This document shows, piece by piece, positions 1 through 64,000 of a DNA stretch of 64,000 nucleotides. The stretch spans positions 5,412,501-5,476,500 of the forward strand of contig NC_019676.1 of the NCBI RefSeq assembly GCF_000316625.1, given 5' to 3'. The position numbers and the translations under genes are program-made. The notes under the pieces are model-generated. The model ran no database searches, was not told the DNA's origin, and was given only the letters and a program-made list of their open reading frames with translations. How positions within the stretch are numbered: position 1 is the stretch's first letter; every line of letters starts with the position of its first letter. This DNA is from Nostoc sp. PCC 7107. GTDB taxonomy: Bacteria; Cyanobacteriota; Cyanobacteriia; Cyanobacteriales; Nostocaceae.

Positions 1-2
1 TG

Positions 3-428
3 ACAGCTGTGCGCCAAATCTGGCCAGAAACCTATCCCTTATTTGTGCGTATCTCCGCCACCGATTGGATAGACAAAGGTTGGAACATTGAACAAAGTGT
101 AGCCTTGAGCGAGAAACTCAAAACTTTAGGTGTAGACTTCATTGACTGTTCCTCTGGGGGAATTATCCCTGGCATTAACATTCCCGTCAAACCCGGTTAT
201 CAAACGCAATTTGCCGAACGTATCCGTAGGGAAGCAAAAATCCCTACAGGCGCAGTCGGCTTAATTACCTCTCCCGAACAAGCAGACCAAATTATTCAAA
301 CAGAAGTAGCCGACTTAGTTTTGTTGGGGCGCGAATTACTCCGCAATCCCTACTGGCCACATCTAGCAGCCAAAAAACTAGGACACGAAAAACTCTGGCC
401 AGTGCAATACGATCGCGCCTGGGTGTAG
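3..428 (+). CDS. NADH:flavin oxidoreductase (old yellow enzyme family), C-terminal part
   Basis: The frame is open from the window edge, so the N-terminal part of the TIM barrel is missing; a GTG at 9 is only an internal codon. The visible 140 or so residues match the C-terminal half of YqjM-like ene-reductases, flavoenzymes that reduce activated C=C bonds with NAD(P)H. Seen here are the strand 'LFVRISATDW', the segment 'GVDFIDCSSGG', and near the end 'ADLVLLGRELLRNPYWP', the usual FMN phosphate-binding region followed by the closing helix. It stops with TAG at 426-428. The exact substrate cannot be told from this fragment. Confidence 0.85.
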   Translation, partial: TAVRQIWPETYPLFVRISATDWIDKGWNIEQSVALSEKLKTLGVDFIDCSSGGIIPGINIPVKPGYQTQFAERIRREAKIPTGAVGLITSPEQADQIIQTEVADLVLLGRELLRNPYWPHLAAKKLGHEKLWPVQYDRAWV

Positions 429-447
429 GTGAGAGATATAAAACCCT

Positions 448-494
448 CAGACTGGAAGTCTGGGGCTATAGAAACAAAGCCTGCCTTTGCAGGC
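448..494. repeat. Pair of small palindromes, dispersed intergenic repeat type
   Basis: Two perfect hairpins stand side by side: a 6-bp stem with a GGA loop (448-462) and a 6-bp GCCTGC/GCAGGC stem with a CTTT loop (479-494), joined by GGGGCTA and an A-rich linker. A similar 'palindrome then GGGGCTA' design occurs at 33098. This is the look of dispersed palindromic repeats in Nostocales intergenic DNA. It could also help end transcription of the upstream gene, although there is no T-run. Confidence 0.5.
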
Positions 495-685
495 TAATTA
501 TTGCTTCTTCATATCGATTTGGTATAAGCCAATACGGTTCAGATAAGGCTAAACTCTTTGTTAAAACCAAGTCTTTTAAAGAACCACAGAGGCACAGAGA
601 ACCCAGAGAGAAGAGAGAAATGCTTAACTGAACGGTATTGTGGTACAAGCAACTGAACTACTGCTAGACTGGTCAAGCACGAAGA

Positions 686-1441
686 CTAAAATTGATAGTT
701 GCGATCGCGTACCCATAGACTCACAGGCATAGCTTTACCCTGTGGGTCAACTTTCACCTTCACTATGATTGCTCGCAATTGTCCGTCTCTCGTTTGCCGC
801 ACAGCTTGAGAAACATCATTATTTAGGCGTTGCCTTTCTTCATCTGGCACATTATAGTTTTCGATCCCATACTGTACATAACCATCTTGATACACACCTT
901 TTAAGGCAGCTTGATTAGTAGGAAGGGATCTAGGTTGATTACTAGTTACTCTTACAGGTCTCCAAGCTCTAGGTACACCACGACTAAAAGATGGTTGCTC
1001 CTGTAAAATTACATACAAGGTAGTTCCTTCTATTAATTGTTCATTCCGCCCGCGATTTCTCCGCAATAATTCTTGCCAGCCAGAAAGCCTTCTGAGGGTA
1101 GAAAGGCGAGATATATTGTAGTCAAGCTCCAAAGAATTACCTTGCAGAACATTACGAGAATTTACAGGTACAGTTTGCAGAATTACTTCTTTACCTGTGA
1201 AGTTAGTATAGGCCGATAAGAAAGGTACTGCGAAGATAATTCCCGCTTGAATTGCCAAGGGAAGTATCAACCGTCCTATTGGTAAAGGCTTATTGGCTCT
1301 TTGTTCTGTCGCTAACAAATAATCCCGAAAAGTCAGCTTCTCTGAAAATTCCGCTTCGGGAGACAATGATTTATTCTTAGTAGATTCAGAACTTTTACTA
1401 GATTCAGACTTTTTAGCAGATTCCGAAGATTCATTTTTCAT
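686..1441 (-). CDS. GDYXXLXY-domain membrane-anchored protein
   Basis: About 251 residues. A Ser/Lys/Glu-rich hydrophilic N-terminus is followed by one membrane segment (around residues 55-75) and an outer domain containing 'LQGNSLELDYNIS', the variant of the GDYxxLxY signature that names the family. I start at the ATG at 1441, which has AGGA about 10 nt upstream, rather than the TTG at 1480. The function is unknown. Across bacteria this domain is usually encoded beside DUF2157 membrane proteins, and here such a gene lies directly upstream on the same strand (1668-3113), so a two-gene unit is likely. Confidence 0.75.
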   Translation of the reverse strand: MKNESSESAKKSESSKSSESTKNKSLSPEAEFSEKLTFRDYLLATEQRANKPLPIGRLILPLAIQAGIIFAVPFLSAYTNFTGKEVILQTVPVNSRNVLQGNSLELDYNISRLSTLRRLSGWQELLRRNRGRNEQLIEGTTLYVILQEQPSFSRGVPRAWRPVRVTSNQPRSLPTNQAALKGVYQDGYVQYGIENYNVPDEERQRLNNDVSQAVRQTRDGQLRAIIVKVKVDPQGKAMPVSLWVRDRNYQF

Positions 1442-1599
1442 GAGCGTAGTCCTAAAAATCAAGGTAGTGAGTAGAATCAAACGAAATTATTAGGACTGAC
1501 GCAGAGAAACTCTCAAAACGGCGATGCACAGAGATTGCTTTTGCTGACAAATATTTATCCATGTTCATCTGCGGTGAATTAATTTTTGTTCACGCAGAG

Positions 1600-1660
1600 T
1601 CGTAGAGGAGGACACTTGCGTGGGCGGGTTTCCCGACTTGAGCAAAGTGTCCATCGCAGA
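1600..1660. repeat. Imperfect inverted repeat between the GDYXXLXY and DUF2157 genes
   Basis: GGACACTTGC and GCAAAGTGTCC face each other around a GC-rich centre in an otherwise AT-rich spacer. It resembles the dispersed HIP-rich intergenic repeats of cyanobacteria. No gene is seen in this spacer. Confidence 0.35.
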
Positions 1661-1667
1661 GAGAAAA

Positions 1668-3113
1668 TTAGGAGGATTTGGCATTACCGGAAGACTTAGA
1701 GTTAGAACCTACACGGCGTTCAAACCACAGTCCCGCACTAATTAAGGCCGAACCGCACATGACAAACACTAGTGACTTCAGCAGCAGTTCTGTGTCATAT
1801 TCCAGTATTCGACTAATCACTTGCAGCGTTAACAACAGCATACCGCCCCAAAACGATCGCCTGTCATTAAACTTTAATCCTTCCCGAATTAGTCCCCAAG
1901 CTAATACTGTGAACAACACATTGAAAGCAAAAACCCCTAAATCATCAATGGGGTTGATAGCTTGATGCCAGAAAGGTACTACCGCTGTGAAGCCCAGAAA
2001 AGTCACAATCAAAGGTAAATTGAAGATTGCTTCCCGACGAATAGGTTTGTTTCGTTGGCGGGCTAAAAACAACCATTGTAGTACCGCCAAGCCGCTGAGA
2101 ATTCCCAAATCAATGATGGGACGATAGGCGAATATATTTATGTTACTAGTTGACGAAGAGAAATTGTAGCCAGAAGTTTGCCACAGCCAACGAAAAGACA
2201 GCACATAAAAAGCTAGACCAAAAGCTATCAGCGCTAAATCACGGGCTAAAGATTGAAACAGCCTGTAATTAATTGTGGGGAATAGCAGGTCATCATAGCT
2301 CCAGAATAATGCAGGGGGCAGAGTAAAAGCAAAAGATGCCACCCAAGGCGCAGTTTCCGACAGAGTTGACAGTGGTAAGGGATCGAGATTCAATTGTAAA
2401 GAACTGGCAAAAATAAAAGCTGCGATCGCAAAAATCCACCGCGAACGGCAGAAGTAAGCTAAAGGTACAAACAATACCCACGACAGCAAAGGCATGTGTT
2501 TGATAACCAGTATTGCCCAATTCCATTCATTGGCGGAATATCGTAAATCCCCTAAACCTGTCCAATAGCCGATTTGGATCAGGATAATTCCCAGAATTCC
2601 TAGGGAATTTAGAGACAGACTGTAAGCCATGACCAAAACGCCAAAACCCCAGGCAAAAAACAGTTCTGGCGTGGAACCGTTAATATTGAACACATCAGCC
2701 ATCAATGCGATAGTTGCACCAAACACCATCGCGCCTAAAATGAGCAATCCTTCACCCAGGAGGCGTTGACTACGTTTTGGCTTTTTACCTTCAGAGATGC
2801 CAACGGCGGCTTGTCTCCAGGTGTAAAAACCAGTGATAGTTGTAGCCATAAACAAACTCATCATGATGATGAATTTGACATCCCGCGACCATCCTAACCA
2901 GTTAGCGGCAACAAAAGTGATCATGCCCAAGGTGAGGAGGATACTACCAATCATAACCGCAGTCATCATTGAGCGATCGCGTGCAGCCACTTCTAGGTTA
3001 TTAAATTGATAACGGTCTGCTAGTTGTTGATACTGCGAAGCACTGATTAGTCCTTCATCTCGCCATAGTTGTGATTCTCGGCGTAACTTCCGCTGAAAAT
3101 TATCCAATATCAT
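1668..3113 (-). CDS. DUF2157 domain multi-pass membrane protein
   Basis: A protein of about 481 residues with a short N-terminal cytosolic helical region ('LRRESQLWRDEGLISASQYQQLADRY'-type, the DUF2157 start) and then roughly a dozen hydrophobic segments. I place the start at the ATG at 3113, which has GGAG 6 nt upstream; the TTG at 3125 has no such signal. It is followed on the same strand by a GDYXXLXY gene, its usual partner. The 1293-residue protein at 33174-37055 opens with a similar cytosolic module. The molecular role of the family is not known. Confidence 0.8.
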   Translation of the reverse strand: MILDNFQRKLRRESQLWRDEGLISASQYQQLADRYQFNNLEVAARDRSMMTAVMIGSILLTLGMITFVAANWLGWSRDVKFIIMMSLFMATTITGFYTWRQAAVGISEGKKPKRSQRLLGEGLLILGAMVFGATIALMADVFNINGSTPELFFAWGFGVLVMAYSLSLNSLGILGIILIQIGYWTGLGDLRYSANEWNWAILVIKHMPLLSWVLFVPLAYFCRSRWIFAIAAFIFASSLQLNLDPLPLSTLSETAPWVASFAFTLPPALFWSYDDLLFPTINYRLFQSLARDLALIAFGLAFYVLSFRWLWQTSGYNFSSSTSNINIFAYRPIIDLGILSGLAVLQWLFLARQRNKPIRREAIFNLPLIVTFLGFTAVVPFWHQAINPIDDLGVFAFNVLFTVLAWGLIREGLKFNDRRSFWGGMLLLTLQVISRILEYDTELLLKSLVFVMCGSALISAGLWFERRVGSNSKSSGNAKSS

Positions 3114-3354
3114 GACCATCTCCAATGCAATGAGGTAGTTTCACGGTCATCGTCAAACAATTTTGGATTTTAGATTTTGGATTTTGGATTGACCCCACAG
3201 ATAAATCTAGGAGCTTGTACCATTAAGGAACTATTGGTCATCGTCAGAATAGCGGTTATTGTATTTTCAGTATGCAGCCAAGGCATTGTCTAGCATTGTT
3301 CTTGTGTAACAGTTTTATTAGTATTAAAAATACGTATAATTATTCACACAAATA

Positions 3355-4347
3355 ATGGAAAAGCCTTCCAATTTATTACTTAAACTTTCACGCCGTTTAT
3401 TTGAAAGCGCAGAAGCACAAGAAAAATTTATCGCCGCCTTAGTTAATCCCCAATCTTTTTCACCGTCTATTTTGTGGTGTCAACCAAAACCAGAAATATT
3501 GCCCTTTGCAGTAGAAACACCCTTAACTTGGCAACCACAATTTATCGACAGATTAGTTTTAGGAGAAAAACCCGGTCAACATCCCCTACATAATCAAGGA
3601 TATTTCTATTGCTTAGATTTTTCTTCTGTATTTTCAGCTTCAATTTTGTTAGCAATTACTCAGCCAATCAGTTCAGTTTTTGATATGTGTGCGGCTCCAG
3701 GTGGTAAAAGTATTTTTGCCTGGAAAGCTTTGCAACCAGAATTACTAATTAGTAATGAAGTAATTGGCAAACGTTTAGGTATGTTAATTTCTAACTTAAA
3801 ACGTTGCCAAATCAACCCATCGATGGTGGTGAATCGAGATTCGAGTATTTTTGCTGAAAGTATCCCCGCCTCTAGTAACTTAGTAATTGTTGATGCGCCT
3901 TGTACCGGACAATCTTTACTAGCTAAAGGTGAAAAAGCACCCGGATGTTTTCATCCTACAGCAATTAATAAAAGTGCCAATCGCCAAAAAAGAATTATTG
4001 CGAATTCTGCTAAAATTGTTGCGCCTCAAGGATATCTGGCTTATATGACCTGCACCTATTCTCCAGAAGAGAATGAGCAAGTTTGTGAATGGTTTTTATC
4101 ACGCTTTCCCCAGTTTCAACCAGTCAAGGTTAGTCATTTACAAGAGTATCAATCACACCTTACGAATATTCCTTGTTACCGCATATTTCCACAGAGTAAA
4201 TTAGGCGCTGGTGCGTTTGCTGTGCTGTTTCAAAATACTGCTGAGAGTGAAAGTCAAGAGTTAGATTTAAGTGCTTTATCTGCGGTGTGGATGAATAGTA
4301 AAGATAGACTATCAAATAGTACTAACACTATAGGCGCGAATTGCTGA
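3355..4347 (+). CDS. RsmB/NOP family RNA cytosine methyltransferase
   Basis: 330 residues. The SAM-binding loop 'DMCAAPGGKS' is at 110-119. The two family cysteines are in 'VDAPCTGQ' (Cys183) and 'MTCTYSPEENE' (Cys233), the pair that forms and releases the covalent cytosine-5 intermediate in RsmB/NSUN enzymes. The usual serine after the proline-cysteine motif is replaced by threonine. The protein lacks the long N-terminal NusB-like domain of classical RsmB, so the RNA target (rRNA or tRNA) is open. Its last 36 bp overlap the convergent PIN-toxin gene tail to tail. Confidence 0.88.
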   Translation: MEKPSNLLLKLSRRLFESAEAQEKFIAALVNPQSFSPSILWCQPKPEILPFAVETPLTWQPQFIDRLVLGEKPGQHPLHNQGYFYCLDFSSVFSASILLAITQPISSVFDMCAAPGGKSIFAWKALQPELLISNEVIGKRLGMLISNLKRCQINPSMVVNRDSSIFAESIPASSNLVIVDAPCTGQSLLAKGEKAPGCFHPTAINKSANRQKRIIANSAKIVAPQGYLAYMTCTYSPEENEQVCEWFLSRFPQFQPVKVSHLQEYQSHLTNIPCYRIFPQSKLGAGAFAVLFQNTAESESQELDLSALSAVWMNSKDRLSNSTNTIGANC

Positions 4348-4695
4348 ATCAACTGTTGCAATCGTTAAACCATGCTGTAAAGCCTGACATATAAGCATTC
4401 TATCAAAGGGATCTTTATGTAATGCTGGTAGACTAGCAAGTTGAGTAACACTACCTTCATCTAAGTCAAGATTTGTAATTTGATGGCGATCGCGTTGTTT
4501 GGGAATATATATTTCAGGGGATTCTGGCAATGGTAACTTGCCTAATTGATATTTAACAATGCACTCCCATATTGAGACAACACTGAGATAAATCTGATTA
4601 TCTAGATTGCAAATTGCATCTCTAACATCTGTTGGTAGCTGTTTATCACCACTGATAAACCATAAGAAAATATGAGTATCTAGAAGAATTTTCAT
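4312..4695 (-). CDS. PIN-domain toxin of a type II toxin-antitoxin pair
   Basis: 127 residues with the PIN nuclease layout: 'LLDTHIFLW' carrying the first acidic residue near the N-terminus, 'SIWECIVKYQLGKL', then 'DPFDRMLICQALQHGL' and a final 'TVDSAI'. These acidic residues bind metal in VapC-like RNases. It is the short-PIN type common in cyanobacteria. Its start overlaps the antitoxin stop by 4 bp, so the two are translationally coupled. The 3' end runs 36 bp into the convergent methyltransferase gene. Confidence 0.88.
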   Translation of the reverse strand: MKILLDTHIFLWFISGDKQLPTDVRDAICNLDNQIYLSVVSIWECIVKYQLGKLPLPESPEIYIPKQRDRHQITNLDLDEGSVTQLASLPALHKDPFDRMLICQALQHGLTIATVDSAIRAYSVSTI

Positions 4696-4931
4696 CCGCC
4701 CTCAAATGCGTTTAATATATCTTCAGGCAGAGGTGCATCAAAATCATCAGGTACAGTAAACTCTCCTGCACATAAACCAAATGGTCTTAGCGGCTTGTTA
4801 ATACTTTGAATTGGTTTTAATTCAGCAATTTCTTTATCTGCTTGAATAATAATAAAACTTTCACCTGCCTCAACTTGGTTGAGGTATTTTAATGGATTTT
4901 GTTGGATTTCATCAACTGTAATTTTCTGCAT
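4692..4931 (-). CDS. Phd/YefM-type antitoxin
   Basis: 79 residues. The N-terminal half ('ITVDEIQQNPLKYLNQVEAGESFIII') is the Phd/YefM fold that binds DNA and represses its own operon. The C-terminal tail ('FTVPDDFDAPLPEDILNAFEG') is the acidic stretch that normally wraps and blocks the PIN toxin; this DDFD..LPEDIL ending is typical of antitoxins paired with PIN proteins. It is the first gene of the pair, overlapping the toxin gene by 4 bp. Confidence 0.88.
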   Translation of the reverse strand: MQKITVDEIQQNPLKYLNQVEAGESFIIIQADKEIAELKPIQSINKPLRPFGLCAGEFTVPDDFDAPLPEDILNAFEGG

Positions 4932-5012
4932 TTGAGTAATTCAATATATTAGCAATAGGATATGAATTTGTGCAATCTATTTGCAAAAGTTAACTTTTTG
5001 CTGTAGACCTTT

Positions 5013-6557
5013 TTATTTGGATTTAGCCCACTTTATTAATATGTCATTTAATAAACTATTATCTTTCACATAATCCAAAAAAAATTTTCGCTCTTCTACG
5101 GGTAAAGTTGTTGATGCAATAATAAATGCACGTTTACACCATATATCCATAATTGTATAACTTTCCTTAAGTTCACGAATCCAGTCACCCATATTTTGGG
5201 AATAAGCACTTAATAAAATTTCTCTTCTCAGGCTTGAAGGGGAATTCTGATATATAGCAATTATCTGACTGGCATTATTTAGTGAGGAATTTCTAGCAAA
5301 AAGGCTCATTAATGATATTTGAAAATATTCATTTGATTTAATGATATCGGTGTATAAAATGTTTATTATTTTACTACCTAGTATTTTCCAATTACCACTA
5401 TAGTTATTGTTGATTGATATTAAATAATGGCATATATCGCTGATTGCTGGCGTTAAGGAATCAATATTATCAAGACAGAACTCAACAGCAGATGGAATAC
5501 CTACTTGTGAAAGTCTTCTTAGAAACCATCTCAGGCGAGTATAATTTGGTTCATCATTATTTAAATAATCAGACAATATCTTATCTACAAAAAATTTGCT
5601 GAAAATATTTAACTGCTCATCATTAATGTTCTGAATATTTACAGTTGTGTATGGATTACTTGATGAATACATTTTTATTATATTAATAATACTTTCTTCA
5701 TAACTATTAATAGGTTGATCCTTAGTCATTAAAGTACAACGCTGTTTTAATTCATCAGATGTATATATTTTCGTCTTTTGCCTCTGTAATATTAACCTTT
5801 GTTGTTTATCTAGTATTTCTGCCATCTGATAAATAATAATTCTTGCTTCTTGCTTGCTGTTACAAAATATAATAATATCATCAACAAAACGACAAAAATC
5901 TATACCTTTTAAAGATAAGCTATTGTCTACAGGAATTAGTGAAAGCTCTCCTAACAAATGAGTAGCATGTGGCCCAGTAGGAATTCCTCTAGAAACTTTT
6001 GCTGTTACACTTTCTAATAAATTCATCAACCACTTTTTTACCTGATTAGGAAATCCAGATTCAATTAGCTGATTTTCAATATTATGATGGTAGATTTGAT
6101 TATAAAAATCTGCAATATCTAAAGAGACTGCGTATTTATAATTGAAGCTTTTTTGTTCACATGTTTTCCAAAATTCTAACCATGAAATATTAGGGTTATA
6201 TAAACTCCCATCATTTTGTGGATTGAATCTGTAACTAAAAACTTTATTATCTGATGTAGGAATTCTTCTATTTTCAATAAGCTGGCCAAATTCGTGAATA
6301 ATTGCTGTTAATATAGTGTGATCTAATGGATCTAGTTGTGTTGCAGTCCTATATGAAATTTCATCCTTGGGTACTATAAATCTTCTAGAAGGATTATGTT
6401 GATAGTTACCTAAATCTATGTCTTTAAAGCGATTTATTGCTTCATCTTCGACTTCATTAAGAATGTCAAACTCTACAGGCTTAGGAAATAAATCTGTGTC
6501 GCTATATTTAAACACATGATTTAAAGCCCATCTCAGTGAATTTTCTTGAAGTTTCAT
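5013..6557 (-). CDS. Reverse transcriptase with helical C-terminal half, Abi/DRT-like
   Basis: 514 residues. The polymerase motifs are visible: 'SLDIADFYNQI' (about 145-155, first catalytic Asp), 'RGIPTGPHATHLLGE' (190-204) and 'RFVDDIII' (223-230, the catalytic Asp pair with Phe in place of Tyr). There is no group II intron maturase domain, no retron msr/msd region seen beside it, and no IEP-like zinc finger. From about residue 330 to 514 the protein is a helical repeat-like region with 'RREILLSAYSQNMGDWIRE' and 'WCKRAFIIAS'. This layout is known in the 'unknown group' and abortive-infection RTs (AbiA/AbiK/DRT), several of which defend against phages. The gene is AT-rich and stands next to a toxin-antitoxin pair. 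The subgroup is not resolved. Confidence 0.75.
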   Translation of the reverse strand: MKLQENSLRWALNHVFKYSDTDLFPKPVEFDILNEVEDEAINRFKDIDLGNYQHNPSRRFIVPKDEISYRTATQLDPLDHTILTAIIHEFGQLIENRRIPTSDNKVFSYRFNPQNDGSLYNPNISWLEFWKTCEQKSFNYKYAVSLDIADFYNQIYHHNIENQLIESGFPNQVKKWLMNLLESVTAKVSRGIPTGPHATHLLGELSLIPVDNSLSLKGIDFCRFVDDIIIFCNSKQEARIIIYQMAEILDKQQRLILQRQKTKIYTSDELKQRCTLMTKDQPINSYEESIINIIKMYSSSNPYTTVNIQNINDEQLNIFSKFFVDKILSDYLNNDEPNYTRLRWFLRRLSQVGIPSAVEFCLDNIDSLTPAISDICHYLISINNNYSGNWKILGSKIINILYTDIIKSNEYFQISLMSLFARNSSLNNASQIIAIYQNSPSSLRREILLSAYSQNMGDWIRELKESYTIMDIWCKRAFIIASTTLPVEERKFFLDYVKDNSLLNDILIKWAKSK

Positions 6558-6696
6558 AATTTATACAGTCAATATAAATATCAAATTTAAATTAGTTCAA
6601 TAAATTCCGCATTAACTTAAATAAGCCTTCAATCCAAAATAAACTATGGGTTACGGCTTCGCATAACCCATCCTACAAATTTATTCTAAAAAACAG

Positions 6697-9339
6697 TTAA
6701 CCCAAGCCAGCGTTTAACTCACTTTGCGCTTGTGCTAACGCTTCTGGTAATTTACTGTCGTCGCGGCCGCCGGCTTGGGCGAGGTTTGGTCTACCACCAC
6801 CGCCGCCACCGCAGATTTTAGCGATCGCACCGACAAATTTACCAGCCTGCAAACCTTTCTTATTCACCTCTGGACTAAAGGCTGCAACTATGCTGACTTT
6901 ACCAGCTTCGGGAACGGAACCGAGTACCACTGCACCGTTACCGATTTTTTGCAGTAAGCGTTCCGCCGCAGTTTTTAAGGATTCGGGGTCAACGCCTTCG
7001 AGTTGGGCAACAATAATTTTATGGTCGCCTAATGTTTGGGCTGTTTCTAGTAAGCTGTCAGATTTAGCGATCGCTAGTTGTCCTTTTAGCGTTTCTAGTT
7101 GTTTTTCAGTGGTTCGCAATTCGGTTTGCAGAGTGGTGATTCTGTCTGGTAGTTCTTCGGGTTTAACTTTAAAGCGATCGCTTAAATCTTTGACGACTTT
7201 ATCCCTGACATTTAAGTAATCTAAAATCGCCAGGCCAGAAACTGCTTCAATCCGCCGCACTCCAGAGGCCACGCCAGCCTCAGAAATAATCTTAAATACG
7301 CCAATCTCCGCAGTATTACTTACGTGCGTACCTCCACACAATTCCATCGACACACTAGGGAAATCGATGACGCGGACTTCTTCTCCGTATTTTTCCCCAA
7401 ACATCGCCACCGCACCTCTAGCTTTGGCTTCGGCTAAGGGTAATACTTCGATTTTGGCGGAATGCGCCTCGGAAATCCAAGTGTTTACCTGTTCTTCAAC
7501 TTGTTGGACTTCCTCGGTTGTTAAAGCGCGGGGACAGTTGAAGTCAAAGCGCAATCTGTCGAAGGAAACGAGAGAACCTGCTTGAGATATTCCCTCATCA
7601 ACGATTTTCTTTAACGCCGCTTGCAGTAAGTGGGTTGCGGTATGGTTAGCTTGGGCGCGACGACGACAAGCAGCATCAATTTGGGCGGTGACTGTATCGC
7701 CAACCCGCAGAGTTCCCCGTTCGATGCGTCCGAAGTGAACAAAGAAATCAGATTCTTTCTTCACATCTTCCACGCGCACCACAATACCATCGCCAGAGAT
7801 ATAACCGCGATCGCCTATTTGTCCCCCAGATTCAGCATAAAATGGCGTTTGGTTAAGGACTATTTGTACCTCGGTTCCGGCTTCCGCTGCTTCTTCGGCG
7901 ACACCATCGACTAGTAACACTTCCACTTTCACCGTCGCCGCAGCTTGGGTATAACCGATAAATTCCGTGGCGTGGATATGTTCTGCAAGTTTGTCGAGGG
8001 AACCTTGCACAGTTAAATCAATGGTTTCGTGGGCGGCTTTCGCGCGTTCCACCTGCTTTTGCATTTCGGTATTAAATCCGGCTTCATCAACGGTGAGGTT
8101 ATTTTCTTCCGCGACTTCTTGGGTGAGTTCGAGAGGGAAACCGTAGGTATCATAAAGGGTGAAGGCACTTTCACCACTGATTTCGGTTTGTCCTTGCTGC
8201 TGCACTTGTTGGATAATTTCTTCCAGAAGTTTCTCACCTCTATCCAGGGTTCTGAGGAAATTCGACTCTTCCCGTTCCAATTCTGCTTTGATTGATGCTT
8301 CCCGTTGCCGCACATTGGGGTAAGCTGATTCTGAAAGAGCGATCGCCCTTTCTGCAACTTGGTTGATAAAGTTACCAGAAATCCCCAGTAATCGGCCATG
8401 ACGTACCACCCGCCGAATCAAGCGCCGCAACACATAACCCCGTCCCACATTCGAGGCGCGGATTTCATCAGCAATCATGTGAACGACAGAACGTACATGA
8501 TCACCAATGACTTTTAAAGAAACTTTGGTTTTATCATCGCTAGTATGATAGTCAATCCCAGCAATTTGCGCGGCTGTTTGAATAATTGGGAAAATTAAAT
8601 CTGTTTCATAATTATTCGGCACTTTTTGGAGGATTTGCGCCATCCTCTCCAAACCCATACCAGTATCTATATTCTTATTTTGCAGTGGTGTTAAATTACC
8701 GGACGCATCCCGGTTGTACTGCATAAACACCAAGTTATAGAACTCGATAAATCGGGTGTCATCTTCTAAATCGATATTATCTTCGCCGCGTTCGGGGTGG
8801 AAGTCGTAATAAATTTCCGAACAAGGGCCGCAAGGGCCAGTCGGGCCAGAAGCCCAAAAGTTATCATCTGCACCCATCCGTTTAATTCTGGCTGCGGATA
8901 CGCCAATTTTGTCACGCCAGATTTCAAAAGCTTCGTCATCTTCTTCAAAGACGCTGACAACGAGATTTTGGGGAGAGAAGCCAAAAACTTGTGTGGAGAT
9001 TTCCCAACCCCAGGCGATCGCTTGTTCTTTAAAATAATCACCAAAGCTGAAGTTACCCAACATCTCAAAAAACGTGTGGTGGCGTTTGGTGCGTCCAACG
9101 TTTTCGATATCGTTGGTACGGATACACTTTTGCGATGTGGTGGCTCTTTTAAATTCGGGTGTGCGCTGTCCCAGGAATATCGGCTTAAATGGTAACATCC
9201 CCGCGATCGTCAGCAGCACGGTTGGATCTTCCGGTACGAGGGAAGCACTGGGGAGAATTTGGTGTTTCCGTTTGGCGTAGAAGTCAAGGAATAAGGTGCG
9301 AATTTCGTTACCGCTGATGAATTGGGGATTAGAAGACAT
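6697..9339 (-). CDS. alaS: Alanyl-tRNA synthetase
   Basis: 880 residues from the ATG at 9339 ('[14 protein letters not shown]'), the usual family start; the longer frame up to 9408 is leader sequence. The class II catalytic core is at the N-terminus ('[15 protein letters not shown]', '[21 protein letters not shown]'). The editing domain carries the two zinc/water-binding motifs '[11 protein letters not shown]' and '[17 protein letters not shown]'. The C-Ala domain ends with the glycine run and '[11 protein letters not shown]'. All parts needed for charging and for clearing mischarged Ser/Gly are present. It stands alone, with a long AT-rich stretch upstream. Confidence 0.98.
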
Positions 9340-10497
9340 GGGTGCAAAGCAGAAGAGAATAATTAGGGATGAGAGTCTAGTACAGTTCGGCGTGAATAAA
9401 CAGACCATTTGGAATTGCTAAAAGGCTTGTGGTATCACTATTCTTTCTTTTTCCTTTTGACTTTTTACTTTTGCCTTTTTGTACTAGGGGCTAAGAACTA
9501 GAGATTAGTCATTTTGGTCATAAATTCAGTATTTTTCAGCTAGGCACTGATGCAAATAGAAATTATGAATATCATTTTAGTCTCTAGCCTCTATTTTTGC
9601 ATTTTGTTTCGGGTTGCTGCTAGTGATTTTTACTTAGAAAGATATTTATGCAGCGATCGCCTACGTCTATATAAGTAATGTTACTACCTCGCTCTCATCA
9701 GATGTATGCTATCCCAACCCAGGAATAGCATTTATTTCTCAAGCGAATCTTAAAATTTATCAAATATGACATCTGACAAAATTACTGAATCTATTCAGTT
9801 CAATATTAGACTGTCACCGTAGAATCCGCAGCTTTCGGAGAGTCGATAAAATAAGTGATTTTTGCTGCTGAAAGATTGAAAGTTATTGATGACTCCATAA
9901 ATTTTTTACGAAGTTTTTGAAATATCTTATTTTCTATCTAAATATTTTATCTCTAGTGAATTCACTTATTGAGGTGGTGAAATTGACATAATAAGGACTA
10001 GCAAAATAAATCAGTATAGCAAGGATTTATCTCTCAATAAATCTTTGTAATTAGAAGCATACATAACATTTCTGATATTTATTCAGCATCTCGGAGTTTA
10101 CGGATATAAATTAAATTTTATTTTTTTTTAATCATTAAGAATAACCAAGCATAGCAGAGGTATTTTCCGCATAAATTCGGTTATTTGATTATGTTTATAC
10201 TTACCGCAAAGTAAAACCTGGAAAATACAGTATTTATATTAAAAATAAATATAATTTCCGTATTTACACTGTTTTAAAAAAAATAGATGAAGACCGAAAG
10301 TAATTATCAGATATAGAAACTTTACGGAGTGTATTCAGGATACATATTAAGATGATATTAAAATTATCAGTGTACCGTTAAGTTAAGGTTATGACTAGCA
10401 AATATAGTCGAATATATCAATAATAAAATTGCTGATATATTCACTATTTTAAAAAATAGCAGGAATTTTTAGCTTGAAATAAGGCAGATACAAAAAA
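9340..10497. other. 1.15-kb AT-rich intergenic stretch
   Basis: No coding frame of note on either strand. It holds a pyrimidine-rich run at about 9438-9480 made of TTTTGAC/TTTTACT/TTTTGCC heptamers (the STRR type found in Nostocales) and a very AT-rich zone from about 9890 to 10490. The last 100 bp lead into the diguanylate cyclase gene. A regulatory RNA could hide here but no clear structure was seen. Confidence 0.5.
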
Positions 10498-11520
10498 ATG
10501 AATATTTCTATTCTGGTCTTTGGAAGTGATAAATTTGTTGCCCAACTTCCCGATCAGATCCTGGATACAAACGCTTTTAATATAGAAGTTATTGATAATT
10601 TCCATCAAGCAATTTCTAAAATTGAAATTTCTCCGCCTGATGTCATCTTTATACAATCAAGTTTAGATGGAAGTATAGAAATGTGCAGTTGGTTAAAAAA
10701 CCAAAACCAACTATCTTGGTTGTATTGTATCCTTTTTGAGGATCGTTCCTATCAGTTAGCTGCTAAAAGTGAGCAAGATTTGTGTTGGGAATGGGAAATG
10801 ACTGCTACTGCACTCAGACAAGGTGCTGATGCTTATATTTGGCAGTTGACAGATGAGATAATCGCCAAAAATCCTGTCAGTGTAGCAGCGCATCATCAGA
10901 TAATACTATCTCAATTGAATGTTGGTTTACGAAAAGCTCAAAAATATCGTGAACTGATGCGGACAAATGATTTATTATCTGCGATCGCTTTAGCAGATTC
11001 GTTAACAGAAATTAGTAATCGCCGGGCGATGGAATGGGATTTACCTCGACAAGTAAAAAAAGCTAGATCTCAAAATACTCCTTTGAGTTTGATTATTTTA
11101 GACATAGACTATTTCAAAAAAGTCAACGATACTTATGGACATTTAGTAGGCGATCGCCTGTTACAATTATTAGCCTTCAGACTGCGACACAACCTCAGAT
11201 GTAAAGATACGCCATTCCGTTATGGTGGTGAAGAATTTGTAGTTGTGCTAAGTAACACCAGTAGTGAAGAAGCTATGATAGTCGCAGAACGCTTAAATCG
11301 CATAGTTGCAGATCAACCATTTGCCATTGATCAAGGACTAACTATTCCCATTACAATTAGCTTAGGTGTTGCTACTCTCCAAGCTAACGATGATGATAAA
11401 GGTTATAGCTTACTTCATCGTGCTGATCAATGCCTGTTAAATGCGAAAAACTTAGGGCGTAATCAAGTAGTTAGTGGGGAATATACTGATTTCTCCTATC
11501 TTAAAGCCGTATCTTTGTAA
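10498..11520 (+). CDS. Diguanylate cyclase (GGDEF) with N-terminal receiver-like domain
   Basis: 340 residues. Residues 1-125 look like a receiver-type fold but lack an obvious phospho-acceptor Asp signature, so phosphorylation is uncertain. The GGDEF domain starts at about 165 ('LADSLTEISNRRAMEWDL') and holds the metal site 'ILDIDYFKKVNDTYGH', the intact active loop GGEEF (243-247) and, five residues upstream, 'RCKD' (234-237), a match to the RxxD inhibitory site. It should therefore make cyclic di-GMP and be product-inhibited. No EAL domain is present and the neighbours are unrelated. Confidence 0.9.
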   Translation: MNISILVFGSDKFVAQLPDQILDTNAFNIEVIDNFHQAISKIEISPPDVIFIQSSLDGSIEMCSWLKNQNQLSWLYCILFEDRSYQLAAKSEQDLCWEWEMTATALRQGADAYIWQLTDEIIAKNPVSVAAHHQIILSQLNVGLRKAQKYRELMRTNDLLSAIALADSLTEISNRRAMEWDLPRQVKKARSQNTPLSLIILDIDYFKKVNDTYGHLVGDRLLQLLAFRLRHNLRCKDTPFRYGGEEFVVVLSNTSSEEAMIVAERLNRIVADQPFAIDQGLTIPITISLGVATLQANDDDKGYSLLHRADQCLLNAKNLGRNQVVSGEYTDFSYLKAVSL

Positions 11521-11616
11521 ATAAGATATGTAGCTCTACAACTCCATAGTAGATATTTCCGTACAGTGGCGATCGCCTCTCCAGCAGCAAAGATGCAAGG
11601 TGAACACACATCAGCT

Positions 11617-12195
11617 TTACCATTTTTCCGCCCAATAAACAATTTCTGCGGCTGTACTATCAATGGCTACACCGTAGCTATCACCATGATTCCATTTAAA
11701 TCCCGGAGTACCTCTATCCTTCGCATTCAACACTAAGATTTCATAGGAGGGCGGAAAAGATTCCCCTCCTGTATCACCAGTGTAGAAAAAGGTAGTGGGA
11801 ACACCATTAGGGAGGTTGGCGTGGACGTTGGTATCCCCGCCTTGATATTGACGTTTAGCAAGTTTTCTATATTGTGTCAGTAATTTTTGAATTTGTGCTG
11901 GGGATTGTTTTTCTCGCATTTGCAAGAAACTACTAGCTTGGGAAACTCCTGGAGAGTAAGCAATTCGCGCATCCTTTGTGTTCGCTGAAATTTCGCGGGG
12001 AAAATGCTGAATTTCTGCTGGACTTGCCCAAAGTTGATTGCGGATTTCACTGTAGCGAGATGTATTAGTAATAATTTCCGCATCAGTAGTACTACTAAAC
12101 GCTTTTCTGATTAAAAAACTACCGCCAACAATTCCTACACTCCCAAGAGAAAGGAAAACTATCATGGCGGCTTTAGCAAAGTGCGATCGCTGCAT
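11617..12195 (-). CDS. Conserved membrane-anchored protein of unknown function
   Basis: 192 residues. A single hydrophobic segment at about 8-30 ('AAMIVFLSLGSVGIVGGSFLI') follows a short positive N-terminus, as in an uncleaved signal anchor; the rest is a soluble domain. Recognisable pieces are 'SPAQIQKLLTQYRKLAKRQ' (helix) and a Gly-rich C-terminal half with 'FFYTGDTGGESFPPSYEILVL' and 'WNHGDSYGVAIDS'. I do not recognise a family with a known role. It is transcribed alone. Confidence 0.65.
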   Translation of the reverse strand: MQRSHFAKAAMIVFLSLGSVGIVGGSFLIRKAFSSTTDAEIITNTSRYSEIRNQLWASPAEIQHFPREISANTKDARIAYSPGVSQASSFLQMREKQSPAQIQKLLTQYRKLAKRQYQGGDTNVHANLPNGVPTTFFYTGDTGGESFPPSYEILVLNAKDRGTPGFKWNHGDSYGVAIDSTAAEIVYWAEKW

Positions 12196-12345
12196 TGCGT
12201 TGGGTGCTGCTAAATTTCATCGGCATATACCCAACAAATAAACTATATTCGTAAGATTGCGGAGCTACTACTAATAATATTGATGAAATCTTTTTGTAAT
12301 CAGGGAAAATACGAGAGATTTATAAAATTATCGTAAATTGCTTCA

Positions 12346-12373
12346 GTAGAGACGCGATATATCGCGTCTCTAC
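12346..12373. repeat. Perfect 28-bp palindrome
   Basis: A 13-bp arm (GTAGAGACGCGAT) and its exact complement flank a central AT, right after the stop codon of the prenyltransferase gene. No T-run follows, so an intrinsic terminator is uncertain. A GAGACGCGAT-type palindrome is a familiar dispersed element in cyanobacterial genomes. Confidence 0.6.
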
Positions 12374-12375
12374 GA

Positions 12376-13257
12376 TTAAATCCAGCCAACAATCATCCCA
12401 CCCAGTAAAATAAAACCAATCCAGACATTCTGCCGAAACATTTCAGCGTAAGCTACATTCGGTAAATCTTTCTGTTTCAAGCGCCAATACTGCCAAACCC
12501 AGCCAATAGTAGCTAGTGTGAGAGTCATCCAAAAAGCCCAGTGAAGGTGAATCACCATCCCCAGCCAACCTAATAACAAGATTGTGCCAACAAAGAAAAT
12601 ACCGATCGCATCTGAGGCATAATTGCCAAAAAACAAAGCACTAGAATTAATACCTATGCGTCGGTCATCTTCCTTGTCGCTCATAGCATAGACAGTATCA
12701 AAGCCCAATGTCCAGAGTACAGTTGCACCCCAAAGTAACCAAGTTGCTTGGGAAATACTTCCAGTCACAGCACTCCAGCTAATCAACACCGCAAAACCCC
12801 AAGCGATGGATAGTACTAACTGTGGTACAGGAAACACACGCTTTGCCCCTGGATACAGTATAATTACGGGGACGGCGGCAACCGATAGCCAAAAACTGAG
12901 AGAATTAAGATAAAATGCCAGTATGGCGGCACATACCAAAGCAACAATAGCCACGGCAATACCAACTTTAATTGATAAAGCGCGAGAAGCTAAAGGGCGA
13001 TCTCGTGTTCTCTCAACTTCTGGGTCAATATCTTTATCCCACAAATCATTGACCACACACCCAGCTGCACTTGTGGCGAGAGTACCCAACACAATCACTC
13101 CCACCAAAGGTAAAGGCGGTTGGCCAGCAGCCGCCAAGACCGCAGCCCACAAGGCCGGAATCATCAGAATTAACCGCCCTTCCGGTTTATGCCAGCGTAA
13201 AAGCCGGATAATTACAAGCCACACAGGTTCTTGCTTAGGTTCTGGCGTAATCAACAT
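12376..13257 (-). CDS. 4-hydroxybenzoate polyprenyltransferase (UbiA family, plastoquinone pathway)
   Basis: About 293 residues, nearly all membrane helices. The two aspartate-rich prenyl-diphosphate motifs are present: 'NDLWDKDIDPEVERTRDRPL' and 'SDKEDDRRIGINSSAL'. The family transfers a polyprenyl chain onto 4-hydroxybenzoate. In cyanobacteria this is the committed membrane step towards plastoquinone-9. The ATG at 13257 is chosen over the TTG at 13266. The gene stands back to back with ppx, about 290 bp apart. Confidence 0.92.
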   Translation of the reverse strand: MLITPEPKQEPVWLVIIRLLRWHKPEGRLILMIPALWAAVLAAAGQPPLPLVGVIVLGTLATSAAGCVVNDLWDKDIDPEVERTRDRPLASRALSIKVGIAVAIVALVCAAILAFYLNSLSFWLSVAAVPVIILYPGAKRVFPVPQLVLSIAWGFAVLISWSAVTGSISQATWLLWGATVLWTLGFDTVYAMSDKEDDRRIGINSSALFFGNYASDAIGIFFVGTILLLGWLGMVIHLHWAFWMTLTLATIGWVWQYWRLKQKDLPNVAYAEMFRQNVWIGFILLGGMIVGWI

Positions 13258-13544
13258 ATAAATCAAGCAAAATTACTAAATTTTGATAAGTTAATACTTC
13301 TTCACATCTATAGAATAACTTTATTTGTTATTTGTAAAAACACAACCTAAATTTGCAACGATGGATACATATTCATCGTCAAAAAATCAGGGTGTAAGGG
13401 AAAGAATTAATTAACAAGTAAATCATACTGACAAATCAACAAATTCCCTACACCCAGCCCCAACAAGAGTTTCATTCGTTTCAGGGTCTACCATCTCAAC
13501 ACACCATCTTTTATCGTCCTTCCTAAATAGAGAGAGAAAACTAG

Positions 13545-15194
13545 ATGCTAAATTTAGTTTCCGCTGGCTGGGAGAGTATGAACACTCAACCAGTTCAGCA
13601 ACACCGGATTATTGCTGCCATTGATTTGGGAACGAATTCTCTGCACATGGTAGTGGTAAAAATTGACCCTACCCTACCAGCTTTTAGCATTTTTACCAGA
13701 GAAAAAGAAACTGTGAGACTGGGCGATCGCGATTTAGTTACTGGCGATTTAAAACCAGAAGTGATGGCTAGGGCGATCGCCACTTTAAGACGCTTCCAAG
13801 CAGTTGCTAAAACTTTCAATGCCGAAACCATCATTGCTGTAGCTACTAGTGCAGTGCGAGAAGCCCCCAATGGCAAAGATTTTCTCCACAGAATAGATAG
13901 CGAATTAGGTTTAAGTGTTGACTTAATTTCTGGCCAGGAAGAAGCCCGCCGCATCTATTTAGGAGTGCTGTCGGGGATGGAATTTAACAACCAGCCCCAC
14001 ATCATTATTGATATTGGTGGTGGTTCCACAGAAATTATTTTAGGAGACAGCGAAGAACCGCGCACACTCACCAGTACAAAGGTAGGTGCAGTGCGGCTAA
14101 CAGGGGAATTCATCACCACTGACCCCATCAGCAATTCTGAGTTGCAATATCTGCAAGCTTATGTCCGGGGAATGTTAGAACGTTCTGTAGAGGATGTGTT
14201 AGCAAATATTCAGTTTGGCGAATTTCCCCGGTTAGTCGGAACATCCGGCACAATTGAAACTCTCGCCTTAATTGATGCTAGGGAAAAATTGGCGATGATG
14301 CCTTCTAGTCTCAATGGTTATCAATTGAGTCTCCAGGACTTGCAGGGTTGGGTGAATCGTTTGGCAAAAATGACCAATGTCGAAAGAACAGCCATCTCAG
14401 GTATGCCAGAAAAGCGGTCAGAAGTGATTTTAGCAGGTGCAATTGTACTGCAAGAAGCGATGACCTTGTTGGGTGTAGATGCAGTTACACTGTGCGGGCG
14501 GGCGTTGCGCGAAGGCGTAATTGTTGATTGGATGCTGACTCACGGTTTAATCGAAGACCGCTTACGTTACCAAAGTTCCATTCGCCAGCGGAGTGTGCTG
14601 AAACAGGTAAGCAAGTACCACATTAATATTGAACACAGCGATCGCGTAGCTGTCTTTGCCCTGAGTTTATTTGACCAGACTCAAGGCACCCTCCACCACT
14701 GGGGAGAGGATGAACGTCAGCTGTTATGGGCAGCAGCCATCTTACACAATTGCGGACACCATATCAGCCATTCTGCTCATCACAAACACTCCTACTATTT
14801 AATTCGCAACGGCGAATTATTAGGCTATACCGAAACCGAAATCGAAATCATTGCCAACTTAGCCCGTTATCATCGCAAATCTCCCCCCAAAAAAAAGCAC
14901 GAAAATTTCCGCAATTTGTTGAGTAAAAATCATCGGCAAGTCGTCTGTCAATTAAGTGCAATTTTACGATTAGCCGTCGCCCTAGATAGACGACAAATCG
15001 GTGCAATATCTCAGGTTAAGTTTAGGTATTATCCTGATGTGCAAGAAGTTTATCTATCGATTTTCCCCTCTCATCCTGATGATGACTGTTCCTTAGAAAT
15101 GTGGAGTTTAGATTACAAAAAAAACGTGTTTGAAGCAGAATTTAGTGTCAAGTTAATTGCAAATTTAGAATCTGCTAAAATCGCAATTAACTAA
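13545..15194 (+). CDS. ppx: Ppx/GppA exopolyphosphatase family protein
   Basis: 549 residues. The ASKHA phosphate-binding signatures are seen: 'AAIDLGTNSLHMVV' near residue 25, 'VATSAVREAPNG', 'ISGQEEARRIYLGVLSG' and 'IIDIGGGSTEII'. The C-terminal half has the HD-like helical domain ('ILHNCGHHISHSAHHKHSYYLI') found in long exopolyphosphatases. It trims terminal phosphate from polyphosphate or acts on pppGpp. The start is either the ATG at 13545 or the ATG at 13578 (GGGAG just upstream, then 'MNTQPVQQHRI'); I keep the longer one. It ends before a strong convergent hairpin. Confidence 0.9.
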   Translation: MLNLVSAGWESMNTQPVQQHRIIAAIDLGTNSLHMVVVKIDPTLPAFSIFTREKETVRLGDRDLVTGDLKPEVMARAIATLRRFQAVAKTFNAETIIAVATSAVREAPNGKDFLHRIDSELGLSVDLISGQEEARRIYLGVLSGMEFNNQPHIIIDIGGGSTEIILGDSEEPRTLTSTKVGAVRLTGEFITTDPISNSELQYLQAYVRGMLERSVEDVLANIQFGEFPRLVGTSGTIETLALIDAREKLAMMPSSLNGYQLSLQDLQGWVNRLAKMTNVERTAISGMPEKRSEVILAGAIVLQEAMTLLGVDAVTLCGRALREGVIVDWMLTHGLIEDRLRYQSSIRQRSVLKQVSKYHINIEHSDRVAVFALSLFDQTQGTLHHWGEDERQLLWAAAILHNCGHHISHSAHHKHSYYLIRNGELLGYTETEIEIIANLARYHRKSPPKKKHENFRNLLSKNHRQVVCQLSAILRLAVALDRRQIGAISQVKFRYYPDVQEVYLSIFPSHPDDDCSLEMWSLDYKKNVFEAEFSVKLIANLESAKIAIN

Positions 15195-15211
15195 CACTAA
15201 TTACCAGAAAC

Positions 15212-15236
15212 CCCCGACTTTTTTGATAAGTCGGGG
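15212..15236. terminator. Hairpin terminator between convergent genes
   Basis: A 9-bp perfect stem (CCCCGACTT / AAGTCGGGG) with a 7-nt T-rich loop lies between the ppx stop and the stop of the convergent ATP-grasp gene. Its position and strength fit a shared, bidirectional terminator, though the trailing T-run is weak. Confidence 0.6.
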
Positions 15237-15252
15237 ATCGGAAACACTCAAT

Positions 15253-16260
15253 TCAATTAGTCTGCATATACATCTGCTCATTCTCTAAAGCTTTGAGAAT
15301 CTTGAAATATAAATTCTCGACTCTTTGTACTTGAGCCTCACCAATAGCAGCATAATGAGTTAAACCAGGAGAACCATTAACTTCGATAATCACATAATTA
15401 TTCATTGGTATAGTTATATCTTCAGTAATAATGTCTAACCCTGACAGTCTTAATCCCATATCTTTGGTGACATTTATCGCTAATTTTTGAAAATCAGGAT
15501 GGATACTTTCAGTCAAATCTAGCCCATCCCCACCACTCGATAAATTGGCATTATCTAACAAATAAACAACCTGATTTTCAGGAATGACACTATCTAACTT
15601 CAGCTTTTGTCGCTTTAATTTTCGTTTGATGCGGAAATCATGAACATCTATATTATTTTTCCTACCATTAGTCGTAAAATCTTTTGATTTTTGCTGTGTC
15701 AGTTCTAAAATAGTAGACTTGCCATCACCAACTACACATAAAGGAATTCTTTGATATACCGCCAGCACTTCATCATCCATGACTACAATTCTGTAATCAT
15801 TACCAACATAAAATCTTTCGACAATTAATCCTGGGGTAATGCGTAAGATTTTTTTCGCAACTTGATAATATTCTGTTTTATTGTAGACTTTAGTCACAAA
15901 TCTACCTTGGCTCAGGTTAATTGGCTTCACAATCACCGGAAAACCTAATTCCTTAGCATAATCAAATCCGGCATCAATATTTCTTTCACTTCCTATTTTT
16001 TCACATAATTTCTTGCTAAAAAACGTTTGCCCTTCAGTCACTTTATATCCAAAATGTTTGAGGAAAAAATTAGAATATGCTTTATCTTTAGCTATTTCGG
16101 CAGACCCAAAACCGTTAATATTTAATTTGCTATGACTAAAACAAGCTTTATTACCATTTTTAAATGTAATGTGTCCAACAAAAGCATATTCAGGGTCTAC
16201 TACAACTACTGCACCTATCTGCGGTGCAATTTTTTGAATTATGGATGTTACTAATGGCAT
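15253..16260 (-). CDS. ATP-grasp ligase-like protein
   Basis: 335 residues with the ATP-grasp layout. The lysine-bearing strand 'ELGFPVIVKPINLSQGRFV' (about 110-130) precedes 'LIVERFYVGNDYRIVVMDDEVLAVYQRIPLCVVGDGKSTILEL', and the metal-binding end has 'GLDIITEDITIPMNNYVIIEVNGSPGL'. The middle block is closest to the ATP-grasp module of cyanophycin synthetase and of GshF-type glutathione synthetases. The protein lacks the Mur-ligase half of cyanophycin synthetase, so it is a stand-alone amide-bond ligase. The substrate is unknown. Confidence 0.75.
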   Translation of the reverse strand: MPLVTSIIQKIAPQIGAVVVVDPEYAFVGHITFKNGNKACFSHSKLNINGFGSAEIAKDKAYSNFFLKHFGYKVTEGQTFFSKKLCEKIGSERNIDAGFDYAKELGFPVIVKPINLSQGRFVTKVYNKTEYYQVAKKILRITPGLIVERFYVGNDYRIVVMDDEVLAVYQRIPLCVVGDGKSTILELTQQKSKDFTTNGRKNNIDVHDFRIKRKLKRQKLKLDSVIPENQVVYLLDNANLSSGGDGLDLTESIHPDFQKLAINVTKDMGLRLSGLDIITEDITIPMNNYVIIEVNGSPGLTHYAAIGEAQVQRVENLYFKILKALENEQMYMQTN

Positions 16261-16797
16261 TTCCTGTATCCAAAAGTATAATTCGCGGAAATTCTAACGA
16301 ATTGGTAAGTATTGGTCAATAATATAATAAAAATTAAGCAATTTTTAGGACTTTTTTCTCACTAAATTAAAAAAACCAGCAAATTAATTTAAAAATAAGT
16401 TATGAAAATTAATATTATTTTCTATGATTCCATAGTCTTTTTACTGGTAACTTTTTGTACGCGATGCTTAGGAAGTATATATTGAGACCTGAATATTTTT
16501 TCCGGTTGGTATTAAATGTGCCTGTAGAAGTAAGTAACCTTAGTGGAGATGCCACACTTGTTAATAATTTAAATTTTGGATTTGTTTTTGCCTTCTTTAG
16601 TTGCTAATGAAGGGTTTGAGACCGATCGCCAGTTAAATTTACAAGCTAAGTTATTGTAAAACGCTCCGCGAAATCTTGACAATCCAAAAATAATCGAATA
16701 ACAAGGTGGCAGCAGCTTGAAAAAAGGCGTTAGTGCATCCCCGCCAAGAGAAGTCAGTAACGCCTTCACTGAAAATTACACACGGATATTTTAAATC
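16261..16797. other. Intergenic stretch with an inverted repeat
   Basis: AT-rich DNA without a credible gene. A 7-bp inverted repeat (GGCGTTA at 16726, TAACGCC ending at 16764) lies about 35 bp before the small gene at 16798 and could be part of its leader. A short minus-strand frame at 16569-16769 shows no protein-like character. Confidence 0.4.
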
Positions 16798-17034
16798 ATG
16801 CCACAAAATACGGAATACAAAGCTAATCAAACCGAAAATCAGGCGATCGCCTACAAAGAACGCCTAAATTCTTGGGCAATTGCTCGTTTACAACCAAATG
16901 CCCAAAGAGAAATTGTCGCTCGCTTTCGCAGTCGTTCCGATGCCGATGGTTACATGCAGCGCCTACGTCAAATGATGCCAGAAGCTTCTTTTATGGTTGT
17001 ATTTGATTGTCAACGTGAAGAAGTTGTAGCTTAA
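16798..17034 (+). CDS. Small conserved hypothetical protein
   Basis: 78 residues, hydrophilic, with no membrane segment. The core reads as helix-strand: 'SWAIARLQPNAQREIVARF' then 'SRSDADGYMQRLRQMMPEASFMVVFD', a layout seen in small cyanobacterial proteins that resemble a single ferredoxin-like unit. The codon use and the protein-like pattern support a real gene, although no clear ribosome site is seen. The function is unknown. Confidence 0.6.
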   Translation: MPQNTEYKANQTENQAIAYKERLNSWAIARLQPNAQREIVARFRSRSDADGYMQRLRQMMPEASFMVVFDCQREEVVA

Positions 17035-17216
17035 AGTGTCGATTTGTTATTTAATCTCAAATTTGAAGGATTAAGGGTGCGCTCACCATTATTATTGAGG
17101 TGCGTTACATCCTTATTAACGCGCCAATACTAAATATGTATGAGTATAGGGAATAAGGAGTTGGGAATAGGGAATAGTGAAAAATCATTGTCCCTCATCC
17201 CTCCTCCAGATGCAAA

Positions 17217-18365
17217 CTATTTAGGTAACACTTTCTCCAGTGCTTCTATCAGTCGGTCAACATTTTCCTTACGGCTATTAAAGCCCATCAACCCAACACG
17301 CCACACTTTACCAGCCAGTTCTCCCAGTCCACCGCCAACTTCAATTCCGTGTTCTGTTAACAGCTGTCGGGCAATCGCTTTACCATCCACCCCTTCAGGA
17401 ATGCGGACTGTTGTGAGAGTAGGCAAACGATATTCCCGTTCAACGTGCAAACTCAGTCCTACGTCTTCTAGCCTGTCCCAGAAATATTCCACATTCTTTT
17501 GATGACGTTGCCAGCAATTGGCTAATCCTTCCTCGGCAACTAACCGCAAGGCTTCCCGCAGCGCATAATACAAGTTGATTGGGGCTGTATGATGATAGAC
17601 CCGTTCACTACCCCAATACTTACTCAGCAAAGTCATATCTAAATACCAGTTTCCCACCTTCGTGCTGCGGCGCTGCAATTTCTCCCAAGCACGGGGACTC
17701 ATGGTAAAAGGTGAAGCCCCAGGTGGGCAACCCAAGCCTTTTTGACTACAGCTATAGGCTAAATCTACTCCCCACTCATCTAAAAATATCGGTACACCAC
17801 CAAGACTAGTTACAGTATCTACTAATAACAACGTGCCAAATTCTCGACACAATTCACCAACACCTTCCAATGGTTGACGCGCACCTGTAGAAGTTTCAGC
17901 GTGAACCAAAGCCAAAATTGTTGGGCGATGGGTTTCCATCGCCGTGCGGAGTTCTTCTAAAGAGAAAACTTGCCCCCAAGGTTTGGTAATGCTACGGACA
18001 TCAGCACCATATCGCCCAGCCATATCAACAAGGCGATTACCAAAGTATCCCGCCACGCCGATTAAAATAACATCGCCAGGTTCTACCGAATTAGCGATAG
18101 TTGCTTCCATTGCCGCAGAACCCGTACCACTAACAGCGATAGTTAAAGGATTTTCGGTTTGCCAGACGTAACGCAGTAACGACTGAATTTCATCCATCAA
18201 CCCTAAAAAATCTGGGTCAAGATGCCCTAGGGGTGAGGTATTCATTGCCTGGAGAACTGTAGGATGGGCATTGGAGGGGCCTGGCCCTAACAGTAACTTG
18301 GAGGGGATTTCCAGAGGTTTGAGTTGTAAGCGCTGACTATCATTAATCGAGATGGTTGGCAACAT
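17217..18365 (-). CDS. Alanine-glyoxylate/serine-pyruvate class V aminotransferase
   Basis: 382 residues. The fold-type I PLP enzyme features are clear: 'LLLGPGPSNAHPTVLQAM' at the start, 'AVSGTGSAAMEATIANSV' (phosphate loop), 'LALVHAETSTGARQP', 'LLVDTVTSLGGVP' (Asp that holds the PLP ring nitrogen) and 'SCSQKGLGCPPG' with the Schiff-base lysine. This class makes glycine from glyoxylate in photorespiration. In cyanobacteria such genes are annotated as alanine- or serine-glyoxylate aminotransferase, and the amino donor cannot be settled from sequence alone. Single gene. Confidence 0.92.
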   Translation of the reverse strand: MLPTISINDSQRLQLKPLEIPSKLLLGPGPSNAHPTVLQAMNTSPLGHLDPDFLGLMDEIQSLLRYVWQTENPLTIAVSGTGSAAMEATIANSVEPGDVILIGVAGYFGNRLVDMAGRYGADVRSITKPWGQVFSLEELRTAMETHRPTILALVHAETSTGARQPLEGVGELCREFGTLLLVDTVTSLGGVPIFLDEWGVDLAYSCSQKGLGCPPGASPFTMSPRAWEKLQRRSTKVGNWYLDMTLLSKYWGSERVYHHTAPINLYYALREALRLVAEEGLANCWQRHQKNVEYFWDRLEDVGLSLHVEREYRLPTLTTVRIPEGVDGKAIARQLLTEHGIEVGGGLGELAGKVWRVGLMGFNSRKENVDRLIEALEKVLPK

Positions 18366-18450
18366 AATTTGTTGTTGTCTAGACAGTACTTACCGAATCA
18401 TAGAGCGATCGCATCACCCTTGTATCGTCTTGGGACTAACACATTACCAG

Positions 18451-18505
18451 ATTCCCGAATTCTTAAAGAATTCGGGAATTTTTGATGAAGATATGCTTCA
18501 TCAAA
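18451..18505. other. Two adjacent perfect palindromes
   Basis: The first palindrome (18451-18479) has a 14-bp stem ATTCCCGAATTCTT with its complement and runs into TTTTT, like an intrinsic terminator on the + strand. The second (18481-18505) is a 10-bp stem TTTGATGAAG / CTTCATCAAA with a 5-nt loop. No gene upstream on the + strand needs a terminator, so the pair could form a leader structure for the DUF4189 gene that starts 105 bp later. Confidence 0.6.
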
Positions 18506-18609
18506 AGATGAGTATAAATGCGAATCCTGAAATTAATTAACGTAGCAAATAATAGTTACAACACACCAAAATGTGTTGTAGTCACCACCTAATATTATTA
18601 GGAAATAAT

Positions 18610-19014
18610 ATGTTAAAAGTAGATTTAAAAAAAAGCTTATTGACCGCGATCGCAGTTATCTCTATATTACCTGCAATTAGCCAGACTGCTCAAGCTGGTG
18701 CTGCTAACAATGTATTTGGAGCCATTTCTTATTCTCCTTCTACTAAAGTTTACTCAACAGGAATTGCTAAAACAAAGCAAGCAGCAATCAACGCATCTTT
18801 AAATAAATGTCGCCGTGAGAGTGCAGCTAGAGATTGTACAACACCATTATGGTTTAAAAATGCTTGGGGAGCCTTAGCTGTAGGTTCTGATGGTAGTTAT
18901 GGCACAGGCTGGGGTACTAATCAATCTCTTGCAAAAAAATATGCTGTAGAAACCTGTCAGAAATATGGTGGTGCAGATTGTCAAGTTGTTTTAATTAAAC
19001 AAGCTAGACAATAA
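18610..19014 (+). CDS. Exported DUF4189 domain protein
   Basis: 134 residues from the ATG at 18610, which has AGGAA 6 nt upstream; the longer reading from 18571 has no ribosome site. A signal peptide is clear (Lys-rich start, 'SLLTAIAVISILPAISQTAQAG'). The mature part is a compact DUF4189 domain: 'NVFGAISYSPSTKVYSTGIAKTKQAAINASLNKC...' with paired cysteines likely to be in disulfides. The family is secreted and small, with no assigned function. Two palindromes lie upstream and a strong terminator downstream. Confidence 0.8.
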   Translation: MLKVDLKKSLLTAIAVISILPAISQTAQAGAANNVFGAISYSPSTKVYSTGIAKTKQAAINASLNKCRRESAARDCTTPLWFKNAWGALAVGSDGSYGTGWGTNQSLAKKYAVETCQKYGGADCQVVLIKQARQ

Positions 19015-19041
19015 GCTATTTAATTTAAAAATAGACAGATA

Positions 19042-19079
19042 TAAAAAACGCATCCTCTTGTTTGAGAATGCGTTTTTTA
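19042..19079. terminator. Intrinsic terminator, bidirectional
   Basis: A long stem AAAAAACGCAT.CTC / GAG.ATGCGTTTTTT around a TTGTTT loop, with an A-run on one side and a T-run on the other. It serves the DUF4189 gene (+) and, in reverse, the convergent glycosyltransferase gene. Confidence 0.8.
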
Positions 19080-19107
19080 TATCTCGCACTCCTGCACAAT
19101 CATTGAT

Positions 19108-20193
19108 TTATATTCTGGCAATTCCTGAAGTCACAGTACTACGAATATGACCATTTTTAGCAAATTTATTTTGCAGAATTTGTCGATAAACTTCTTCATA
19201 ACCATCAGTCATCCGCTGAAAGCTAAAATGATTTTCCACATACTGACGGCAAGTATATCTGTCTAACTCTGCAACTTTATTAATTGCACTCACACATTCC
19301 GCTACACTATTACAGAGAAAACCAGTCTTGCCATCGGCAATTACCTCTGAGGTAGAACCTAATTTCATCGCAATTACAGGTGTACCTGCTGCCATTGATT
19401 CCACCATCACTAACCCAAACGGTTCGCGCCAAGTAATGGGAAATAAAGTAACTACTGCACCACCCATCAGAGCATTTTTTTGTTGATGATTTGCTTCACC
19501 TAAATACTCAATTTTTTCGCCATCAACTAAAGGTTCAATTTCTTTTTCAAAGTAATCTAAATCAACAATATCTACCTTACCAGCAATTTTTAAATGCCAA
19601 CCAGATTGTTTAGCAATAGCAATTGCTAAATGCGTCCCCTTCTCTGGAGATATCCGCCCTAAAAATGCTAAATAAGGCGGTTCTTTCGGTTCAGGATGGA
19701 ATTTGTAACTACTAATATCTATCCCGTTGTAAACTGTGGCTGTATAATTCAAACCTAGGGAAATTTCCCTTTGGGCTTGAGAAATACTTACAAAAGGTTG
19801 ACGTTTCGCATATTGAAACATCTTTTGATTATCAGGTGTAAAAATCCCGTGTAAAGTATGAACAGTGGGGGTATTAACGAGATTTGCGTAAGGTAGTGAG
19901 GCACAGCCCATGTGTGAGTGAATAATATCAAACTCATCTGCTATGTCGTAGACTGAAGCTAACTGCAACATTTCATAAATGCCAGTTTCTTTAACATCAG
20001 GATCAAGTCGTAAAGCACGAGGATGCACTGATTTTAGCTTGGCTAAACTGATAGAATCACCCGATGCGAATAGAGTAACTTCATGTCCTCGTCGCACTAA
20101 TTCATCGGTCAGTAACCCCACCACTAACTCAATACCCCCGTAAGCTGGAGGTGGTACTCTCTCCCATAGTGGGGCAACTTGAGCTATTTTCAT
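19108..20193 (-). CDS. Glycosyltransferase family 4
   Basis: 361 residues from the ATG at 20193, chosen because AGGAGG sits 6 nt upstream. The GT-B fold is clear. The N-terminal domain opens with 'MKIAQVAPLWERVPPPAYGGIE' and has 'DIIHSHMG'. The C-terminal domain has 'YLAFLGRISPEKGTHLAIAIAK' and the nucleotide-sugar site 'EPFGLVMVESMAAGTPVIA...GSTSEVI'. It should be a retaining enzyme that adds a sugar from a nucleotide donor. The acceptor is unknown and no polysaccharide genes stand next to it. Confidence 0.88.
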   Translation of the reverse strand: MKIAQVAPLWERVPPPAYGGIELVVGLLTDELVRRGHEVTLFASGDSISLAKLKSVHPRALRLDPDVKETGIYEMLQLASVYDIADEFDIIHSHMGCASLPYANLVNTPTVHTLHGIFTPDNQKMFQYAKRQPFVSISQAQREISLGLNYTATVYNGIDISSYKFHPEPKEPPYLAFLGRISPEKGTHLAIAIAKQSGWHLKIAGKVDIVDLDYFEKEIEPLVDGEKIEYLGEANHQQKNALMGGAVVTLFPITWREPFGLVMVESMAAGTPVIAMKLGSTSEVIADGKTGFLCNSVAECVSAINKVAELDRYTCRQYVENHFSFQRMTDGYEEVYRQILQNKFAKNGHIRSTVTSGIARI

Positions 20194-20549
20194 TACAAAC
20201 CTCCTAAAAGATGAATTTGGAATTAATAATGTCTGCTGTTCAATAGTGATAATTTTTTTGGGAAAATCACCCATTTTGATTTATCACTCAGCAATTTTTT
20301 CTTAGCACTATCAATTGGGTTTGAAAACAGAATTTCTAATTAATTTCTTCGATATTTTAGTCTTTAACTTGTAAAAAAATCGTCTACCTTTGTAGGGAAA
20401 TTTCACTCTCCTCAAGAGGTAAAATCAGTACATTAAGCAACTAGAGGTAAGGGACACCCTATACCTATACCTTCTTACACCTCTATTTTTTGACTTTTGA
20501 GTTAAATTAGATACACTAGAAAAATATAGAAAATCACTAAATTCTCAAT
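20194..20549. other. Divergent intergenic region
   Basis: About 355 bp between the divergent glycosyltransferase and permease genes. It is AT-rich and should hold both promoters. No clear operator was recognised. Confidence 0.4.
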
Positions 20550-21350
20550 ATGAATATTTCGCCTACACAAAAAAAACCGCGTGTCGCATGGCAAGCGGTT
20601 TTATCAGTAATTATGTTTATTTTTATGTATTTGCCTATACTGGTATTAGGCTTTTATAGTTTCAACAAGTCTTCTTACAGTGCAACTTGGCAAGGATTTA
20701 CCCTCGATTGGTATGGCAAACTCTTCAGTGACGATCGCATTTTATCCGCTTTGAACAATAGTTTGATAGTTGCCTTTTGCGCCGTGGGAATTTCTGCCGT
20801 GTTGGGAACCTTAATGGCTGTGGGATTAGCGCGGTATAAATTTCCTGGTAAGAGTGTGTATCGGAGTGTAGCTTACTTACCCTTAATTATCCCTGATATT
20901 GCGATCGCTGTTGCCACCTTGGTCTTTCTCGCAGCCTTTGCTGTTCCCTTGAGTTTATGGACAATTGTAGCGGCACACATCGTATTTTGTCTAGCTTACG
21001 TAGGGCTAGTGGTGGGTTCAAGACTCAATAACTTAGATCCTCACCTAGAAGAAGCCGCATTAGATTTAGGCGCTACACCAGTACAAGCATTTATTAAAGT
21101 ATTATTACCACAATTAATGCCAGGAATTGTAGCTGGTTGTCTGCTGGCTTTTGTTCTCAGCTTAGATGATTTTTTGATTGCCAGTTTTACTGCTGGTAGT
21201 GGTTACAATACCTTGCCGATGGAAATTTTTAGTCGGATTAAAGGTGGTGTGAAGCCTGATATCAATGCTCTCAGTATGCTGCTAATTACAGTATCAGCAA
21301 TTGTTGCTTTTGTCGCTGAATTCATGCGGATTTTAGGAGAGAGAAAATAG
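20550..21350 (+). CDS. potC: ABC transporter permease, spermidine/putrescine PotC type
   Basis: 266 residues with six hydrophobic segments starting at about residue 15. The conserved cytoplasmic EAA loop, which docks the ATPase, reads 'EEAALDLGATPVQAFIKVLLPQLMPGI'. The N-terminal block 'YLPILVLGFYSFNKS' and the ending 'EFMRILGERK' fit PotC, the second permease of polyamine importers. No potA, potB or potD gene is adjacent: the upstream gene is a divergent glycosyltransferase and about 480 bp without a gene follows. It would have to work with subunits encoded elsewhere. Confidence 0.85.
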   Translation: MNISPTQKKPRVAWQAVLSVIMFIFMYLPILVLGFYSFNKSSYSATWQGFTLDWYGKLFSDDRILSALNNSLIVAFCAVGISAVLGTLMAVGLARYKFPGKSVYRSVAYLPLIIPDIAIAVATLVFLAAFAVPLSLWTIVAAHIVFCLAYVGLVVGSRLNNLDPHLEEAALDLGATPVQAFIKVLLPQLMPGIVAGCLLAFVLSLDDFLIASFTAGSGYNTLPMEIFSRIKGGVKPDINALSMLLITVSAIVAFVAEFMRILGERK

Positions 21351-21833
21351 TTACTGTAAAAATAACTCGCCAACTAATTGAAGAAAAATCAGCCCTAATA
21401 ATTTTTTTGATACTAATTGTCAGTTGAGAGTGTGATTTCAGCGTTTATTTATCTGCTATTTCACACATAATTTATACTTGATTCTAGCTGGCAACTCCTA
21501 AATTATCTTCAGATAAATAAGTCACAATATATCAATTATTACCAAATCTATACAGCTTGAATTAGTACTTACATCTATCATCAAATACCCTTGACAATGG
21601 CAATATTTCCATCTTATGATTCCTGGGTGATGGAAATTAGTGCTATCATTAATTCTCAAATTTCAAGAGTACCCAAAACAGAGGGACAAATAAATTAATC
21701 TCATCTGTGTTTTTTCATCCTGGTATCTATGCAGATCAGATGAAATATAGTTTATATTTATTTGTCTAGAAATCGGTTTTCAATTCGATAATATTGGGGC
21801 TAACTTTGGACAAGTTGCTACCTCCTCCTCGTT
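21351..21833. other. Intergenic stretch without a recognised feature
   Basis: About 480 bp of AT-rich DNA between the permease gene and the kinase-FGE gene. I see no gene, strong hairpin or repeat in it. Confidence 0.4.
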
Positions 21834-23672
21834 ATGCAAATCTGCCAAAATCCCAATTGTTCAAATCCCTTCAATGCTGACGGCAATAGATTTTGCATAA
21901 GTTGCGGACACAACAGTTTTGGCAAACTGCTGAGAAACCGTTACCGCGTATTAAAACTATTAGGCGAAGGTGGATTTAGTAAAACTTACGCAGCTGAAGA
22001 TGCAGATAGACTAGATGCACCTTGCGTCATTAAACAATTCTTTCCGCAAATTCAAGGAACCGGACAACGTACAAAAGCAGCAGAATTCTTCAAAGAAGAG
22101 GCATTTCGACTGTATGAACTAGGAGAAAATCATAGCCAAATTCCCAGATTATTAGCTTACTTTGCCCAAGGTTCGAGTTTATATTTAGTCCAAGAATTTA
22201 TCCAAGGCAGAACACTCTTAGAAGAAGTTCAAGAGCAAACTTTTAATGAAGAGAAAATCCGCAAAATATTAACTGATTTATTACCAGTATTAGAATTTAT
22301 TCATGCTTGTAATTTCGTCCATCGAGATATCAAACCAGAAAACATCATCCGGCGTGATAGCGATGGCAAATTAGTATTAATTGACTTTGGTGGGGCAAAA
22401 CAAGTAACCCAAACCAGCATAGCTAGACAAGCTACAGTAATTTATACAATGGGTTATGCTCCCAGTGAGCAAATGGCTGGTTTTGCTTGTCCTGCTAGTG
22501 ATTTATATGCTTTGGGGGTCACTTGTGTGCGGTTGCTAACACAATGTTTACCCATCCAAGATGCTTACGGACAAATTAAAGACCCGCTTTATGATGCCAT
22601 GAACGGTCAGTGGTTATGGCAGGAATATTTAGATGCACAAGGTATTTATATTAGCGAAGATTTAAGAAAAATTTTAGATAAATTATTGGAACATTTAGCA
22701 AGTGATCGATATCAATCAGCAACGGAAGTTTTGAATGATTTGAAATCGGCCAAAACCGTAATTATTGAACCACAAATAACACAAGCGACATTCATAAAAT
22801 TACCAACAGAAGCAAAAATTATTAAACCCTTACCGCCCTTAAAAAGCTGTGAATTTGCAGTAGTTACAGTAGACACAGGCGGTAGAGAAGTTAATCGCGA
22901 TCGCACCACCGCCGAATTTTTTGTGGAAGAATTGAGTAAAGGCGTAACCTTAGAAATGTTAGCGATTCCCGGTGGTACTTATTTAATGGGTTCTCCCACC
23001 TTTGAAGGCGATGCAGATGAACGTCCCCAACATCGAGTAGCGATCGCACCCTTTTTTATGGGTAAATATCCTATCACCCAATCACAGTGGCGTGCTGTTG
23101 CAGGCTTACCCAAAATCAAACAAACCTTAAATCCCTACCCTTCTAAATTTAAAGGACTTAACCGCCCCGTAGAAAACGTTTCTTGGCACGAAGCAGTAGA
23201 ATTTTGCATTCGACTTTCCCAACAAACCGGAAGGGAATATCGCCTCCCCAGCGAAGCCGAATGGGAATATGCTTGTCGCGCTGGTACTACCACATCCTTT
23301 CACTTTGGCGAAAAAATCACCACAGAACTAGTCAACTACAGCGATAGCGATACCTATTTGACGGAATCTAAAACCAGATATCGCAAAGAAACCACCGATG
23401 TAGGTAATTTTCAAATCGCCAACGCCTTTGGATTGTACGATATGCACGGGCTAGTTTGGGAATGGTGCGCTGACCCTTGGCACAACAATTACCAAGGCGC
23501 ACCCTCAGATGGCAAAGTTTGGGAAGATGGCGGTGATAATAACCGCCGGGTGCTGCGTGGTGGTTCCTGGAACTTCGGTGCAGAACTGTGTCGCAGCGCC
23601 AGCCGCAGCTGGAATGAATCAGACGGCGGTTTAAGAATTTGTGGTTTTCGCGTCGTCTTTTCTGTGGGATAG
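21834..23672 (+). CDS. Ser/Thr protein kinase fused to a formylglycine-generating-enzyme-like domain
   Basis: 612 residues. There is an N-terminal zinc ribbon (Cys4, 9, 21, 24). The Hanks-type kinase domain spans about 35-300, with the glycine loop 'LLGEGGFSKTY', 'CVIKQF' (ATP lysine), 'HRDIKPEN' (163-170) and 'DFGGAK' (184-189). After a linker, an FGE-sulfatase domain covers about 370-610 ('IPGGTYLMGSPTFEGDADERPQHRV', 'RLPSEAEWEYACRAGT', 'GLYDMHGLVWEWCADPW', 'RVLRGGSWN'). The kinase looks active. The FGE-like part is usually a binding or accessory domain in such cyanobacterial fusions. Substrates are unknown. Confidence 0.92.
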   Translation: MQICQNPNCSNPFNADGNRFCISCGHNSFGKLLRNRYRVLKLLGEGGFSKTYAAEDADRLDAPCVIKQFFPQIQGTGQRTKAAEFFKEEAFRLYELGENHSQIPRLLAYFAQGSSLYLVQEFIQGRTLLEEVQEQTFNEEKIRKILTDLLPVLEFIHACNFVHRDIKPENIIRRDSDGKLVLIDFGGAKQVTQTSIARQATVIYTMGYAPSEQMAGFACPASDLYALGVTCVRLLTQCLPIQDAYGQIKDPLYDAMNGQWLWQEYLDAQGIYISEDLRKILDKLLEHLASDRYQSATEVLNDLKSAKTVIIEPQITQATFIKLPTEAKIIKPLPPLKSCEFAVVTVDTGGREVNRDRTTAEFFVEELSKGVTLEMLAIPGGTYLMGSPTFEGDADERPQHRVAIAPFFMGKYPITQSQWRAVAGLPKIKQTLNPYPSKFKGLNRPVENVSWHEAVEFCIRLSQQTGREYRLPSEAEWEYACRAGTTTSFHFGEKITTELVNYSDSDTYLTESKTRYRKETTDVGNFQIANAFGLYDMHGLVWEWCADPWHNNYQGAPSDGKVWEDGGDNNRRVLRGGSWNFGAELCRSASRSWNESDGGLRICGFRVVFSVG

Positions 23673-23814
23673 GAATTACGCCGCAAAAGCCTTTGAACCT
23701 CTTTATTTCTCAGTGTTCTCTGCGTCTCTGTGGTTCGATATTGTGCAACCTATATGTACATATGTAAGTTTTGTAGGATAAATAGTAAGGCAGTTTAGCT
23801 CAGATTTCCTTAAT

Positions 23815-24057
23815 ATGAACCAGAATTTAGCACCAGCGAGAGTACCAACACCAGGAAAAATTTTAAGTCGAGAAATAGAAGCCCGTGGCTGGACACAGAA
23901 AGATTTAGCCGAAATTATGGGTTGCCCAGTTCAAACTATCAACGAAATTATTCGGATTAACAAGCAAATTACACCTGAAATAGCTATCAAACTCTCACTC
24001 GCCTTGGGGACTTCTCCTGAGTTTTGGACTAACTTGGAAGCCAAATATCGCTTTTAA
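23815..24057 (+). CDS. HigA-like antitoxin / XRE-family regulator
   Basis: 80 residues. A helix-turn-helix covers about 25-65 ('RGWTQKDLAEIMGCPVQTINEIIRINKQITPEIAIKLSLALG'), preceded by 'PTPGKILSREIE' and followed by 'SPEFWTNLEAKYRF', the standard HigA-family frame. HigA proteins bind DNA and neutralise HigB mRNA interferases. No HigB-like gene lies upstream. The next gene (24122) encodes a larger protein with a HEPN-like motif, which might be its partner. Confidence 0.8.
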   Translation: MNQNLAPARVPTPGKILSREIEARGWTQKDLAEIMGCPVQTINEIIRINKQITPEIAIKLSLALGTSPEFWTNLEAKYRF

Positions 24058-24121
24058 TTTTAATTTTTGAATTGAGATATTTTTGTAGTTAAAAGTTTGG
24101 CTGTTTTCCTTATATCATTAG

Positions 24122-25219
24122 TTGGTTTACACTTTCACCCAAAATACAAAATATTTTGACAGTACTTTACTTGGAGTTTCTAGATTGATTGAACATTTCA
24201 CCGGATTTTATACATCCCGTCCATTCTGGGCTGGTGAGCCTCCCATTGATATTAAAACTCTGCTGAATATTGAAAATCAGACGCAACCCTCTGAAATCCA
24301 GAATCAGCTTTATGAGTTAATGTCAGCTATTACATTCTCATACGAAACTAATAACTTCCGACTTTGGATTTGTAAAGATGGAAGGATACTGGTTCACATT
24401 AAAGAGTTAGAAAAAGAAATTGACAAAATTAGAGATAACGGTGATTTTGAAACAGAAAGCAAATTATTAGGACAGTATTTAAATTATATAAATTGTCTTT
24501 ATCTTTTGTTAGATGCTGTTTTAATTGAATTTAAACAGTTCTCATACTTTAATTTATCAGAAATTACAAATAGAGATGTAATTCGTATACGGTTTGAAGA
24601 TGGTAACTGTGACGTAGAAATCATTGCAACTGAAAGTCTAACTTCTATCTACCAAAAAGGACGTTATTTGTTTACATACGACAATATTTTTAGTATGTAT
24701 CATCGACACTCTCTTTCCAAAGATGTTTTTGATTTATTATTTGCTAAATACTCAATTGCTACAGCTAATACTAGTCTGCTGAACAACCTTGCTGAAGTAG
24801 CCAAGAGCTTATCAGAATATAAAATTGGAAATTACTCTACTTCGCTAGTTTTAGCTTGGTTTGTGAGTGAGTCAGCAATCATCAGAATATGGAATAAATA
24901 CCTTGACTCTTCTAATCGGGATTATCCTGATGGAATTCGTCGAATTTCAACAGAACGGAAAAAAATACTTACTGGACGTGATTATACGGTAAGTGTCATC
25001 TCGAATATCCTTGAGTTATCAGGCATAATTCCATTTCCGACGTACCAAAATATTAATACTGTACGTGGATTTCGGAACAAAGTAGTACATGGTGATTCTA
25101 ACTTTACTTGTAGCGCTGAACATTGCCAAAAGGCGATTGAACTAGCTCTTAATCTTACATTGGAAGGAACTGGTTTAAAGGTATTACCTAACTACACACG
25201 TTCACTCCCTGGATTATGA
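24122..25219 (+). CDS. Uncharacterised protein with a C-terminal HEPN-like motif
   Basis: 365 residues, 65 bp after the HigA-like gene and on the same strand. The frame opens straight after a TAG at 24119 and its first usable codon is TTG at 24122, without a visible ribosome site, so the true start is uncertain. Most of the protein is helical and unfamiliar. Near residue 325, 'RGFRNKVVHGD' contains R-N-x3-H, the pattern of HEPN-type RNases, followed by a helix ('CQKAIELALNL') as in HEPN folds. This could be a toxin-like RNase or merely a structural HEPN relative. I do not assign a function. Confidence 0.55.
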   Translation: MVYTFTQNTKYFDSTLLGVSRLIEHFTGFYTSRPFWAGEPPIDIKTLLNIENQTQPSEIQNQLYELMSAITFSYETNNFRLWICKDGRILVHIKELEKEIDKIRDNGDFETESKLLGQYLNYINCLYLLLDAVLIEFKQFSYFNLSEITNRDVIRIRFEDGNCDVEIIATESLTSIYQKGRYLFTYDNIFSMYHRHSLSKDVFDLLFAKYSIATANTSLLNNLAEVAKSLSEYKIGNYSTSLVLAWFVSESAIIRIWNKYLDSSNRDYPDGIRRISTERKKILTGRDYTVSVISNILELSGIIPFPTYQNINTVRGFRNKVVHGDSNFTCSAEHCQKAIELALNLTLEGTGLKVLPNYTRSLPGL

Positions 25220-25254
25220 AGTGTTCAGCAATTTTTGCTATTAATTAATAGTTT

Positions 25255-27147
25255 CTAATCACATAAAGCTAAATCAAACCAGAAAGTTGTACCGATGCCA
25301 ATTTCACTTACCAAGTGAACTTTACTCCCATGTCTTTCCACAATATTTCTGACAATTGATAAACCCAAACCAGTACCTTCTAAAGTATGAACTCGGTTTT
25401 CCACACGGAAGAAGCGGTCAAAAATTGCCTGTTGGTCTTCTGAGCCGATACCAATACCAGTATCAGATATTTCCACGCGCACACGCGGAGACTGATTAGG
25501 AGCGTGGGGTTTGGGATCTAATTGGTAGGTGCGGATAGCTACTTTACCCCCCGCTTTGGTAAATTTCAAGGCATTTCCGACTAAATTAGCTAATACTTGG
25601 AGTAACAAATCATAATTACCCAAAACTAGCGGTAAATTAGGTGCAACTTCTTGAATCAGTTCAATACCTTTATCTTTAGCGTTGAGTTGATAAGTTCGCA
25701 GTGTTTGTTCAATAGCTTGGGCGAGATCTACGCCATCAAAGTTGTAACTCCGACCAGATTCTAACTTAGACAAGTCTAAAACATCGTTAACTAGACGAGT
25801 TAGGCGATCGGTTTCATGGTTAACTGTTTTGAGAAAATCCTGACGCTGTTCTAGACTCAAGTCTTCGCCGTAGTCGTGCAGCGTTTCAATAAAAGATTTG
25901 ATATTGAATAACGGTGTGCGGAGTTCATGGGAAACGTTACTGATAAATTGACCTTTAGCTTCGTTGAGTTCTACTTCCCGCGTAATATCTTGTACAGTAA
26001 TCGCAATTCCTTTAATACTTTCCCGTTGGAGATTGAGTACTGTAGTTAATAAAATCCGAATTGTGCGCTTGGTTGGTTGGTTGAGATGAATACGGAATTC
26101 AGCGCTATCGCACTCACCCGCAGCCATTTCGTAAAGGGGACGAGTGATTTCCATCTGAATAGCTGGGGGTAATTGATGTAAAACATTACTACCTACAACA
26201 TCATGGCCTTCCCAGCAAAAAATCCGGCGTGCTGTGGGGTTGACTAAAATCACCTGCATGTTGTTGTCAATCAACACCGCACCATCAGCAATAGTGGAAA
26301 CTAGGGTTTCTAGCTTGGCTTTTTCGGCAGTGAGTTCTTCAATATTTTGTTCTTCATAGCGTTCTAGACGCTCTGCCATATCATTGAAACTGAGAATTAA
26401 CTCTCCTAGTTCGCCACCTAGGGGTAAATCGATACGCTGTTTGAAATTTCCAGTGGCGATTTGTTTCACACCAACCAGCAGTTCTTTAATTGGCTTGGTG
26501 ATGGTTAAAGCGTTAATTACCCCAGCTAAAATTACCATTACCCAAATTGTGATAAATACGGCGATGGTGACATCACGAGTGAAATTAGTGGAAATAACTG
26601 CTGTTTGGTTGGGGTTGATGCCAATAGCCAATACACCCAGGTATTTTTTGTTAACGATGAGGGGTACAAATACATCGGTGACGATGCCATCTGGAGTGTT
26701 ATGTTGCCGCACCATTGGCTTATCGTTATCACCAGGATAATCTTCTGGCAATTGTATGCGCCGCTCAATTGTCAACAAAGAGTTTTCCACCTCTCGTTCC
26801 CAAAAGGGAATGCCAAAAAAGATTTTGCCGCTTTCGTCAGCGTAGAGCATATACCTCACACTGGAAGTACTGCTGTAAAATCTTTGGGAAAATTGGGCAA
26901 CCTCAGTGAGATTATTTTCCGCAACGAGAGGGGTAACGTTAGCAGCAAGCAGTAGTCCCAAATCGCGGCCGAATCGGGTGTCATTCAGACGGGCATCTTG
27001 CTGAATTGTATTTACAGCCCAAAAGGTCAGACCACTCATCACCAAAGAAACCACTAACGTGGCAACAGCTAGAAGCTTAGTTTGGAGGGTGAAATCTGAC
27101 CACCAATTGGCGATAGCTTCTCGGATTGTTTTTAACAGAGCTAACAT
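25255..27147 (-). CDS. nblS: Sensor histidine kinase NblS (Hik33/DspA type)
   Basis: 630 residues with the full NblS layout. Two membrane helices (about 28-48 and 195-215) flank a periplasmic loop. Then come a HAMP domain ('TITKPIKELLVGVKQIATGNF'), a PAS domain ('IADGAVLIDNNMQVILVNPTARRIF'), the phospho-accepting 'FISNVSHELRTPL' (about residue 405), and the ATPase with 'NLVGNALKFT', 'ISDTGIGIG' and 'LEGTGLGLSIV'. NblS is the essential cyanobacterial kinase for high light, nutrient stress and phycobilisome breakdown. purD lies just upstream on the same strand. Confidence 0.93.
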   Translation of the reverse strand: MLALLKTIREAIANWWSDFTLQTKLLAVATLVVSLVMSGLTFWAVNTIQQDARLNDTRFGRDLGLLLAANVTPLVAENNLTEVAQFSQRFYSSTSSVRYMLYADESGKIFFGIPFWEREVENSLLTIERRIQLPEDYPGDNDKPMVRQHNTPDGIVTDVFVPLIVNKKYLGVLAIGINPNQTAVISTNFTRDVTIAVFITIWVMVILAGVINALTITKPIKELLVGVKQIATGNFKQRIDLPLGGELGELILSFNDMAERLERYEEQNIEELTAEKAKLETLVSTIADGAVLIDNNMQVILVNPTARRIFCWEGHDVVGSNVLHQLPPAIQMEITRPLYEMAAGECDSAEFRIHLNQPTKRTIRILLTTVLNLQRESIKGIAITVQDITREVELNEAKGQFISNVSHELRTPLFNIKSFIETLHDYGEDLSLEQRQDFLKTVNHETDRLTRLVNDVLDLSKLESGRSYNFDGVDLAQAIEQTLRTYQLNAKDKGIELIQEVAPNLPLVLGNYDLLLQVLANLVGNALKFTKAGGKVAIRTYQLDPKPHAPNQSPRVRVEISDTGIGIGSEDQQAIFDRFFRVENRVHTLEGTGLGLSIVRNIVERHGSKVHLVSEIGIGTTFWFDLALCD

Positions 27148-27249
27148 TTTTAATACAGTTGTTAGTAGTTTTTGTGATAAACCCCAACAACTAAAAAATT
27201 AACAGTTAATTTGTTCAACATGGTAGGGGCTAGAGTTAATATCATTGAC

Positions 27250-28536
27250 TCAGCACTCAGTACTCAGCACTTTATAGCCAATGTCTCTCCTATAATATAT
27301 TCCTTCAAACTGAATGAAATGCAGACCTGTGTAAGCTTGGGCGATCGCTTGCGGAAAATTTTCTCCTGTGCCAGTCACATTTAATACCCTTCCCCCATCA
27401 GTGACAACTTGCTGTTGGTCGTTCAAGTTTGTCCCGGCATGAAATACGGTAACTCCCGCTGCTGCTGCTGCGTCAATGCCAGTAATTACCTTGCCCCTTT
27501 GATAATCCCCTGGATAACCACCAGAGGCCGCCACCACAGTAGCCGCTGCGCCACTGTGCCAAGCGATGGGGGGCAGTTCCGCCAACCGCTGCTGTACACA
27601 AGCCAGGATTAAATCTATCAAGGGTGTGGCTAACAATGGCAAAATCACCTGGGTTTCAGGATCACCAAAGCGACAGTTAAATTCCAACACCTGAAAGTCG
27701 CCTTCCGGTGTAATCATCAAGCCGGCGTAAAGCACACCACGATAGTCTATGCCTTTAGTGCGGAGAGTGGCGATCGCTTTCTCTAAAACTTCTGTTTGCA
27801 CCCGTGACATTAATTCTGGTGTGGCAATGGGCGCTGGGCAGTATGCCCCCATCCCCCCAGTATTATCGCCTGTATCACCCTCACCGACTCGTTTATGGTC
27901 TTGGGCTGGTAACAGGGGGCGAATTGTTAACCCATCTGTTAAAGCTAAAACTGATACCTCTTGCCCAATTAAACACTCTTCAATTACAACAAACTCACCA
28001 GCACTGCCGAACTGCCCTTGGAAAATGGCATCAATGGCGCTCTCCGCTTGTTCTATTGTGGTGGCAACTGTTACACCCTTCCCGGCTGCCAAGCCATCGG
28101 CTTTGACAACTATCGGCACACCTTGAGCTTTAATATATGATTTAGCTGCCCCAGCCTCCGTAAATACCGCAGCCTTAGCAGTCGGAATATCAGCTTCCTG
28201 CATCAGTGCCTTTGCCCAAGCCTTGCTGGCCTCAATTTGCGCCCCGGCTTTGACAGGGCCAAATACCATTAGTCCTTGCGCTTGTAAGTAGTCTGTAATT
28301 CCCTTCGCCAGTGGGACTTCTGGCCCGACCACTACCAAAGAAATGTCATTTGCTAGGGCGTATTGGCTGATACCTGCAAAATCATCGACTGCTAAGGGCA
28401 AATTCTGACACCTTGCCATCTTGGCTGTACCACCATTTCCAGGTACACAAACCACTTGTTCAACTTGCTCTGATTGCAATAACTTCCATGCTATGGCGTG
28501 TTCACGCCCTCCATTACCGACAACTAAAACTTTCAC
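27250..28536 (-). CDS. purD: Phosphoribosylamine-glycine ligase
   Basis: 428 residues, full length. It begins 'MKVLVVGNGGREHAIAWKL', the family signature. The ATP-grasp core is visible: 'GVPIVVKADGLAAGKGVTVA', 'VVIEECLIGQEVSVLALTDG', 'PAQDHKRVGEGDTGDNTGGMGAY' and the metal site 'FQVLEFNCRFGDPETQ'. It makes glycinamide ribonucleotide, the second step of purine synthesis. About 100 bp separate it from nblS, which follows on the same strand; co-transcription is possible. Confidence 0.97.
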   Translation of the reverse strand: MKVLVVGNGGREHAIAWKLLQSEQVEQVVCVPGNGGTAKMARCQNLPLAVDDFAGISQYALANDISLVVVGPEVPLAKGITDYLQAQGLMVFGPVKAGAQIEASKAWAKALMQEADIPTAKAAVFTEAGAAKSYIKAQGVPIVVKADGLAAGKGVTVATTIEQAESAIDAIFQGQFGSAGEFVVIEECLIGQEVSVLALTDGLTIRPLLPAQDHKRVGEGDTGDNTGGMGAYCPAPIATPELMSRVQTEVLEKAIATLRTKGIDYRGVLYAGLMITPEGDFQVLEFNCRFGDPETQVILPLLATPLIDLILACVQQRLAELPPIAWHSGAAATVVAASGGYPGDYQRGKVITGIDAAAAAGVTVFHAGTNLNDQQQVVTDGGRVLNVTGTGENFPQAIAQAYTGLHFIQFEGIYYRRDIGYKVLSTEC

Positions 28537-29002
28537 TGATTTCCTCTTACGTCCCTTGTGACATGAGAATACTCTAGGAAGTCAAAAGTCAAAAGTCAAA
28601 AGTCAAAAGACTTCATCTCCCCAACCTTTGCGCTATTGCCAATGACAGCTATGTACTAGAACTACTCGCGGATCAATTTTTCACTAATTTAGGTACTGAT
28701 GCAAGTCCTTGATCAGGCAAAGGTATAAATAAACTTACTGACAGCATATTTCTTGTTAATAAAAGTACATTATTTAGGTAATAAAACTAGGTAGAGAGAC
28801 TATGATGATTCCGACTTCGGAATTCTACTGTAATTATTATGTTTGAAATTAAATTAATCTTAGGTAATATACGTAAGTAATTTTGCTATATTTTCATGAT
28901 TAATTTAAACATTACTGCTAAATGGTGACGTTTCTACAAGATAAGTATTAACCTGTGAATATTGCAGTCAGGGAAATATTAGAAAACAGGTAAATAGAGA
29001 AC
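28537..29002. other. Divergent intergenic region with heptamer repeats
   Basis: Between purD (-) and the epimerase gene (+). Four tandem GTCAAAA heptamers lie at 28581-28609, the STRR type typical of Nostocales. No gene is seen in the rest. Confidence 0.6.
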
Positions 29003-29950
29003 ATGGCGAAAATTATTGTGACGGGAGCGGCAGGTTTTATTGGTTCTCACATTACAGAAGTGCTGCTACAACAAGGAGAAGAAGTAATCGGTATTGATGA
29101 ATTTAATGATTACTACGATCCAATATTCAAACGTAAGAATGTTGCTCATTTAAGCTGCTGGCCGAACTTTAAATTAATTGAAGGAAATATTCAGTTTTTG
29201 GATTGGCAAACCTTACTCCAAGATGTGGAAATTATTTACCATCAAGCAGCACAAGCAGGAGTTAGGGCTAGTTGGGGTGATGGTTTCCGTGCTTATACTG
29301 AACGTAATATCAATTCTACACAAGTTTTATTAGAAGCAGCCAAGGATGCAAAAAAACTCAAAAGATTGGTGTTTGCTTCCACATCTAGTGTTTATGGTGA
29401 TGCGGAAACTTTACCAACTCATGAAAGCATTTGTCCCCATCCGGTTTCACCCTATGGCATTACTAAGTTAGCCGCAGAACGTTTGTGTGGGCTATATCAG
29501 AAAAACTTTAATGTGCCGATTGTGGCATTACGCTATTTTACAGTGTATGGGCCGAGACAACGCCCAGATATGGCATTTCATAAATTTTTCAAAGCTGTTT
29601 TGCAGGATCAAGCAATTCCAATTTATGGGGATGGACAGCAGACACGAGACTTTACTTTTGTGAGTGATGTTGTTGCGGCAAATTTGGCTGCGGCTAATAT
29701 AACGGAAGCAGTTGGTAAAATTTTAAACATTGGTGGTGGTAGCCGAGTTGTGTTAACAGAAGTTTTGGACACAATGGCAGAAATTGTCGGTAAACCTATT
29801 CAGAAAAACTACATTGAAAAAGCAATGGGAGATGCACGCCACACTGCGGCCGATATATCCCAAGCCCAGAAAATTTTGGGATATCAGCCGCAAGTGTCGC
29901 TGCGGGAAGGATTAGCACAAGAATGGCAGTGGGTGAAAGGATTATATTAA
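29003..29950 (+). CDS. NAD-dependent nucleotide-sugar epimerase (UDP-glucuronate 4-epimerase-like)
   Basis: 315 residues, extended SDR family. The Rossmann glycine motif 'VTGAAGFIGSHI' is at the N-terminus. The catalytic region has 'FASTSSVYGDA' and 'SPYGITKLAAE' (Tyr-x3-Lys). 'DEFNDYYDPIFKRKN' resembles the loop of UDP-glucuronate 4-epimerases, and 'YTVYGPRQRPDMAFHKF' is typical of that group. Other NDP-sugar epimerases or dehydratases cannot be excluded. It stands alone; a 32-bp repeat starts right at its stop codon. Confidence 0.85.
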   Translation: MAKIIVTGAAGFIGSHITEVLLQQGEEVIGIDEFNDYYDPIFKRKNVAHLSCWPNFKLIEGNIQFLDWQTLLQDVEIIYHQAAQAGVRASWGDGFRAYTERNINSTQVLLEAAKDAKKLKRLVFASTSSVYGDAETLPTHESICPHPVSPYGITKLAAERLCGLYQKNFNVPIVALRYFTVYGPRQRPDMAFHKFFKAVLQDQAIPIYGDGQQTRDFTFVSDVVAANLAAANITEAVGKILNIGGGSRVVLTEVLDTMAEIVGKPIQKNYIEKAMGDARHTAADISQAQKILGYQPQVSLREGLAQEWQWVKGLY

Positions 29951-29981
29951 ATGAGCAAGATTTGGATGTAATGCGATCGCA
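29950..29981 (+). repeat. Left copy of a 32-bp direct repeat flanking the TPR-CHAT gene
   Basis: Begins AATGAGCAAGATTTGGATGT and ends in a HIP1 site. The second copy at 33025-33056 is in the same orientation and differs at one base. A 16-bp core (AATGAGCAAGATTTGG) recurs inverted at 51089-51104. Confidence 0.7.
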
Positions 29982-30132
29982 TTTGAGGAGTAAAAGTCAC
30001 AAATTTCTGAAAACTTCAGCGATCGCTTTTTTGGAGATATGCGATCGCTGTATCTTAGAAGCATTATTCTTAGGTCAGGCGTAGGTTGAGTTGAGGCTTT
30101 GCGAAATCCAACATTTTCAGGATTTTATTGGG

Positions 30133-32667
30133 TTACGCTTCGCCTATTAGTGTAAATGCTGCCCAGTTAATTGGTAGAGAATTTTCTTTAATTCTGCCTA
30201 ACATGGCTTGGCGTAATGCTTGGGCTTTATCTGGATTTTTTTGCAGATGTTGATAAAACTCAGTCATGAGTAACTGCGTTTCTTCATCGGGAACTAACCA
30301 CAGGGAAACTAACACACTGGGAACACCAGCAGAAATTATCGAACGAGATAAACCAATCACACCATCACCGGTGATGCGTCCCCTTCCAGTTTCACAAGCA
30401 CTGATGACAAATAATTCGGCTTGCAGTTTTAAATCTAATATTTCTTCAGCAGTGAGTAAGCCATTACCTGTTTCTTGTTGATTTTTTGGGTTTGGTGCTA
30501 ATGCAATCCAACTGCCTAAACCGCGAATATCATCAGCCCATCCATGAGTTGCTAAATGAATAATTCGGGCTTTTGGTAGCAGTTTTAAAATTTGGTTTTT
30601 GGTTGCATCTTTACCGACGATGGCTTTGGTATTTAATAGCCGCGCAATTTCTTTAGCTTCAATTTCTGCACCGGGTAAAGCTTCTAATTGTTCTGGTTTG
30701 TCCCCAGGTTTGTAAGCGACACGGGGCATGATGGGATTACCAACAACTAAGGCATTTTGATTTGATGTGTTTCGTGTTTGGAGCCTTTGTTTATGAGTTA
30801 AATCTAATACTTGAATTGACGGTGCAGTGAGGATGGTATGTTTTTCAATGAGGTATTTATTGTCTGCATCTTTTAAGGCTGGGAAAGGCACAAAAAATAG
30901 AGATGCTTGAGGAATAAAAATAATATGAGCATTAGGGTCTTTGGGTAATTCTTGGGCGATTGGTTGAATCAGAATTTCATGGAGTTGCTGTAGAGGTTTT
31001 TTCCAAAGACGAGTGTTTGTACCAAGAATACTTTTAACTAAATTTTCCAGGTTGGTGTTTTGTTTTTGCCACAATGGTTTAAGGTCTTGGCTGTGAAATG
31101 TGACTTTACCGTTAGGTTTGATTACCCAAATATACAGTTCTGATTCTTGCGTTTGTTCTTTACCTTCTACCTTGAAGTCATCGTAAATAATTGAGTACTG
31201 CACTAAGGTAGCGTTTTGCTGTTTGGCAATTTGTTTTATCTCACCTATTGTTGGTGCGGAGAGCAATTTCATTTCGTTGCTATCTTTATTCAAGCGAGAT
31301 GAGAGTAATTCAACAAACGCTCTGGCGCGTCCGCGTTCGGATATTTCTAAAGCTGCATCGGTTTTATTTTGAGCGATGAGGACTTTTTGTAAAATGCGGT
31401 AAGTGCGACTTTGTTGCTCGAAAATAGAGACTTTATTAGTATCATTTAATTTTTGATCCCGCAGAGATTCCCGAACTTGAATTCCTTCATACAGTGTTTT
31501 CTCGGCTGCGGGGAGATTACCAGATTTGTAGAAAGCCAGTCCTAAATTGTTTAAAGCTATACCCTCACCCAGACGGTCTTTGATTTCACGGGCGATGGCT
31601 AATCTTTGCTGCTGGTATTCAATTGCTTTTGGGTAGTCTCCTAGAAGATAGTAAACATTACCGAGATTGCCTAGTGCATTACCTTCACCAAGACGGTCTT
31701 TGATTTCACGGGCAATGGCTAATCTCTGCTGCTGGTAGTCAATGACTTTTGGGTAGTCTCCTAGAGAGACGTAAGCAAGACCGAGATTTCCGAGTGACTG
31801 TCCTTCACCAAGACGGTCTTTGATTTCACGGGCGATGGCTAAACTTTGCTGCTGGTAGTCAATGACTTTTGGGTAGTCTCCTAGTGAATAGTAGGCATTA
31901 CCGAGATTTCCGAGTGACTGTCCTTCACCACGACGGTCTTTGATTTCACGGGCGATGGCTAAACTTTGCTGCTGGTAGTCAATGACTTTTGGGTAGTCTC
32001 CTAGTGAATAGTAGGCATTACCGAGATTTCCGAGTGACTGTCCTTCACCACGACGGTCTTTGATTTCACGGGCGATGGCTAAACTTTGCTGCTGGTAGTC
32101 AATGACTTTTGGGTAGTCTCCTAGTGAATAGTAGGCATTACCGAGATTGCCTAGTGCATTACCTTCACCAAGACGGTCTTTGATTTCACGGGCGATGGCT
32201 AAACTTTGCTGCTGGTAGTCAATGACTTTTGGGTAGTCTCCTAGTGAATAGTAGGCATTACCGAGATTGCCTAGTGCATTACCTTCACCACGACGGTCTT
32301 TGATTTCACGGGCGATGGCTAATCTCTGCTGCTGGTATTCTATGGCTTTGGGGTAGTTTCCTAGTAAATCGTAAGCAACACCGAGATTTCCTAGTGCTTT
32401 ACCCTCACCTTGACGGTCTTGAATTTCACGATAAATATTGAGTGCTTGTTGCCAAGACTGTAATGCTGCTTCAAATTGACTGATTTGATACTGCTGAACA
32501 CCTTGGTCTAACAGTCTATCTGCTTCGGCTTTGCGTGGGTTTGGGGTTTGTGCTGAAGCGACTAAGTTGGAATTGAGGAGAAAATTTAGTTTGGGTAAAT
32601 CTAAGTTGATGCTGATAGTTGTAGTCAGCAAGGCGATGAGGGCATATTTGCAGAGTTTGAAGTGCAT
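30133..32667 (-). CDS. TPR-repeat CHAT-domain protein (caspase-like)
   Basis: 844 residues from the ATG at 32667. A signal peptide or anchor (about 5-25) is followed by about nine tandem 40-residue TPR units ('LGNLGNAYYSLGDYPKVIDYQQQSLAIAREIKDR'-type). The C-terminal CHAT domain has the catalytic pair in 'IIHLATHGWADDI' (His) and 'FVISACETGRGR' (Cys), then 'GLSRSIISAGVPSVLVSLW'. CHAT proteases are caspase relatives; here the protein is probably exported or membrane-tethered. The TPR units are almost identical at the DNA level. A 42-bp tandem array lies upstream in its presumed promoter region. Confidence 0.88.
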   Translation of the reverse strand: MHFKLCKYALIALLTTTISINLDLPKLNFLLNSNLVASAQTPNPRKAEADRLLDQGVQQYQISQFEAALQSWQQALNIYREIQDRQGEGKALGNLGVAYDLLGNYPKAIEYQQQRLAIAREIKDRRGEGNALGNLGNAYYSLGDYPKVIDYQQQSLAIAREIKDRLGEGNALGNLGNAYYSLGDYPKVIDYQQQSLAIAREIKDRRGEGQSLGNLGNAYYSLGDYPKVIDYQQQSLAIAREIKDRRGEGQSLGNLGNAYYSLGDYPKVIDYQQQSLAIAREIKDRLGEGQSLGNLGLAYVSLGDYPKVIDYQQQRLAIAREIKDRLGEGNALGNLGNVYYLLGDYPKAIEYQQQRLAIAREIKDRLGEGIALNNLGLAFYKSGNLPAAEKTLYEGIQVRESLRDQKLNDTNKVSIFEQQSRTYRILQKVLIAQNKTDAALEISERGRARAFVELLSSRLNKDSNEMKLLSAPTIGEIKQIAKQQNATLVQYSIIYDDFKVEGKEQTQESELYIWVIKPNGKVTFHSQDLKPLWQKQNTNLENLVKSILGTNTRLWKKPLQQLHEILIQPIAQELPKDPNAHIIFIPQASLFFVPFPALKDADNKYLIEKHTILTAPSIQVLDLTHKQRLQTRNTSNQNALVVGNPIMPRVAYKPGDKPEQLEALPGAEIEAKEIARLLNTKAIVGKDATKNQILKLLPKARIIHLATHGWADDIRGLGSWIALAPNPKNQQETGNGLLTAEEILDLKLQAELFVISACETGRGRITGDGVIGLSRSIISAGVPSVLVSLWLVPDEETQLLMTEFYQHLQKNPDKAQALRQAMLGRIKENSLPINWAAFTLIGEA
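31561..32440. repeat. 120-bp coding repeats of the TPR region
   Basis: Seven or so consecutive 120-bp units (40 codons each) within the TPR-CHAT gene are nearly identical. For example, the units beginning at 31921 and 32041 agree over their first 108 bases. This points to recent duplication or gene conversion. Confidence 0.85.
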
Positions 32668-32828
32668 GGGTTTAATTTGTAATTTGTAATGACGCTTGCG
32701 GACTCGTGCTTCTCTACAAAACACTGGGCGAAGCTGCGTTTACGTAATTTTTAATGAAAAAGGTTAGATTTAGTCTAAGTTTATAGGTTTTTATCTGTAG
32801 CGTTTATAAAAGATTCATTCATGAGCAT

Positions 32829-33005
32829 CAAAGACTCATTAATGGAGTTCTAAGACTCATTCACAAATATCAAAGACTCATTAATGGAGTTCTAAGACTC
32901 ATTCACAAATATCAAAGACTCATTAATGAAGTTCCGAGACTCATTCACGAGTATCAAAGACTCATTAATGAAGTTCCGAGACTCATTCACGAGTATCAAA
33001 GGCTC
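32829..33005. repeat. 42-bp tandem repeat array (21-bp sub-units)
   Basis: Four head-to-tail copies of 42 bp (starting 32829, 32871, 32913 and 32955) plus a broken fifth. Each copy is itself two 21-bp halves that share AAGACTCATT or GAGACTCATT. The copies differ at a few positions in a pairwise pattern. The array lies about 160 bp upstream of the TPR-CHAT start codon, in otherwise non-coding DNA. Confidence 0.9.
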
Positions 33006-33024
33006 TTAAAATCTCACAGTCATG

Positions 33025-33056
33025 AATGAGCAAGATTTGGATGTAGTGCGATCGCA
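33025..33056 (+). repeat. Right copy of the 32-bp direct repeat flanking the TPR-CHAT gene
   Basis: Same sequence as 29950-29981 apart from one base (GTAGTG in place of GTAATG). It lies between the 42-bp array and the hairpin that follows the big membrane-protein gene. Confidence 0.7.
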
Positions 33057-33083
33057 AATTTTGAGTAACCCCAAAAATACGCA

Positions 33084-33134
33084 TACATCTTGCACCTGAC
33101 GATTAAAATCGTCGGGGCTAGGTGCAAGATATGT
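33084..33134. repeat. Long hairpin after the 1293-codon gene
   Basis: Nested inverted repeats: an outer ATCTTGCACCT / AGGTGCAAGAT pair and an inner GACGATT / AATCGTC pair, with GGGGCTA on one side, as in the repeat at 448. It is placed to act as a terminator for the minus-strand gene that stops at 33174, or is a dispersed palindromic repeat. Confidence 0.55.
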
Positions 33135-33173
33135 GTTTGGGCTTATATATTAGCGTGTATGGCGGAAAACTAA

Positions 33174-36100
33174 TTACTCCCATTGATCCAATTCATGACT
33201 GCGGTTGCGAAGTAAGCTATTAATTTGGGTGCGGTGAGTTTCAAAGTTGGCGGCGATATAAATGAGTAAAATGCCCAGTAGCAAACCAATCACCCATTTT
33301 AAAAACGGGTAATTTAAGCTAAGAATGACTAATTGATAAATGCTGGTAATTAAAAAAGTAGCTGTCCCGACATAGAGAAAAGCGCGAATCCGCAAAGCTA
33401 ATCCGGCAAAAATAGCAATGAGACTGAATATTCCGGGAATAAAAACTCTATTTTGATGAAAGAACAGCGCCCATCCACAAATTAAACTCATACCTACAAG
33501 TCTGACAATGTGCCGAGATGATTTATATTCAGGTAGTTTTAGCTGTGGATCAATTTGGGCAATGTACAACAGTGATAATCCACTGGCGGTAAAATACCAC
33601 AAGGCATCAGTGAGATTTAATTGATGCAACCATTTAAATAATGCCCAATCAATTAAGGCGACGCTGATATATGTCACCCGGATATTGTTACTCACCTTAG
33701 CTAAGATGAGGTAAAATCCCGCGACTATGAGCAGTGTCATTGGGTAAACTGGCAGTCTAGTTTCCCATAAAATTATTAATGGCAGAATGTATGCAGCAAG
33801 TTGCCAAGGTCTTTTTGACCAACCCCAATTTTCCCAAGGTAAGCTGTATAAGAAGTAAGCTGTTAAACAAGCAATAGCCCCATTCCAAGGTACTAACGGC
33901 CCGGTTATCCACTGTCCAACGGCAGTTTCTCGCCAATAAACTCGCATTCCGGCTGCTTCTAATAAGCCGAGGTAAACCCACATTTCTTCTACGGTGATTC
34001 TGCCCAGAACACGGGGCGAATTACTAGTACCTCGTCCTTGAAAAATGGCATACACAATTAATAATGCCCCTGTACCCAATCCCACAAGACGGTTACTTTG
34101 AATGGGCAAGGTAATGGCAGCCATTAATAGTACACTACTCCAAGCCCAGTGTAGATGGGCGATGCCTTGGATTTCTGCGCGGCTGAGGCGTAAGTATTGG
34201 CTTAACCAAGGGGATAATCGGCTGTAAACTAACATGATGCTTGTCCCCAAAGTGGACATGGCAATTAAAGCATCGCCAAAACCGCCGCCTGTGGCTTGGA
34301 ACATTTGATAGAACAAGAGTTCATAGGCAGAAATTGATACGCCAATAATGCCAAAGTACAGCAGAGGTTTGAAATCTGGGTGTCGTCTCCCGACACCAAT
34401 AATGATTAACGCTACACCCAAGGTAAATAAACCTGTCCATTCGGTAAAAGCGTTTAAACGGAGTACAACACTAAATGCGCCATAAACTAAAGGTAAAATA
34501 TGTAAACTGCTAGGAAGCTTTTCAGGCTGATATCGTCGTCGCCACCATTCCCCTAAAAGTTGGGTGAATAAACCTAAAGCAATATTAGCGATCGCCACTC
34601 TAATTGTCGAACGTTCTCCAAAGGCTAATACTTCAGCTAGGAATAATTCTACACACCAACCAATGGCGTAAAATGCCCAATCTGTGGGTTCTCGCCAACT
34701 ACGATAGGTAATGGCTACTAAAGTAATGGCACTTGCTACTAAATACCATACTCCTGGAGTGACAGCGGCATCATAAACGAAGAATGAGTGTATCGTCAGT
34801 GATAATAATGTTGTGAAACATAAAGCGATCGCCCATTTATCACTAGCATCTGCATATATATCTGCTAATTCATGGTTGCGTTGTTGCAATACTTTCCGCA
34901 TTAACCATAAACTCAAAGTGGCGATCGCACCAACTACTAACCAACCGGCAATAGCTAGGTGGGGTAATCCCGGTATACCTTCCCACAGCAACGCCGCCAC
35001 AAAACTCAGTCCTAAACCGATGGTGAATCCGGCTGTTGGTTGATTTCTCAGATAGCGGGTGTTGACATACATCACACCTACACCCACAGCCAAACCAATT
35101 AATCTTGTTTCGGGTAGGGGGATAGTTAATAACTGCACCATGACTACAGCTAGAAGACTCAAGAAACTTCTGATAGTGCGGCGTTGTGCTGTGGTGCGAC
35201 TGGCTAAAATTGTTAAAGATAAGGGTGTAATTAACCACATCACTCCCCAATGTGCTTGGCTAAAAGTTACACCATTCCAAGATGAGAGGAGATTTACGCA
35301 CAAGAGAAAAAAGCTGAATATCGATAATCCTAAGCCAAAATACCATGCACTACGTTGCCATACACCACTGCCAAGACTAAATCCCCATTCTGCCAGCATC
35401 AGGGTTAACAAAATACCTGCCCAGTAGTAATAGGAGAGATTTGGTAATAACCAATCAATTACAGAAAAAATTGCCAGTAATCCTAGGGCGTGAGTCAGGT
35501 AGATTAAAGGCGTGGAAGATGGTGAACGGCGTTTGGTGACAACAACCAGGGTAATGGTAGAAAAAACTAAATTTAGCGATCGCAAAGTAGGATTAATTGT
35601 GGCGATAGTAGTTAAACTAGTGCCGAATAATAGTGCGAGTGCTTCGCCAAAATTCGCCAAATCTCGTTTCTCGGTGTGACGCAAGCGATCGCCCAACCAT
35701 ACCATAAAGATTAAATAAGGAAATAATGCCAAACTCAGCAACGCCCAAGGTTCATTTTGCGCCTGCGTGAGATTTGTGGCAATTGCGATCGTCCATTGTT
35801 GCATTCCCAGGGGGACTAATCGCCAACCCAGCCAAATCGACTGTAAGCCAATAGCGAACAACGCCGCTAAGTCAAAATTTAGGTTGTATCTCTGCAAACG
35901 CTGACTTACATACCACAAAGCCAAACCACTCACAGCCAAAGCTTGCCCTGGATAATCGACTACAGCGACAGCCCAACCAAGGAAGAGTAAAATACCTCCC
36001 AATAATTCCCAAAAAGTATTGAGTGCTGGGTGCTGAGTATTATATACCTCTGCCTCCTGCCCCCTGCCGTCTGCCTCCTGCTGCTGTACTAACCAAGTAA

Positions 36101-37055
36101 TCAACCAACCGCAGACACCAATGGCTAAACCCAGTTGAGTGACATTTACCCCAGCGACAAAAATTGCTCGTGATAGCAGTAATATCAGCGAATAAACAAT
36201 GACAGTAACAAATAAACTGAGTTGATTTTCGGCGTTAATACGTTGTTGGCGACGAATGTAATATACAGTCAGTAGAGTTGTCCCAATCATCGCTGCATAC
36301 ACAGCAATTAAAGGAAAAACCTTGATTTTCCAACCCCAATGTAAATAACTCAACGCCAGGATATTGATGAGGGGTAACTTGCTAATGCGGGAGTTGGGAA
36401 AAACTGTACGATTTTGGCAGAGTAAAACTGTAATGAAAGTTAGGGTAGGAGCAGCGATCGCAACTGTCAACCAATTAAGCGGATTTTGCCACAACCCGAA
36501 ACTATCCATTGCCCAAAAATTCACAGGCACAAGAAATAAGGTGACAATCAACAATGTCTGAGTTGTTAATCTCAGATTAGCTTGTTTAGCAGTCCAAAAA
36601 CTTAAACCCCAAAACGTTAAAGTATAGACAAATAAAACCCCATACTGTCCCGCAGCAGGAAACCTTTCCCACTGACTTGCAGCTAATACCCCAGAGGATA
36701 GTACGACTAAAAATACACCTAAAAATAATAGCCAGCGCACACTCAACTCTTCCCCCAGAGATTGCAACATCTGAGTGACAAAATTGGGTTGAGTAGGCTG
36801 TTTTGGCGGTGGTGGCGAATAAGCAATTAATGGTTTTTCAGCCTGTCTCGGAGTTGCAACTGCTACCTGTGGTTCTGGTGCGCCTTGCGGCTGTAACACT
36901 ACTGCACAAGTGAGATATTCTCGACATAGCTGCTTAACTTGGGCATCAGATATTAAACCTAAGCGTAGCCATAAATCCAATCCTTCCAATAGCTGCGGAT
37001 GGGAAGATGGTAGAGTCAGGTGAATTTTTAACGGGCGCTCTGGGGACGATGACAT
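33174..37055 (-). CDS. Very large multi-pass membrane protein, DUF2157-like
   Basis: 1293 residues. A cytosolic start of about 110 residues includes 'LLEGLDLWLRLGLISDAQVKQLCREYL' (the DUF2157-like helix pair) and a Pro-rich linker ('SPPPPKQPTQPN'). The remainder is around 30 or more hydrophobic helices with short loops. Such giant proteins are conserved in filamentous cyanobacteria but have no known role. Near residue 330-350 a hydrophilic stretch ('QQQEADGRGQEAEVYNTQHPA'-type) is encoded by DNA that looks like an intergenic repeat, suggesting a repeat inserted in frame. Confidence 0.8.
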   Translation of the reverse strand: MSSSPERPLKIHLTLPSSHPQLLEGLDLWLRLGLISDAQVKQLCREYLTCAVVLQPQGAPEPQVAVATPRQAEKPLIAYSPPPPKQPTQPNFVTQMLQSLGEELSVRWLLFLGVFLVVLSSGVLAASQWERFPAAGQYGVLFVYTLTFWGLSFWTAKQANLRLTTQTLLIVTLFLVPVNFWAMDSFGLWQNPLNWLTVAIAAPTLTFITVLLCQNRTVFPNSRISKLPLINILALSYLHWGWKIKVFPLIAVYAAMIGTTLLTVYYIRRQQRINAENQLSLFVTVIVYSLILLLSRAIFVAGVNVTQLGLAIGVCGWLITWLVQQQEADGRGQEAEVYNTQHPALNTFWELLGGILLFLGWAVAVVDYPGQALAVSGLALWYVSQRLQRYNLNFDLAALFAIGLQSIWLGWRLVPLGMQQWTIAIATNLTQAQNEPWALLSLALFPYLIFMVWLGDRLRHTEKRDLANFGEALALLFGTSLTTIATINPTLRSLNLVFSTITLVVVTKRRSPSSTPLIYLTHALGLLAIFSVIDWLLPNLSYYYWAGILLTLMLAEWGFSLGSGVWQRSAWYFGLGLSIFSFFLLCVNLLSSWNGVTFSQAHWGVMWLITPLSLTILASRTTAQRRTIRSFLSLLAVVMVQLLTIPLPETRLIGLAVGVGVMYVNTRYLRNQPTAGFTIGLGLSFVAALLWEGIPGLPHLAIAGWLVVGAIATLSLWLMRKVLQQRNHELADIYADASDKWAIALCFTTLLSLTIHSFFVYDAAVTPGVWYLVASAITLVAITYRSWREPTDWAFYAIGWCVELFLAEVLAFGERSTIRVAIANIALGLFTQLLGEWWRRRYQPEKLPSSLHILPLVYGAFSVVLRLNAFTEWTGLFTLGVALIIIGVGRRHPDFKPLLYFGIIGVSISAYELLFYQMFQATGGGFGDALIAMSTLGTSIMLVYSRLSPWLSQYLRLSRAEIQGIAHLHWAWSSVLLMAAITLPIQSNRLVGLGTGALLIVYAIFQGRGTSNSPRVLGRITVEEMWVYLGLLEAAGMRVYWRETAVGQWITGPLVPWNGAIACLTAYFLYSLPWENWGWSKRPWQLAAYILPLIILWETRLPVYPMTLLIVAGFYLILAKVSNNIRVTYISVALIDWALFKWLHQLNLTDALWYFTASGLSLLYIAQIDPQLKLPEYKSSRHIVRLVGMSLICGWALFFHQNRVFIPGIFSLIAIFAGLALRIRAFLYVGTATFLITSIYQLVILSLNYPFLKWVIGLLLGILLIYIAANFETHRTQINSLLRNRSHELDQWE

Positions 37056-37191
37056 AAGTGTCAGCCGTGTAGGTATATACTTAATCTTGTTTTGGGTAAA
37101 GTATATCTTGACTCAACTTGTGCCAGTTAGTAGAGCGATCGCTAGAATATCTTAAGGTAGTAGCAAAATCCCGATTCCTTAAGATTAACTA

Positions 37192-37385
37192 ATGGGACGA
37201 AAATATATTATCTTCCGTGCCGAAATGACCGAAGAACAGTAACTAGGGTTGAGGAATATTCCGCAGAACTGCCAATCAGTAATGTTGAAGCAATAGTTAT
37301 TTGTTACTGCCGTTATTCTCCTATAACTATATATTTAGAGGCGTTGTCCCAAATTCAGTATGCACAAAAGTTACAAGAAGTTTAG
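37192..37385 (+). pseudogene. Possible frameshifted small gene remnant
   Basis: An ATG-started frame of 16 codons ('MGRKYIIFRAEMTEEQ') stops at 37240. A second frame, open from 37242 to the stop at 37385, continues with protein-like sequence ('TRVEEYSAELPISNVEA...ALSQIQYAQKLQEV'). A single indel near 37240 would join them into a protein of about 64 residues. I recognise no family. It may equally be chance. Confidence 0.25.
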
Positions 37386-37434
37386 CTAAAACATTTGATT
37401 GAGATATGGTTGGAGGATTATTGATAGAGAAGCC

Positions 37435-37908
37435 ATGAGTGAATTAATCCATGACAAAATTCAGGAGTTAAAGAGATTAACCAATAGGTTACTCCCTGTA
37501 GCGGAAGCATTGATTGAACTTATTCAATTACGCTCACGGTTTGCATATGACACTGATGATCATAAACCACTAATTAATTTATCAAATTCGGTTGATATTG
37601 AATCTTTAAAAGATGTAAAAAGAAAATTAAATAACCTTGACTATTTTCAAAAAGAGTCACTTTCCATTGATGACAAAAAGATGATTATTGGTATTGAAGA
37701 TGATGTCAAACTTGCCCAAGAAAGATTACAAAGTTTGTTTAAGCATTCGATTATTCCTATATCCGTTAGAGAAGAATTAACTCGAATAGCTTTTTCTCAA
37801 ATTGGGCATGATGATCTGCGGAAAGAATCAGAGGTTCACTGCCAAATAATCAGCAAATTTTTAGATTCAATTAACCTAACGCTAAAAAACAAATTCGGAG
37901 ATTCATAA
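37435..37908 (+). CDS. Hypothetical protein, helical
   Basis: 157 residues from the ATG at 37435; a TTG at 37399 would add 12 residues. The protein is soluble and mostly helical with heptad-like stretches ('LIHDKIQELKRLTNRLLPVAEALIELIQL', 'VKLAQERLQSLF'). AT-rich. The next gene on the strand encodes a membrane protein 30 bp later, so they probably form a two-gene unit. I do not recognise the family. Confidence 0.55.
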   Translation: MSELIHDKIQELKRLTNRLLPVAEALIELIQLRSRFAYDTDDHKPLINLSNSVDIESLKDVKRKLNNLDYFQKESLSIDDKKMIIGIEDDVKLAQERLQSLFKHSIIPISVREELTRIAFSQIGHDDLRKESEVHCQIISKFLDSINLTLKNKFGDS

Positions 37909-37938
37909 ATAGAAAATAAAAATAGCGAAAATTTTTTG

Positions 37939-38595
37939 GTGAATATATTAGTAAGTGTAGATTTACTAGATGATTATACGGTAGCTATCATAGGTGCTAT
38001 GACGGCAATTGAGTTGCGTAAAGTCCGTGTCGAAACTCTAGCGCGCAAGGACAAGGAAAGAAAAAATAAAATTGTTAAATGGATTAGTCTTTACATAGTT
38101 GGTTTAATAGCTTTCGCTTTAATTGTTTTGATAGCAATCTTTTCTTATAAGCGAAATGAATTTACTTCATGGTGTGGGGACTCTCTATCTACATGTATTG
38201 TGCCAATTATCAAAGTACCTTTTCAAGTAATTATATGGAGTTTTATTGGTAGCTTTGCCGCAACTTTATACCGCTTTAATCGCCAGTCCATTTACCAGTT
38301 TAGTGATTTAATCAAATGGATGTTTACCCGACATGTACAAGGAGTTGTGCTAGGATCAGTTTTTTATCTAGTCATAGTTTCAGGAATTTCTATCCTTTCT
38401 GGAAATATAGAAAACTCTACAGGCAGGGAAGTAAAAAGTGATGAATTAATACTTATTCTTTCATTCCTAATTGGTTTCAGTGATAGGTTTGTTGACAGTG
38501 TTTTTAATACCTTGATTGATCGATATAGTCCCTCAAGGACTAACGGTAGTAACAATAAACGGAGAAAAGTTATTAGGAGTTTCAATCATAGGTAG
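37939..38595 (+). CDS. Hypothetical membrane protein
   Basis: About 218 residues from the GTG at 37939 (a TTG at 37936 is also possible). Four hydrophobic segments can be seen: 'WISLYIVGLIAFALIVLIAIF' (about 50-70), 'VPFQVIIWSFIGSFAATLY', 'GVVLGSVFYLVIVSGISIL' and 'ELILILSFLIGFSDRFVDSVF'. The last, with 'GFSDRFVDSVFNTLIDRY', resembles endings of other cyanobacterial membrane proteins of unknown role. It follows the helical protein gene by 30 bp. Confidence 0.5.
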   Translation: MNILVSVDLLDDYTVAIIGAMTAIELRKVRVETLARKDKERKNKIVKWISLYIVGLIAFALIVLIAIFSYKRNEFTSWCGDSLSTCIVPIIKVPFQVIIWSFIGSFAATLYRFNRQSIYQFSDLIKWMFTRHVQGVVLGSVFYLVIVSGISILSGNIENSTGREVKSDELILILSFLIGFSDRFVDSVFNTLIDRYSPSRTNGSNNKRRKVIRSFNHR

Positions 38596-38903
38596 CGCAT
38601 ATAATCGAGAGATCATGATTCTGAAACCATGAAAGCTACAACAAGAGTGAGCATTGATAAGTTTATTCTCAGGAAAACCCTTGGCTGAAGGATATCTTGA
38701 TTTATTACCCATCCGCTTCTTTACCTTTCAGGTAGTGGGTTTACCAATGGATAGTAGCGATCGCATTGTTTGGCAATTTGAGCCTGTTTATATCAACACA
38801 AAAATCTGTAGGGCTGTATAGATGCACCCCTCTGCGTAACTTTACGTTTACCTCAGCGCCTCTCTGGGTTTAAAAACATTACTCATACCCTCCCAAAGTA
38901 GAA
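38596..38903. other. Intergenic stretch
   Basis: About 300 bp between convergent genes with one HIP1 site and 'CTCTGCG...CAGCGCCTCTCTGGGTT', a fragment of the dispersed CTCTGCG-type repeat also seen near 590 and 23710. No gene seen. Confidence 0.4.
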
Positions 38904-39752
38904 TCACCGAGAAAATTTCACAAACACCTTATCACCCTTAATCTGAACTAAATATGACTGTAAAGGTACATCAGCCGTCAAACATTGCCCAGTATCTAGT
39001 TGATATTGAAATCCGTGTACAGGACAGGTGATGATCCCATTTTCCACTTTACCAGTATCCAGGGGCGAGGCTAAATGAGAACAAGCGTTGCGGTAACAGG
39101 TAATGCGATCGCCTTGCCGATATAAAATGAGCGCATGTCCGGCAACTTTTGGAGCATATATGCCTAAATCGGGAATTTGCTCAACAGTTGCTACCCTCAC
39201 CCAAGCAGTTGTAATTGTGGGCGGAAAAGGAGTAGTTAAACCAGTGTTGGTATTATCTACCGTAGAGCGATCGCCAACCGCAACTACGTTATTAATTTCT
39301 GGACAATAATTTTTGATTGACTGTTCCACTCCCTGAGATAAAGTCAAATGAGAAGCTGGACAACTACTGCAAGTTCCTATTAATTTAACTTCTACAGTAT
39401 CAGGTGGTTTAAAGGCGACTAATTCTATATCTCCATTGTGACTTTTTAATCCCGGACGGACTTCTTCTAAGGCGGCTTGAATGCGTTGTAATATTGGTGG
39501 AAGTGGTGGTTTAACTAAGTCATGATACAGCAAAACTGCATACACAACCTCATCATCCGCAGCCTGACGCAAAGCTGAAATTGATTCTTGTTTGAGGCTT
39601 TTAATCAACCGTGTCAATGCTTCTTTATGCAAAGCTTCAATCGCTCGTTTCAGACCGACAGCTACACACCTTTGACTTTCATCCCACTCAGATATAATTG
39701 CCTCAAAGCGGTTAATTTCTTCAACGAATTCTTCGAGGTTTGTCATTAACAA
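38904..39752 (-). CDS. NifU-like / Rieske fusion protein of the hydrogenase region
   Basis: 282 residues in three parts. A helical N-terminus (1-80) is followed by a NifU C-terminal type domain with 'LIGTCSSCPASHLTLSQGVEQSI' (CxxC that carries an Fe-S cluster), and then by a Rieske domain with 'CYRNACSHLASPLD' and 'ITCPVHGFQYQL' (two Cys, two His). In Nostoc such a protein is encoded between hupSL and the hyp genes and has been proposed to help mature the hydrogenase small subunit. Here the cluster is divergent from hupS, which supports a role in Fe-S supply to HupS. The start may be the ATG two codons in. Confidence 0.85.
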   Translation of the reverse strand: MLMTNLEEFVEEINRFEAIISEWDESQRCVAVGLKRAIEALHKEALTRLIKSLKQESISALRQAADDEVVYAVLLYHDLVKPPLPPILQRIQAALEEVRPGLKSHNGDIELVAFKPPDTVEVKLIGTCSSCPASHLTLSQGVEQSIKNYCPEINNVVAVGDRSTVDNTNTGLTTPFPPTITTAWVRVATVEQIPDLGIYAPKVAGHALILYRQGDRITCYRNACSHLASPLDTGKVENGIITCPVHGFQYQLDTGQCLTADVPLQSYLVQIKGDKVFVKFSR

Positions 39753-39793
39753 AAGTATGAAGTGTGAAATTATGGTGATTATTGACTACTTAA

Positions 39794-40018
39794 TTACTTC
39801 ATCTTGAAATCTTTCAGTAAGAAAGGCATCAAAGCACCTGTAATTAAGCTAGATAGAGTTATGGGAATACACAAAGGAATTTCTATTTGGGCAAGTCCTA
39901 TTAGTGATAGCAAACCAACACCAACGCCAATGGCAGTTTGCTGCACAAAATACATAGGGTCGCGTAATAGCTTACCTTGGAAAAATAACTTAGCCGAAAA
40001 CCAACCTAACTCAAACAT
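39794..40018 (-). CDS. Small membrane protein, hydrogenase-linked cluster
   Basis: 74 residues with a central hydrophobic stretch ('AIGVGVGLLSLIGLAQIEIPLCIPITLSSLITGALMPFLL') long enough for two membrane helices. It lies 8 bp after the next upstream gene (40027-40293) and is evidently in the same operon as the TPR and NifU-Rieske genes. It matches the small membrane proteins found with hydrogenase genes in Nostoc. No biochemical role is known. Confidence 0.7.
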   Translation of the reverse strand: MFELGWFSAKLFFQGKLLRDPMYFVQQTAIGVGVGLLSLIGLAQIEIPLCIPITLSSLITGALMPFLLKDFKMK

Positions 40019-40026
40019 ATTTCTTC

Positions 40027-40293
40027 CTAATAATTGTTCAATAGGGTTAACAAAGCAAAACCTAAAAGCATCGCAGGAATCGCCCCAGCCGGAGCAAATA
40101 AAGCCCCCAACATTGCCGAAAAAGAATAACCAATATCTTTACCTGCTAATATCATGCCGCCAATTGCACCGCCAATCATCGAAATGATTGTTGCTATAAC
40201 TAACCATACTGTTCCAGTAACTATATTCAGGTCACTAGATACCATACTCGTGAGAAAATTACTCACATTAAAATTGCTCAATAACTCACTCAT
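40027..40293 (-). CDS. Small membrane protein, hydrogenase-linked cluster
   Basis: 88 residues with two or three hydrophobic segments ('VWLVIATIISMIGGAIGGMILAG', 'FSAMLGALFAPAGAIPAMLLGFALLTLL') rich in Gly and Ala, as in tightly packed helices. It is the second gene of the likely operon, 61 bp after the TPR gene. Its constant company with the next small membrane protein and the hydrogenase genes suggests a joint membrane function. Unknown biochemically. Confidence 0.7.
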   Translation of the reverse strand: MSELLSNFNVSNFLTSMVSSDLNIVTGTVWLVIATIISMIGGAIGGMILAGKDIGYSFSAMLGALFAPAGAIPAMLLGFALLTLLNNY

Positions 40294-40354
40294 ATTTTCT
40301 TCCTTAGCGACCTTCGCGTCCTTTGCGGTTCGTTAATAAATCTAGCCTGTAAGC

Positions 40355-41329
40355 CTAGCTAATAGACCTAATTTCTCCTTCTACATCTTTTAATGCCTGT
40401 GCTACTAACTCAGCTTGTTCCAACTGTTGATGCTCGGTAAAAATTGACCAAGATTCTTGATAGTAACTACGGGCTTGCAGAAGATTTTGGGGATTACCTA
40501 ATTCGGGTTTTTCAGGATTATCAGGTAAGTTGAATAAAGCATTAGCTTTGTTGGAAATTGTGTTAGCATATTCTAAAGGTGTATCTCTGGAATTACGCAC
40601 CTTTAACGCCTCGTTATATGCGGCGATCGCCTTTAAATTATTCTCTACCGGATGAGAACTGAGTAAATACTGCAAAGCATTACCTAAGTTGTTTTGCAAC
40701 ATCGCATATTCTCTAGGATGATCAATCAGATTAATATGCTTCAGGGCAACTTCAAAAGATTGCACTGCTAACCCCTGACGCAAATATTCCCGTTCTGAAG
40801 CCATCGGCATCGACAGGTAAGCGATCGCAATATTGTTGTATAAAATCGCATAATCTTGCGGGTAATCTTCCCAAGTAAACACCCGCAAAGCTTCATGATA
40901 GGCCTGGATACTATCACTGATTCGGGCTAAGTTATAAGGCGCTAGAGATTGCAACACTAACCCATAATTCATCTGCGCCTCTGCAACTTCCTCCGGCGTG
41001 GCTAATTCTTGTAAAATTGGTAATGCTTCCTCATAACCAGCCTTGGCTTGCAGCAGCAATTCCGTATCCGCTTGGGGAATTATCTGTAAAGTCCCAGCCA
41101 TCCCCACCTGGGCTTTAGCCTTCAGCAGAGGATATTCCTCCCCAGACAGTTCATAAGCACGATAATACAGACCAACAGCATTCCGCAAATCCTGGGCAGT
41201 TTTTGGCTTATTTTGAAAACCTTGTGCCATTTCGATAAGCATCTGGATTTTTTCTGCCGTCGTTGCTGACTCCGAAGCGATCGCCGCCATAGCTGCTTTC
41301 ACAGCCGAATCTGTAATGCTAGGTGTCAT
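40355..41329 (-). CDS. Tetratricopeptide repeat protein, hydrogenase-linked cluster
   Basis: 324 residues, all helical, with no signal peptide. TPR-like units are spread along the chain ('AQMNYGLVLQSLAP', 'AILYNNIAIAYLSM', 'AMLQNNLGNALQYLL', 'YANTISNKANALFNL'). It is the first gene of the cluster of four and divergent from hupS, with a shared upstream region of about 590 bp. TPR proteins act as scaffolds; here the context suggests assistance in hydrogenase assembly, which is inference. Confidence 0.8.
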   Translation of the reverse strand: MTPSITDSAVKAAMAAIASESATTAEKIQMLIEMAQGFQNKPKTAQDLRNAVGLYYRAYELSGEEYPLLKAKAQVGMAGTLQIIPQADTELLLQAKAGYEEALPILQELATPEEVAEAQMNYGLVLQSLAPYNLARISDSIQAYHEALRVFTWEDYPQDYAILYNNIAIAYLSMPMASEREYLRQGLAVQSFEVALKHINLIDHPREYAMLQNNLGNALQYLLSSHPVENNLKAIAAYNEALKVRNSRDTPLEYANTISNKANALFNLPDNPEKPELGNPQNLLQARSYYQESWSIFTEHQQLEQAELVAQALKDVEGEIRSIS

Positions 41330-41918
41330 AATTACCCTACTCTAGCTATTAAGAAAATTACTCGATTCATGCCCTCAAAATACACAAAAATTTCCTCACG
41401 ACCAAAGGCTTTTAAAGTATAAAGTGTGAAATAAATACACCCATATATTTCGCTAGAGAGCAATTGATCATGGGTAACTTATTTATGCAGTGGTTTGCAG
41501 TGACACATCAAAGCATAAATTTCATACTTCAGACTTCACACTTCCTTCCCCAATTTCCTTACTATAAAACACTCTATTTACAAAATTCTAGAGGGTAATT
41601 AACAATATTATGATTAAAATCCTACAAATAATTCATCATAATTATTTTGTGTATCACTAGCAAACAAAATATATTCAATAGACAAAAATACCTATTTCAA
41701 TCAACCCTATATACCTCCGCTTATCTGCATGATATTTTCTGAATATCCACAAATAATTATTTTTTCTTTAAAAAAATAAAATTAATCTAAAAATACATTA
41801 TTGTGAAAGATAAACCTCAAAAACAGGTGAGACTCTACAAGCGCCGTAGACGCAAAGCGGCTTGTCGCCAGACATCGCCTGCATCATACCTGATAAAAAA
41901 TAAACAAACACATAGCCA
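41330..41918. promoter_or_regulatory. Divergent upstream region of hupS and the accessory cluster
   Basis: About 590 bp that must hold the promoters for hupS and the TPR-led operon. The centre is very AT-rich. At about 41834-41880 a GC-rich element with imperfect inverted symmetry (CAAGCGCCGTAGACGCAAAGCGGCTTG) lies in the hupS leader and looks like a dispersed HIP-type repeat. I found no convincing NtcA palindrome by eye. Confidence 0.45.
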
Positions 41919-42881
41919 ATGACTAACGTACTCTGGCTGCAAGGTGGTGCCTGTTCGGGCAACACCATGTCGTTTCTGAATGCCGAAGAACCGACCGTCT
42001 GTGACCTCATTGCTGACTTTGGCATTAACGTGCTTTGGCATCCTTCCTTGGGGTTAGAATTAGGCAACAACTTACAAACCCTTCTGTGGGACTGCATTCT
42101 CGGCAAAATTCCCCTCGATATTTTGGTATTTGAAGGCAGTGTAGTCAACGCCCCCAACGGTACAGGTGAATGGAATCGGTTCGCCGATCGCCCGATGAAA
42201 GATTGGTTAATCGACCTAGCCCAAGCTGCCAGCTTTATAGTTGCTGTCGGAGATTGTGCCACATGGGGCGGAATTCCCGCAATGTCTCCCAACCCCAGCG
42301 AATCCCAAGGCTTACAATTCCTTAAACGTGAAGAAGGCGGCTTTTTAGGTAAAGACTTCCGCGCTAAATCTGGTTTACCTGTGATTAACATTCCGGGATG
42401 TCCCGCACACCCTGACTGGATAACGCAGATATTAGTGGCGATCGCTACCGGACGCATTGCTGATATTGCTTTGGATGAACTAAATCGCCCCCAAACCTTC
42501 TTCAACACCTACACCCAAACAGGCTGTACTCGCAACGTCCACTTTGCCTACAAAGCCTCAACCGCCGAATTTGGTCAACGTAAAGGCTGTCTCTTCTACG
42601 ACTTAGGCTGTCGCGGCCCCATGACTCACTCATCCTGCAACCGCATCCTCTGGAACCGCGTCTCATCCAAAACCCGCGCCGGAATGCCCTGTTTAGGTTG
42701 TACAGAACCAGAATTTCCCTTCTTTGACCTCAAACCCGGAACCGTCTTTAAAACCCAAACCGTCATGGGCGTTCCCAAAGAACTACCACCAGGAGTCAAC
42801 AAAAAAGACTACGCCCTCCTCACAATGGTCGCTAAAGATGCAGCGCCACCTTGGGCAGAGGAGGATTTTTTCACAGTTTAG
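41919..42881 (+). CDS. hupS: Uptake [NiFe] hydrogenase small subunit
   Basis: 320 residues. The N-terminus ('MTNVLWLQGGACSGNTMSFL') holds the proximal-cluster motif CxxN without a Tat signal peptide, as in cyanobacterial (group 2a) uptake hydrogenases. Further Fe-S ligands are in 'VGDCATWGG', 'NIPGCPAHP', 'CLFYDLGCRGP' and 'AGMPCLGCTEPEFPF', giving the three-cluster electron path. The enzyme recaptures H2 released by nitrogenase in heterocysts. hupL does not follow directly: an extra gene lies in between. Confidence 0.96.
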   Translation: MTNVLWLQGGACSGNTMSFLNAEEPTVCDLIADFGINVLWHPSLGLELGNNLQTLLWDCILGKIPLDILVFEGSVVNAPNGTGEWNRFADRPMKDWLIDLAQAASFIVAVGDCATWGGIPAMSPNPSESQGLQFLKREEGGFLGKDFRAKSGLPVINIPGCPAHPDWITQILVAIATGRIADIALDELNRPQTFFNTYTQTGCTRNVHFAYKASTAEFGQRKGCLFYDLGCRGPMTHSSCNRILWNRVSSKTRAGMPCLGCTEPEFPFFDLKPGTVFKTQTVMGVPKELPPGVNKKDYALLTMVAKDAAPPWAEEDFFTV

Positions 42882-43026
42882 TAATTAATTACAGTGTTTT
42901 GGTTGATGAGTTGAGGCGGTATTGGGAAACTGTTGATTTCACTGCAAGATTCAATTAAGGTGTGATATTTTGTGGACAAACTACATATTAGTTGCAACTG
43001 TAGTGAAGCCACAAAGGAGTAAATAT

Positions 43027-43599
43027 ATGGGTGCAGAAAATCTGGATGAAGAAGATTTATACTGTCATGCGGATCTCGACTGGATGACAATCAAAAGTTC
43101 AGATGTTAATGCTGTTGTGAATGCTTTAGAGTTAGAGAATATTCAACAAGGAAGCTTTAGTAATTTCGGGGATACAGCTAATACTTTCGTGTTTCCTACT
43201 CAAAATGATTGGATAATCATTTTTCATCAGTGGGAACCAAGGGGAAGTTCCGCAGAATATCTGAATGCAATGCAGCAAATAGTCACTGAATTAAGCCAGA
43301 AATTTGGTGAGGCGCAGTCTTTTGCAGCTTACGAAGATGTCATCTACTATGCCCATTGGATACTCGCACAAAATGGCATTTTGATCAGATCATTTGCAAA
43401 AGCCGGTGAAACCGATCTATTTCGTAATTTTGAAGAAGTGACAGAAGCAGAAAGTTTCATCGACTGGACAGATGCAGAACTATTCCCCGGAATGCCAGAA
43501 GTTATCCGACTATCTCAAAAATGGAGTACAGAACCAATCTTCTCTAACCATCCAGAGAATGTAGTGGGTGTACTTGGATATAAGCATTTGCAACTTTAA
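43027..43599 (+). CDS. Hypothetical protein encoded between hupS and hupL
   Basis: 190 residues from the ATG at 43027, which has AAGGAG 7 nt upstream; a frame from 42970 lacks such a site. Soluble, acidic, with no cysteine cluster motif and no signal peptide. Recognisable pieces are 'WIIIFHQWEPRGSSAEYLNAMQQIVTELSQKFGEAQSFAAYEDVIYYAHWILAQNG' and 'FPGMPEVIRLSQKWSTEP', which look like an alpha/beta fold of the immunity-protein or SMI1 style, a weak impression only. Lying in sense within hupSL it is probably co-transcribed. I do not recognise its family. Confidence 0.75.
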   Translation: MGAENLDEEDLYCHADLDWMTIKSSDVNAVVNALELENIQQGSFSNFGDTANTFVFPTQNDWIIIFHQWEPRGSSAEYLNAMQQIVTELSQKFGEAQSFAAYEDVIYYAHWILAQNGILIRSFAKAGETDLFRNFEEVTEAESFIDWTDAELFPGMPEVIRLSQKWSTEPIFSNHPENVVGVLGYKHLQL

Positions 43600-43692
43600 G
43601 CCTAAACGACATCTGAATTAATATCTACCGCAACTGCCTCAACTGTCATTACCGCATCACTGACTACATATCAAAGAAAACAGGAGAGGAGA

Positions 43693-45288
43693 ATGGGAAA
43701 ACAAACATTAGATATATCACCCGTCGGGAGAGTCGAGGGTGATTTAGATGTCCGCGTCGAAATCGCTGATGGCTATGTAGTCAACGCCTGGACTCACGCC
43801 GAACTCTTTCGCGGTTTTGAAATCATCCTCCGTGGCAAAGACCCTCAAGCCGGATTAATTGTCACACCCCGGATTTGCGGTATTTGCGGCGGTTCTCACC
43901 TCACCTCTGCATCCTGGGCTTTGGATACAGCCTGGGGTACAGAAGTGCCACGCAACGCCATCTTAGCCAGAAACCTCGGTCAAATCGTCGAAACTATCCA
44001 AAGTATCCCCCGCTACTTTTATGGATTGTTCGCCATTGACTTAACAAATAAAAACTACCGTAGTAGTCGCTTCTATGATGAAGCAGTCCGCCGCTTTTCT
44101 GCGTTCACCGGGAAATCTTACGAAATTGGCGTAACTATTTCCGCCAAACCAGTAGAAATTTACGCCCTCTTGGGTGGACAATGGCCGCACTCTAGTTATA
44201 TGGTTCCTGGTGGCGTGATGTGCGCCCCCACCCTCACCGACATTACCCGCGCCTGGGCAATTCTCGAATACTTCCGCACCAACTGGCTAGAACCAGTATG
44301 GTTAGGCTGTTCTTTAGAACGCTACGAAGAAATCCAAACTTACGATGACTTCATGAACTGGTTAGATGAAGACATCAAACATCGTGAATCTGACTTAGGC
44401 TTTTATTGGCGGATGGGTCTAGATATTGGTTTAGATAGATATGGTGCTGGTGTTGGTAAATACGTCACCTGGGGATATTTAGCCCATGAGGATAGATACC
44501 AAAAGCCCACCATTGAAGGGCGTAATGCAGCGATGATTATGAAGGGTGGTGTGTATGACAGTTTCACAGACACCCACAGCCTAATGGATCAGTCCTTCGC
44601 CCGCGAGAATCTCACCCATTCTTGGTATGATGAAGGGACAGCAAATATTCATCCAAGCGATCGCACGACAAAACCCACTGCCAATAATACAAAAGACTTC
44701 GAGAATGCTTATTCTTGGGCGAGTGCAGTTTTACACAAAGACTTCGGACGTTTAGAAGCTGGCCCTTTAGCACGTCAATTAGTAGCTGGCGGTAATCACG
44801 GCGAATCTTGGCAACATCATGATGGGTTTATTCTTGATGTGTTTAAAAAAACGGGTGGTGCTAACATTCACGTCCGTCAGTTAGCCAGACTCCACGAACT
44901 AGTGAAATTGTATCGCCAAGCCGAACATTGTCTGCGTGAATTTGTCTTAAATGACCCTTGGTATATTAAACCCACAGAAAAAGACGGCAAAGGTTGGGGC
45001 GCAACTGAAGCGGCGCGGGGTGCTTTGTGTCACTGGGTAGAAATAGAGGGCGGTAAGATTAAGAACTATCAAGTCATTGCACCAGGAACGTGGAATATCG
45101 GCCCCCGTGACGGTGAAGGTAAACGCGGCCCCATTGAGGAAGCTTTGATCGGGACACCTATTGAAGATCCGACTGATCCTGTAGAAGTTGGTCACGTCGC
45201 GCGATCGTTTGATTCTTGTTTGGTGTGTACAGTTCACGCCCATGATGCGAAGACAGGCGAAGAGTTGGCACGTTTTCGGACTGCGTAA
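43693..45288 (+). CDS. hupL: Uptake [NiFe] hydrogenase large subunit
   Basis: 531 residues with an excellent ribosome site (GGAGAGGAGA before the ATG). The Ni-Fe ligands are intact: 'RICGICGGSH' (Cys62, Cys65) and 'DSCLVCTVH' (Cys509, Cys512). The 16 residues after His515 form the C-terminal extension that the HupW protease removes during maturation. The gene is continuous, so it has no hupL excision element of the kind found in Nostoc PCC 7120 vegetative cells. A sequence at 44188-44203 resembles that element's target. Confidence 0.97.
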   Translation: MGKQTLDISPVGRVEGDLDVRVEIADGYVVNAWTHAELFRGFEIILRGKDPQAGLIVTPRICGICGGSHLTSASWALDTAWGTEVPRNAILARNLGQIVETIQSIPRYFYGLFAIDLTNKNYRSSRFYDEAVRRFSAFTGKSYEIGVTISAKPVEIYALLGGQWPHSSYMVPGGVMCAPTLTDITRAWAILEYFRTNWLEPVWLGCSLERYEEIQTYDDFMNWLDEDIKHRESDLGFYWRMGLDIGLDRYGAGVGKYVTWGYLAHEDRYQKPTIEGRNAAMIMKGGVYDSFTDTHSLMDQSFARENLTHSWYDEGTANIHPSDRTTKPTANNTKDFENAYSWASAVLHKDFGRLEAGPLARQLVAGGNHGESWQHHDGFILDVFKKTGGANIHVRQLARLHELVKLYRQAEHCLREFVLNDPWYIKPTEKDGKGWGATEAARGALCHWVEIEGGKIKNYQVIAPGTWNIGPRDGEGKRGPIEEALIGTPIEDPTDPVEVGHVARSFDSCLVCTVHAHDAKTGEELARFRTA

Positions 45289-45330
45289 GTTTAAACGCAG
45301 AGTTGCGCGGAGTATTTTATATGAGTGTGG

Positions 45331-45360
45331 CTAATGGCTAGTTATTTAGTTAGTCATTAG
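45331..45360 (+). terminator. Possible terminator after hupL
   Basis: A 10-bp stem CTAATGGCTA / TAGTCATTAG (one G-T pair) with a 10-nt loop about 40 bp after the hupL stop. There is no clean T-run, so this is a weak call. Confidence 0.35.
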
Positions 45361-45412
45361 CTTATTACTAATCATTCTTTGGTTCTCATAAACATTCTAA
45401 CCTTTCTGGTGT

Positions 45413-45946
45413 TTAGAACTTTTCTTTATTAGACCACTGGTAAAGGTAAGCAGCAGAAATTAACCAAATCCACCAGAATCTTAATAGGAAAACATCCAAC
45501 GTTACTCTGAATGTTCTTACATCACCAAATCTTTGTTGTAAACTGCTAACAGATAAAATATAAATTGGAATTATAAAAAGTGTAACAATTGGTAGAAGAG
45601 ATAAAACAAGTATTACAAAATCTCGAATAATCAAGGATCTAAATTTTGGTAGAGTAAGCCATTTTGGCGGATTTGACCACAGAAATCTGAGTAATAGTGC
45701 ATACCCTCCTGCCAAAATCAAAAACCATATAAAAGCTAACAGTAATGCAATAACAGAAACTACAAAAAATAAAATTAGGTTATTATTACCTGTGACAGCT
45801 AGAAGACTTCCTACAAGAAAATAGCGCCAGAACTCAAATGCAAAAACTACAGTTGCACCAAAGTAGGCTGGTATTGCTAACTTCATAGCCATCATCCACG
45901 ACTTTGGATAAGGTAGCCAAACAGGAAACCAACTTGCTTTACTCAT
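45413..45946 (-). CDS. Hypothetical multi-pass membrane protein
   Basis: 177 residues, four or five hydrophobic segments ('MKLAIPAYFGATVVFAFEF', 'LILFFVVSVIALLLAFIWFLILAGGYALLL', 'FVILVLSLLPIVTLFIIPIYIL', 'VFLLRFWWIWLISAAYLYQW'). It is convergent with hupL and not part of the hydrogenase operon. No family recognised. Confidence 0.6.
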   Translation of the reverse strand: MSKASWFPVWLPYPKSWMMAMKLAIPAYFGATVVFAFEFWRYFLVGSLLAVTGNNNLILFFVVSVIALLLAFIWFLILAGGYALLLRFLWSNPPKWLTLPKFRSLIIRDFVILVLSLLPIVTLFIIPIYILSVSSLQQRFGDVRTFRVTLDVFLLRFWWIWLISAAYLYQWSNKEKF

Positions 45947-46251
45947 AATCTCAATGCTTTTTATGGGTTTTGGATAGAATATTTGTGCTAATTTCTAGCT
46001 ACTATTTAGAATCATGATCATAAGCTATGTATAACTATATTGTCGCTACGCGTATATGCTGAAATAAAAGCCATTTAATAGCAATCGATATCTTATCCGC
46101 GACAATCAGCTATTTGTATAATTTGGTAATGCGGGCTAAAAGCGATACTTTCGGTGGGCTGAGTCGCAAAGCGACACGCTGCGCGAACGCCAACGCACAA
46201 AATCACCACAAGAGATCAATAGTAATTTTTCCATTTAATAAAAGTAACTTG
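45947..46251. other. Intergenic stretch with HIP-like GC-rich repeat
   Basis: AT-rich apart from about 46135-46200, where a GC-rich piece (GAGTCGCAAAGCGACACGCTGCGCGAACGCC) shows a short inverted repeat and resembles dispersed cyanobacterial repeats. No gene seen. Confidence 0.4.
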
Positions 46252-46548
46252 CTAATTTCGCTTTTGCCAGATTGTAGGATTTCTTCGCCCGTGAAAAATT
46301 GCTATTACAATAACTCGGCTAGAGATCATTCGATAGTAAACAGCATAAGGAAAACGTTGTAAAATCGCTCTTCTTACATCGTTATATACAACAGTATAAG
46401 ATTCTGGCATTTGGCAAATTCTATTTAGAATATCGTCCACACATTCCAAAAACTCATCGCCAAGTCCAGCTTGCTGATTTTCATACCAACTATACGCCTC
46501 ATCAAGTTCATCACGAACTTCTGGACGAAATACTAAAACGTAGTCCAT
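46252..46548 (-). CDS. RelE/ParE-family toxin
   Basis: 98 residues with the ParE pattern: 'FRPEVRDELDEAYSWYENQQAGLGDEFLECVDDILNRI' (two N-terminal helices), then strands 'VRRAILQRFPYAVYYRMISSRVIVIAIFHGRRNP'. The ending 'AIFHGRRNP..W' is the family signature. ParE toxins poison gyrase; relatives cut mRNA. It overlaps its antitoxin gene by one base. The pair is bounded by unrelated genes. Confidence 0.9.
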   Translation of the reverse strand: MDYVLVFRPEVRDELDEAYSWYENQQAGLGDEFLECVDDILNRICQMPESYTVVYNDVRRAILQRFPYAVYYRMISSRVIVIAIFHGRRNPTIWQKRN

Positions 46549-46769
46549 TATCGTCTTTTTATCGAAGCTTTAATTTCTTCCCATGTCATCACATTATCTG
46601 GATTGGCTTCGTAATCATTATTCCGACGCTCAAGTTCTTGTTTTTGTGCTTCTGTAATATCAGGGTAAGCCTGTTCTGCTGCGATACTGTCCCAAATGGC
46701 TTGCACAAGACGAATCCGTTCTTCAATACTGAGGGTTTGAATCTCGTTTAAAGTGGTTGTAAAATCCAT
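46548..46769 (-). CDS. Addiction-module antitoxin (ParD-like stability protein)
   Basis: 73 residues from the ATG at 46769. 'LSIEERIRLVQAIWDSIAAE' followed by 'ITEAQKQELERRNNDYEANPDNVMTWEEIKASI' is the short 'addiction module component' family that pairs with ParE/RelE toxins. The C-terminal half should wrap the toxin. One-base overlap with the toxin start implies coupled translation. Confidence 0.88.
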   Translation of the reverse strand: MDFTTTLNEIQTLSIEERIRLVQAIWDSIAAEQAYPDITEAQKQELERRNNDYEANPDNVMTWEEIKASIKRR

Positions 46770-47002
46770 ACTCACCAAACCAAATGGAAATTTTCAGAGT
46801 ATAAGTCACTATAACTGTTTAATTTACCGCATAGCTGGTTGCAGAAAGCTAAACTGTGCTTACACTGTAACCATAATCTAACATGGCAGCGGCTCAACCT
46901 TGCATCATAACTCTATATTTGGGAGCGATCGCACGATACATTGCGTGAACTATCTTACTTACGTTATACAAGAATCAGTTACTCAGTAAACAACGAAAAT
47001 AA

Positions 47003-47407
47003 ATGACTATTTCAAAGCTTTACGTACTTCCGCTTGCAAGTATGATAGTCCTGACTGGTAGTTTACTTATAAAAATTCCTACAGCCCAGTCTTCTGATTT
47101 TGATACAGCAAATTCTGTAATCAATAGCCCAAAAGCTGCTGATGAAATTGTTGACAGAGATGTTCTAGAAGAAGGCCAGGTATTTGTAGTTCAGACAAGA
47201 AGCAAAGGTGTTGAAATTATAGAAGCGGGTAGATTTATGACTACGACAAGAAATTTTCTTGTCACAATAGAAGATGAGAACGGGAAAATTCTTCGAGTCT
47301 TTCAACGTTTAGGTAGAGGGTCAGACCTCATTGCTACTGCTAGGATGCAAAAAGCTGAAGCTATTCAATTATTAAAATTGGGCGGAGTGATTGTAGAAGA
47401 ACTTTAA
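47003..47407 (+). CDS. Exported hypothetical protein
   Basis: 134 residues. A signal peptide is likely (residues 1-30: 'KLYVLPLASMIVLTGSLLIKIPTAQS'). The mature part is soluble and acidic, ending with a helix ('ARMQKAEAIQLLKLGGVIVEEL'). No known domain recognised. Single gene on the + strand after the toxin pair. Confidence 0.6.
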   Translation: MTISKLYVLPLASMIVLTGSLLIKIPTAQSSDFDTANSVINSPKAADEIVDRDVLEEGQVFVVQTRSKGVEIIEAGRFMTTTRNFLVTIEDENGKILRVFQRLGRGSDLIATARMQKAEAIQLLKLGGVIVEEL

Positions 47408-47558
47408 AGACAGATGCGATCGCCCTCTTAAACTCATCACTGATTTAGAGTGGCAAATTTCCTTGTTTGAGAGCAATGTATGGGAAAATACAAGATTGGC
47501 CACAGTAGTGACCAATTATTCACTAACTCTACTGCAAAACATCTCAGAACAAGGAATA

Positions 47559-48593
47559 ATGGCTAAAAACTTTCCTAGCAATTCACAACTTTCCTCAGAT
47601 AAATCAAATTCTTCTATTCGCATAGCAAAGCCAAGTTCTGAGTTCTATTCTGTTTTTTCCGAAGCAGAAGTTTTAGAAATAATTCACGCATTAGAAACTA
47701 GGTGGGAAATTCCTCTCAAATATTCTTATAAAGGTCAAGGAGCTAAAATTTGGCATAATTTTTATCAAAAATTTGTTAGTCCTAAGTGGTATCGCAAATC
47801 AAGTGTAGAAATTGACCTTTTAAGGGACAATTTTGCCTATATTTATGAAAATATCTCAAAATTAAGCAAAGTTAATGTTATCGATGTGGGTGCAGGAAAT
47901 TCATATCCAGCCAAAGAATTTGTTTCCCGACTCAATCAATTGAATAAAATTAATAAATATATTGCTTTAGATATTAGTGAAGACTTGCTGACTGTATCCA
48001 AGAAAAATTTTGCAACTTGGTTTCCTCAACTAGATTATATAAACCAACAGATTGACATCGAAAATAGCTGTATACCTCAGAATTTATCAGTCAATCCCAA
48101 AATCATCTTGCACTTGGGTGTGACAATGGGCAATCATCACAATAGAAATAAGGTACTGAAAAACTTTAAAAATAGTATGGATGAAAATGATTTTCTCATC
48201 TTTACTAATGAAATTGGTTCTAACTCTCAATGGGATGGAATAGCCAGAGGTGGCTGTAAGTATCACGCCGAAGAAATATATCGCTCAATCAAAAATGAAT
48301 TTGGATTTCAATCGCAAGATTGCGAACTTATAAGAAAATATGATTTAGCAACAGATAGTGTTATAGCTAATATTAAATTTCGGCATAATTACAGTATTAA
48401 TTTCAATGTTCAGGGAATCAATCAGCAAATTGCAATCCCTGAAGGTAAAGAAATTACTATTTGGAGACATCATAAGCATGAAATGCCTAAACTTATCCAA
48501 GAGTTAGAAAGTGCTGGATTACAACTTGTTCACTACACTACTAACAAGTATTCATCACATATTATGGCAATTTGTAAGATTGCGAATAACTAA
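47559..48593 (+). CDS. SAM-dependent methyltransferase, EgtD-like family
   Basis: 344 residues from the ATG at 47559 (AAGGA just upstream); the longer frame from 47463 starts with TTG and no site. The SAM motif is 'VNVIDVGAGNSYPAKEF' and the acidic motif II 'YIALDISEDLLTVSKKNF'. 'ILHLGVTMGNHH' and 'FLIFTNEIGS' fit the histidine-specific methyltransferase family (EgtD and relatives, Pfam Methyltransf_33). The chain is slightly longer than EgtD and lacks a neighbouring egtB, so ergothioneine synthesis is not implied. The substrate is unknown. It ends against the interrupted gene. Confidence 0.72.
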   Translation: MAKNFPSNSQLSSDKSNSSIRIAKPSSEFYSVFSEAEVLEIIHALETRWEIPLKYSYKGQGAKIWHNFYQKFVSPKWYRKSSVEIDLLRDNFAYIYENISKLSKVNVIDVGAGNSYPAKEFVSRLNQLNKINKYIALDISEDLLTVSKKNFATWFPQLDYINQQIDIENSCIPQNLSVNPKIILHLGVTMGNHHNRNKVLKNFKNSMDENDFLIFTNEIGSNSQWDGIARGGCKYHAEEIYRSIKNEFGFQSQDCELIRKYDLATDSVIANIKFRHNYSINFNVQGINQQIAIPEGKEITIWRHHKHEMPKLIQELESAGLQLVHYTTNKYSSHIMAICKIANN

Positions 48594-49070
48594 TGGAGCC
48601 AGAAAAGAATTCTAATTTCTGCGGGATGACCTAACTTTAGTAATTCTTGAATAAACCAATCAACACAACCGACGTATTCTCTATAACTCTGTACCCATGA
48701 AACTTCAGTTGTGTTGTCTTTTTTTATTTTATAAACAGGCTCATCGTCTGGTAAATTATCAGGAAAAGGAGCCGAAGCAGAAAATAAAGAGGCATATTGA
48801 TAATTTACATAGCCTTTACATGGTGGGAATATTCTATCCCAATCATAATCAATAATTTCTTGAACCATGAACCAAGTAAAGTGATGTCCCATTCCAAGAC
48901 CTTTATTTTCAAAATAGTCCTGATAAATAGGATTCATATCTTCTGGTAAACCACGCGGTTCTGAAACTGGAACTATTTTCTCAGTATGCCAGTGATAATA
49001 ACTCAGAGAGTGATGATGATAACCAACAAGAGCAGCGTATAACTCGTATGGTGTGCCGGGATTCATGTAA

Positions 49071-49079
49071 CATACTGGT
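49071..49079. repeat. Target-site duplication of the IS, left copy
   Basis: CATACTGGT, repeated exactly at 50873-50881 on the other side of the element. A 9-bp duplication is in the range for IS4-family insertion. Confidence 0.9.
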
Positions 49080-49179
49080 CTGAAGGGGTGACAAAGCGGC
49101 TGAAGCCAAGAAAATAGAGGAGCGTGACCGTTTTGGGGTAAAAAAAGATAGGTCAGGTATTCTCAACAAGACCTATCAA

Positions 49180-50331
49180 ATGATAATGTTACCTAAATTC
49201 TACCAAAACTGCTTTCAAAATGTACTGACACCCGCACAGTACAAGATGCTAGAAATCTTACTAATGCTATTGCAATTTCATAAAACTGTGACAATTGAGA
49301 AACTAGCAACAGTATTTCCACAACCGATAAAATTTGAAAGTCGGAGGCGGAGTATACAAAGATTTTTACTACTACCTCAGTTGTCGATTCCATATCTGTG
49401 GTTTCCCCTGCTCAAACGATGGGTGAAAAATAGTCTGAAAAGAGGAGAGAAACGGCTAATATTTGCGATTGATAGAACACAATGGCGTTCACAAAATGTA
49501 TTTGTAATTAGTTTAATAGAACAAAAAAGAGCAATACCTGTGTACTGGCTATTGTTACCTAAAAAAGGATGTAGCAATTTGGGAGAGCAGAAAAAATTAA
49601 TTCGTCCACTATTGCAGTTATTTAAGGGATATCAAATGCTGGTACTGGGAGATAGAGAATTCCACAGTATAAAACTAGCAAATTGGTTACATAGCAAGGG
49701 CATTGACTTTGTATTGCGTCAGAAACAAGGTACTTATATTCGGCAAGAAAACCAATCACACCAACGCTTACAATCTTTGGGATTAACTCCTGGCATCTCG
49801 TTTTTTTTGACAGGGATTCAAGCAACTAAACAGAAAGGGTTTGCCAATTTTAATCTCGCCGGATATTACAAGCGCAAATATCGTGGAGTTGTTGAGCCTG
49901 CTGGCTGGTTTTTATTAACTAACCTTGATAGTCTCAAAGATGCCATTAAAGCATTTAAGTTGCGGAGTGGTATCGAAGCCATGTTTAAAGATTGTAAAAC
50001 TGGAGGGTATAATCTCGAATCTACTTATGCTGATGGTCAACGTTTGATAGCACTGATTTTATTAATTGCTATTGCCTATACTTGTGCTATTTTAGTTGGT
50101 CGTAATTCTCGCTCCTCTGGACTACAAAAATATGTTGGTCGTCTGAAGGAGTTACAACGATTGCACCGCCGACATAGTGCTTTTTGGATTGGTTTGTATG
50201 GTCAGTTATGGGTAGGGGCAATGGAATTTTGGGCTGATTTAGCTCATGAATTGATGCGCCTCAAGCCCAGTAAACTGCCATATTTTCAACAAGGTCTACG
50301 GGCTATGACTCTTATCCAGTCTGCTTTATAA
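49180..50331 (+). CDS. IS4-family transposase
   Basis: 383 residues, full length. The DDE catalytic residues are visible in 'LIFAIDRTQW' (Asp), 'QMLVLGDREFHS' (Asp) and the IS4 'Y-(2)-R-(3)-E-(6)-K' region 'FKLRSGIEAMFKDCKTGGYNLE' (Glu). The N-terminal part ('KLATVFPQPIKFESRRRSIQRFL') should bind the ends. It looks intact and potentially active. The C-terminal third is encoded again just downstream. Confidence 0.9.
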   Translation: MIMLPKFYQNCFQNVLTPAQYKMLEILLMLLQFHKTVTIEKLATVFPQPIKFESRRRSIQRFLLLPQLSIPYLWFPLLKRWVKNSLKRGEKRLIFAIDRTQWRSQNVFVISLIEQKRAIPVYWLLLPKKGCSNLGEQKKLIRPLLQLFKGYQMLVLGDREFHSIKLANWLHSKGIDFVLRQKQGTYIRQENQSHQRLQSLGLTPGISFFLTGIQATKQKGFANFNLAGYYKRKYRGVVEPAGWFLLTNLDSLKDAIKAFKLRSGIEAMFKDCKTGGYNLESTYADGQRLIALILLIAIAYTCAILVGRNSRSSGLQKYVGRLKELQRLHRRHSAFWIGLYGQLWVGAMEFWADLAHELMRLKPSKLPYFQQGLRAMTLIQSAL

Positions 50332-50351
50332 CTTTTTTGTCACCCCTTCAG

Positions 50352-50852
50352 CAGAAAGGGTTTGCCAATTTTAATCTCGCCGGATATTACAAGCGCAAAT
50401 ATCGTGGAGTTGTTGAGCCTGCTGGCTGGTTTTTATTAACTAACCTTGATAGTCTCAAAGATGCCATTAAAGCATTTAAGTTGCGGAGTGGTATCGAAGC
50501 CATGTTTAAAGATTGTAAAACTGGGGGGTATAATCTCGAATCTACTTATGCTGATGGTCAACGTTTGATAGCACTGATTTTATTAATTGCTATTGCCTAT
50601 ACTTGTGCTATTTTAGTTGGTCGTAATTCTCGCTCCTCTGGACTACAAAAATATGTTGGTCGTCTGAAGGAGTTACAACGATTGCACCGCCGACATAGTG
50701 CTTTTTGGATTGGTTTGTATGGTCAGTTATGGGTAGGGGCAATGGAATTTTGGGCTGATTTAGCTCATGAATTGATGCGCCTCAAGCCCAGTAAACTGCC
50801 ATATTTTCAACAAGGTCTACGGGCTATGACTCTTATCCAGTCTGCTTTATAA
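50352..50852 (+). pseudogene. Duplicated 3' part of the transposase gene
   Basis: An open frame that repeats the last 167 residues of the transposase without any start region. It arises from the 521-bp tandem duplication. The frame runs back only into the right inverted repeat, so no functional protein is expected: it has the Glu region but neither Asp. Confidence 0.9.
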
Positions 50853-50872
50853 CTTTTTTGTCACCCCTTCAG

Positions 50873-50881
50873 CATACTGGT
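50873..50881. repeat. Target-site duplication of the IS, right copy
   Basis: CATACTGGT, identical to 49071-49079, directly after the outer right inverted repeat. Confidence 0.9.
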
Positions 50882-51143
50882 ATTCTTTTACCTTTTGACC
50901 ACTTCGGTTCAGGAATTGCTTCCCATTGATTGTTCCGCCAAATTTCTGCGTAAATGCTACTAGTTGTACTCATAATTCTTCAAGTCGAGTACTGGTAAGT
51001 TAAGGCTAAAAAGCTATAACTCAACAAAAAACGAAAAAATGATTTTGGAGGGGGTTTGGGGTACGGTTGCGTCCCCCAGGAGAATCCCCCAAATCTTGCT
51101 CATTAATATTTACTTTGAGCATTTCCAAAAACTATATAATCTC

Positions 51144-52514
51144 TCAACGCCCCGCCCAAGCTAAACACAACTGACGGAAGTCGTCACCACGCACTTCAAA
51201 GTTAGGATACTGGTCGAAACTTGCACAAGCGGGAGACAGCAATACTACAGGTGCTTGGTGCTGTTTGGCTAATTCTGCTGACCGAGGTACAGCTTTAGCC
51301 ATTGTTTCCACGATTTCGTAATTAGTATAACCAACTTCTTGTAAGCGTTGGACAAAGGCTGGTGCGGCTGCACCAATTAATAACACGGCTGCGGCTTTAG
51401 CTTGGATTTTGGCTAACCAACCTGTATCGTCGCCGGGTTTGGCTTCTCCCCCCGCAATCAAAATTGTCGGACTCTTCACTGAAGCTAACCCGACTTCGGC
51501 TGCGTCGTAGTTGGTGGCTTTGCTGTCGTTGATAAAGTCAATACCTTCCCAAGTGCAGATATGTTCTAAGCGGTGGGGAACGCCAGGAAATTCTTGAATG
51601 GCTTTGGTAATTGCATCGGGTTGAATGTCTGCTAATCGTGCTGCGGCTACTGACATGAGGAGATTTTGTAGGTTGTGTTCTCCCACCATGCGTAATGCAG
51701 AGGCTGGAATAATTCTCGTTGGTGTGGAAGTGGCGGTTAATTTTTCGACAACCCAGCCATCTTCGATATAAAAACCTTTCTTACCAATTAAAAAATCTTG
51801 GCCCTTGACACTTGTCCAATAAGCATCAGGCCAATGATTCAGACCGACTTTATTTAAATAAGCGTCATCACCGTTAAATACTTGTAACTGCGACTGCTTT
51901 AACAGCTTGGCTTTGATGTCGTAGTAAGTTTCTAAAGTTTTGTGACGGGCGAGGTGGTCGGGTGTAAATGTTGTCCAAACGCCGATGCGAGGTGCTAAAG
52001 ATGAAGATGATTCGATTTGATAACTGCTAATTTCGCCAATTACCCAATCGGGAAGTATGGGGGCTAAGGCGACTTCACAAGCTGCATAACCAATGTTACC
52101 GCAGGCGGGTGCATCAAATCCGGCTGCTTGGAAAATGGCGGCGATTAAGGCTGTGGTGGTCGTTTTGCCATTTGTCCCAGTGATGGCTACCCAAGGCTGG
52201 GATTTTAAATGTCGCCAAGCAAGTTCCATTTCGCCAATTGTTTCAATCCCTAGTTCTCGTGCTTTGACTAACAAGGGAACATCCCAAGGTACACCGGGAC
52301 TAACAATAATTAATTGGGGTAAATCAGGACTGTTTAAATCTAGGGAATATCCTAGTTTAACGGTGATTTGTTCGGCAGCAAGTTCTTGTTGTTGTTGCAG
52401 GAAGGTGTCAGAGGTGTTTCGCTCGCCTAGCTCCACCTCCCATCCTTCCCGTTTCAACAATCTCGCCGCAGCAACACCGGACTTACCTAATCCAATTACA
52501 TGAGCTTTGGACAT
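51144..52514 (-). CDS. murD: UDP-N-acetylmuramoylalanine-D-glutamate ligase
   Basis: 456 residues from the ATG at 52514 ('[20 protein letters not shown]'); a GTG at 52544 is a weaker alternative. A Rossmann-like N-terminal domain is followed by the Mur ligase ATP site '[16 protein letters not shown]', the central domain ('[21 protein letters not shown]') and the C-terminal domain ('[19 protein letters not shown]', '[22 protein letters not shown]'). It adds D-Glu to UDP-MurNAc-L-Ala in peptidoglycan synthesis. Followed upstream by glyS on the same strand, about 80 bp apart. Confidence 0.97.
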
Positions 52515-52597
52515 AGACTGTAGCAGAGACCCCTGGTTAAGCACTCATTATACTAACGCTAATTGGTAACATTTACACCATCTTTTGTTGATCTACG

Positions 52598-54748
52598 CTA
52601 CAAATTTTTCACAATAGATCCAAAGTCAGCTAACACTCGCGCATGATTTCGCAGTAATCCGAGCAAATTCAAGCGATTGCGCTTAATATCTGGGTTGGTA
52701 TCCATAACTAACACGCTTTCCGGGCCATCAAAGAAATTACCAACGGTAGGAGCGATTTTTGCTAACGCTGCAATTAACAATTGATAGTTTCGTGATTGCT
52801 GGGCGGTTTGGGTTTGGGGTACTAATTCCACGATCGCATCGTAAAATGCTTTTTCGGATGACTTTTGGAATAGTTCGGGATTGATTAAACCTGCTGGTTC
52901 TAACTGTTTGGTGTCTAAATTACCTTGGGCGGCGAGGCGGGTAGAACGGTTGACGGTTTCGTAGATTTTATCTAGAGTACCATCGTTGCGGATTTGTTGC
53001 AGATATAAGGCGCGATCGCGTACATCTAATAAATCCTGCAATGCCCTTTCTGTATATTCTGGGTCATTTTCTCCCAAAACAGCATTCACCAAATCGTAAT
53101 CAATTTGTTTTTCTTCTTGTAATAAAGTCCGAATCCGTTGTAAGAAAAATTCTTGCAAGGTTGTAACTAATTGCCCTGATTTCTTGTTATATTCTTGAGC
53201 AAAATTAGCTGCTGTTTGCTGCAATAAATTATCTAAATTAATTCCTAAATTCGCAGCCCAAGTAATATTTACAATCGCATTCGCCGCCCGACGCAAAGCA
53301 AAGGGGTCAGATGAACCTGTGGGAATCAACCCCAAGCCAAAAATGCTGACTAATGTATCTAATCTATCAGCCAAACCGACAACTTGACCTGTTAAGGTTG
53401 AAGGTAAAATGTCATCGGCTCCCCGTGGTAAATAATGTTCAAAAATTGCCGTTGCCACCGCTTCCGGTTCGCCACTTGCTAAAGCATATTTCTGCCCCAT
53501 AATGCCTTGCAATTCTGGGAATTCATAAATCATTTGGCTAACTAAATCAGCTTTACATAACAAAGCCGCCCGTTGAATATTTTGGCTCTCTGCTGCCGAT
53601 AATACCAGTTGTGTGGCGATTTGCTCGGCAATATTGACGATGCGATTTACCTTGACACGCAGCGAACCTAAATCTTCTTGGAAAGTTACCTTTTCTAACT
53701 GAGGTAAAAAGCTTTCTAAAGGTTTAGCTACATCAGCGTTATAAAAAAACTGTCCATCAGCTAATCGGGCGCGGATGACTCTTTCATTACCTTTGGCGAT
53801 GATATCTGATTTTGTCGGGTCGCCATTAGAAATGGTGATAAAATTGGGCAATAATTCTTGATGATTTTCTCCTTTGAAAACAGGAAAATATCTTTGGTGG
53901 CTAACCATCACAGTTGTAATAACTTCCGTGGGTAGATTCAAAAATGCTGAGTCAAATTTCCCCACAACTGGCGAAGGCCATTCTACTAAGTTAGTTACTT
54001 CTTTTAACAAGTCGGGATAGATTTCTGTAGAACCATTGACCGAATTTACTGCGGCGTGAACTTCTTTTTCAATTGTAGTTGCACGTTCATTATTATCAAC
54101 CACTACATAAGCAGCACGCAGAGTTTCAACGTAATCAGTTGCGTGGTGAATAGTCACAGTTGCAGGATGTAAAACTCGATGACCGTGAGAAATGCGATCG
54201 CTAGTAATTCTATCAGAACCGTTAACCAATTCTATCGGCAAAATCGCATCATCCAACAAAGCCACCAACCACCGCACAGGGCGAGAAAACCTCACATCGC
54301 CATCACCCCAGCGCATCAACCGCTTACCTTCTAAAGTGAAAATCCATTGGGGAACAAGTTCGGTGAAAATGTCAGCCACAGGACGACCAGGAGTTTTTTT
54401 GTTAACAAAGACAAAATCGCCTTTGTCTGTGGGGCGAACTTGTAGCGCGTCCAATTCCACACCTTGCTTTTTGGCAAACCCTATGGCTGCGGGTGTGGGT
54501 TGACCATCTTTAAAAGCTGCTTGGGCGGGAGGGCCTTTAATTTCTTCTTCCCTGTCTGGTTGTTGCTGTGGTAGACCCTTAATTAGTACCGCCAAGCGTC
54601 GGGGAGTACCGTAAACTTCTACAGCGTCACTGTTGAGACTATTGGCTGCCAAAGTTTGGGGAATGCGCGATCGCCATTGTACTATGGCATCACTGAGAAA
54701 ATTTGCAGGTAGTTCTTCTGTACCAACTTCCAATAAAAAATCCGGCAT
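52598..54748 (-). CDS. glyS: Glycyl-tRNA synthetase beta subunit
   Basis: 716 residues, complete. The start '[18 protein letters not shown]' and '[17 protein letters not shown]' are hallmark motifs. 'DGRL..FFYNAD'-type sequence ('[19 protein letters not shown]') and '[36 protein letters not shown]' follow, and the C-terminal anticodon-binding-like domain ends the chain. In the tetrameric bacterial type it works with the alpha subunit GlyQ, which is not in this window. It precedes murD on the same strand. Confidence 0.97.
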
Positions 54749-54990
54749 AGGACAAGGTTCACATCAGTCAATTCCACCAGTTTACCTTGCCATCATACTG
54801 AAGAGGTGTACAGGCTAAAATCAGAAAGTCTCAGACTATAAAGATTCTCACCTGCACTGAGGTACTAGAAAAAATAATTAACCGCAGATAGACGCAGATA
54901 AGTTTGTACATTAGCAAATTAAGAAATGCTATATTTGCGTGCTTTTCTTTGCGCCTTTGCGCCTTTGCGCGAGACAATTCTCTAACAAAA

Positions 54991-57063
54991 TCACCAATTA
55001 CGCTCAACTACCATCACCTCAGTATATTCAAACTCATTAGGGCTTTGCTTTACTAACGGATATCTTTCCTCACCCAACTCAATATAATCTTGTTCACAAT
55101 CAGGTTTAGACGAATAATAAGTCAACACATATTCTCGCCCAATCCTATTCGCCATTTCCTGTTCTACTTCACCCCGCCATTGCGTTTTTGTCACCAAAAT
55201 AATTAACTGATTGGCTAATTGAGGTAGTGTTTGAGCAATGCGGCGGCGATAAGTTTCATCTAAACTACCAAAGGGAGAATCCATCACTATTGGGAACGTG
55301 CTACTATTCGGCACAGTTAAAACTTTGCGTTTTTCGCTCCATTCCCGCACCTTATCAATAATACTGGCAATAAAAGACAAACTGAGAATTTGATTTTCAC
55401 CTGTAGATGCAGCAACGAGTGATTCTATTTTCGCTGTATTTTCTACTAAGGTGAGTTCATACTTATCGCTAATTTTTGGCAGATATGGTGCAAAGGATAT
55501 TGCTGTAAATATCTCCTGTAATCGCTGTTCTAACTGCAAACGAAACTGTTTTTCTTGCCGATTTCTGACTTCAGTTAATCTTTCAATCGCATCTTGAGTA
55601 GCGTTGATGCGTCTTTGTGCGAGTAATTGCTTTTCTTCATTCAGTTTCTGCTTGGCTATTTGTTTTATTAAAGCATCAATCTCCGTTTTTAAGTGCAAAA
55701 TCCGCTGTTGATTTGCACCTTGTTCTCGATTTAATTCATCAATTTTACTTTCAATTTCATCTAAGCGTTTTTGTAAACTGCTAATTTCTTCATTCGCATC
55801 TTTACGCAACCGTTCTTGAATCGTATCTAATTCAAGTTCAATTTGCGAGATATTTTGGCGAAACTGATTAATTCTTGTTTGTTCTCTATCGACTTCCTCC
55901 CAAAAGGCTATGGCTTGCTTATCAATTTCATCAACTTGGGCGCTCATGCGAATTGCTGTTTCTTCCACAACAGAAGAACCAGCCTTTTCTAACCAATCAC
56001 TCACATTTGTATGGTTATGATTACCTGCATTTAATTCTGCACCACAAATACAGTGTTGACTTTTGAGTAATTCGTTAATAAATTCCCGCGAAATACCCGA
56101 TGTTAATTCGCCGCGGGCTTTTAATTCATTGAGAATTGTCCGAAATTGAGTTGTTGTATCTGATAGCAGAATTGTATAGCCGCGTGCCGAAATAATTTTT
56201 TTTAGCGCGTCTCTAGTTTGACGGAGATTTTCTTGATGAGATGTTTTTTGGTTTTCTAATTCTTGTCGTCTGTCTTGTAGTTCTTTTGCGGCGCTGAGTT
56301 CGAGTAACCGATTTCCTGTCTCTTTTTTGAAACTTTGTTGATATTCTAATTCTTGTTTAATTTCAGTTTGTCTAGTGTTGATTTTGGCAATTTCTTGTTC
56401 TAGTTTTTCTTGTGCTTTTAAAAGTTGTTTAATTGCTGAATCACCAATCGCTTTTAATTCATTTTCTAAACTTTTTTTAGCTTCACTAAGATGTTTGATA
56501 GAACGGTTAATTACCTCTACACCCAAAAAAATCTTGATAGCTTCGGCAATTTCCGCTTTTTTATCAGAACGGACTATTTCTTCAATGCGTTCTCCATCAA
56601 AGAAAAAGTATTGATGTAAGCTGGCTGGTAAAATTTGCCCAATAATTTCTTCTGGTTTTTGCAGTGGAAAATACCATCTACCATCATCGCCAGCCACTTG
56701 CATTAATAATTCTGTTTTGATAGATTCCAAGTCAGTTTTATCTTTATAAATCCGACACTGGCGTTTAGCGTTGTAGCGTTTACCTTCATGCTCCCAGTTT
56801 ACTTCTACCCAACATTCTACAGATTGTCCAGTTTTAGCTTCGGCGATCGCTCTTTTATTCACCAACTGTTCTGTGGAAGCAAAGGCAGCACTAAACCTCT
56901 CATATAATACCCATGTAAAGGCATTCAGTAAACTGGTTTTTCCCGATCCATTATTACCATGAATAATTGTGGTATTGAGAATATCTCCCCCTGACAAAAC
57001 TATCTCTGGTGTTCTGCCGTAAAAAGAGCGAAAGTTACACAGTTTAATTGAAGTGAGCTTCAT
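54991..57063 (-). CDS. DndD-like SMC-family ATPase
   Basis: 690 residues. Walker A 'IHGNNGSGKTS' (about 35-44) follows 'LCNFRSFYG'. A long coiled coil spans about 190-580, interrupted by a zinc-hook-like 'SQHCICGAELNAG' (CxC motif). The Walker B region is 'PIVMDSPFGSLDETYRRRIAQTLPQLA'. 'FFFDGERIEEI' is typical of DndD, the ATPase of DNA phosphorothioation. The cysteine-desulfurase-linked DndC, DndB and DndE are not in the neighbourhood. It overlaps a small upstream gene by 4 bp. Confidence 0.82.
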   Translation of the reverse strand: MKLTSIKLCNFRSFYGRTPEIVLSGGDILNTTIIHGNNGSGKTSLLNAFTWVLYERFSAAFASTEQLVNKRAIAEAKTGQSVECWVEVNWEHEGKRYNAKRQCRIYKDKTDLESIKTELLMQVAGDDGRWYFPLQKPEEIIGQILPASLHQYFFFDGERIEEIVRSDKKAEIAEAIKIFLGVEVINRSIKHLSEAKKSLENELKAIGDSAIKQLLKAQEKLEQEIAKINTRQTEIKQELEYQQSFKKETGNRLLELSAAKELQDRRQELENQKTSHQENLRQTRDALKKIISARGYTILLSDTTTQFRTILNELKARGELTSGISREFINELLKSQHCICGAELNAGNHNHTNVSDWLEKAGSSVVEETAIRMSAQVDEIDKQAIAFWEEVDREQTRINQFRQNISQIELELDTIQERLRKDANEEISSLQKRLDEIESKIDELNREQGANQQRILHLKTEIDALIKQIAKQKLNEEKQLLAQRRINATQDAIERLTEVRNRQEKQFRLQLEQRLQEIFTAISFAPYLPKISDKYELTLVENTAKIESLVAASTGENQILSLSFIASIIDKVREWSEKRKVLTVPNSSTFPIVMDSPFGSLDETYRRRIAQTLPQLANQLIILVTKTQWRGEVEQEMANRIGREYVLTYYSSKPDCEQDYIELGEERYPLVKQSPNEFEYTEVMVVERNW

Positions 57064-57281
57064 TGTACGGCTTCCTTGACAATTGCCAAAATATCATCGT
57101 TGATGGGGCTGTTACTTTTCTTATCCAGCCTGCTTTTTTCTAGATGCCATACTCGCTCTATTATTTGTTGCACTTCCGCCGAGGCGCTAGTAATTGGCTC
57201 TTGCACATCATCGATATTCTGCTCTGGCAACATCTCAGTTTTGTATGAGTTATGCTTTATTTTAGCTGTCTCTATCGTCAA
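57060..57281 (-). CDS. Small hypothetical protein coupled to the DndD-like gene
   Basis: 73 residues, acidic, helical ('SAEVQQIIERVWHLEKSRLDKK', 'INDDILAIVKEAVQ'), with no known domain. Its stop overlaps the start of the DndD-like gene (ATGA-type), so the two are co-translated, suggesting a regulator or partner of that ATPase. It is too short and unlike DndE to be called that. Confidence 0.65.
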   Translation of the reverse strand: MTIETAKIKHNSYKTEMLPEQNIDDVQEPITSASAEVQQIIERVWHLEKSRLDKKSNSPINDDILAIVKEAVQ

Positions 57282-57548
57282 TTTTACATCCGTAATGCTA
57301 CTCTTCCTCGCATCTTTAATTTGGGGTAATTATGGGGAGAAAAATTTTAAAATTTTTTGACAAAATTGGGGTTTATTTTGGGGAGTTTACTGATATACTA
57401 ATTTTAGGTTGAATATTGATCGTAATTGAATATTTGTCGCTTTAAAAATTTTGCTGCTATCCGATTATGATCAATATTCATTATTCCATAAAGAATCGGG
57501 ATATTTACAGGTAGCAAACAAAATTTTACAAAATTGACCGCATACGGA

Positions 57549-59024
57549 TTAAACATCTAATAATCCATAGCGTTTTTGTAAATCTAACAATTTCATTCTC
57601 GCTTCCCCAGCGTTATCGGCTAAATCGGCAAATTCCACAAAACGCCGCAGTTCTTTTCTTAATAAATTACGTTCAACTTCTATGGTTTCTCTGTCTAAAT
57701 CTGGTGGCAGCACAATCATATCGTAAATAGTCGCACGTTCTTTACTAGGATGGGGGCGTAAAACTCTGCCCCGGCGTTGAATAAATTGGCGAGGATTACC
57801 AGAACTCGATAAAATCACCGCAGTTTTAATGGCGGGAATGTCAACGCCCTCATCTAAACAGCGAATAGCGACTAAACCTTGTAATTCTCCACTTTCAAAT
57901 TGATGGCGTAAAACTTCTCTTTCTGCTAAAGGCGTTTGGGCGGTATAGGTACTGACTTTATAACCTAAATCTCCTCCCAGAATTTTCACAACTGCTTTGA
58001 GTTGTTGTAGAGATGAACGTCCCGTTTCCAATGAACCATCACTACAATAAAAAAGTGTGTGAGTAGTTTCGCGGCGCGTTGTCATTAATTGCCGCAAAGC
58101 ATTTAATTTATTTCCGGCTGCGCCAATTAATCTCGCCCGTTGCATTAATAAAGGTTTTAAATCTTCATTGTCTTCAAAATTGGGTGAATTTTCAGTTTTA
58201 CGTTCTCGATAGAGTAAAGAACGCCCAATTTTTTTAGTTAACTTTAAATAGGCAATGCTTTCGGTTTCTGTTAACTCTACTAAAATTGGATAATACAAAT
58301 AATGTACCAAAGCGCCTTGGGCGATCGCATCCCGCAATGTGAACTCTGGTTGCAGCACCGGGCCGAAATAATCAAATAAAGATTGTGTACCGCTATCATC
58401 AAAATATCGTTCCGGTGTCGCAGATAAACCCAACCTTAACCCAACCCGCCTGGGTAAACTTTCCTCTAACTTAGGCGCGCCTAAATTATGGGCTTCATCC
58501 CCAATAATTAAGGTTTTCGGCGGTAAATACTTGAGTTGCGATTGCAAACCTTCACCAATTAATGTGGAGTTAGTAGTAATGATGGTGATAAAGCCTTGAG
58601 AACCAGAACGCAAATTGTAAAGTTGAGTAGAAAGTTGACTTTGCCAACTGCGGACATTTTCAAAGGCTAATATCGGTTGTAAATTAAACTTTTCGCATTC
58701 TCGCGCCCATTGGGTAACAAGATGACGATAGGGACACACCACCAACAGCACTTGTAAGTTAATTTGCTGGTACAATTCACAAGCGATCGCCAATGCAGTG
58801 ATAGTCTTACCACTACCAGTCGCCATTTTTAGCGTACCTCTACCGTTGTTAGCAAACCAGTTAGTCACAGCTTGACGCTGATACTGGCGCAATTGCAGAG
58901 ATGACGGTATTCTTGGACATCCTGGTAATGGTTGATGATGGTACTTACCCTTACCCTCCCTAGCAAATGGTATTCTGAGCCGGAAAGAGGGTACTTGCTG
59001 CACCGAATTTTGCGTTAGATACAT
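57549..59024 (-). CDS. DEAD/DEAH-type helicase, phosphorothioation-linked restriction protein family
   Basis: 491 residues, SF2 helicase. The first RecA domain has 'LRQYQRQAVTNWF', Walker A 'KMATGSGKTITALAI', 'VVCPYRHLVTQW', 'IIGDEAHNLG' (DEAH) and 'LGLSATPER'. The second has 'EGVDIPAIKTAVILSSSGNPRQFIQRRGRVLRP'. It resembles the helicase that databases name 'DNA phosphorothioation system restriction protein' and lies upstream of the DndD-like gene on the same strand (270 bp gap). A general XPB-like repair helicase is the alternative. Confidence 0.8.
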   Translation of the reverse strand: MYLTQNSVQQVPSFRLRIPFAREGKGKYHHQPLPGCPRIPSSLQLRQYQRQAVTNWFANNGRGTLKMATGSGKTITALAIACELYQQINLQVLLVVCPYRHLVTQWARECEKFNLQPILAFENVRSWQSQLSTQLYNLRSGSQGFITIITTNSTLIGEGLQSQLKYLPPKTLIIGDEAHNLGAPKLEESLPRRVGLRLGLSATPERYFDDSGTQSLFDYFGPVLQPEFTLRDAIAQGALVHYLYYPILVELTETESIAYLKLTKKIGRSLLYRERKTENSPNFEDNEDLKPLLMQRARLIGAAGNKLNALRQLMTTRRETTHTLFYCSDGSLETGRSSLQQLKAVVKILGGDLGYKVSTYTAQTPLAEREVLRHQFESGELQGLVAIRCLDEGVDIPAIKTAVILSSSGNPRQFIQRRGRVLRPHPSKERATIYDMIVLPPDLDRETIEVERNLLRKELRRFVEFADLADNAGEARMKLLDLQKRYGLLDV

Positions 59025-59063
59025 AAAAAATCAAAAACAGAGTTGGTGATGAACCCAAATACA

Positions 59064-59129
59064 AAGTCAAAAGTTAAAAGTTAAAAGTCAAAATTTTTTC
59101 TTTTGACTTTTGCCTTTTAACTTTTACCT
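59064..59129. repeat. Heptamer repeats forming a long imperfect hairpin
   Basis: Runs of AGTCAAA/AGTTAAA are followed by their complements (TTTTGACTTTTGCC...) around a TTTTTT centre, directly after the lexA stop codon. It may act as the lexA terminator and is of the STRR type seen at 9438 and 28581. A related AGGCAAAAG / CTTTTGCCTTTT hairpin lies at 59822-59860. Confidence 0.6.
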
Positions 59130-59735
59130 TCAGTTATATCCACGCCAAACGCCAACAAGAGAACCTTGCACCTGTACCTGCATAGCTGAAACTTCAATCG
59201 GGCTATACTTTTGGTTAGCGGGTTGGAGAGTGACGCGATCGCCATTGCGGTAAAAGCGTTTTAAAGTACTACCATACCCATCAACCCTCGCCGCCACAAT
59301 TGTGCCATTTTTTAATTGATTTGGTTCGGCAACTGGGAGTAAAAATACTAAATCTCCATCAGCAATTAAATCTTCAATCATGCTGTCGCCAGTCACCCGC
59401 AAAGCATAGGTTTGTGGCGGTAAAGACAAATTAGAAAAATCGAGATAATCTACCGCTTCAGTAAAAGGTTCAATTAAACCACCTGCGGCAATATTACCTA
59501 AAATTGGCACACCTTGCTTGATTGGATGCAAAACCCTAATTGTGCGGGCTTTACCTTCAGTCCATTCAATGTAGCCTTTATTTCGTAAATGTTCTAACCT
59601 ACTTTGAATCGGTGCTGGCGACTTTAAATTCATCCCTTGCATCATTTGCCGAATTGAAGGAGAATGTTGGTGCATTCGGATATATTCTGCCAACCATTCA
59701 TATAATTCTTGTTGCGCTTCTGTTAGTCGTTCCAT
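59130..59735 (-). CDS. lexA: LexA repressor
   Basis: 201 residues. There is an N-terminal winged helix ('LTEAQQELYEWLAEYIRMHQHSPSIRQMMQGM'). The self-cleavage site Ala84-Gly85 is in 'LGNIAAGGLIEPF', and the catalytic pair is Ser118 ('GDSMIEDLI') and Lys159 ('STLKRFYRNG'). All elements for RecA-stimulated autocleavage are therefore present, which is not true of every cyanobacterial LexA. A LexA box lies 33 bp upstream of the start codon, so it should repress itself. Confidence 0.95.
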   Translation of the reverse strand: MERLTEAQQELYEWLAEYIRMHQHSPSIRQMMQGMNLKSPAPIQSRLEHLRNKGYIEWTEGKARTIRVLHPIKQGVPILGNIAAGGLIEPFTEAVDYLDFSNLSLPPQTYALRVTGDSMIEDLIADGDLVFLLPVAEPNQLKNGTIVAARVDGYGSTLKRFYRNGDRVTLQPANQKYSPIEVSAMQVQVQGSLVGVWRGYN

Positions 59736-59767
59736 AATAAATTATTGCAAGTAAATACAAATGTCCC

Positions 59768-59782
59768 TAGAACATTAGTACT
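59768..59782 (-). promoter_or_regulatory. LexA operator (SOS box) upstream of lexA
   Basis: The minus strand reads AGTACTAATGTTCTA, which fits the cyanobacterial LexA consensus RGTACNNNDGTWCB described for Anabaena and is nearly palindromic. It sits in the lexA promoter region, the expected place for autorepression. Confidence 0.9.
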
Positions 59783-59966
59783 ACAAAAAATTCCAGATAA
59801 CAAGGTTAAATAAAAAAATCAAAGGCAAAAGAAAGCAAAATTTTGGTTCTTTTGCCTTTTATCTTTTTAGTGTTTACTCATAAACTCAGATCAGTTGTAA
59901 CAGAATCGATTACTCAAAGACTTATGGGAACTGGGTAGGTTTGCACTCAGCACTTTTATTTACTGT

Positions 59967-60887
59967 TCACTCAGCCCCCAAAATACTAGCCAGCAAAGCT
60001 TTTTGTGCGTGGAGACGATTTTCGGCCTGATCCCAAACTCGTGACTGTGAACCTTCAATGACTTCTTCAGTAATTTCTTCGCCACGGTGGGCTGGTAGAC
60101 AATGTAAAACAATTGCATCTTGATCAGCCAAGCTCAACAATTGTTCCGAAATTTGATAAAGTTGAAAAATTGGCATTCGGTCATCAGCTTCTTGTTCTTG
60201 ACCCATACTTGCCCAAACATCAGTGTAAAGTACAGAAGCATCCTTAGAGGCTAATTCCGGGTCATGAGTCAGCATAACTTCAGTTTTACCACCCGCGATC
60301 GCCCTTGCTTGTTCGACAATTTTAGCATCCGGTTCAAATCCTTTGGGAGTAGCAATCCTGACATTCATCCCTGTCAAAGCGCAACCCAGCATCAAAGAAT
60401 TCGCCACATTATTTCCATCACCCACATAAGTTAAAGTTAAACCCGCCAACTTTCCAAAACATTCTTGAATCGTCAATAAATCAGCCAATATCTGACAAGG
60501 ATGTTCCGCATCAGTCAAGGCATTAATTACGGGAATTTTGGCATAGTTAGCGAAAATTTCTAACTCCTGCTGGGCAAAAGTCCGAATAGCCAAAATATCT
60601 AAATATCGATCTAACACCCTTGCGGTATCTTGGATTGGTTCGCCGCGACTCACTTGCGTAACATTGGGATTAAGATCAATTACCTGTCCACCCAATTGAT
60701 ACATCGCCACCGTAAAACTCACACGCGTGCGAGTTGAAGCTTTAGAAAACAGCAAACCCAACACCTTATTACACCGCAACTTTAGCTCTTGAGATTTAAG
60801 CTTACCAGCCAATTCCAGAATTTCTTGAAGTTCCGTTGGACTAAAGTCCGCCAAACTTAATACATCTCGTCCGATTAACACTGCCAT
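59967..60887 (-). CDS. argF: Ornithine carbamoyltransferase
   Basis: 306 residues from the ATG at 60887 ('MAVLIGRDVLSLADFSP'); the longer frame to 60938 is unneeded. Carbamoyl-phosphate is bound by 'SKASTRTRVSF' and 'HPCQILAD'. Ornithine is bound by 'DVWASMGQE' (SMG loop) and 'VLHCLPAHRGEEI'. It makes citrulline in arginine synthesis. It stands alone between lexA and the tRNA-Thr gene. Confidence 0.97.
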   Translation of the reverse strand: MAVLIGRDVLSLADFSPTELQEILELAGKLKSQELKLRCNKVLGLLFSKASTRTRVSFTVAMYQLGGQVIDLNPNVTQVSRGEPIQDTARVLDRYLDILAIRTFAQQELEIFANYAKIPVINALTDAEHPCQILADLLTIQECFGKLAGLTLTYVGDGNNVANSLMLGCALTGMNVRIATPKGFEPDAKIVEQARAIAGGKTEVMLTHDPELASKDASVLYTDVWASMGQEQEADDRMPIFQLYQISEQLLSLADQDAIVLHCLPAHRGEEITEEVIEGSQSRVWDQAENRLHAQKALLASILGAE

Positions 60888-61293
60888 GTTTTTGATCTGT
60901 AAAGAACAATTATCTATTTCTTTACCTAGCCGTGTCAAAAAAAATACAGCTTGCCACTGTATTCAATCTTTTTGCGTCCAGCACAGGATTTTGAGTTAGC
61001 TTTTGCTATGAATATTAATTTATCAACTTTATCGGCAACTCAAGGATTTTTTTGTCCTGATTCTCAATAACTGTAGGGTAGGCAATATCCACAATGCAAA
61101 AATTAGATAGGAAGCGCATTTTCAGCATTACCTATCTGACTTTAATAGGAATAAAACCACTCGTGCAAGATGCCATTATTTAGGTTGAAGTACTAACCTT
61201 CCAGTCTCGAACATCCAAGCAAATTTTTTTCGCAGCTTCCTCTAGACAAATATTTTGCTTATGTTATAATCATAAATCGGTGAGCTTAATAAT
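60888..61293. other. Intergenic stretch before the tRNA gene
   Basis: About 400 bp between argF and tRNA-Thr, holding the promoters for both. 'TAGATAGG...CCTATCTGA' at about 61105-61140 forms an imperfect inverted repeat. No gene seen. Confidence 0.4.
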
Positions 61294-61365
61294 GCCAGCA
61301 TAGCACAGTGGTAGTGCATCCGACTTGTAATCGGAAGGTCGCAGGTTCAAATCCAGCTGCTGGCT
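61294..61365 (+). tRNA. tRNA-Thr (UGU)
   Basis: A 72-nt cloverleaf: acceptor GCCAGCA/TGCTGGC with discriminator T, D stem GCAC/GTGC, and anticodon stem TCCGA/TCGGA with loop CTTGTAA (anticodon TGT). The T stem GCAGG/CCAGC has a central A-A mismatch (61343 and 61355). CCA is not encoded. This gene is the attachment site of the transposon that begins 9 bp after its 3' end, and its 61314-61330 segment is the guide's target. Confidence 0.95.
61311..61330 (+). other. CAST homing target: PAM plus 17-bp protospacer
   Basis: GTA (61311-61313) fits the GTN PAM known for Cas12k systems. The following 17 bp, GTGCATCCGACTTGTAA, running from the D stem into the anticodon loop, are identical to the spacer at 61594-61610 read on the minus strand. 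The transposon end starts 60 bp after the PAM. Confidence 0.92.
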
Positions 61366-61373
61366 TTAACTTA

Positions 61374-61495
61374 TGTCGAATAACTAATTATTTGTCGTTG
61401 TTAACAGATTGCTGTCGCTATTAACAAATTAATGTCACTGTTAACAAATTAGTGTCGTATAATGCTAATTGCGAAACGTTAACAAATTAATGTCG
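61374..61495 (+). mobile_element. Type V-K CAST transposon end (target-proximal, left end) with five TnsB-type repeats
   Basis: The end begins TGTCGAA. Five 17-bp repeats follow in one direction, consensus TTAACAAATTAATGTCG: 61381-61397 (degenerate), 61401-61417, 61421-61437, 61441-61457 and, after a gap, 61479-61495. The first four are spaced exactly 20 bp. Such arrays are the binding sites of the TnsB transposase in Tn7-like elements. By analogy with ShCAST, the end that carries the CRISPR and faces the target is the left end. The opposite end is outside the window. Confidence 0.9.
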
Positions 61496-61593
61496 TCTAA
61501 CCAATTTGATAAAGTGTTTGCAGACATCTATTGTACAGGAAATATAGCTAAATCTTTATTTGATGACTTCCCTGATAATATTCATAAATATGC

Positions 61594-61620
61594 TTACAAG
61601 TCGGATGCACCTTTCAACCC
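61594..61620 (-). ncRNA. Delocalised homing crRNA unit (truncated repeat plus 17-nt spacer)
   Basis: On the minus strand the last ten bases of the CRISPR repeat, GGGTTGAAAG (61611-61620), are followed by the 17-nt spacer GTGCATCCGACTTGTAA (61594-61610). It is separated from the terminal full repeat by 23 nt. The spacer matches the adjacent tRNA-Thr gene exactly. The truncated repeat keeps only the bases that pair with the tracrRNA. This is the arrangement described for homing guides of V-K CASTs. Confidence 0.93.
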
Positions 61621-61643
61621 TCTGTTAAATATTTTCTGACGCT

Positions 61644-61903
61644 CTTTCAACTCATCCCTAGCTGGGATAGTTGTTGAAACTTAGAGTCACCCAGTTTGGC
61701 ATTAGATACTATCTTTTTTCAACCTACCCCTAACCAGGATGGTCGTTGAAACCTGGATATGCTCAATACAAGGGTACAACCACGGTAGCGCCTTTCAACC
61801 CACCTCTAGCCGGGATGGTTGTTGAAACTTCGAGTCCTGGATAGCCTGTGTGAACGTCTTTTGCCCCTTTCAACCCACCTCTAGCCGGGATGGTTGTTGA
61901 AAC
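61644..61903 (-). CRISPR. Type V-K CRISPR array, four repeats and three spacers
   Basis: Repeats of 37 bp at 61867-61903, 61792-61828, 61716-61752 and 61644-61680. The first two (leader side, minus strand) are identical, beginning GTTTCAACAACCATCCCGGC and ending GGTGGGTTGAAAG. The third and fourth are increasingly mutated, as expected at the old end. Spacers are 38, 39 and 35 nt. The repeat closely follows the ShCAST repeat. No spacer matches this window by eye. Confidence 0.95.
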
Positions 61904-62039
61904 TCGACCCGTCTAGAACCCTTGCTATCAAAGCTTTCCATACACATACTTTGGCAGGTCAGCTTAAAATAGTCTCGATCTGAAAATTAAAATACTAAAT
62001 TGATTTACATACTAGTTTCTTAATTCAAGACTGGATAAG

Positions 62040-62097
62040 GGTTTTAAAGTTTTGGCGGGACTCCGGGGATTTTGCCCCCACTTTGACACGCCAAAAA
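62040..62097 (-). other. Inverted repeat between tracrRNA and array
   Basis: On the minus strand TTTTTTTGGCG ... CGCCAAAAC bracket a second GC-rich hairpin (GGGGGCAAAATCCCC). It directly follows the tracrRNA 3' part and may stop or pause transcription, or set off processing between tracrRNA and array. Confidence 0.45.
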
Positions 62098-62099
62098 AA

Positions 62100-62365
62100 T
62101 ATTTGGGAGGGTTCCCCCGACGAAGGGGGTGATTCAGTAGCCACCACTGTGGTAATCCGCACCGTTATGAATAACGGCTATAGCTAAAAGCCTTACTCCT
62201 TATTGCTGGGAGCGCACCTATCCCACCTATAGAATTCTAAAGATGGCAGCATCAGAAGCGGGCAGCTACAAGGGTCAGAAAGCATGACGGCCTTCCAACC
62301 GCCAAACTAACCCAGATTTTTCACAGTACATTGGCTTAAAAAAGCATGAACTGCGGCGCTGTTAT
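62100..62365 (-). ncRNA. tracrRNA of the V-K CAST
   Basis: The minus-strand sequence contains the conserved blocks of V-K tracrRNAs in order: AGCGCCGCAGTTCATGC at the 5' end, GGGTTAGTTTG, GCTTTCTGACCC, GTAGCTGC, GATAGGTGCGCTCCCAGCAA, GTGGCTACTGAATCACCCCC and GGGGGAACCCTCCC. CTTTC (62278-62282) and AACCC near the 3' end can pair with GAAAG and GGGTT of the repeat. The length of about 265 nt and the place between cas12k and the array are as in ShCAST. The ends are estimates. Confidence 0.85.
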
Positions 62366-62371
62366 AAAAAT

Positions 62372-62400
62372 ATTATATTTTCAAGGTTCGGATTAGTGAA
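62372..62400 (-). promoter_or_regulatory. Predicted tracrRNA promoter
   Basis: On the minus strand a TATAAT (62372-62377) lies 17 bp after TTCACT (62395-62400), a fair sigma-70 pair. Transcription would start near 62365, matching the conserved tracrRNA 5' block. It begins directly at the cas12k stop codon. Confidence 0.6.
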
Positions 62401-64000
62401 TTAAATTAAAGCGGCTTGGCGTTCTTGGTAAGCAAAGACAGCTACATCTCGTGCTTTTTCTTGTGGACTGCCTCTGATTGGTTGTGTACCAATTTCAGTG
62501 GAAATTCCAGCTTTTGCAGCTTGGGATTTAATACATTCAATTAATCGACCGTAACTCCAGCGATGAACGCTCATGCGGTATTCTTTGGCATATTTTTGTT
62601 GAACTTCCTTATAACCAGGACATTTTTTCTCTGCTCTGGATTGGATTTCACTACTGATTTGCTCACGCATATCCCGGAGTTTTGGAAGAACTATGCTGCC
62701 TGCTTGATAGGTTTTGGCGATCGCAATAATTGCATCTGCTAATAATCTATCTATATATTGCCCTAACTCTGATTCACCAAAGGAGTTTGGCGCATTCTGT
62801 TTCTGAGCTTTGTGCCGTTCGTGAGATAGGCGTTGCTGTTGTTGTCGCTGACGATTGAGAAGATTGTAGTTTTCCCCAAGTAGTTGTTTGACGCTGCGAT
62901 AAGCTAGAACTTCATTTTTAACAACATCTACCACCGCTACTGTGACTGGCTTTTTTAGACCAAAACTAACGCCAACTAGGATTGAGGGTTGACCTTGATA
63001 CCTAGACTTGCTGGGACGAGGGAAAAGGTTATTAATTCTATCTAGCGTGGATTGTTGACGAGTGATAAAAGCTTGCTGTTGATCATTGAGGTCGTCTTTC
63101 TGTTTCGCTTTGGTTAAAGTTTCGTTTATTTTTGTGCTTTTCTCATCAACTACCTGTTGAGTTCCTTCAATAGTCCACATCCGAGTATCTAAAGTGCAGT
63201 AAAGATGTAGTTGATTGACTTTCCAGGGTTCACCTTTTTCTTCTCCTGGCGACCAAGCAAGCCTTCCTGAACGCAGAGTAAACAAACTGCTTGAGTATTG
63301 GTTTTTATGATTGCGTTTAAGTTCTTGATCTTCTAAGAAGCGTTTGAAGTAGTGCAAATGACGTTTATCGCAGTAAATCTCAAAGGTAAGTTTTCCCAAG
63401 CCATTGAATCGAACAAAGAGACGACCTTTGTCATTTTGCAGCCATGTCATATCTTCGTTAGATTCGTAAGCCACAGGAAAGGGGACATCAGCAGATTTTC
63501 TTAATAGTGCTGCTTGCCAAGCTTTTGCCTCATTTTCATTTTGAGGTACATTGGCTGTAGAAATTTCTAAAGTCTTTAACCACTCTTCCCCTGTTAAATC
63601 TCTACCTTTAGGTATGCGACTTTGAAGTTGGTTTTTTAATCGCTCAATTTCTATTTCCTTTTTGCGTCTATTTTTAGTAAATTCTTCTGAGTCTTCGTCA
63701 AGTTCACTAATTTGACAGTTATTTTTGAGCAGATATGCGATCGCACAACGAGTAAGAGGGTTTTGTGTTTGTTCGTAAGTGTTTAAAAGAATTTGAAAAA
63801 GTGAAGATTTTTCCGACTTTGTAGATTTTTTAGTCTTTTTGCCCTTTCTCTGGTTTTTATTCTGCTCGGACTGGGGGGTAAATTGGGTAAGGATTTCGTT
63901 GGCTTTAGTACGAATTGCGCTTAAGCTACATTGGCTTTCTTGTTCGAGTTGTAGATCACTTTTGAGAATTGTCAGCCAACGTTCTTTCCCTTCTATTTGC
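62401..64000 (-). CDS. cas12k: Cas12k, CRISPR effector of the type V-K CAST, N-terminus beyond window
   Basis: 533 residues are visible and the frame is open to the window edge; roughly 100 N-terminal residues of a protein of about 640 are missing. A GTG at 63474 is internal, not a start. Hallmarks are 'SRIPKGRDLTGEEWLKTL', 'NQYSSSLFTLRSGRLAW', 'RQQSTLDRINNLFPRPSK', 'ILVGVSFGLKKPVTVAVVD' (RuvC I with Ser where active Cas12 has Asp) and 'RWSYGRLIECIKSQAAKAGI'. The degenerate RuvC site means it binds but does not cut DNA, recruiting TnsC and TnsB. Confidence 0.96.
   Translation of the reverse strand, partial: QIEGKERWLTILKSDLQLEQESQCSLSAIRTKANEILTQFTPQSEQNKNQRKGKKTKKSTKSEKSSLFQILLNTYEQTQNPLTRCAIAYLLKNNCQISELDEDSEEFTKNRRKKEIEIERLKNQLQSRIPKGRDLTGEEWLKTLEISTANVPQNENEAKAWQAALLRKSADVPFPVAYESNEDMTWLQNDKGRLFVRFNGLGKLTFEIYCDKRHLHYFKRFLEDQELKRNHKNQYSSSLFTLRSGRLAWSPGEEKGEPWKVNQLHLYCTLDTRMWTIEGTQQVVDEKSTKINETLTKAKQKDDLNDQQQAFITRQQSTLDRINNLFPRPSKSRYQGQPSILVGVSFGLKKPVTVAVVDVVKNEVLAYRSVKQLLGENYNLLNRQRQQQQRLSHERHKAQKQNAPNSFGESELGQYIDRLLADAIIAIAKTYQAGSIVLPKLRDMREQISSEIQSRAEKKCPGYKEVQQKYAKEYRMSVHRWSYGRLIECIKSQAAKAGISTEIGTQPIRGSPQEKARDVAVFAYQERQAALI

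Follow-up and report, generated by a model that had tools for sequence, protein, structure and literature searches.

The element that begins at base 61374 of the window (the whole 64,000-nt stretch analysed here, bases 5,412,501-5,476,500 of a single 6,329,823-bp contig) is a complete type V-K CAST, and with a probability of about 93% it was homed to the adjoining tRNA-Thr gene by an anchor guide that it carries, through the mechanism proposed below. The guide is of the published anchor (homing) spacer kind, and homing by a guide that matches the neighbouring tRNA is already described for V-K CASTs (PMC9938897, in the passages covered, and reviews); the match itself adds one more example. Comparison with relatives further suggests that the anchor is under selection as a guide and that, of the available handles, its own fits the tracrRNA best.

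Guide, target and ends of the element

The attachment site is an intact tRNA-Thr gene (UGU) at 61294-61365 on the plus strand (ARAGORN; Rfam RF00005, 70.3 bits). Inside it, the 17-nt anchor protospacer GTGCATCCGACTTGTAA lies at 61314-61330 (plus strand), with the anticodon as its bases 13-15, directly behind the PAM GTA at 61311-61313 (plus strand), GTN being the Cas12k PAM according to the part of PMC9938897 that was covered. The same 17-mer recurs on the minus strand at 61594-61610 as the anchor (homing) spacer, directly behind a truncated repeat, R*, of 12 nt (GAGGGTTGAAAG, 61611-61622, minus strand). In conventional tRNA numbering, the PAM falls in the D-loop. The original prediction of an exact match between this spacer and the tRNA-Thr gene behind GTA was thus confirmed; it had also placed the unit correctly, but the extent it gave, 61594-61620, takes in only 10 of the 12 nt of the truncated repeat. 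Identity between guide and target ends at 17 nt, beyond which the guide reads GCATAT and the tRNA reads TCGGAA, in agreement with the full 17-bp heteroduplex in the Cas12k R-loop described in the covered part of PMC10761935.

It had further been claimed that such a match is not chance, with a genome-wide search for the 17-mer as the check. In the whole genome there are exactly two exact copies, guide and target, the number of chance copies expected being ∼0.0007 in 2 x 6.33 Mb by an arithmetic estimate, and a control search with the reversed pattern returned 0 matches. Allowing up to 2 mismatches adds only two sites, both with 2 mismatches; the bases preceding them are TTG and TCT, not GTN, and ARAGORN found no tRNA in the 3 kb around each. 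Because the 17-mer is unique as a guide/target pair and the near-matches lie outside tRNAs and lack a GTN PAM, the observation is real and not due to chance. Three array units fit the search pattern, which the fourth does not; in the same comparison with the flank, their closest fits had 8, 7 and 6 mismatches over the 17 positions.

The element was traced into the neighbouring stretch and ends at contig base 5,501,374, a length of 27,501 bp. Its left end carries repeated TGTCG/TGTCA motifs (61374-61500, plus strand, by sequence; the inner limit is approximate), and comparison with this end revealed a similar terminal sequence, inverted, at the right end (G000:C1:5501332-5501374). Both ends are flanked by the target-site duplication ACTTA, with the left copy at 61369-61373 (plus strand) and the right copy at G000:C1:5501375-5501379, as judged from the sequence and from an empty site. 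The PAM is 60 nt away from the left end, within the range of 46-82 nt with one exception of 147 published in PMC9938897 (passages covered). Because the insertion lies just past the 3′ end of the tRNA-Thr gene, the gene has been kept whole. The empty site came from a search of 80 related genomes with the right-flank sequence, after which the 20 resulting loci were inspected for tRNA-Thr: in L200, from the same-genus genome G391, tRNA-Thr is directly followed by the right-flank sequence with a single copy of the site (ACCTA), in L203 the tRNA-Thr is more distant and a different sequence lies behind it, and the remaining 18 of the 20 loci had no tRNA-Thr within the stretch examined. These sequences indicate that the insertion was precise, and that it either postdates the divergence from G391 or has been lost in that genome.

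The 3′ part of cas12k occupies 62401-64000 on the minus strand, and the 635-aa gene extends to 64308, beyond the window. Its product scores 977.4 bits with NF038191 (cut-off 150) and matches the PDB Cas12k chains, those of ShCas12k, with E values of 2.8e-242 to 1.1e-241. From the right end inward, Pfam matches identify a Mu-transpos_C protein (TnsB-like transposase), a TniB/TnsC ATPase and TniQ, and no TnsA was found among the 15 element proteins scanned, a set that leaves out some small ORFs. A 53-aa ORF that adjoins the cas12k start in reverse orientation looks, by eye, like an Arc-like regulator. The cargo includes the DISARM genes DrmD, DrmMI, DrmA, DrmB and DrmC together with IetS and IetA homologues (the five DISARM genes and the IetAS pair at L007:4703-12727 and L008:70-9384, inside the element and outside the window), a DUF2281 and PIN pair and two IS200-type transposase pieces. 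These pieces (L007:13080-13485) separate DrmMI from DrmA, whose profile match spans only positions 445-1165 of 1165. Elsewhere in the window, at 49180-50852, a 383-aa ORF judged by eye to be an insertion-sequence transposase is followed by a 171-aa ORF that repeats its C-terminal part verbatim, as if by partial tandem duplication.

Anchors and flanking tRNAs in related elements

In a first survey, genome contigs were scanned and 80 of 100 loci encoding a relative were kept; together with the present element, 53 of 81 carried an anchor that had 2 mismatches or fewer, and in 33 the match was exact. The enlarged set began with 162 regions, of which 21 were dropped as duplicates and 8 as too short, and in 100 of the 133 left (the present element included) an anchor matched the flank with at most 3 mismatches. 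The anchor search demanded that the first 4 spacer bases match and that the first PAM base be G, so mismatches at positions 1-4 cannot appear; under this rule 56 of the 100 anchors were exact to their own flank and 44 had 1-3 mismatches, and the PAM was GTN in 98 (GTA 61, GTG 19, GTT 13, GTC 5) and GCG in 2. The match ended directly after base 17 in 78 of the 100. Ninety anchors fell within a tRNA, of 24 kinds, and 52 of these 90 began at tRNA position 20-25 (position 21 in the present element), a start that, in conventional tRNA numbering, puts the PAM in the D-loop and the guide over the anticodon arm. Close relatives, with a Cas12k 81-91% identical to ours, differ in the tRNA they use: their anchors are to Thr, Ala, Gly, Val and Pro tRNAs. 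These comparisons indicate that, across relatives, the anchor tracks whichever tRNA adjoins the element. Hence the claim that the guide explains the choice of site gained support from the complete V-K CAST, the published distance and the anchors that follow the flanking tRNA.

Several results count against this reading. By the search rule, 33 of the 133 elements yielded no anchor, nor did 15 of the 40 further regions, which were taken from other orders of the class. Of the 100 anchors, 10 fall where no tRNA is annotated, and the truncated repeat of the present element is one pair below the full 8 with its tracrRNA. The V-K elements in which this rule recognised no anchor include some near a tRNA and some that are not; they may reflect other homing, decay or cuts at contig ends, and some of them end on short contigs (e.g. 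L056 and L062). In L098, a guide lies 990 nt downstream of the cas12k match behind a seemingly full-length repeat of the array type; it has one mismatch to the flank, outside a tRNA, and is perhaps a homing guide not yet truncated.

Alternatively, the element may have inserted by another route and only then taken its anchor from the flank, in which case the site would account for the match instead of the reverse. Both accounts predict a match to the present flank, and the 56 exact anchors are in line with copying. Guides common to hosts with differing targets are harder to reconcile with it: the L060 guide is exact to the target of L082 and has one mismatch to its own, and L080 and L109 carry a guide exact to the target of L111. 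Moreover, the PAM and the distance suit insertion by Cas12k. The 44 anchors that mismatch their own flank also speak against copying, but neither they nor the shared guides are decisive, because mutation of the tRNA after insertion could account for both. We consider copying after insertion very unlikely and retain homing by the guide as the preferred reading; from published V-K homing work and from guides that fit the target of another host better, we infer that the guide is older than the insertion.

As a separate observation, spacer position 15 collects mismatches between guide and target, with 14 of 51 over distinct pairs (64 distinct spacer/protospacer pairs, including L016, L021, L052, L060, L061, L117, L122 and L128), followed by position 17 with 7. 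In the common register position 15 is the third anticodon base.

Pairing of the truncated repeat with the tracrRNA

The CRISPR array (61644-61903, minus strand) has four 37-nt repeats at 61644-61680, 61716-61752, 61792-61828 and 61867-61903, and the two closest to the truncated repeat are degenerate. Three of its four spacers gave no match in 72,556 plasmids. A shared host array was considered as the source of the array repeat sequence; no copy with at most 3 mismatches exists outside the element in the genome, so the idea has no support here. The predicted tracrRNA region lies at 62090-62366 on the minus strand; its upper bound follows the start reported for Anabaena 7120, 35 nt beyond cas12k, and its lower bound is provisional. 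It contains the conserved anti-repeat context at the expected place and has a fold z-score of -2.65; an Rfam search returned no family matching it. The anti-repeat, AACCCTCC (62106-62113, minus strand), was recognised by this context, and the predicted fold leaves its nucleotides 1-7 free of pairing. GAGGGTT of the truncated repeat is the exact complement of AACCCTC in the tracrRNA, giving 7 contiguous pairs; the outermost position, A opposite C, leaves 7 of 8 paired. The predicted duplex is stronger than that of the array repeat by -1.3 kcal/mol.

In relatives, with the last 12 nt of the repeats compared, a tracrRNA with AACCCTC accompanies GAGGGTT in the truncated repeat and GTGGGTT in the array repeat, and one with AACCCAC accompanies GTGGGTT and GCGGGTT, respectively. 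Picking the anti-repeat by its best complement to the array was dropped, and it was instead picked from upstream context and place. All three parts were present in 84 elements; in 61 of them the truncated repeat made more Watson-Crick pairs than the array repeat, in 18 as many and in 5 fewer. The set was then reduced by hand to 81 because the anti-repeats of L029, L150 and L152 lacked the conserved context, and the anti-repeat of L141 was set by hand to the second candidate, a choice that favours the reading of a better handle. In these 81, the truncated repeat formed 8 of 8 pairs in 48, 7 in 23, 6 in 8 and 4 in 2, whereas the array repeat formed 8 in 3, 7 in 43, 6 in 27 and 5 in 8. In 69 of the 81 elements the truncated repeat gave the stronger predicted duplex, in 6 the two were equal and in 6 the array repeat gave the stronger one, with a median difference of -3.9 kcal/mol. 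The difference was clear at the sixth anti-repeat position, which was Watson-Crick paired in 71 of 75 tree-placed elements for the truncated repeat and in 18 of 75 for the array repeat, mostly mismatched there as T.T or C.A in two main groups.

These differences might instead be lineage drift, with better pairing arising by accident in a few clades. The raw count favours the truncated repeat at some wrong registers too (58 of 81 at -12 and 57 of 81 at +9), because truncated and array repeats differ in base make-up; it was therefore dropped as sole evidence, and contrasts between elements were used in its place. The outermost (eighth) position is also paired about equally often, in 60 of 75 truncated and 61 of 75 array repeats. 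On the other side, the truncated repeat averages 7.42 of 8 pairs at the true register and fewer than 4 at wrong ones. Over distinct pairs the truncated repeats average 7.0 of 8 (shuffled 5.55; 0 of 20000 shuffles as high), and array repeats 6.18 of 8 (shuffled 5.51; 1 of 20000), which shows that array repeats also covary with the anti-repeat but less than truncated repeats do, and to that degree lends something to drift.

For the contrasts, a Cas12k tree was built from 91 of 100 proteins, with 75 elements usable, and path-disjoint pairs of elements differing at an anti-repeat position were compared. Both members were Watson-Crick paired in 22 of 37 contrasts for truncated repeats and in 6 of 37 for array repeats, the contrasts being independent within a position and not across positions. 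The same tip pairs recur at several positions, which leaves some room for drift. Of the 15 contrasts in which truncated repeats failed, 9 did so through a G-U pair alone and the other 6 through a mismatch. When the anti-repeat was slid to 24 other registers, the rate for truncated repeats was at most 0.13, so that the contrasts single out the true register.

For the further sample of 40 regions, the context pattern was tightened and the zone slightly enlarged, both before the sequences were examined, and where two candidates occurred the first was taken. An anchor was found in 25 regions and all parts in 19, where 150 of 152 positions were Watson-Crick paired for the truncated repeat and 106 of 152 for the array repeat, with the truncated repeat better in 18, equal in 1 and worse in 0 (kinship is uncorrected in this sample, a point in favour of drift). 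Three anti-repeats that do not occur in the first analysed set, AACTCGCT, AATTCACC and AACCCGCT, were each accompanied by an exact complement in one or more elements of these other orders, which argues against drift; L260 has one G-U pair in place of the exact complement to its anti-repeat. Anchors without a recognised anti-repeat had an exact 8-nt complement in L142 (1 of 13 in the first set) and L256 (1 of 5 in the further sample), and the other 16, among them 12 of the first 13, had no 7- or 8-nt complement in the stretch searched, as drift would allow. Taken with both sides, drift seems to us very unlikely.

The unit might also be the decayed, functionless last unit of the array, as the two degenerate array repeats beside it could suggest. 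A relic would not be expected to follow tracrRNA changes at the true register, to show a like pattern in the 19 further elements, or to keep a match that stops sharply at 17 nt with no run-on in 78 of 100 anchors, and we regard decay as extremely improbable. The covariation indicates constraint on the truncated repeat, which looks like no relic: it appears to change together with the tracrRNA, more faithfully than the array repeats.

Proposed mechanism and relation to known systems

The transcription, processing and loading of the guide and the order of events are inferred as follows. A transcript of the tracrRNA-array unit would run beyond the array and yield a short guide of the 12-nt truncated repeat and the 17-nt anchor spacer. 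The truncated repeat would pair with the tracrRNA anti-repeat through 7 contiguous pairs and join Cas12k, which would then bind the tRNA-Thr gene at the GTA PAM across 17 bp. TniQ, TnsC and TnsB would insert the element 60 bp past the PAM, beyond the tRNA 3′ end, duplicating ACTTA. Beyond this locus, we lean towards a model in which V-K CASTs rank their guides by handle: the truncated repeat would follow the anti-repeat, the homing guide would win the tracrRNA and Cas12k, and homing would be the default, jumps guided by the array being exceptional. The spacer-adding machinery may hold the array repeats back.

The passages covered in PMC9938897 describe 118 V-K elements in which a truncated repeat (∼12 nt) goes with a 17-nt anchor spacer and a GTN PAM, and report small Arc- and MerR-type regulators near the cas12k start and a joint tracrRNA-array precursor in Anabaena 7120. 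The present element is like these cyanobacterial CASTs in repeat, spacer, PAM and spacing, in that the tRNA points at the left end and the array is read toward it, and in having, next to the start of cas12k and oriented the opposite way, a small putative DNA-binding regulator; the regulator here is Arc-like by eye and not CvkR, and the match itself shows no difference. Those passages do not mention pairing between truncated repeat and tracrRNA, nor did we find mention of this fit in the parts of the V-K literature covered, to which Saito 2021 and Hsieh and Peters did not belong. Delocalised crRNA homing of V-K CASTs to tRNA genes is treated in PMC11406308, PMC11656645, PMC12719977 and PMC8730458 (each in part). 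As in ShCAST, according to the parts of that literature covered, homing to a tRNA relies on a short delocalised guide, and the Cas12k is related to the ShCas12k structures; the tRNA and the cargo differ from those of ShCAST. ShCAST and delocalised crRNA homing are reportedly the subject of Saito 2021 and Hsieh and Peters 2021. Type I-F3 CASTs are Cascade based and are not known to have a tracrRNA. Their att-site guides likewise form a separate guide class for a chromosomal site (PMC11406308, passages covered).

For RNA-guided homing this locus is a clean and complete case: a relative shows the empty site, and DISARM and IetAS genes make up a defence cargo. The passages covered in PMC11656645 state that delocalised crRNAs match the repeats only partially and call their origin unclear; here the deviation is read as a fit to the tracrRNA, which bears on that origin. 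The choice between homing and array guides by one Cas12k thus becomes a testable question, and the fit suggests that delocalised guides can be recognised by tracrRNA complementarity, beyond likeness to the repeat.
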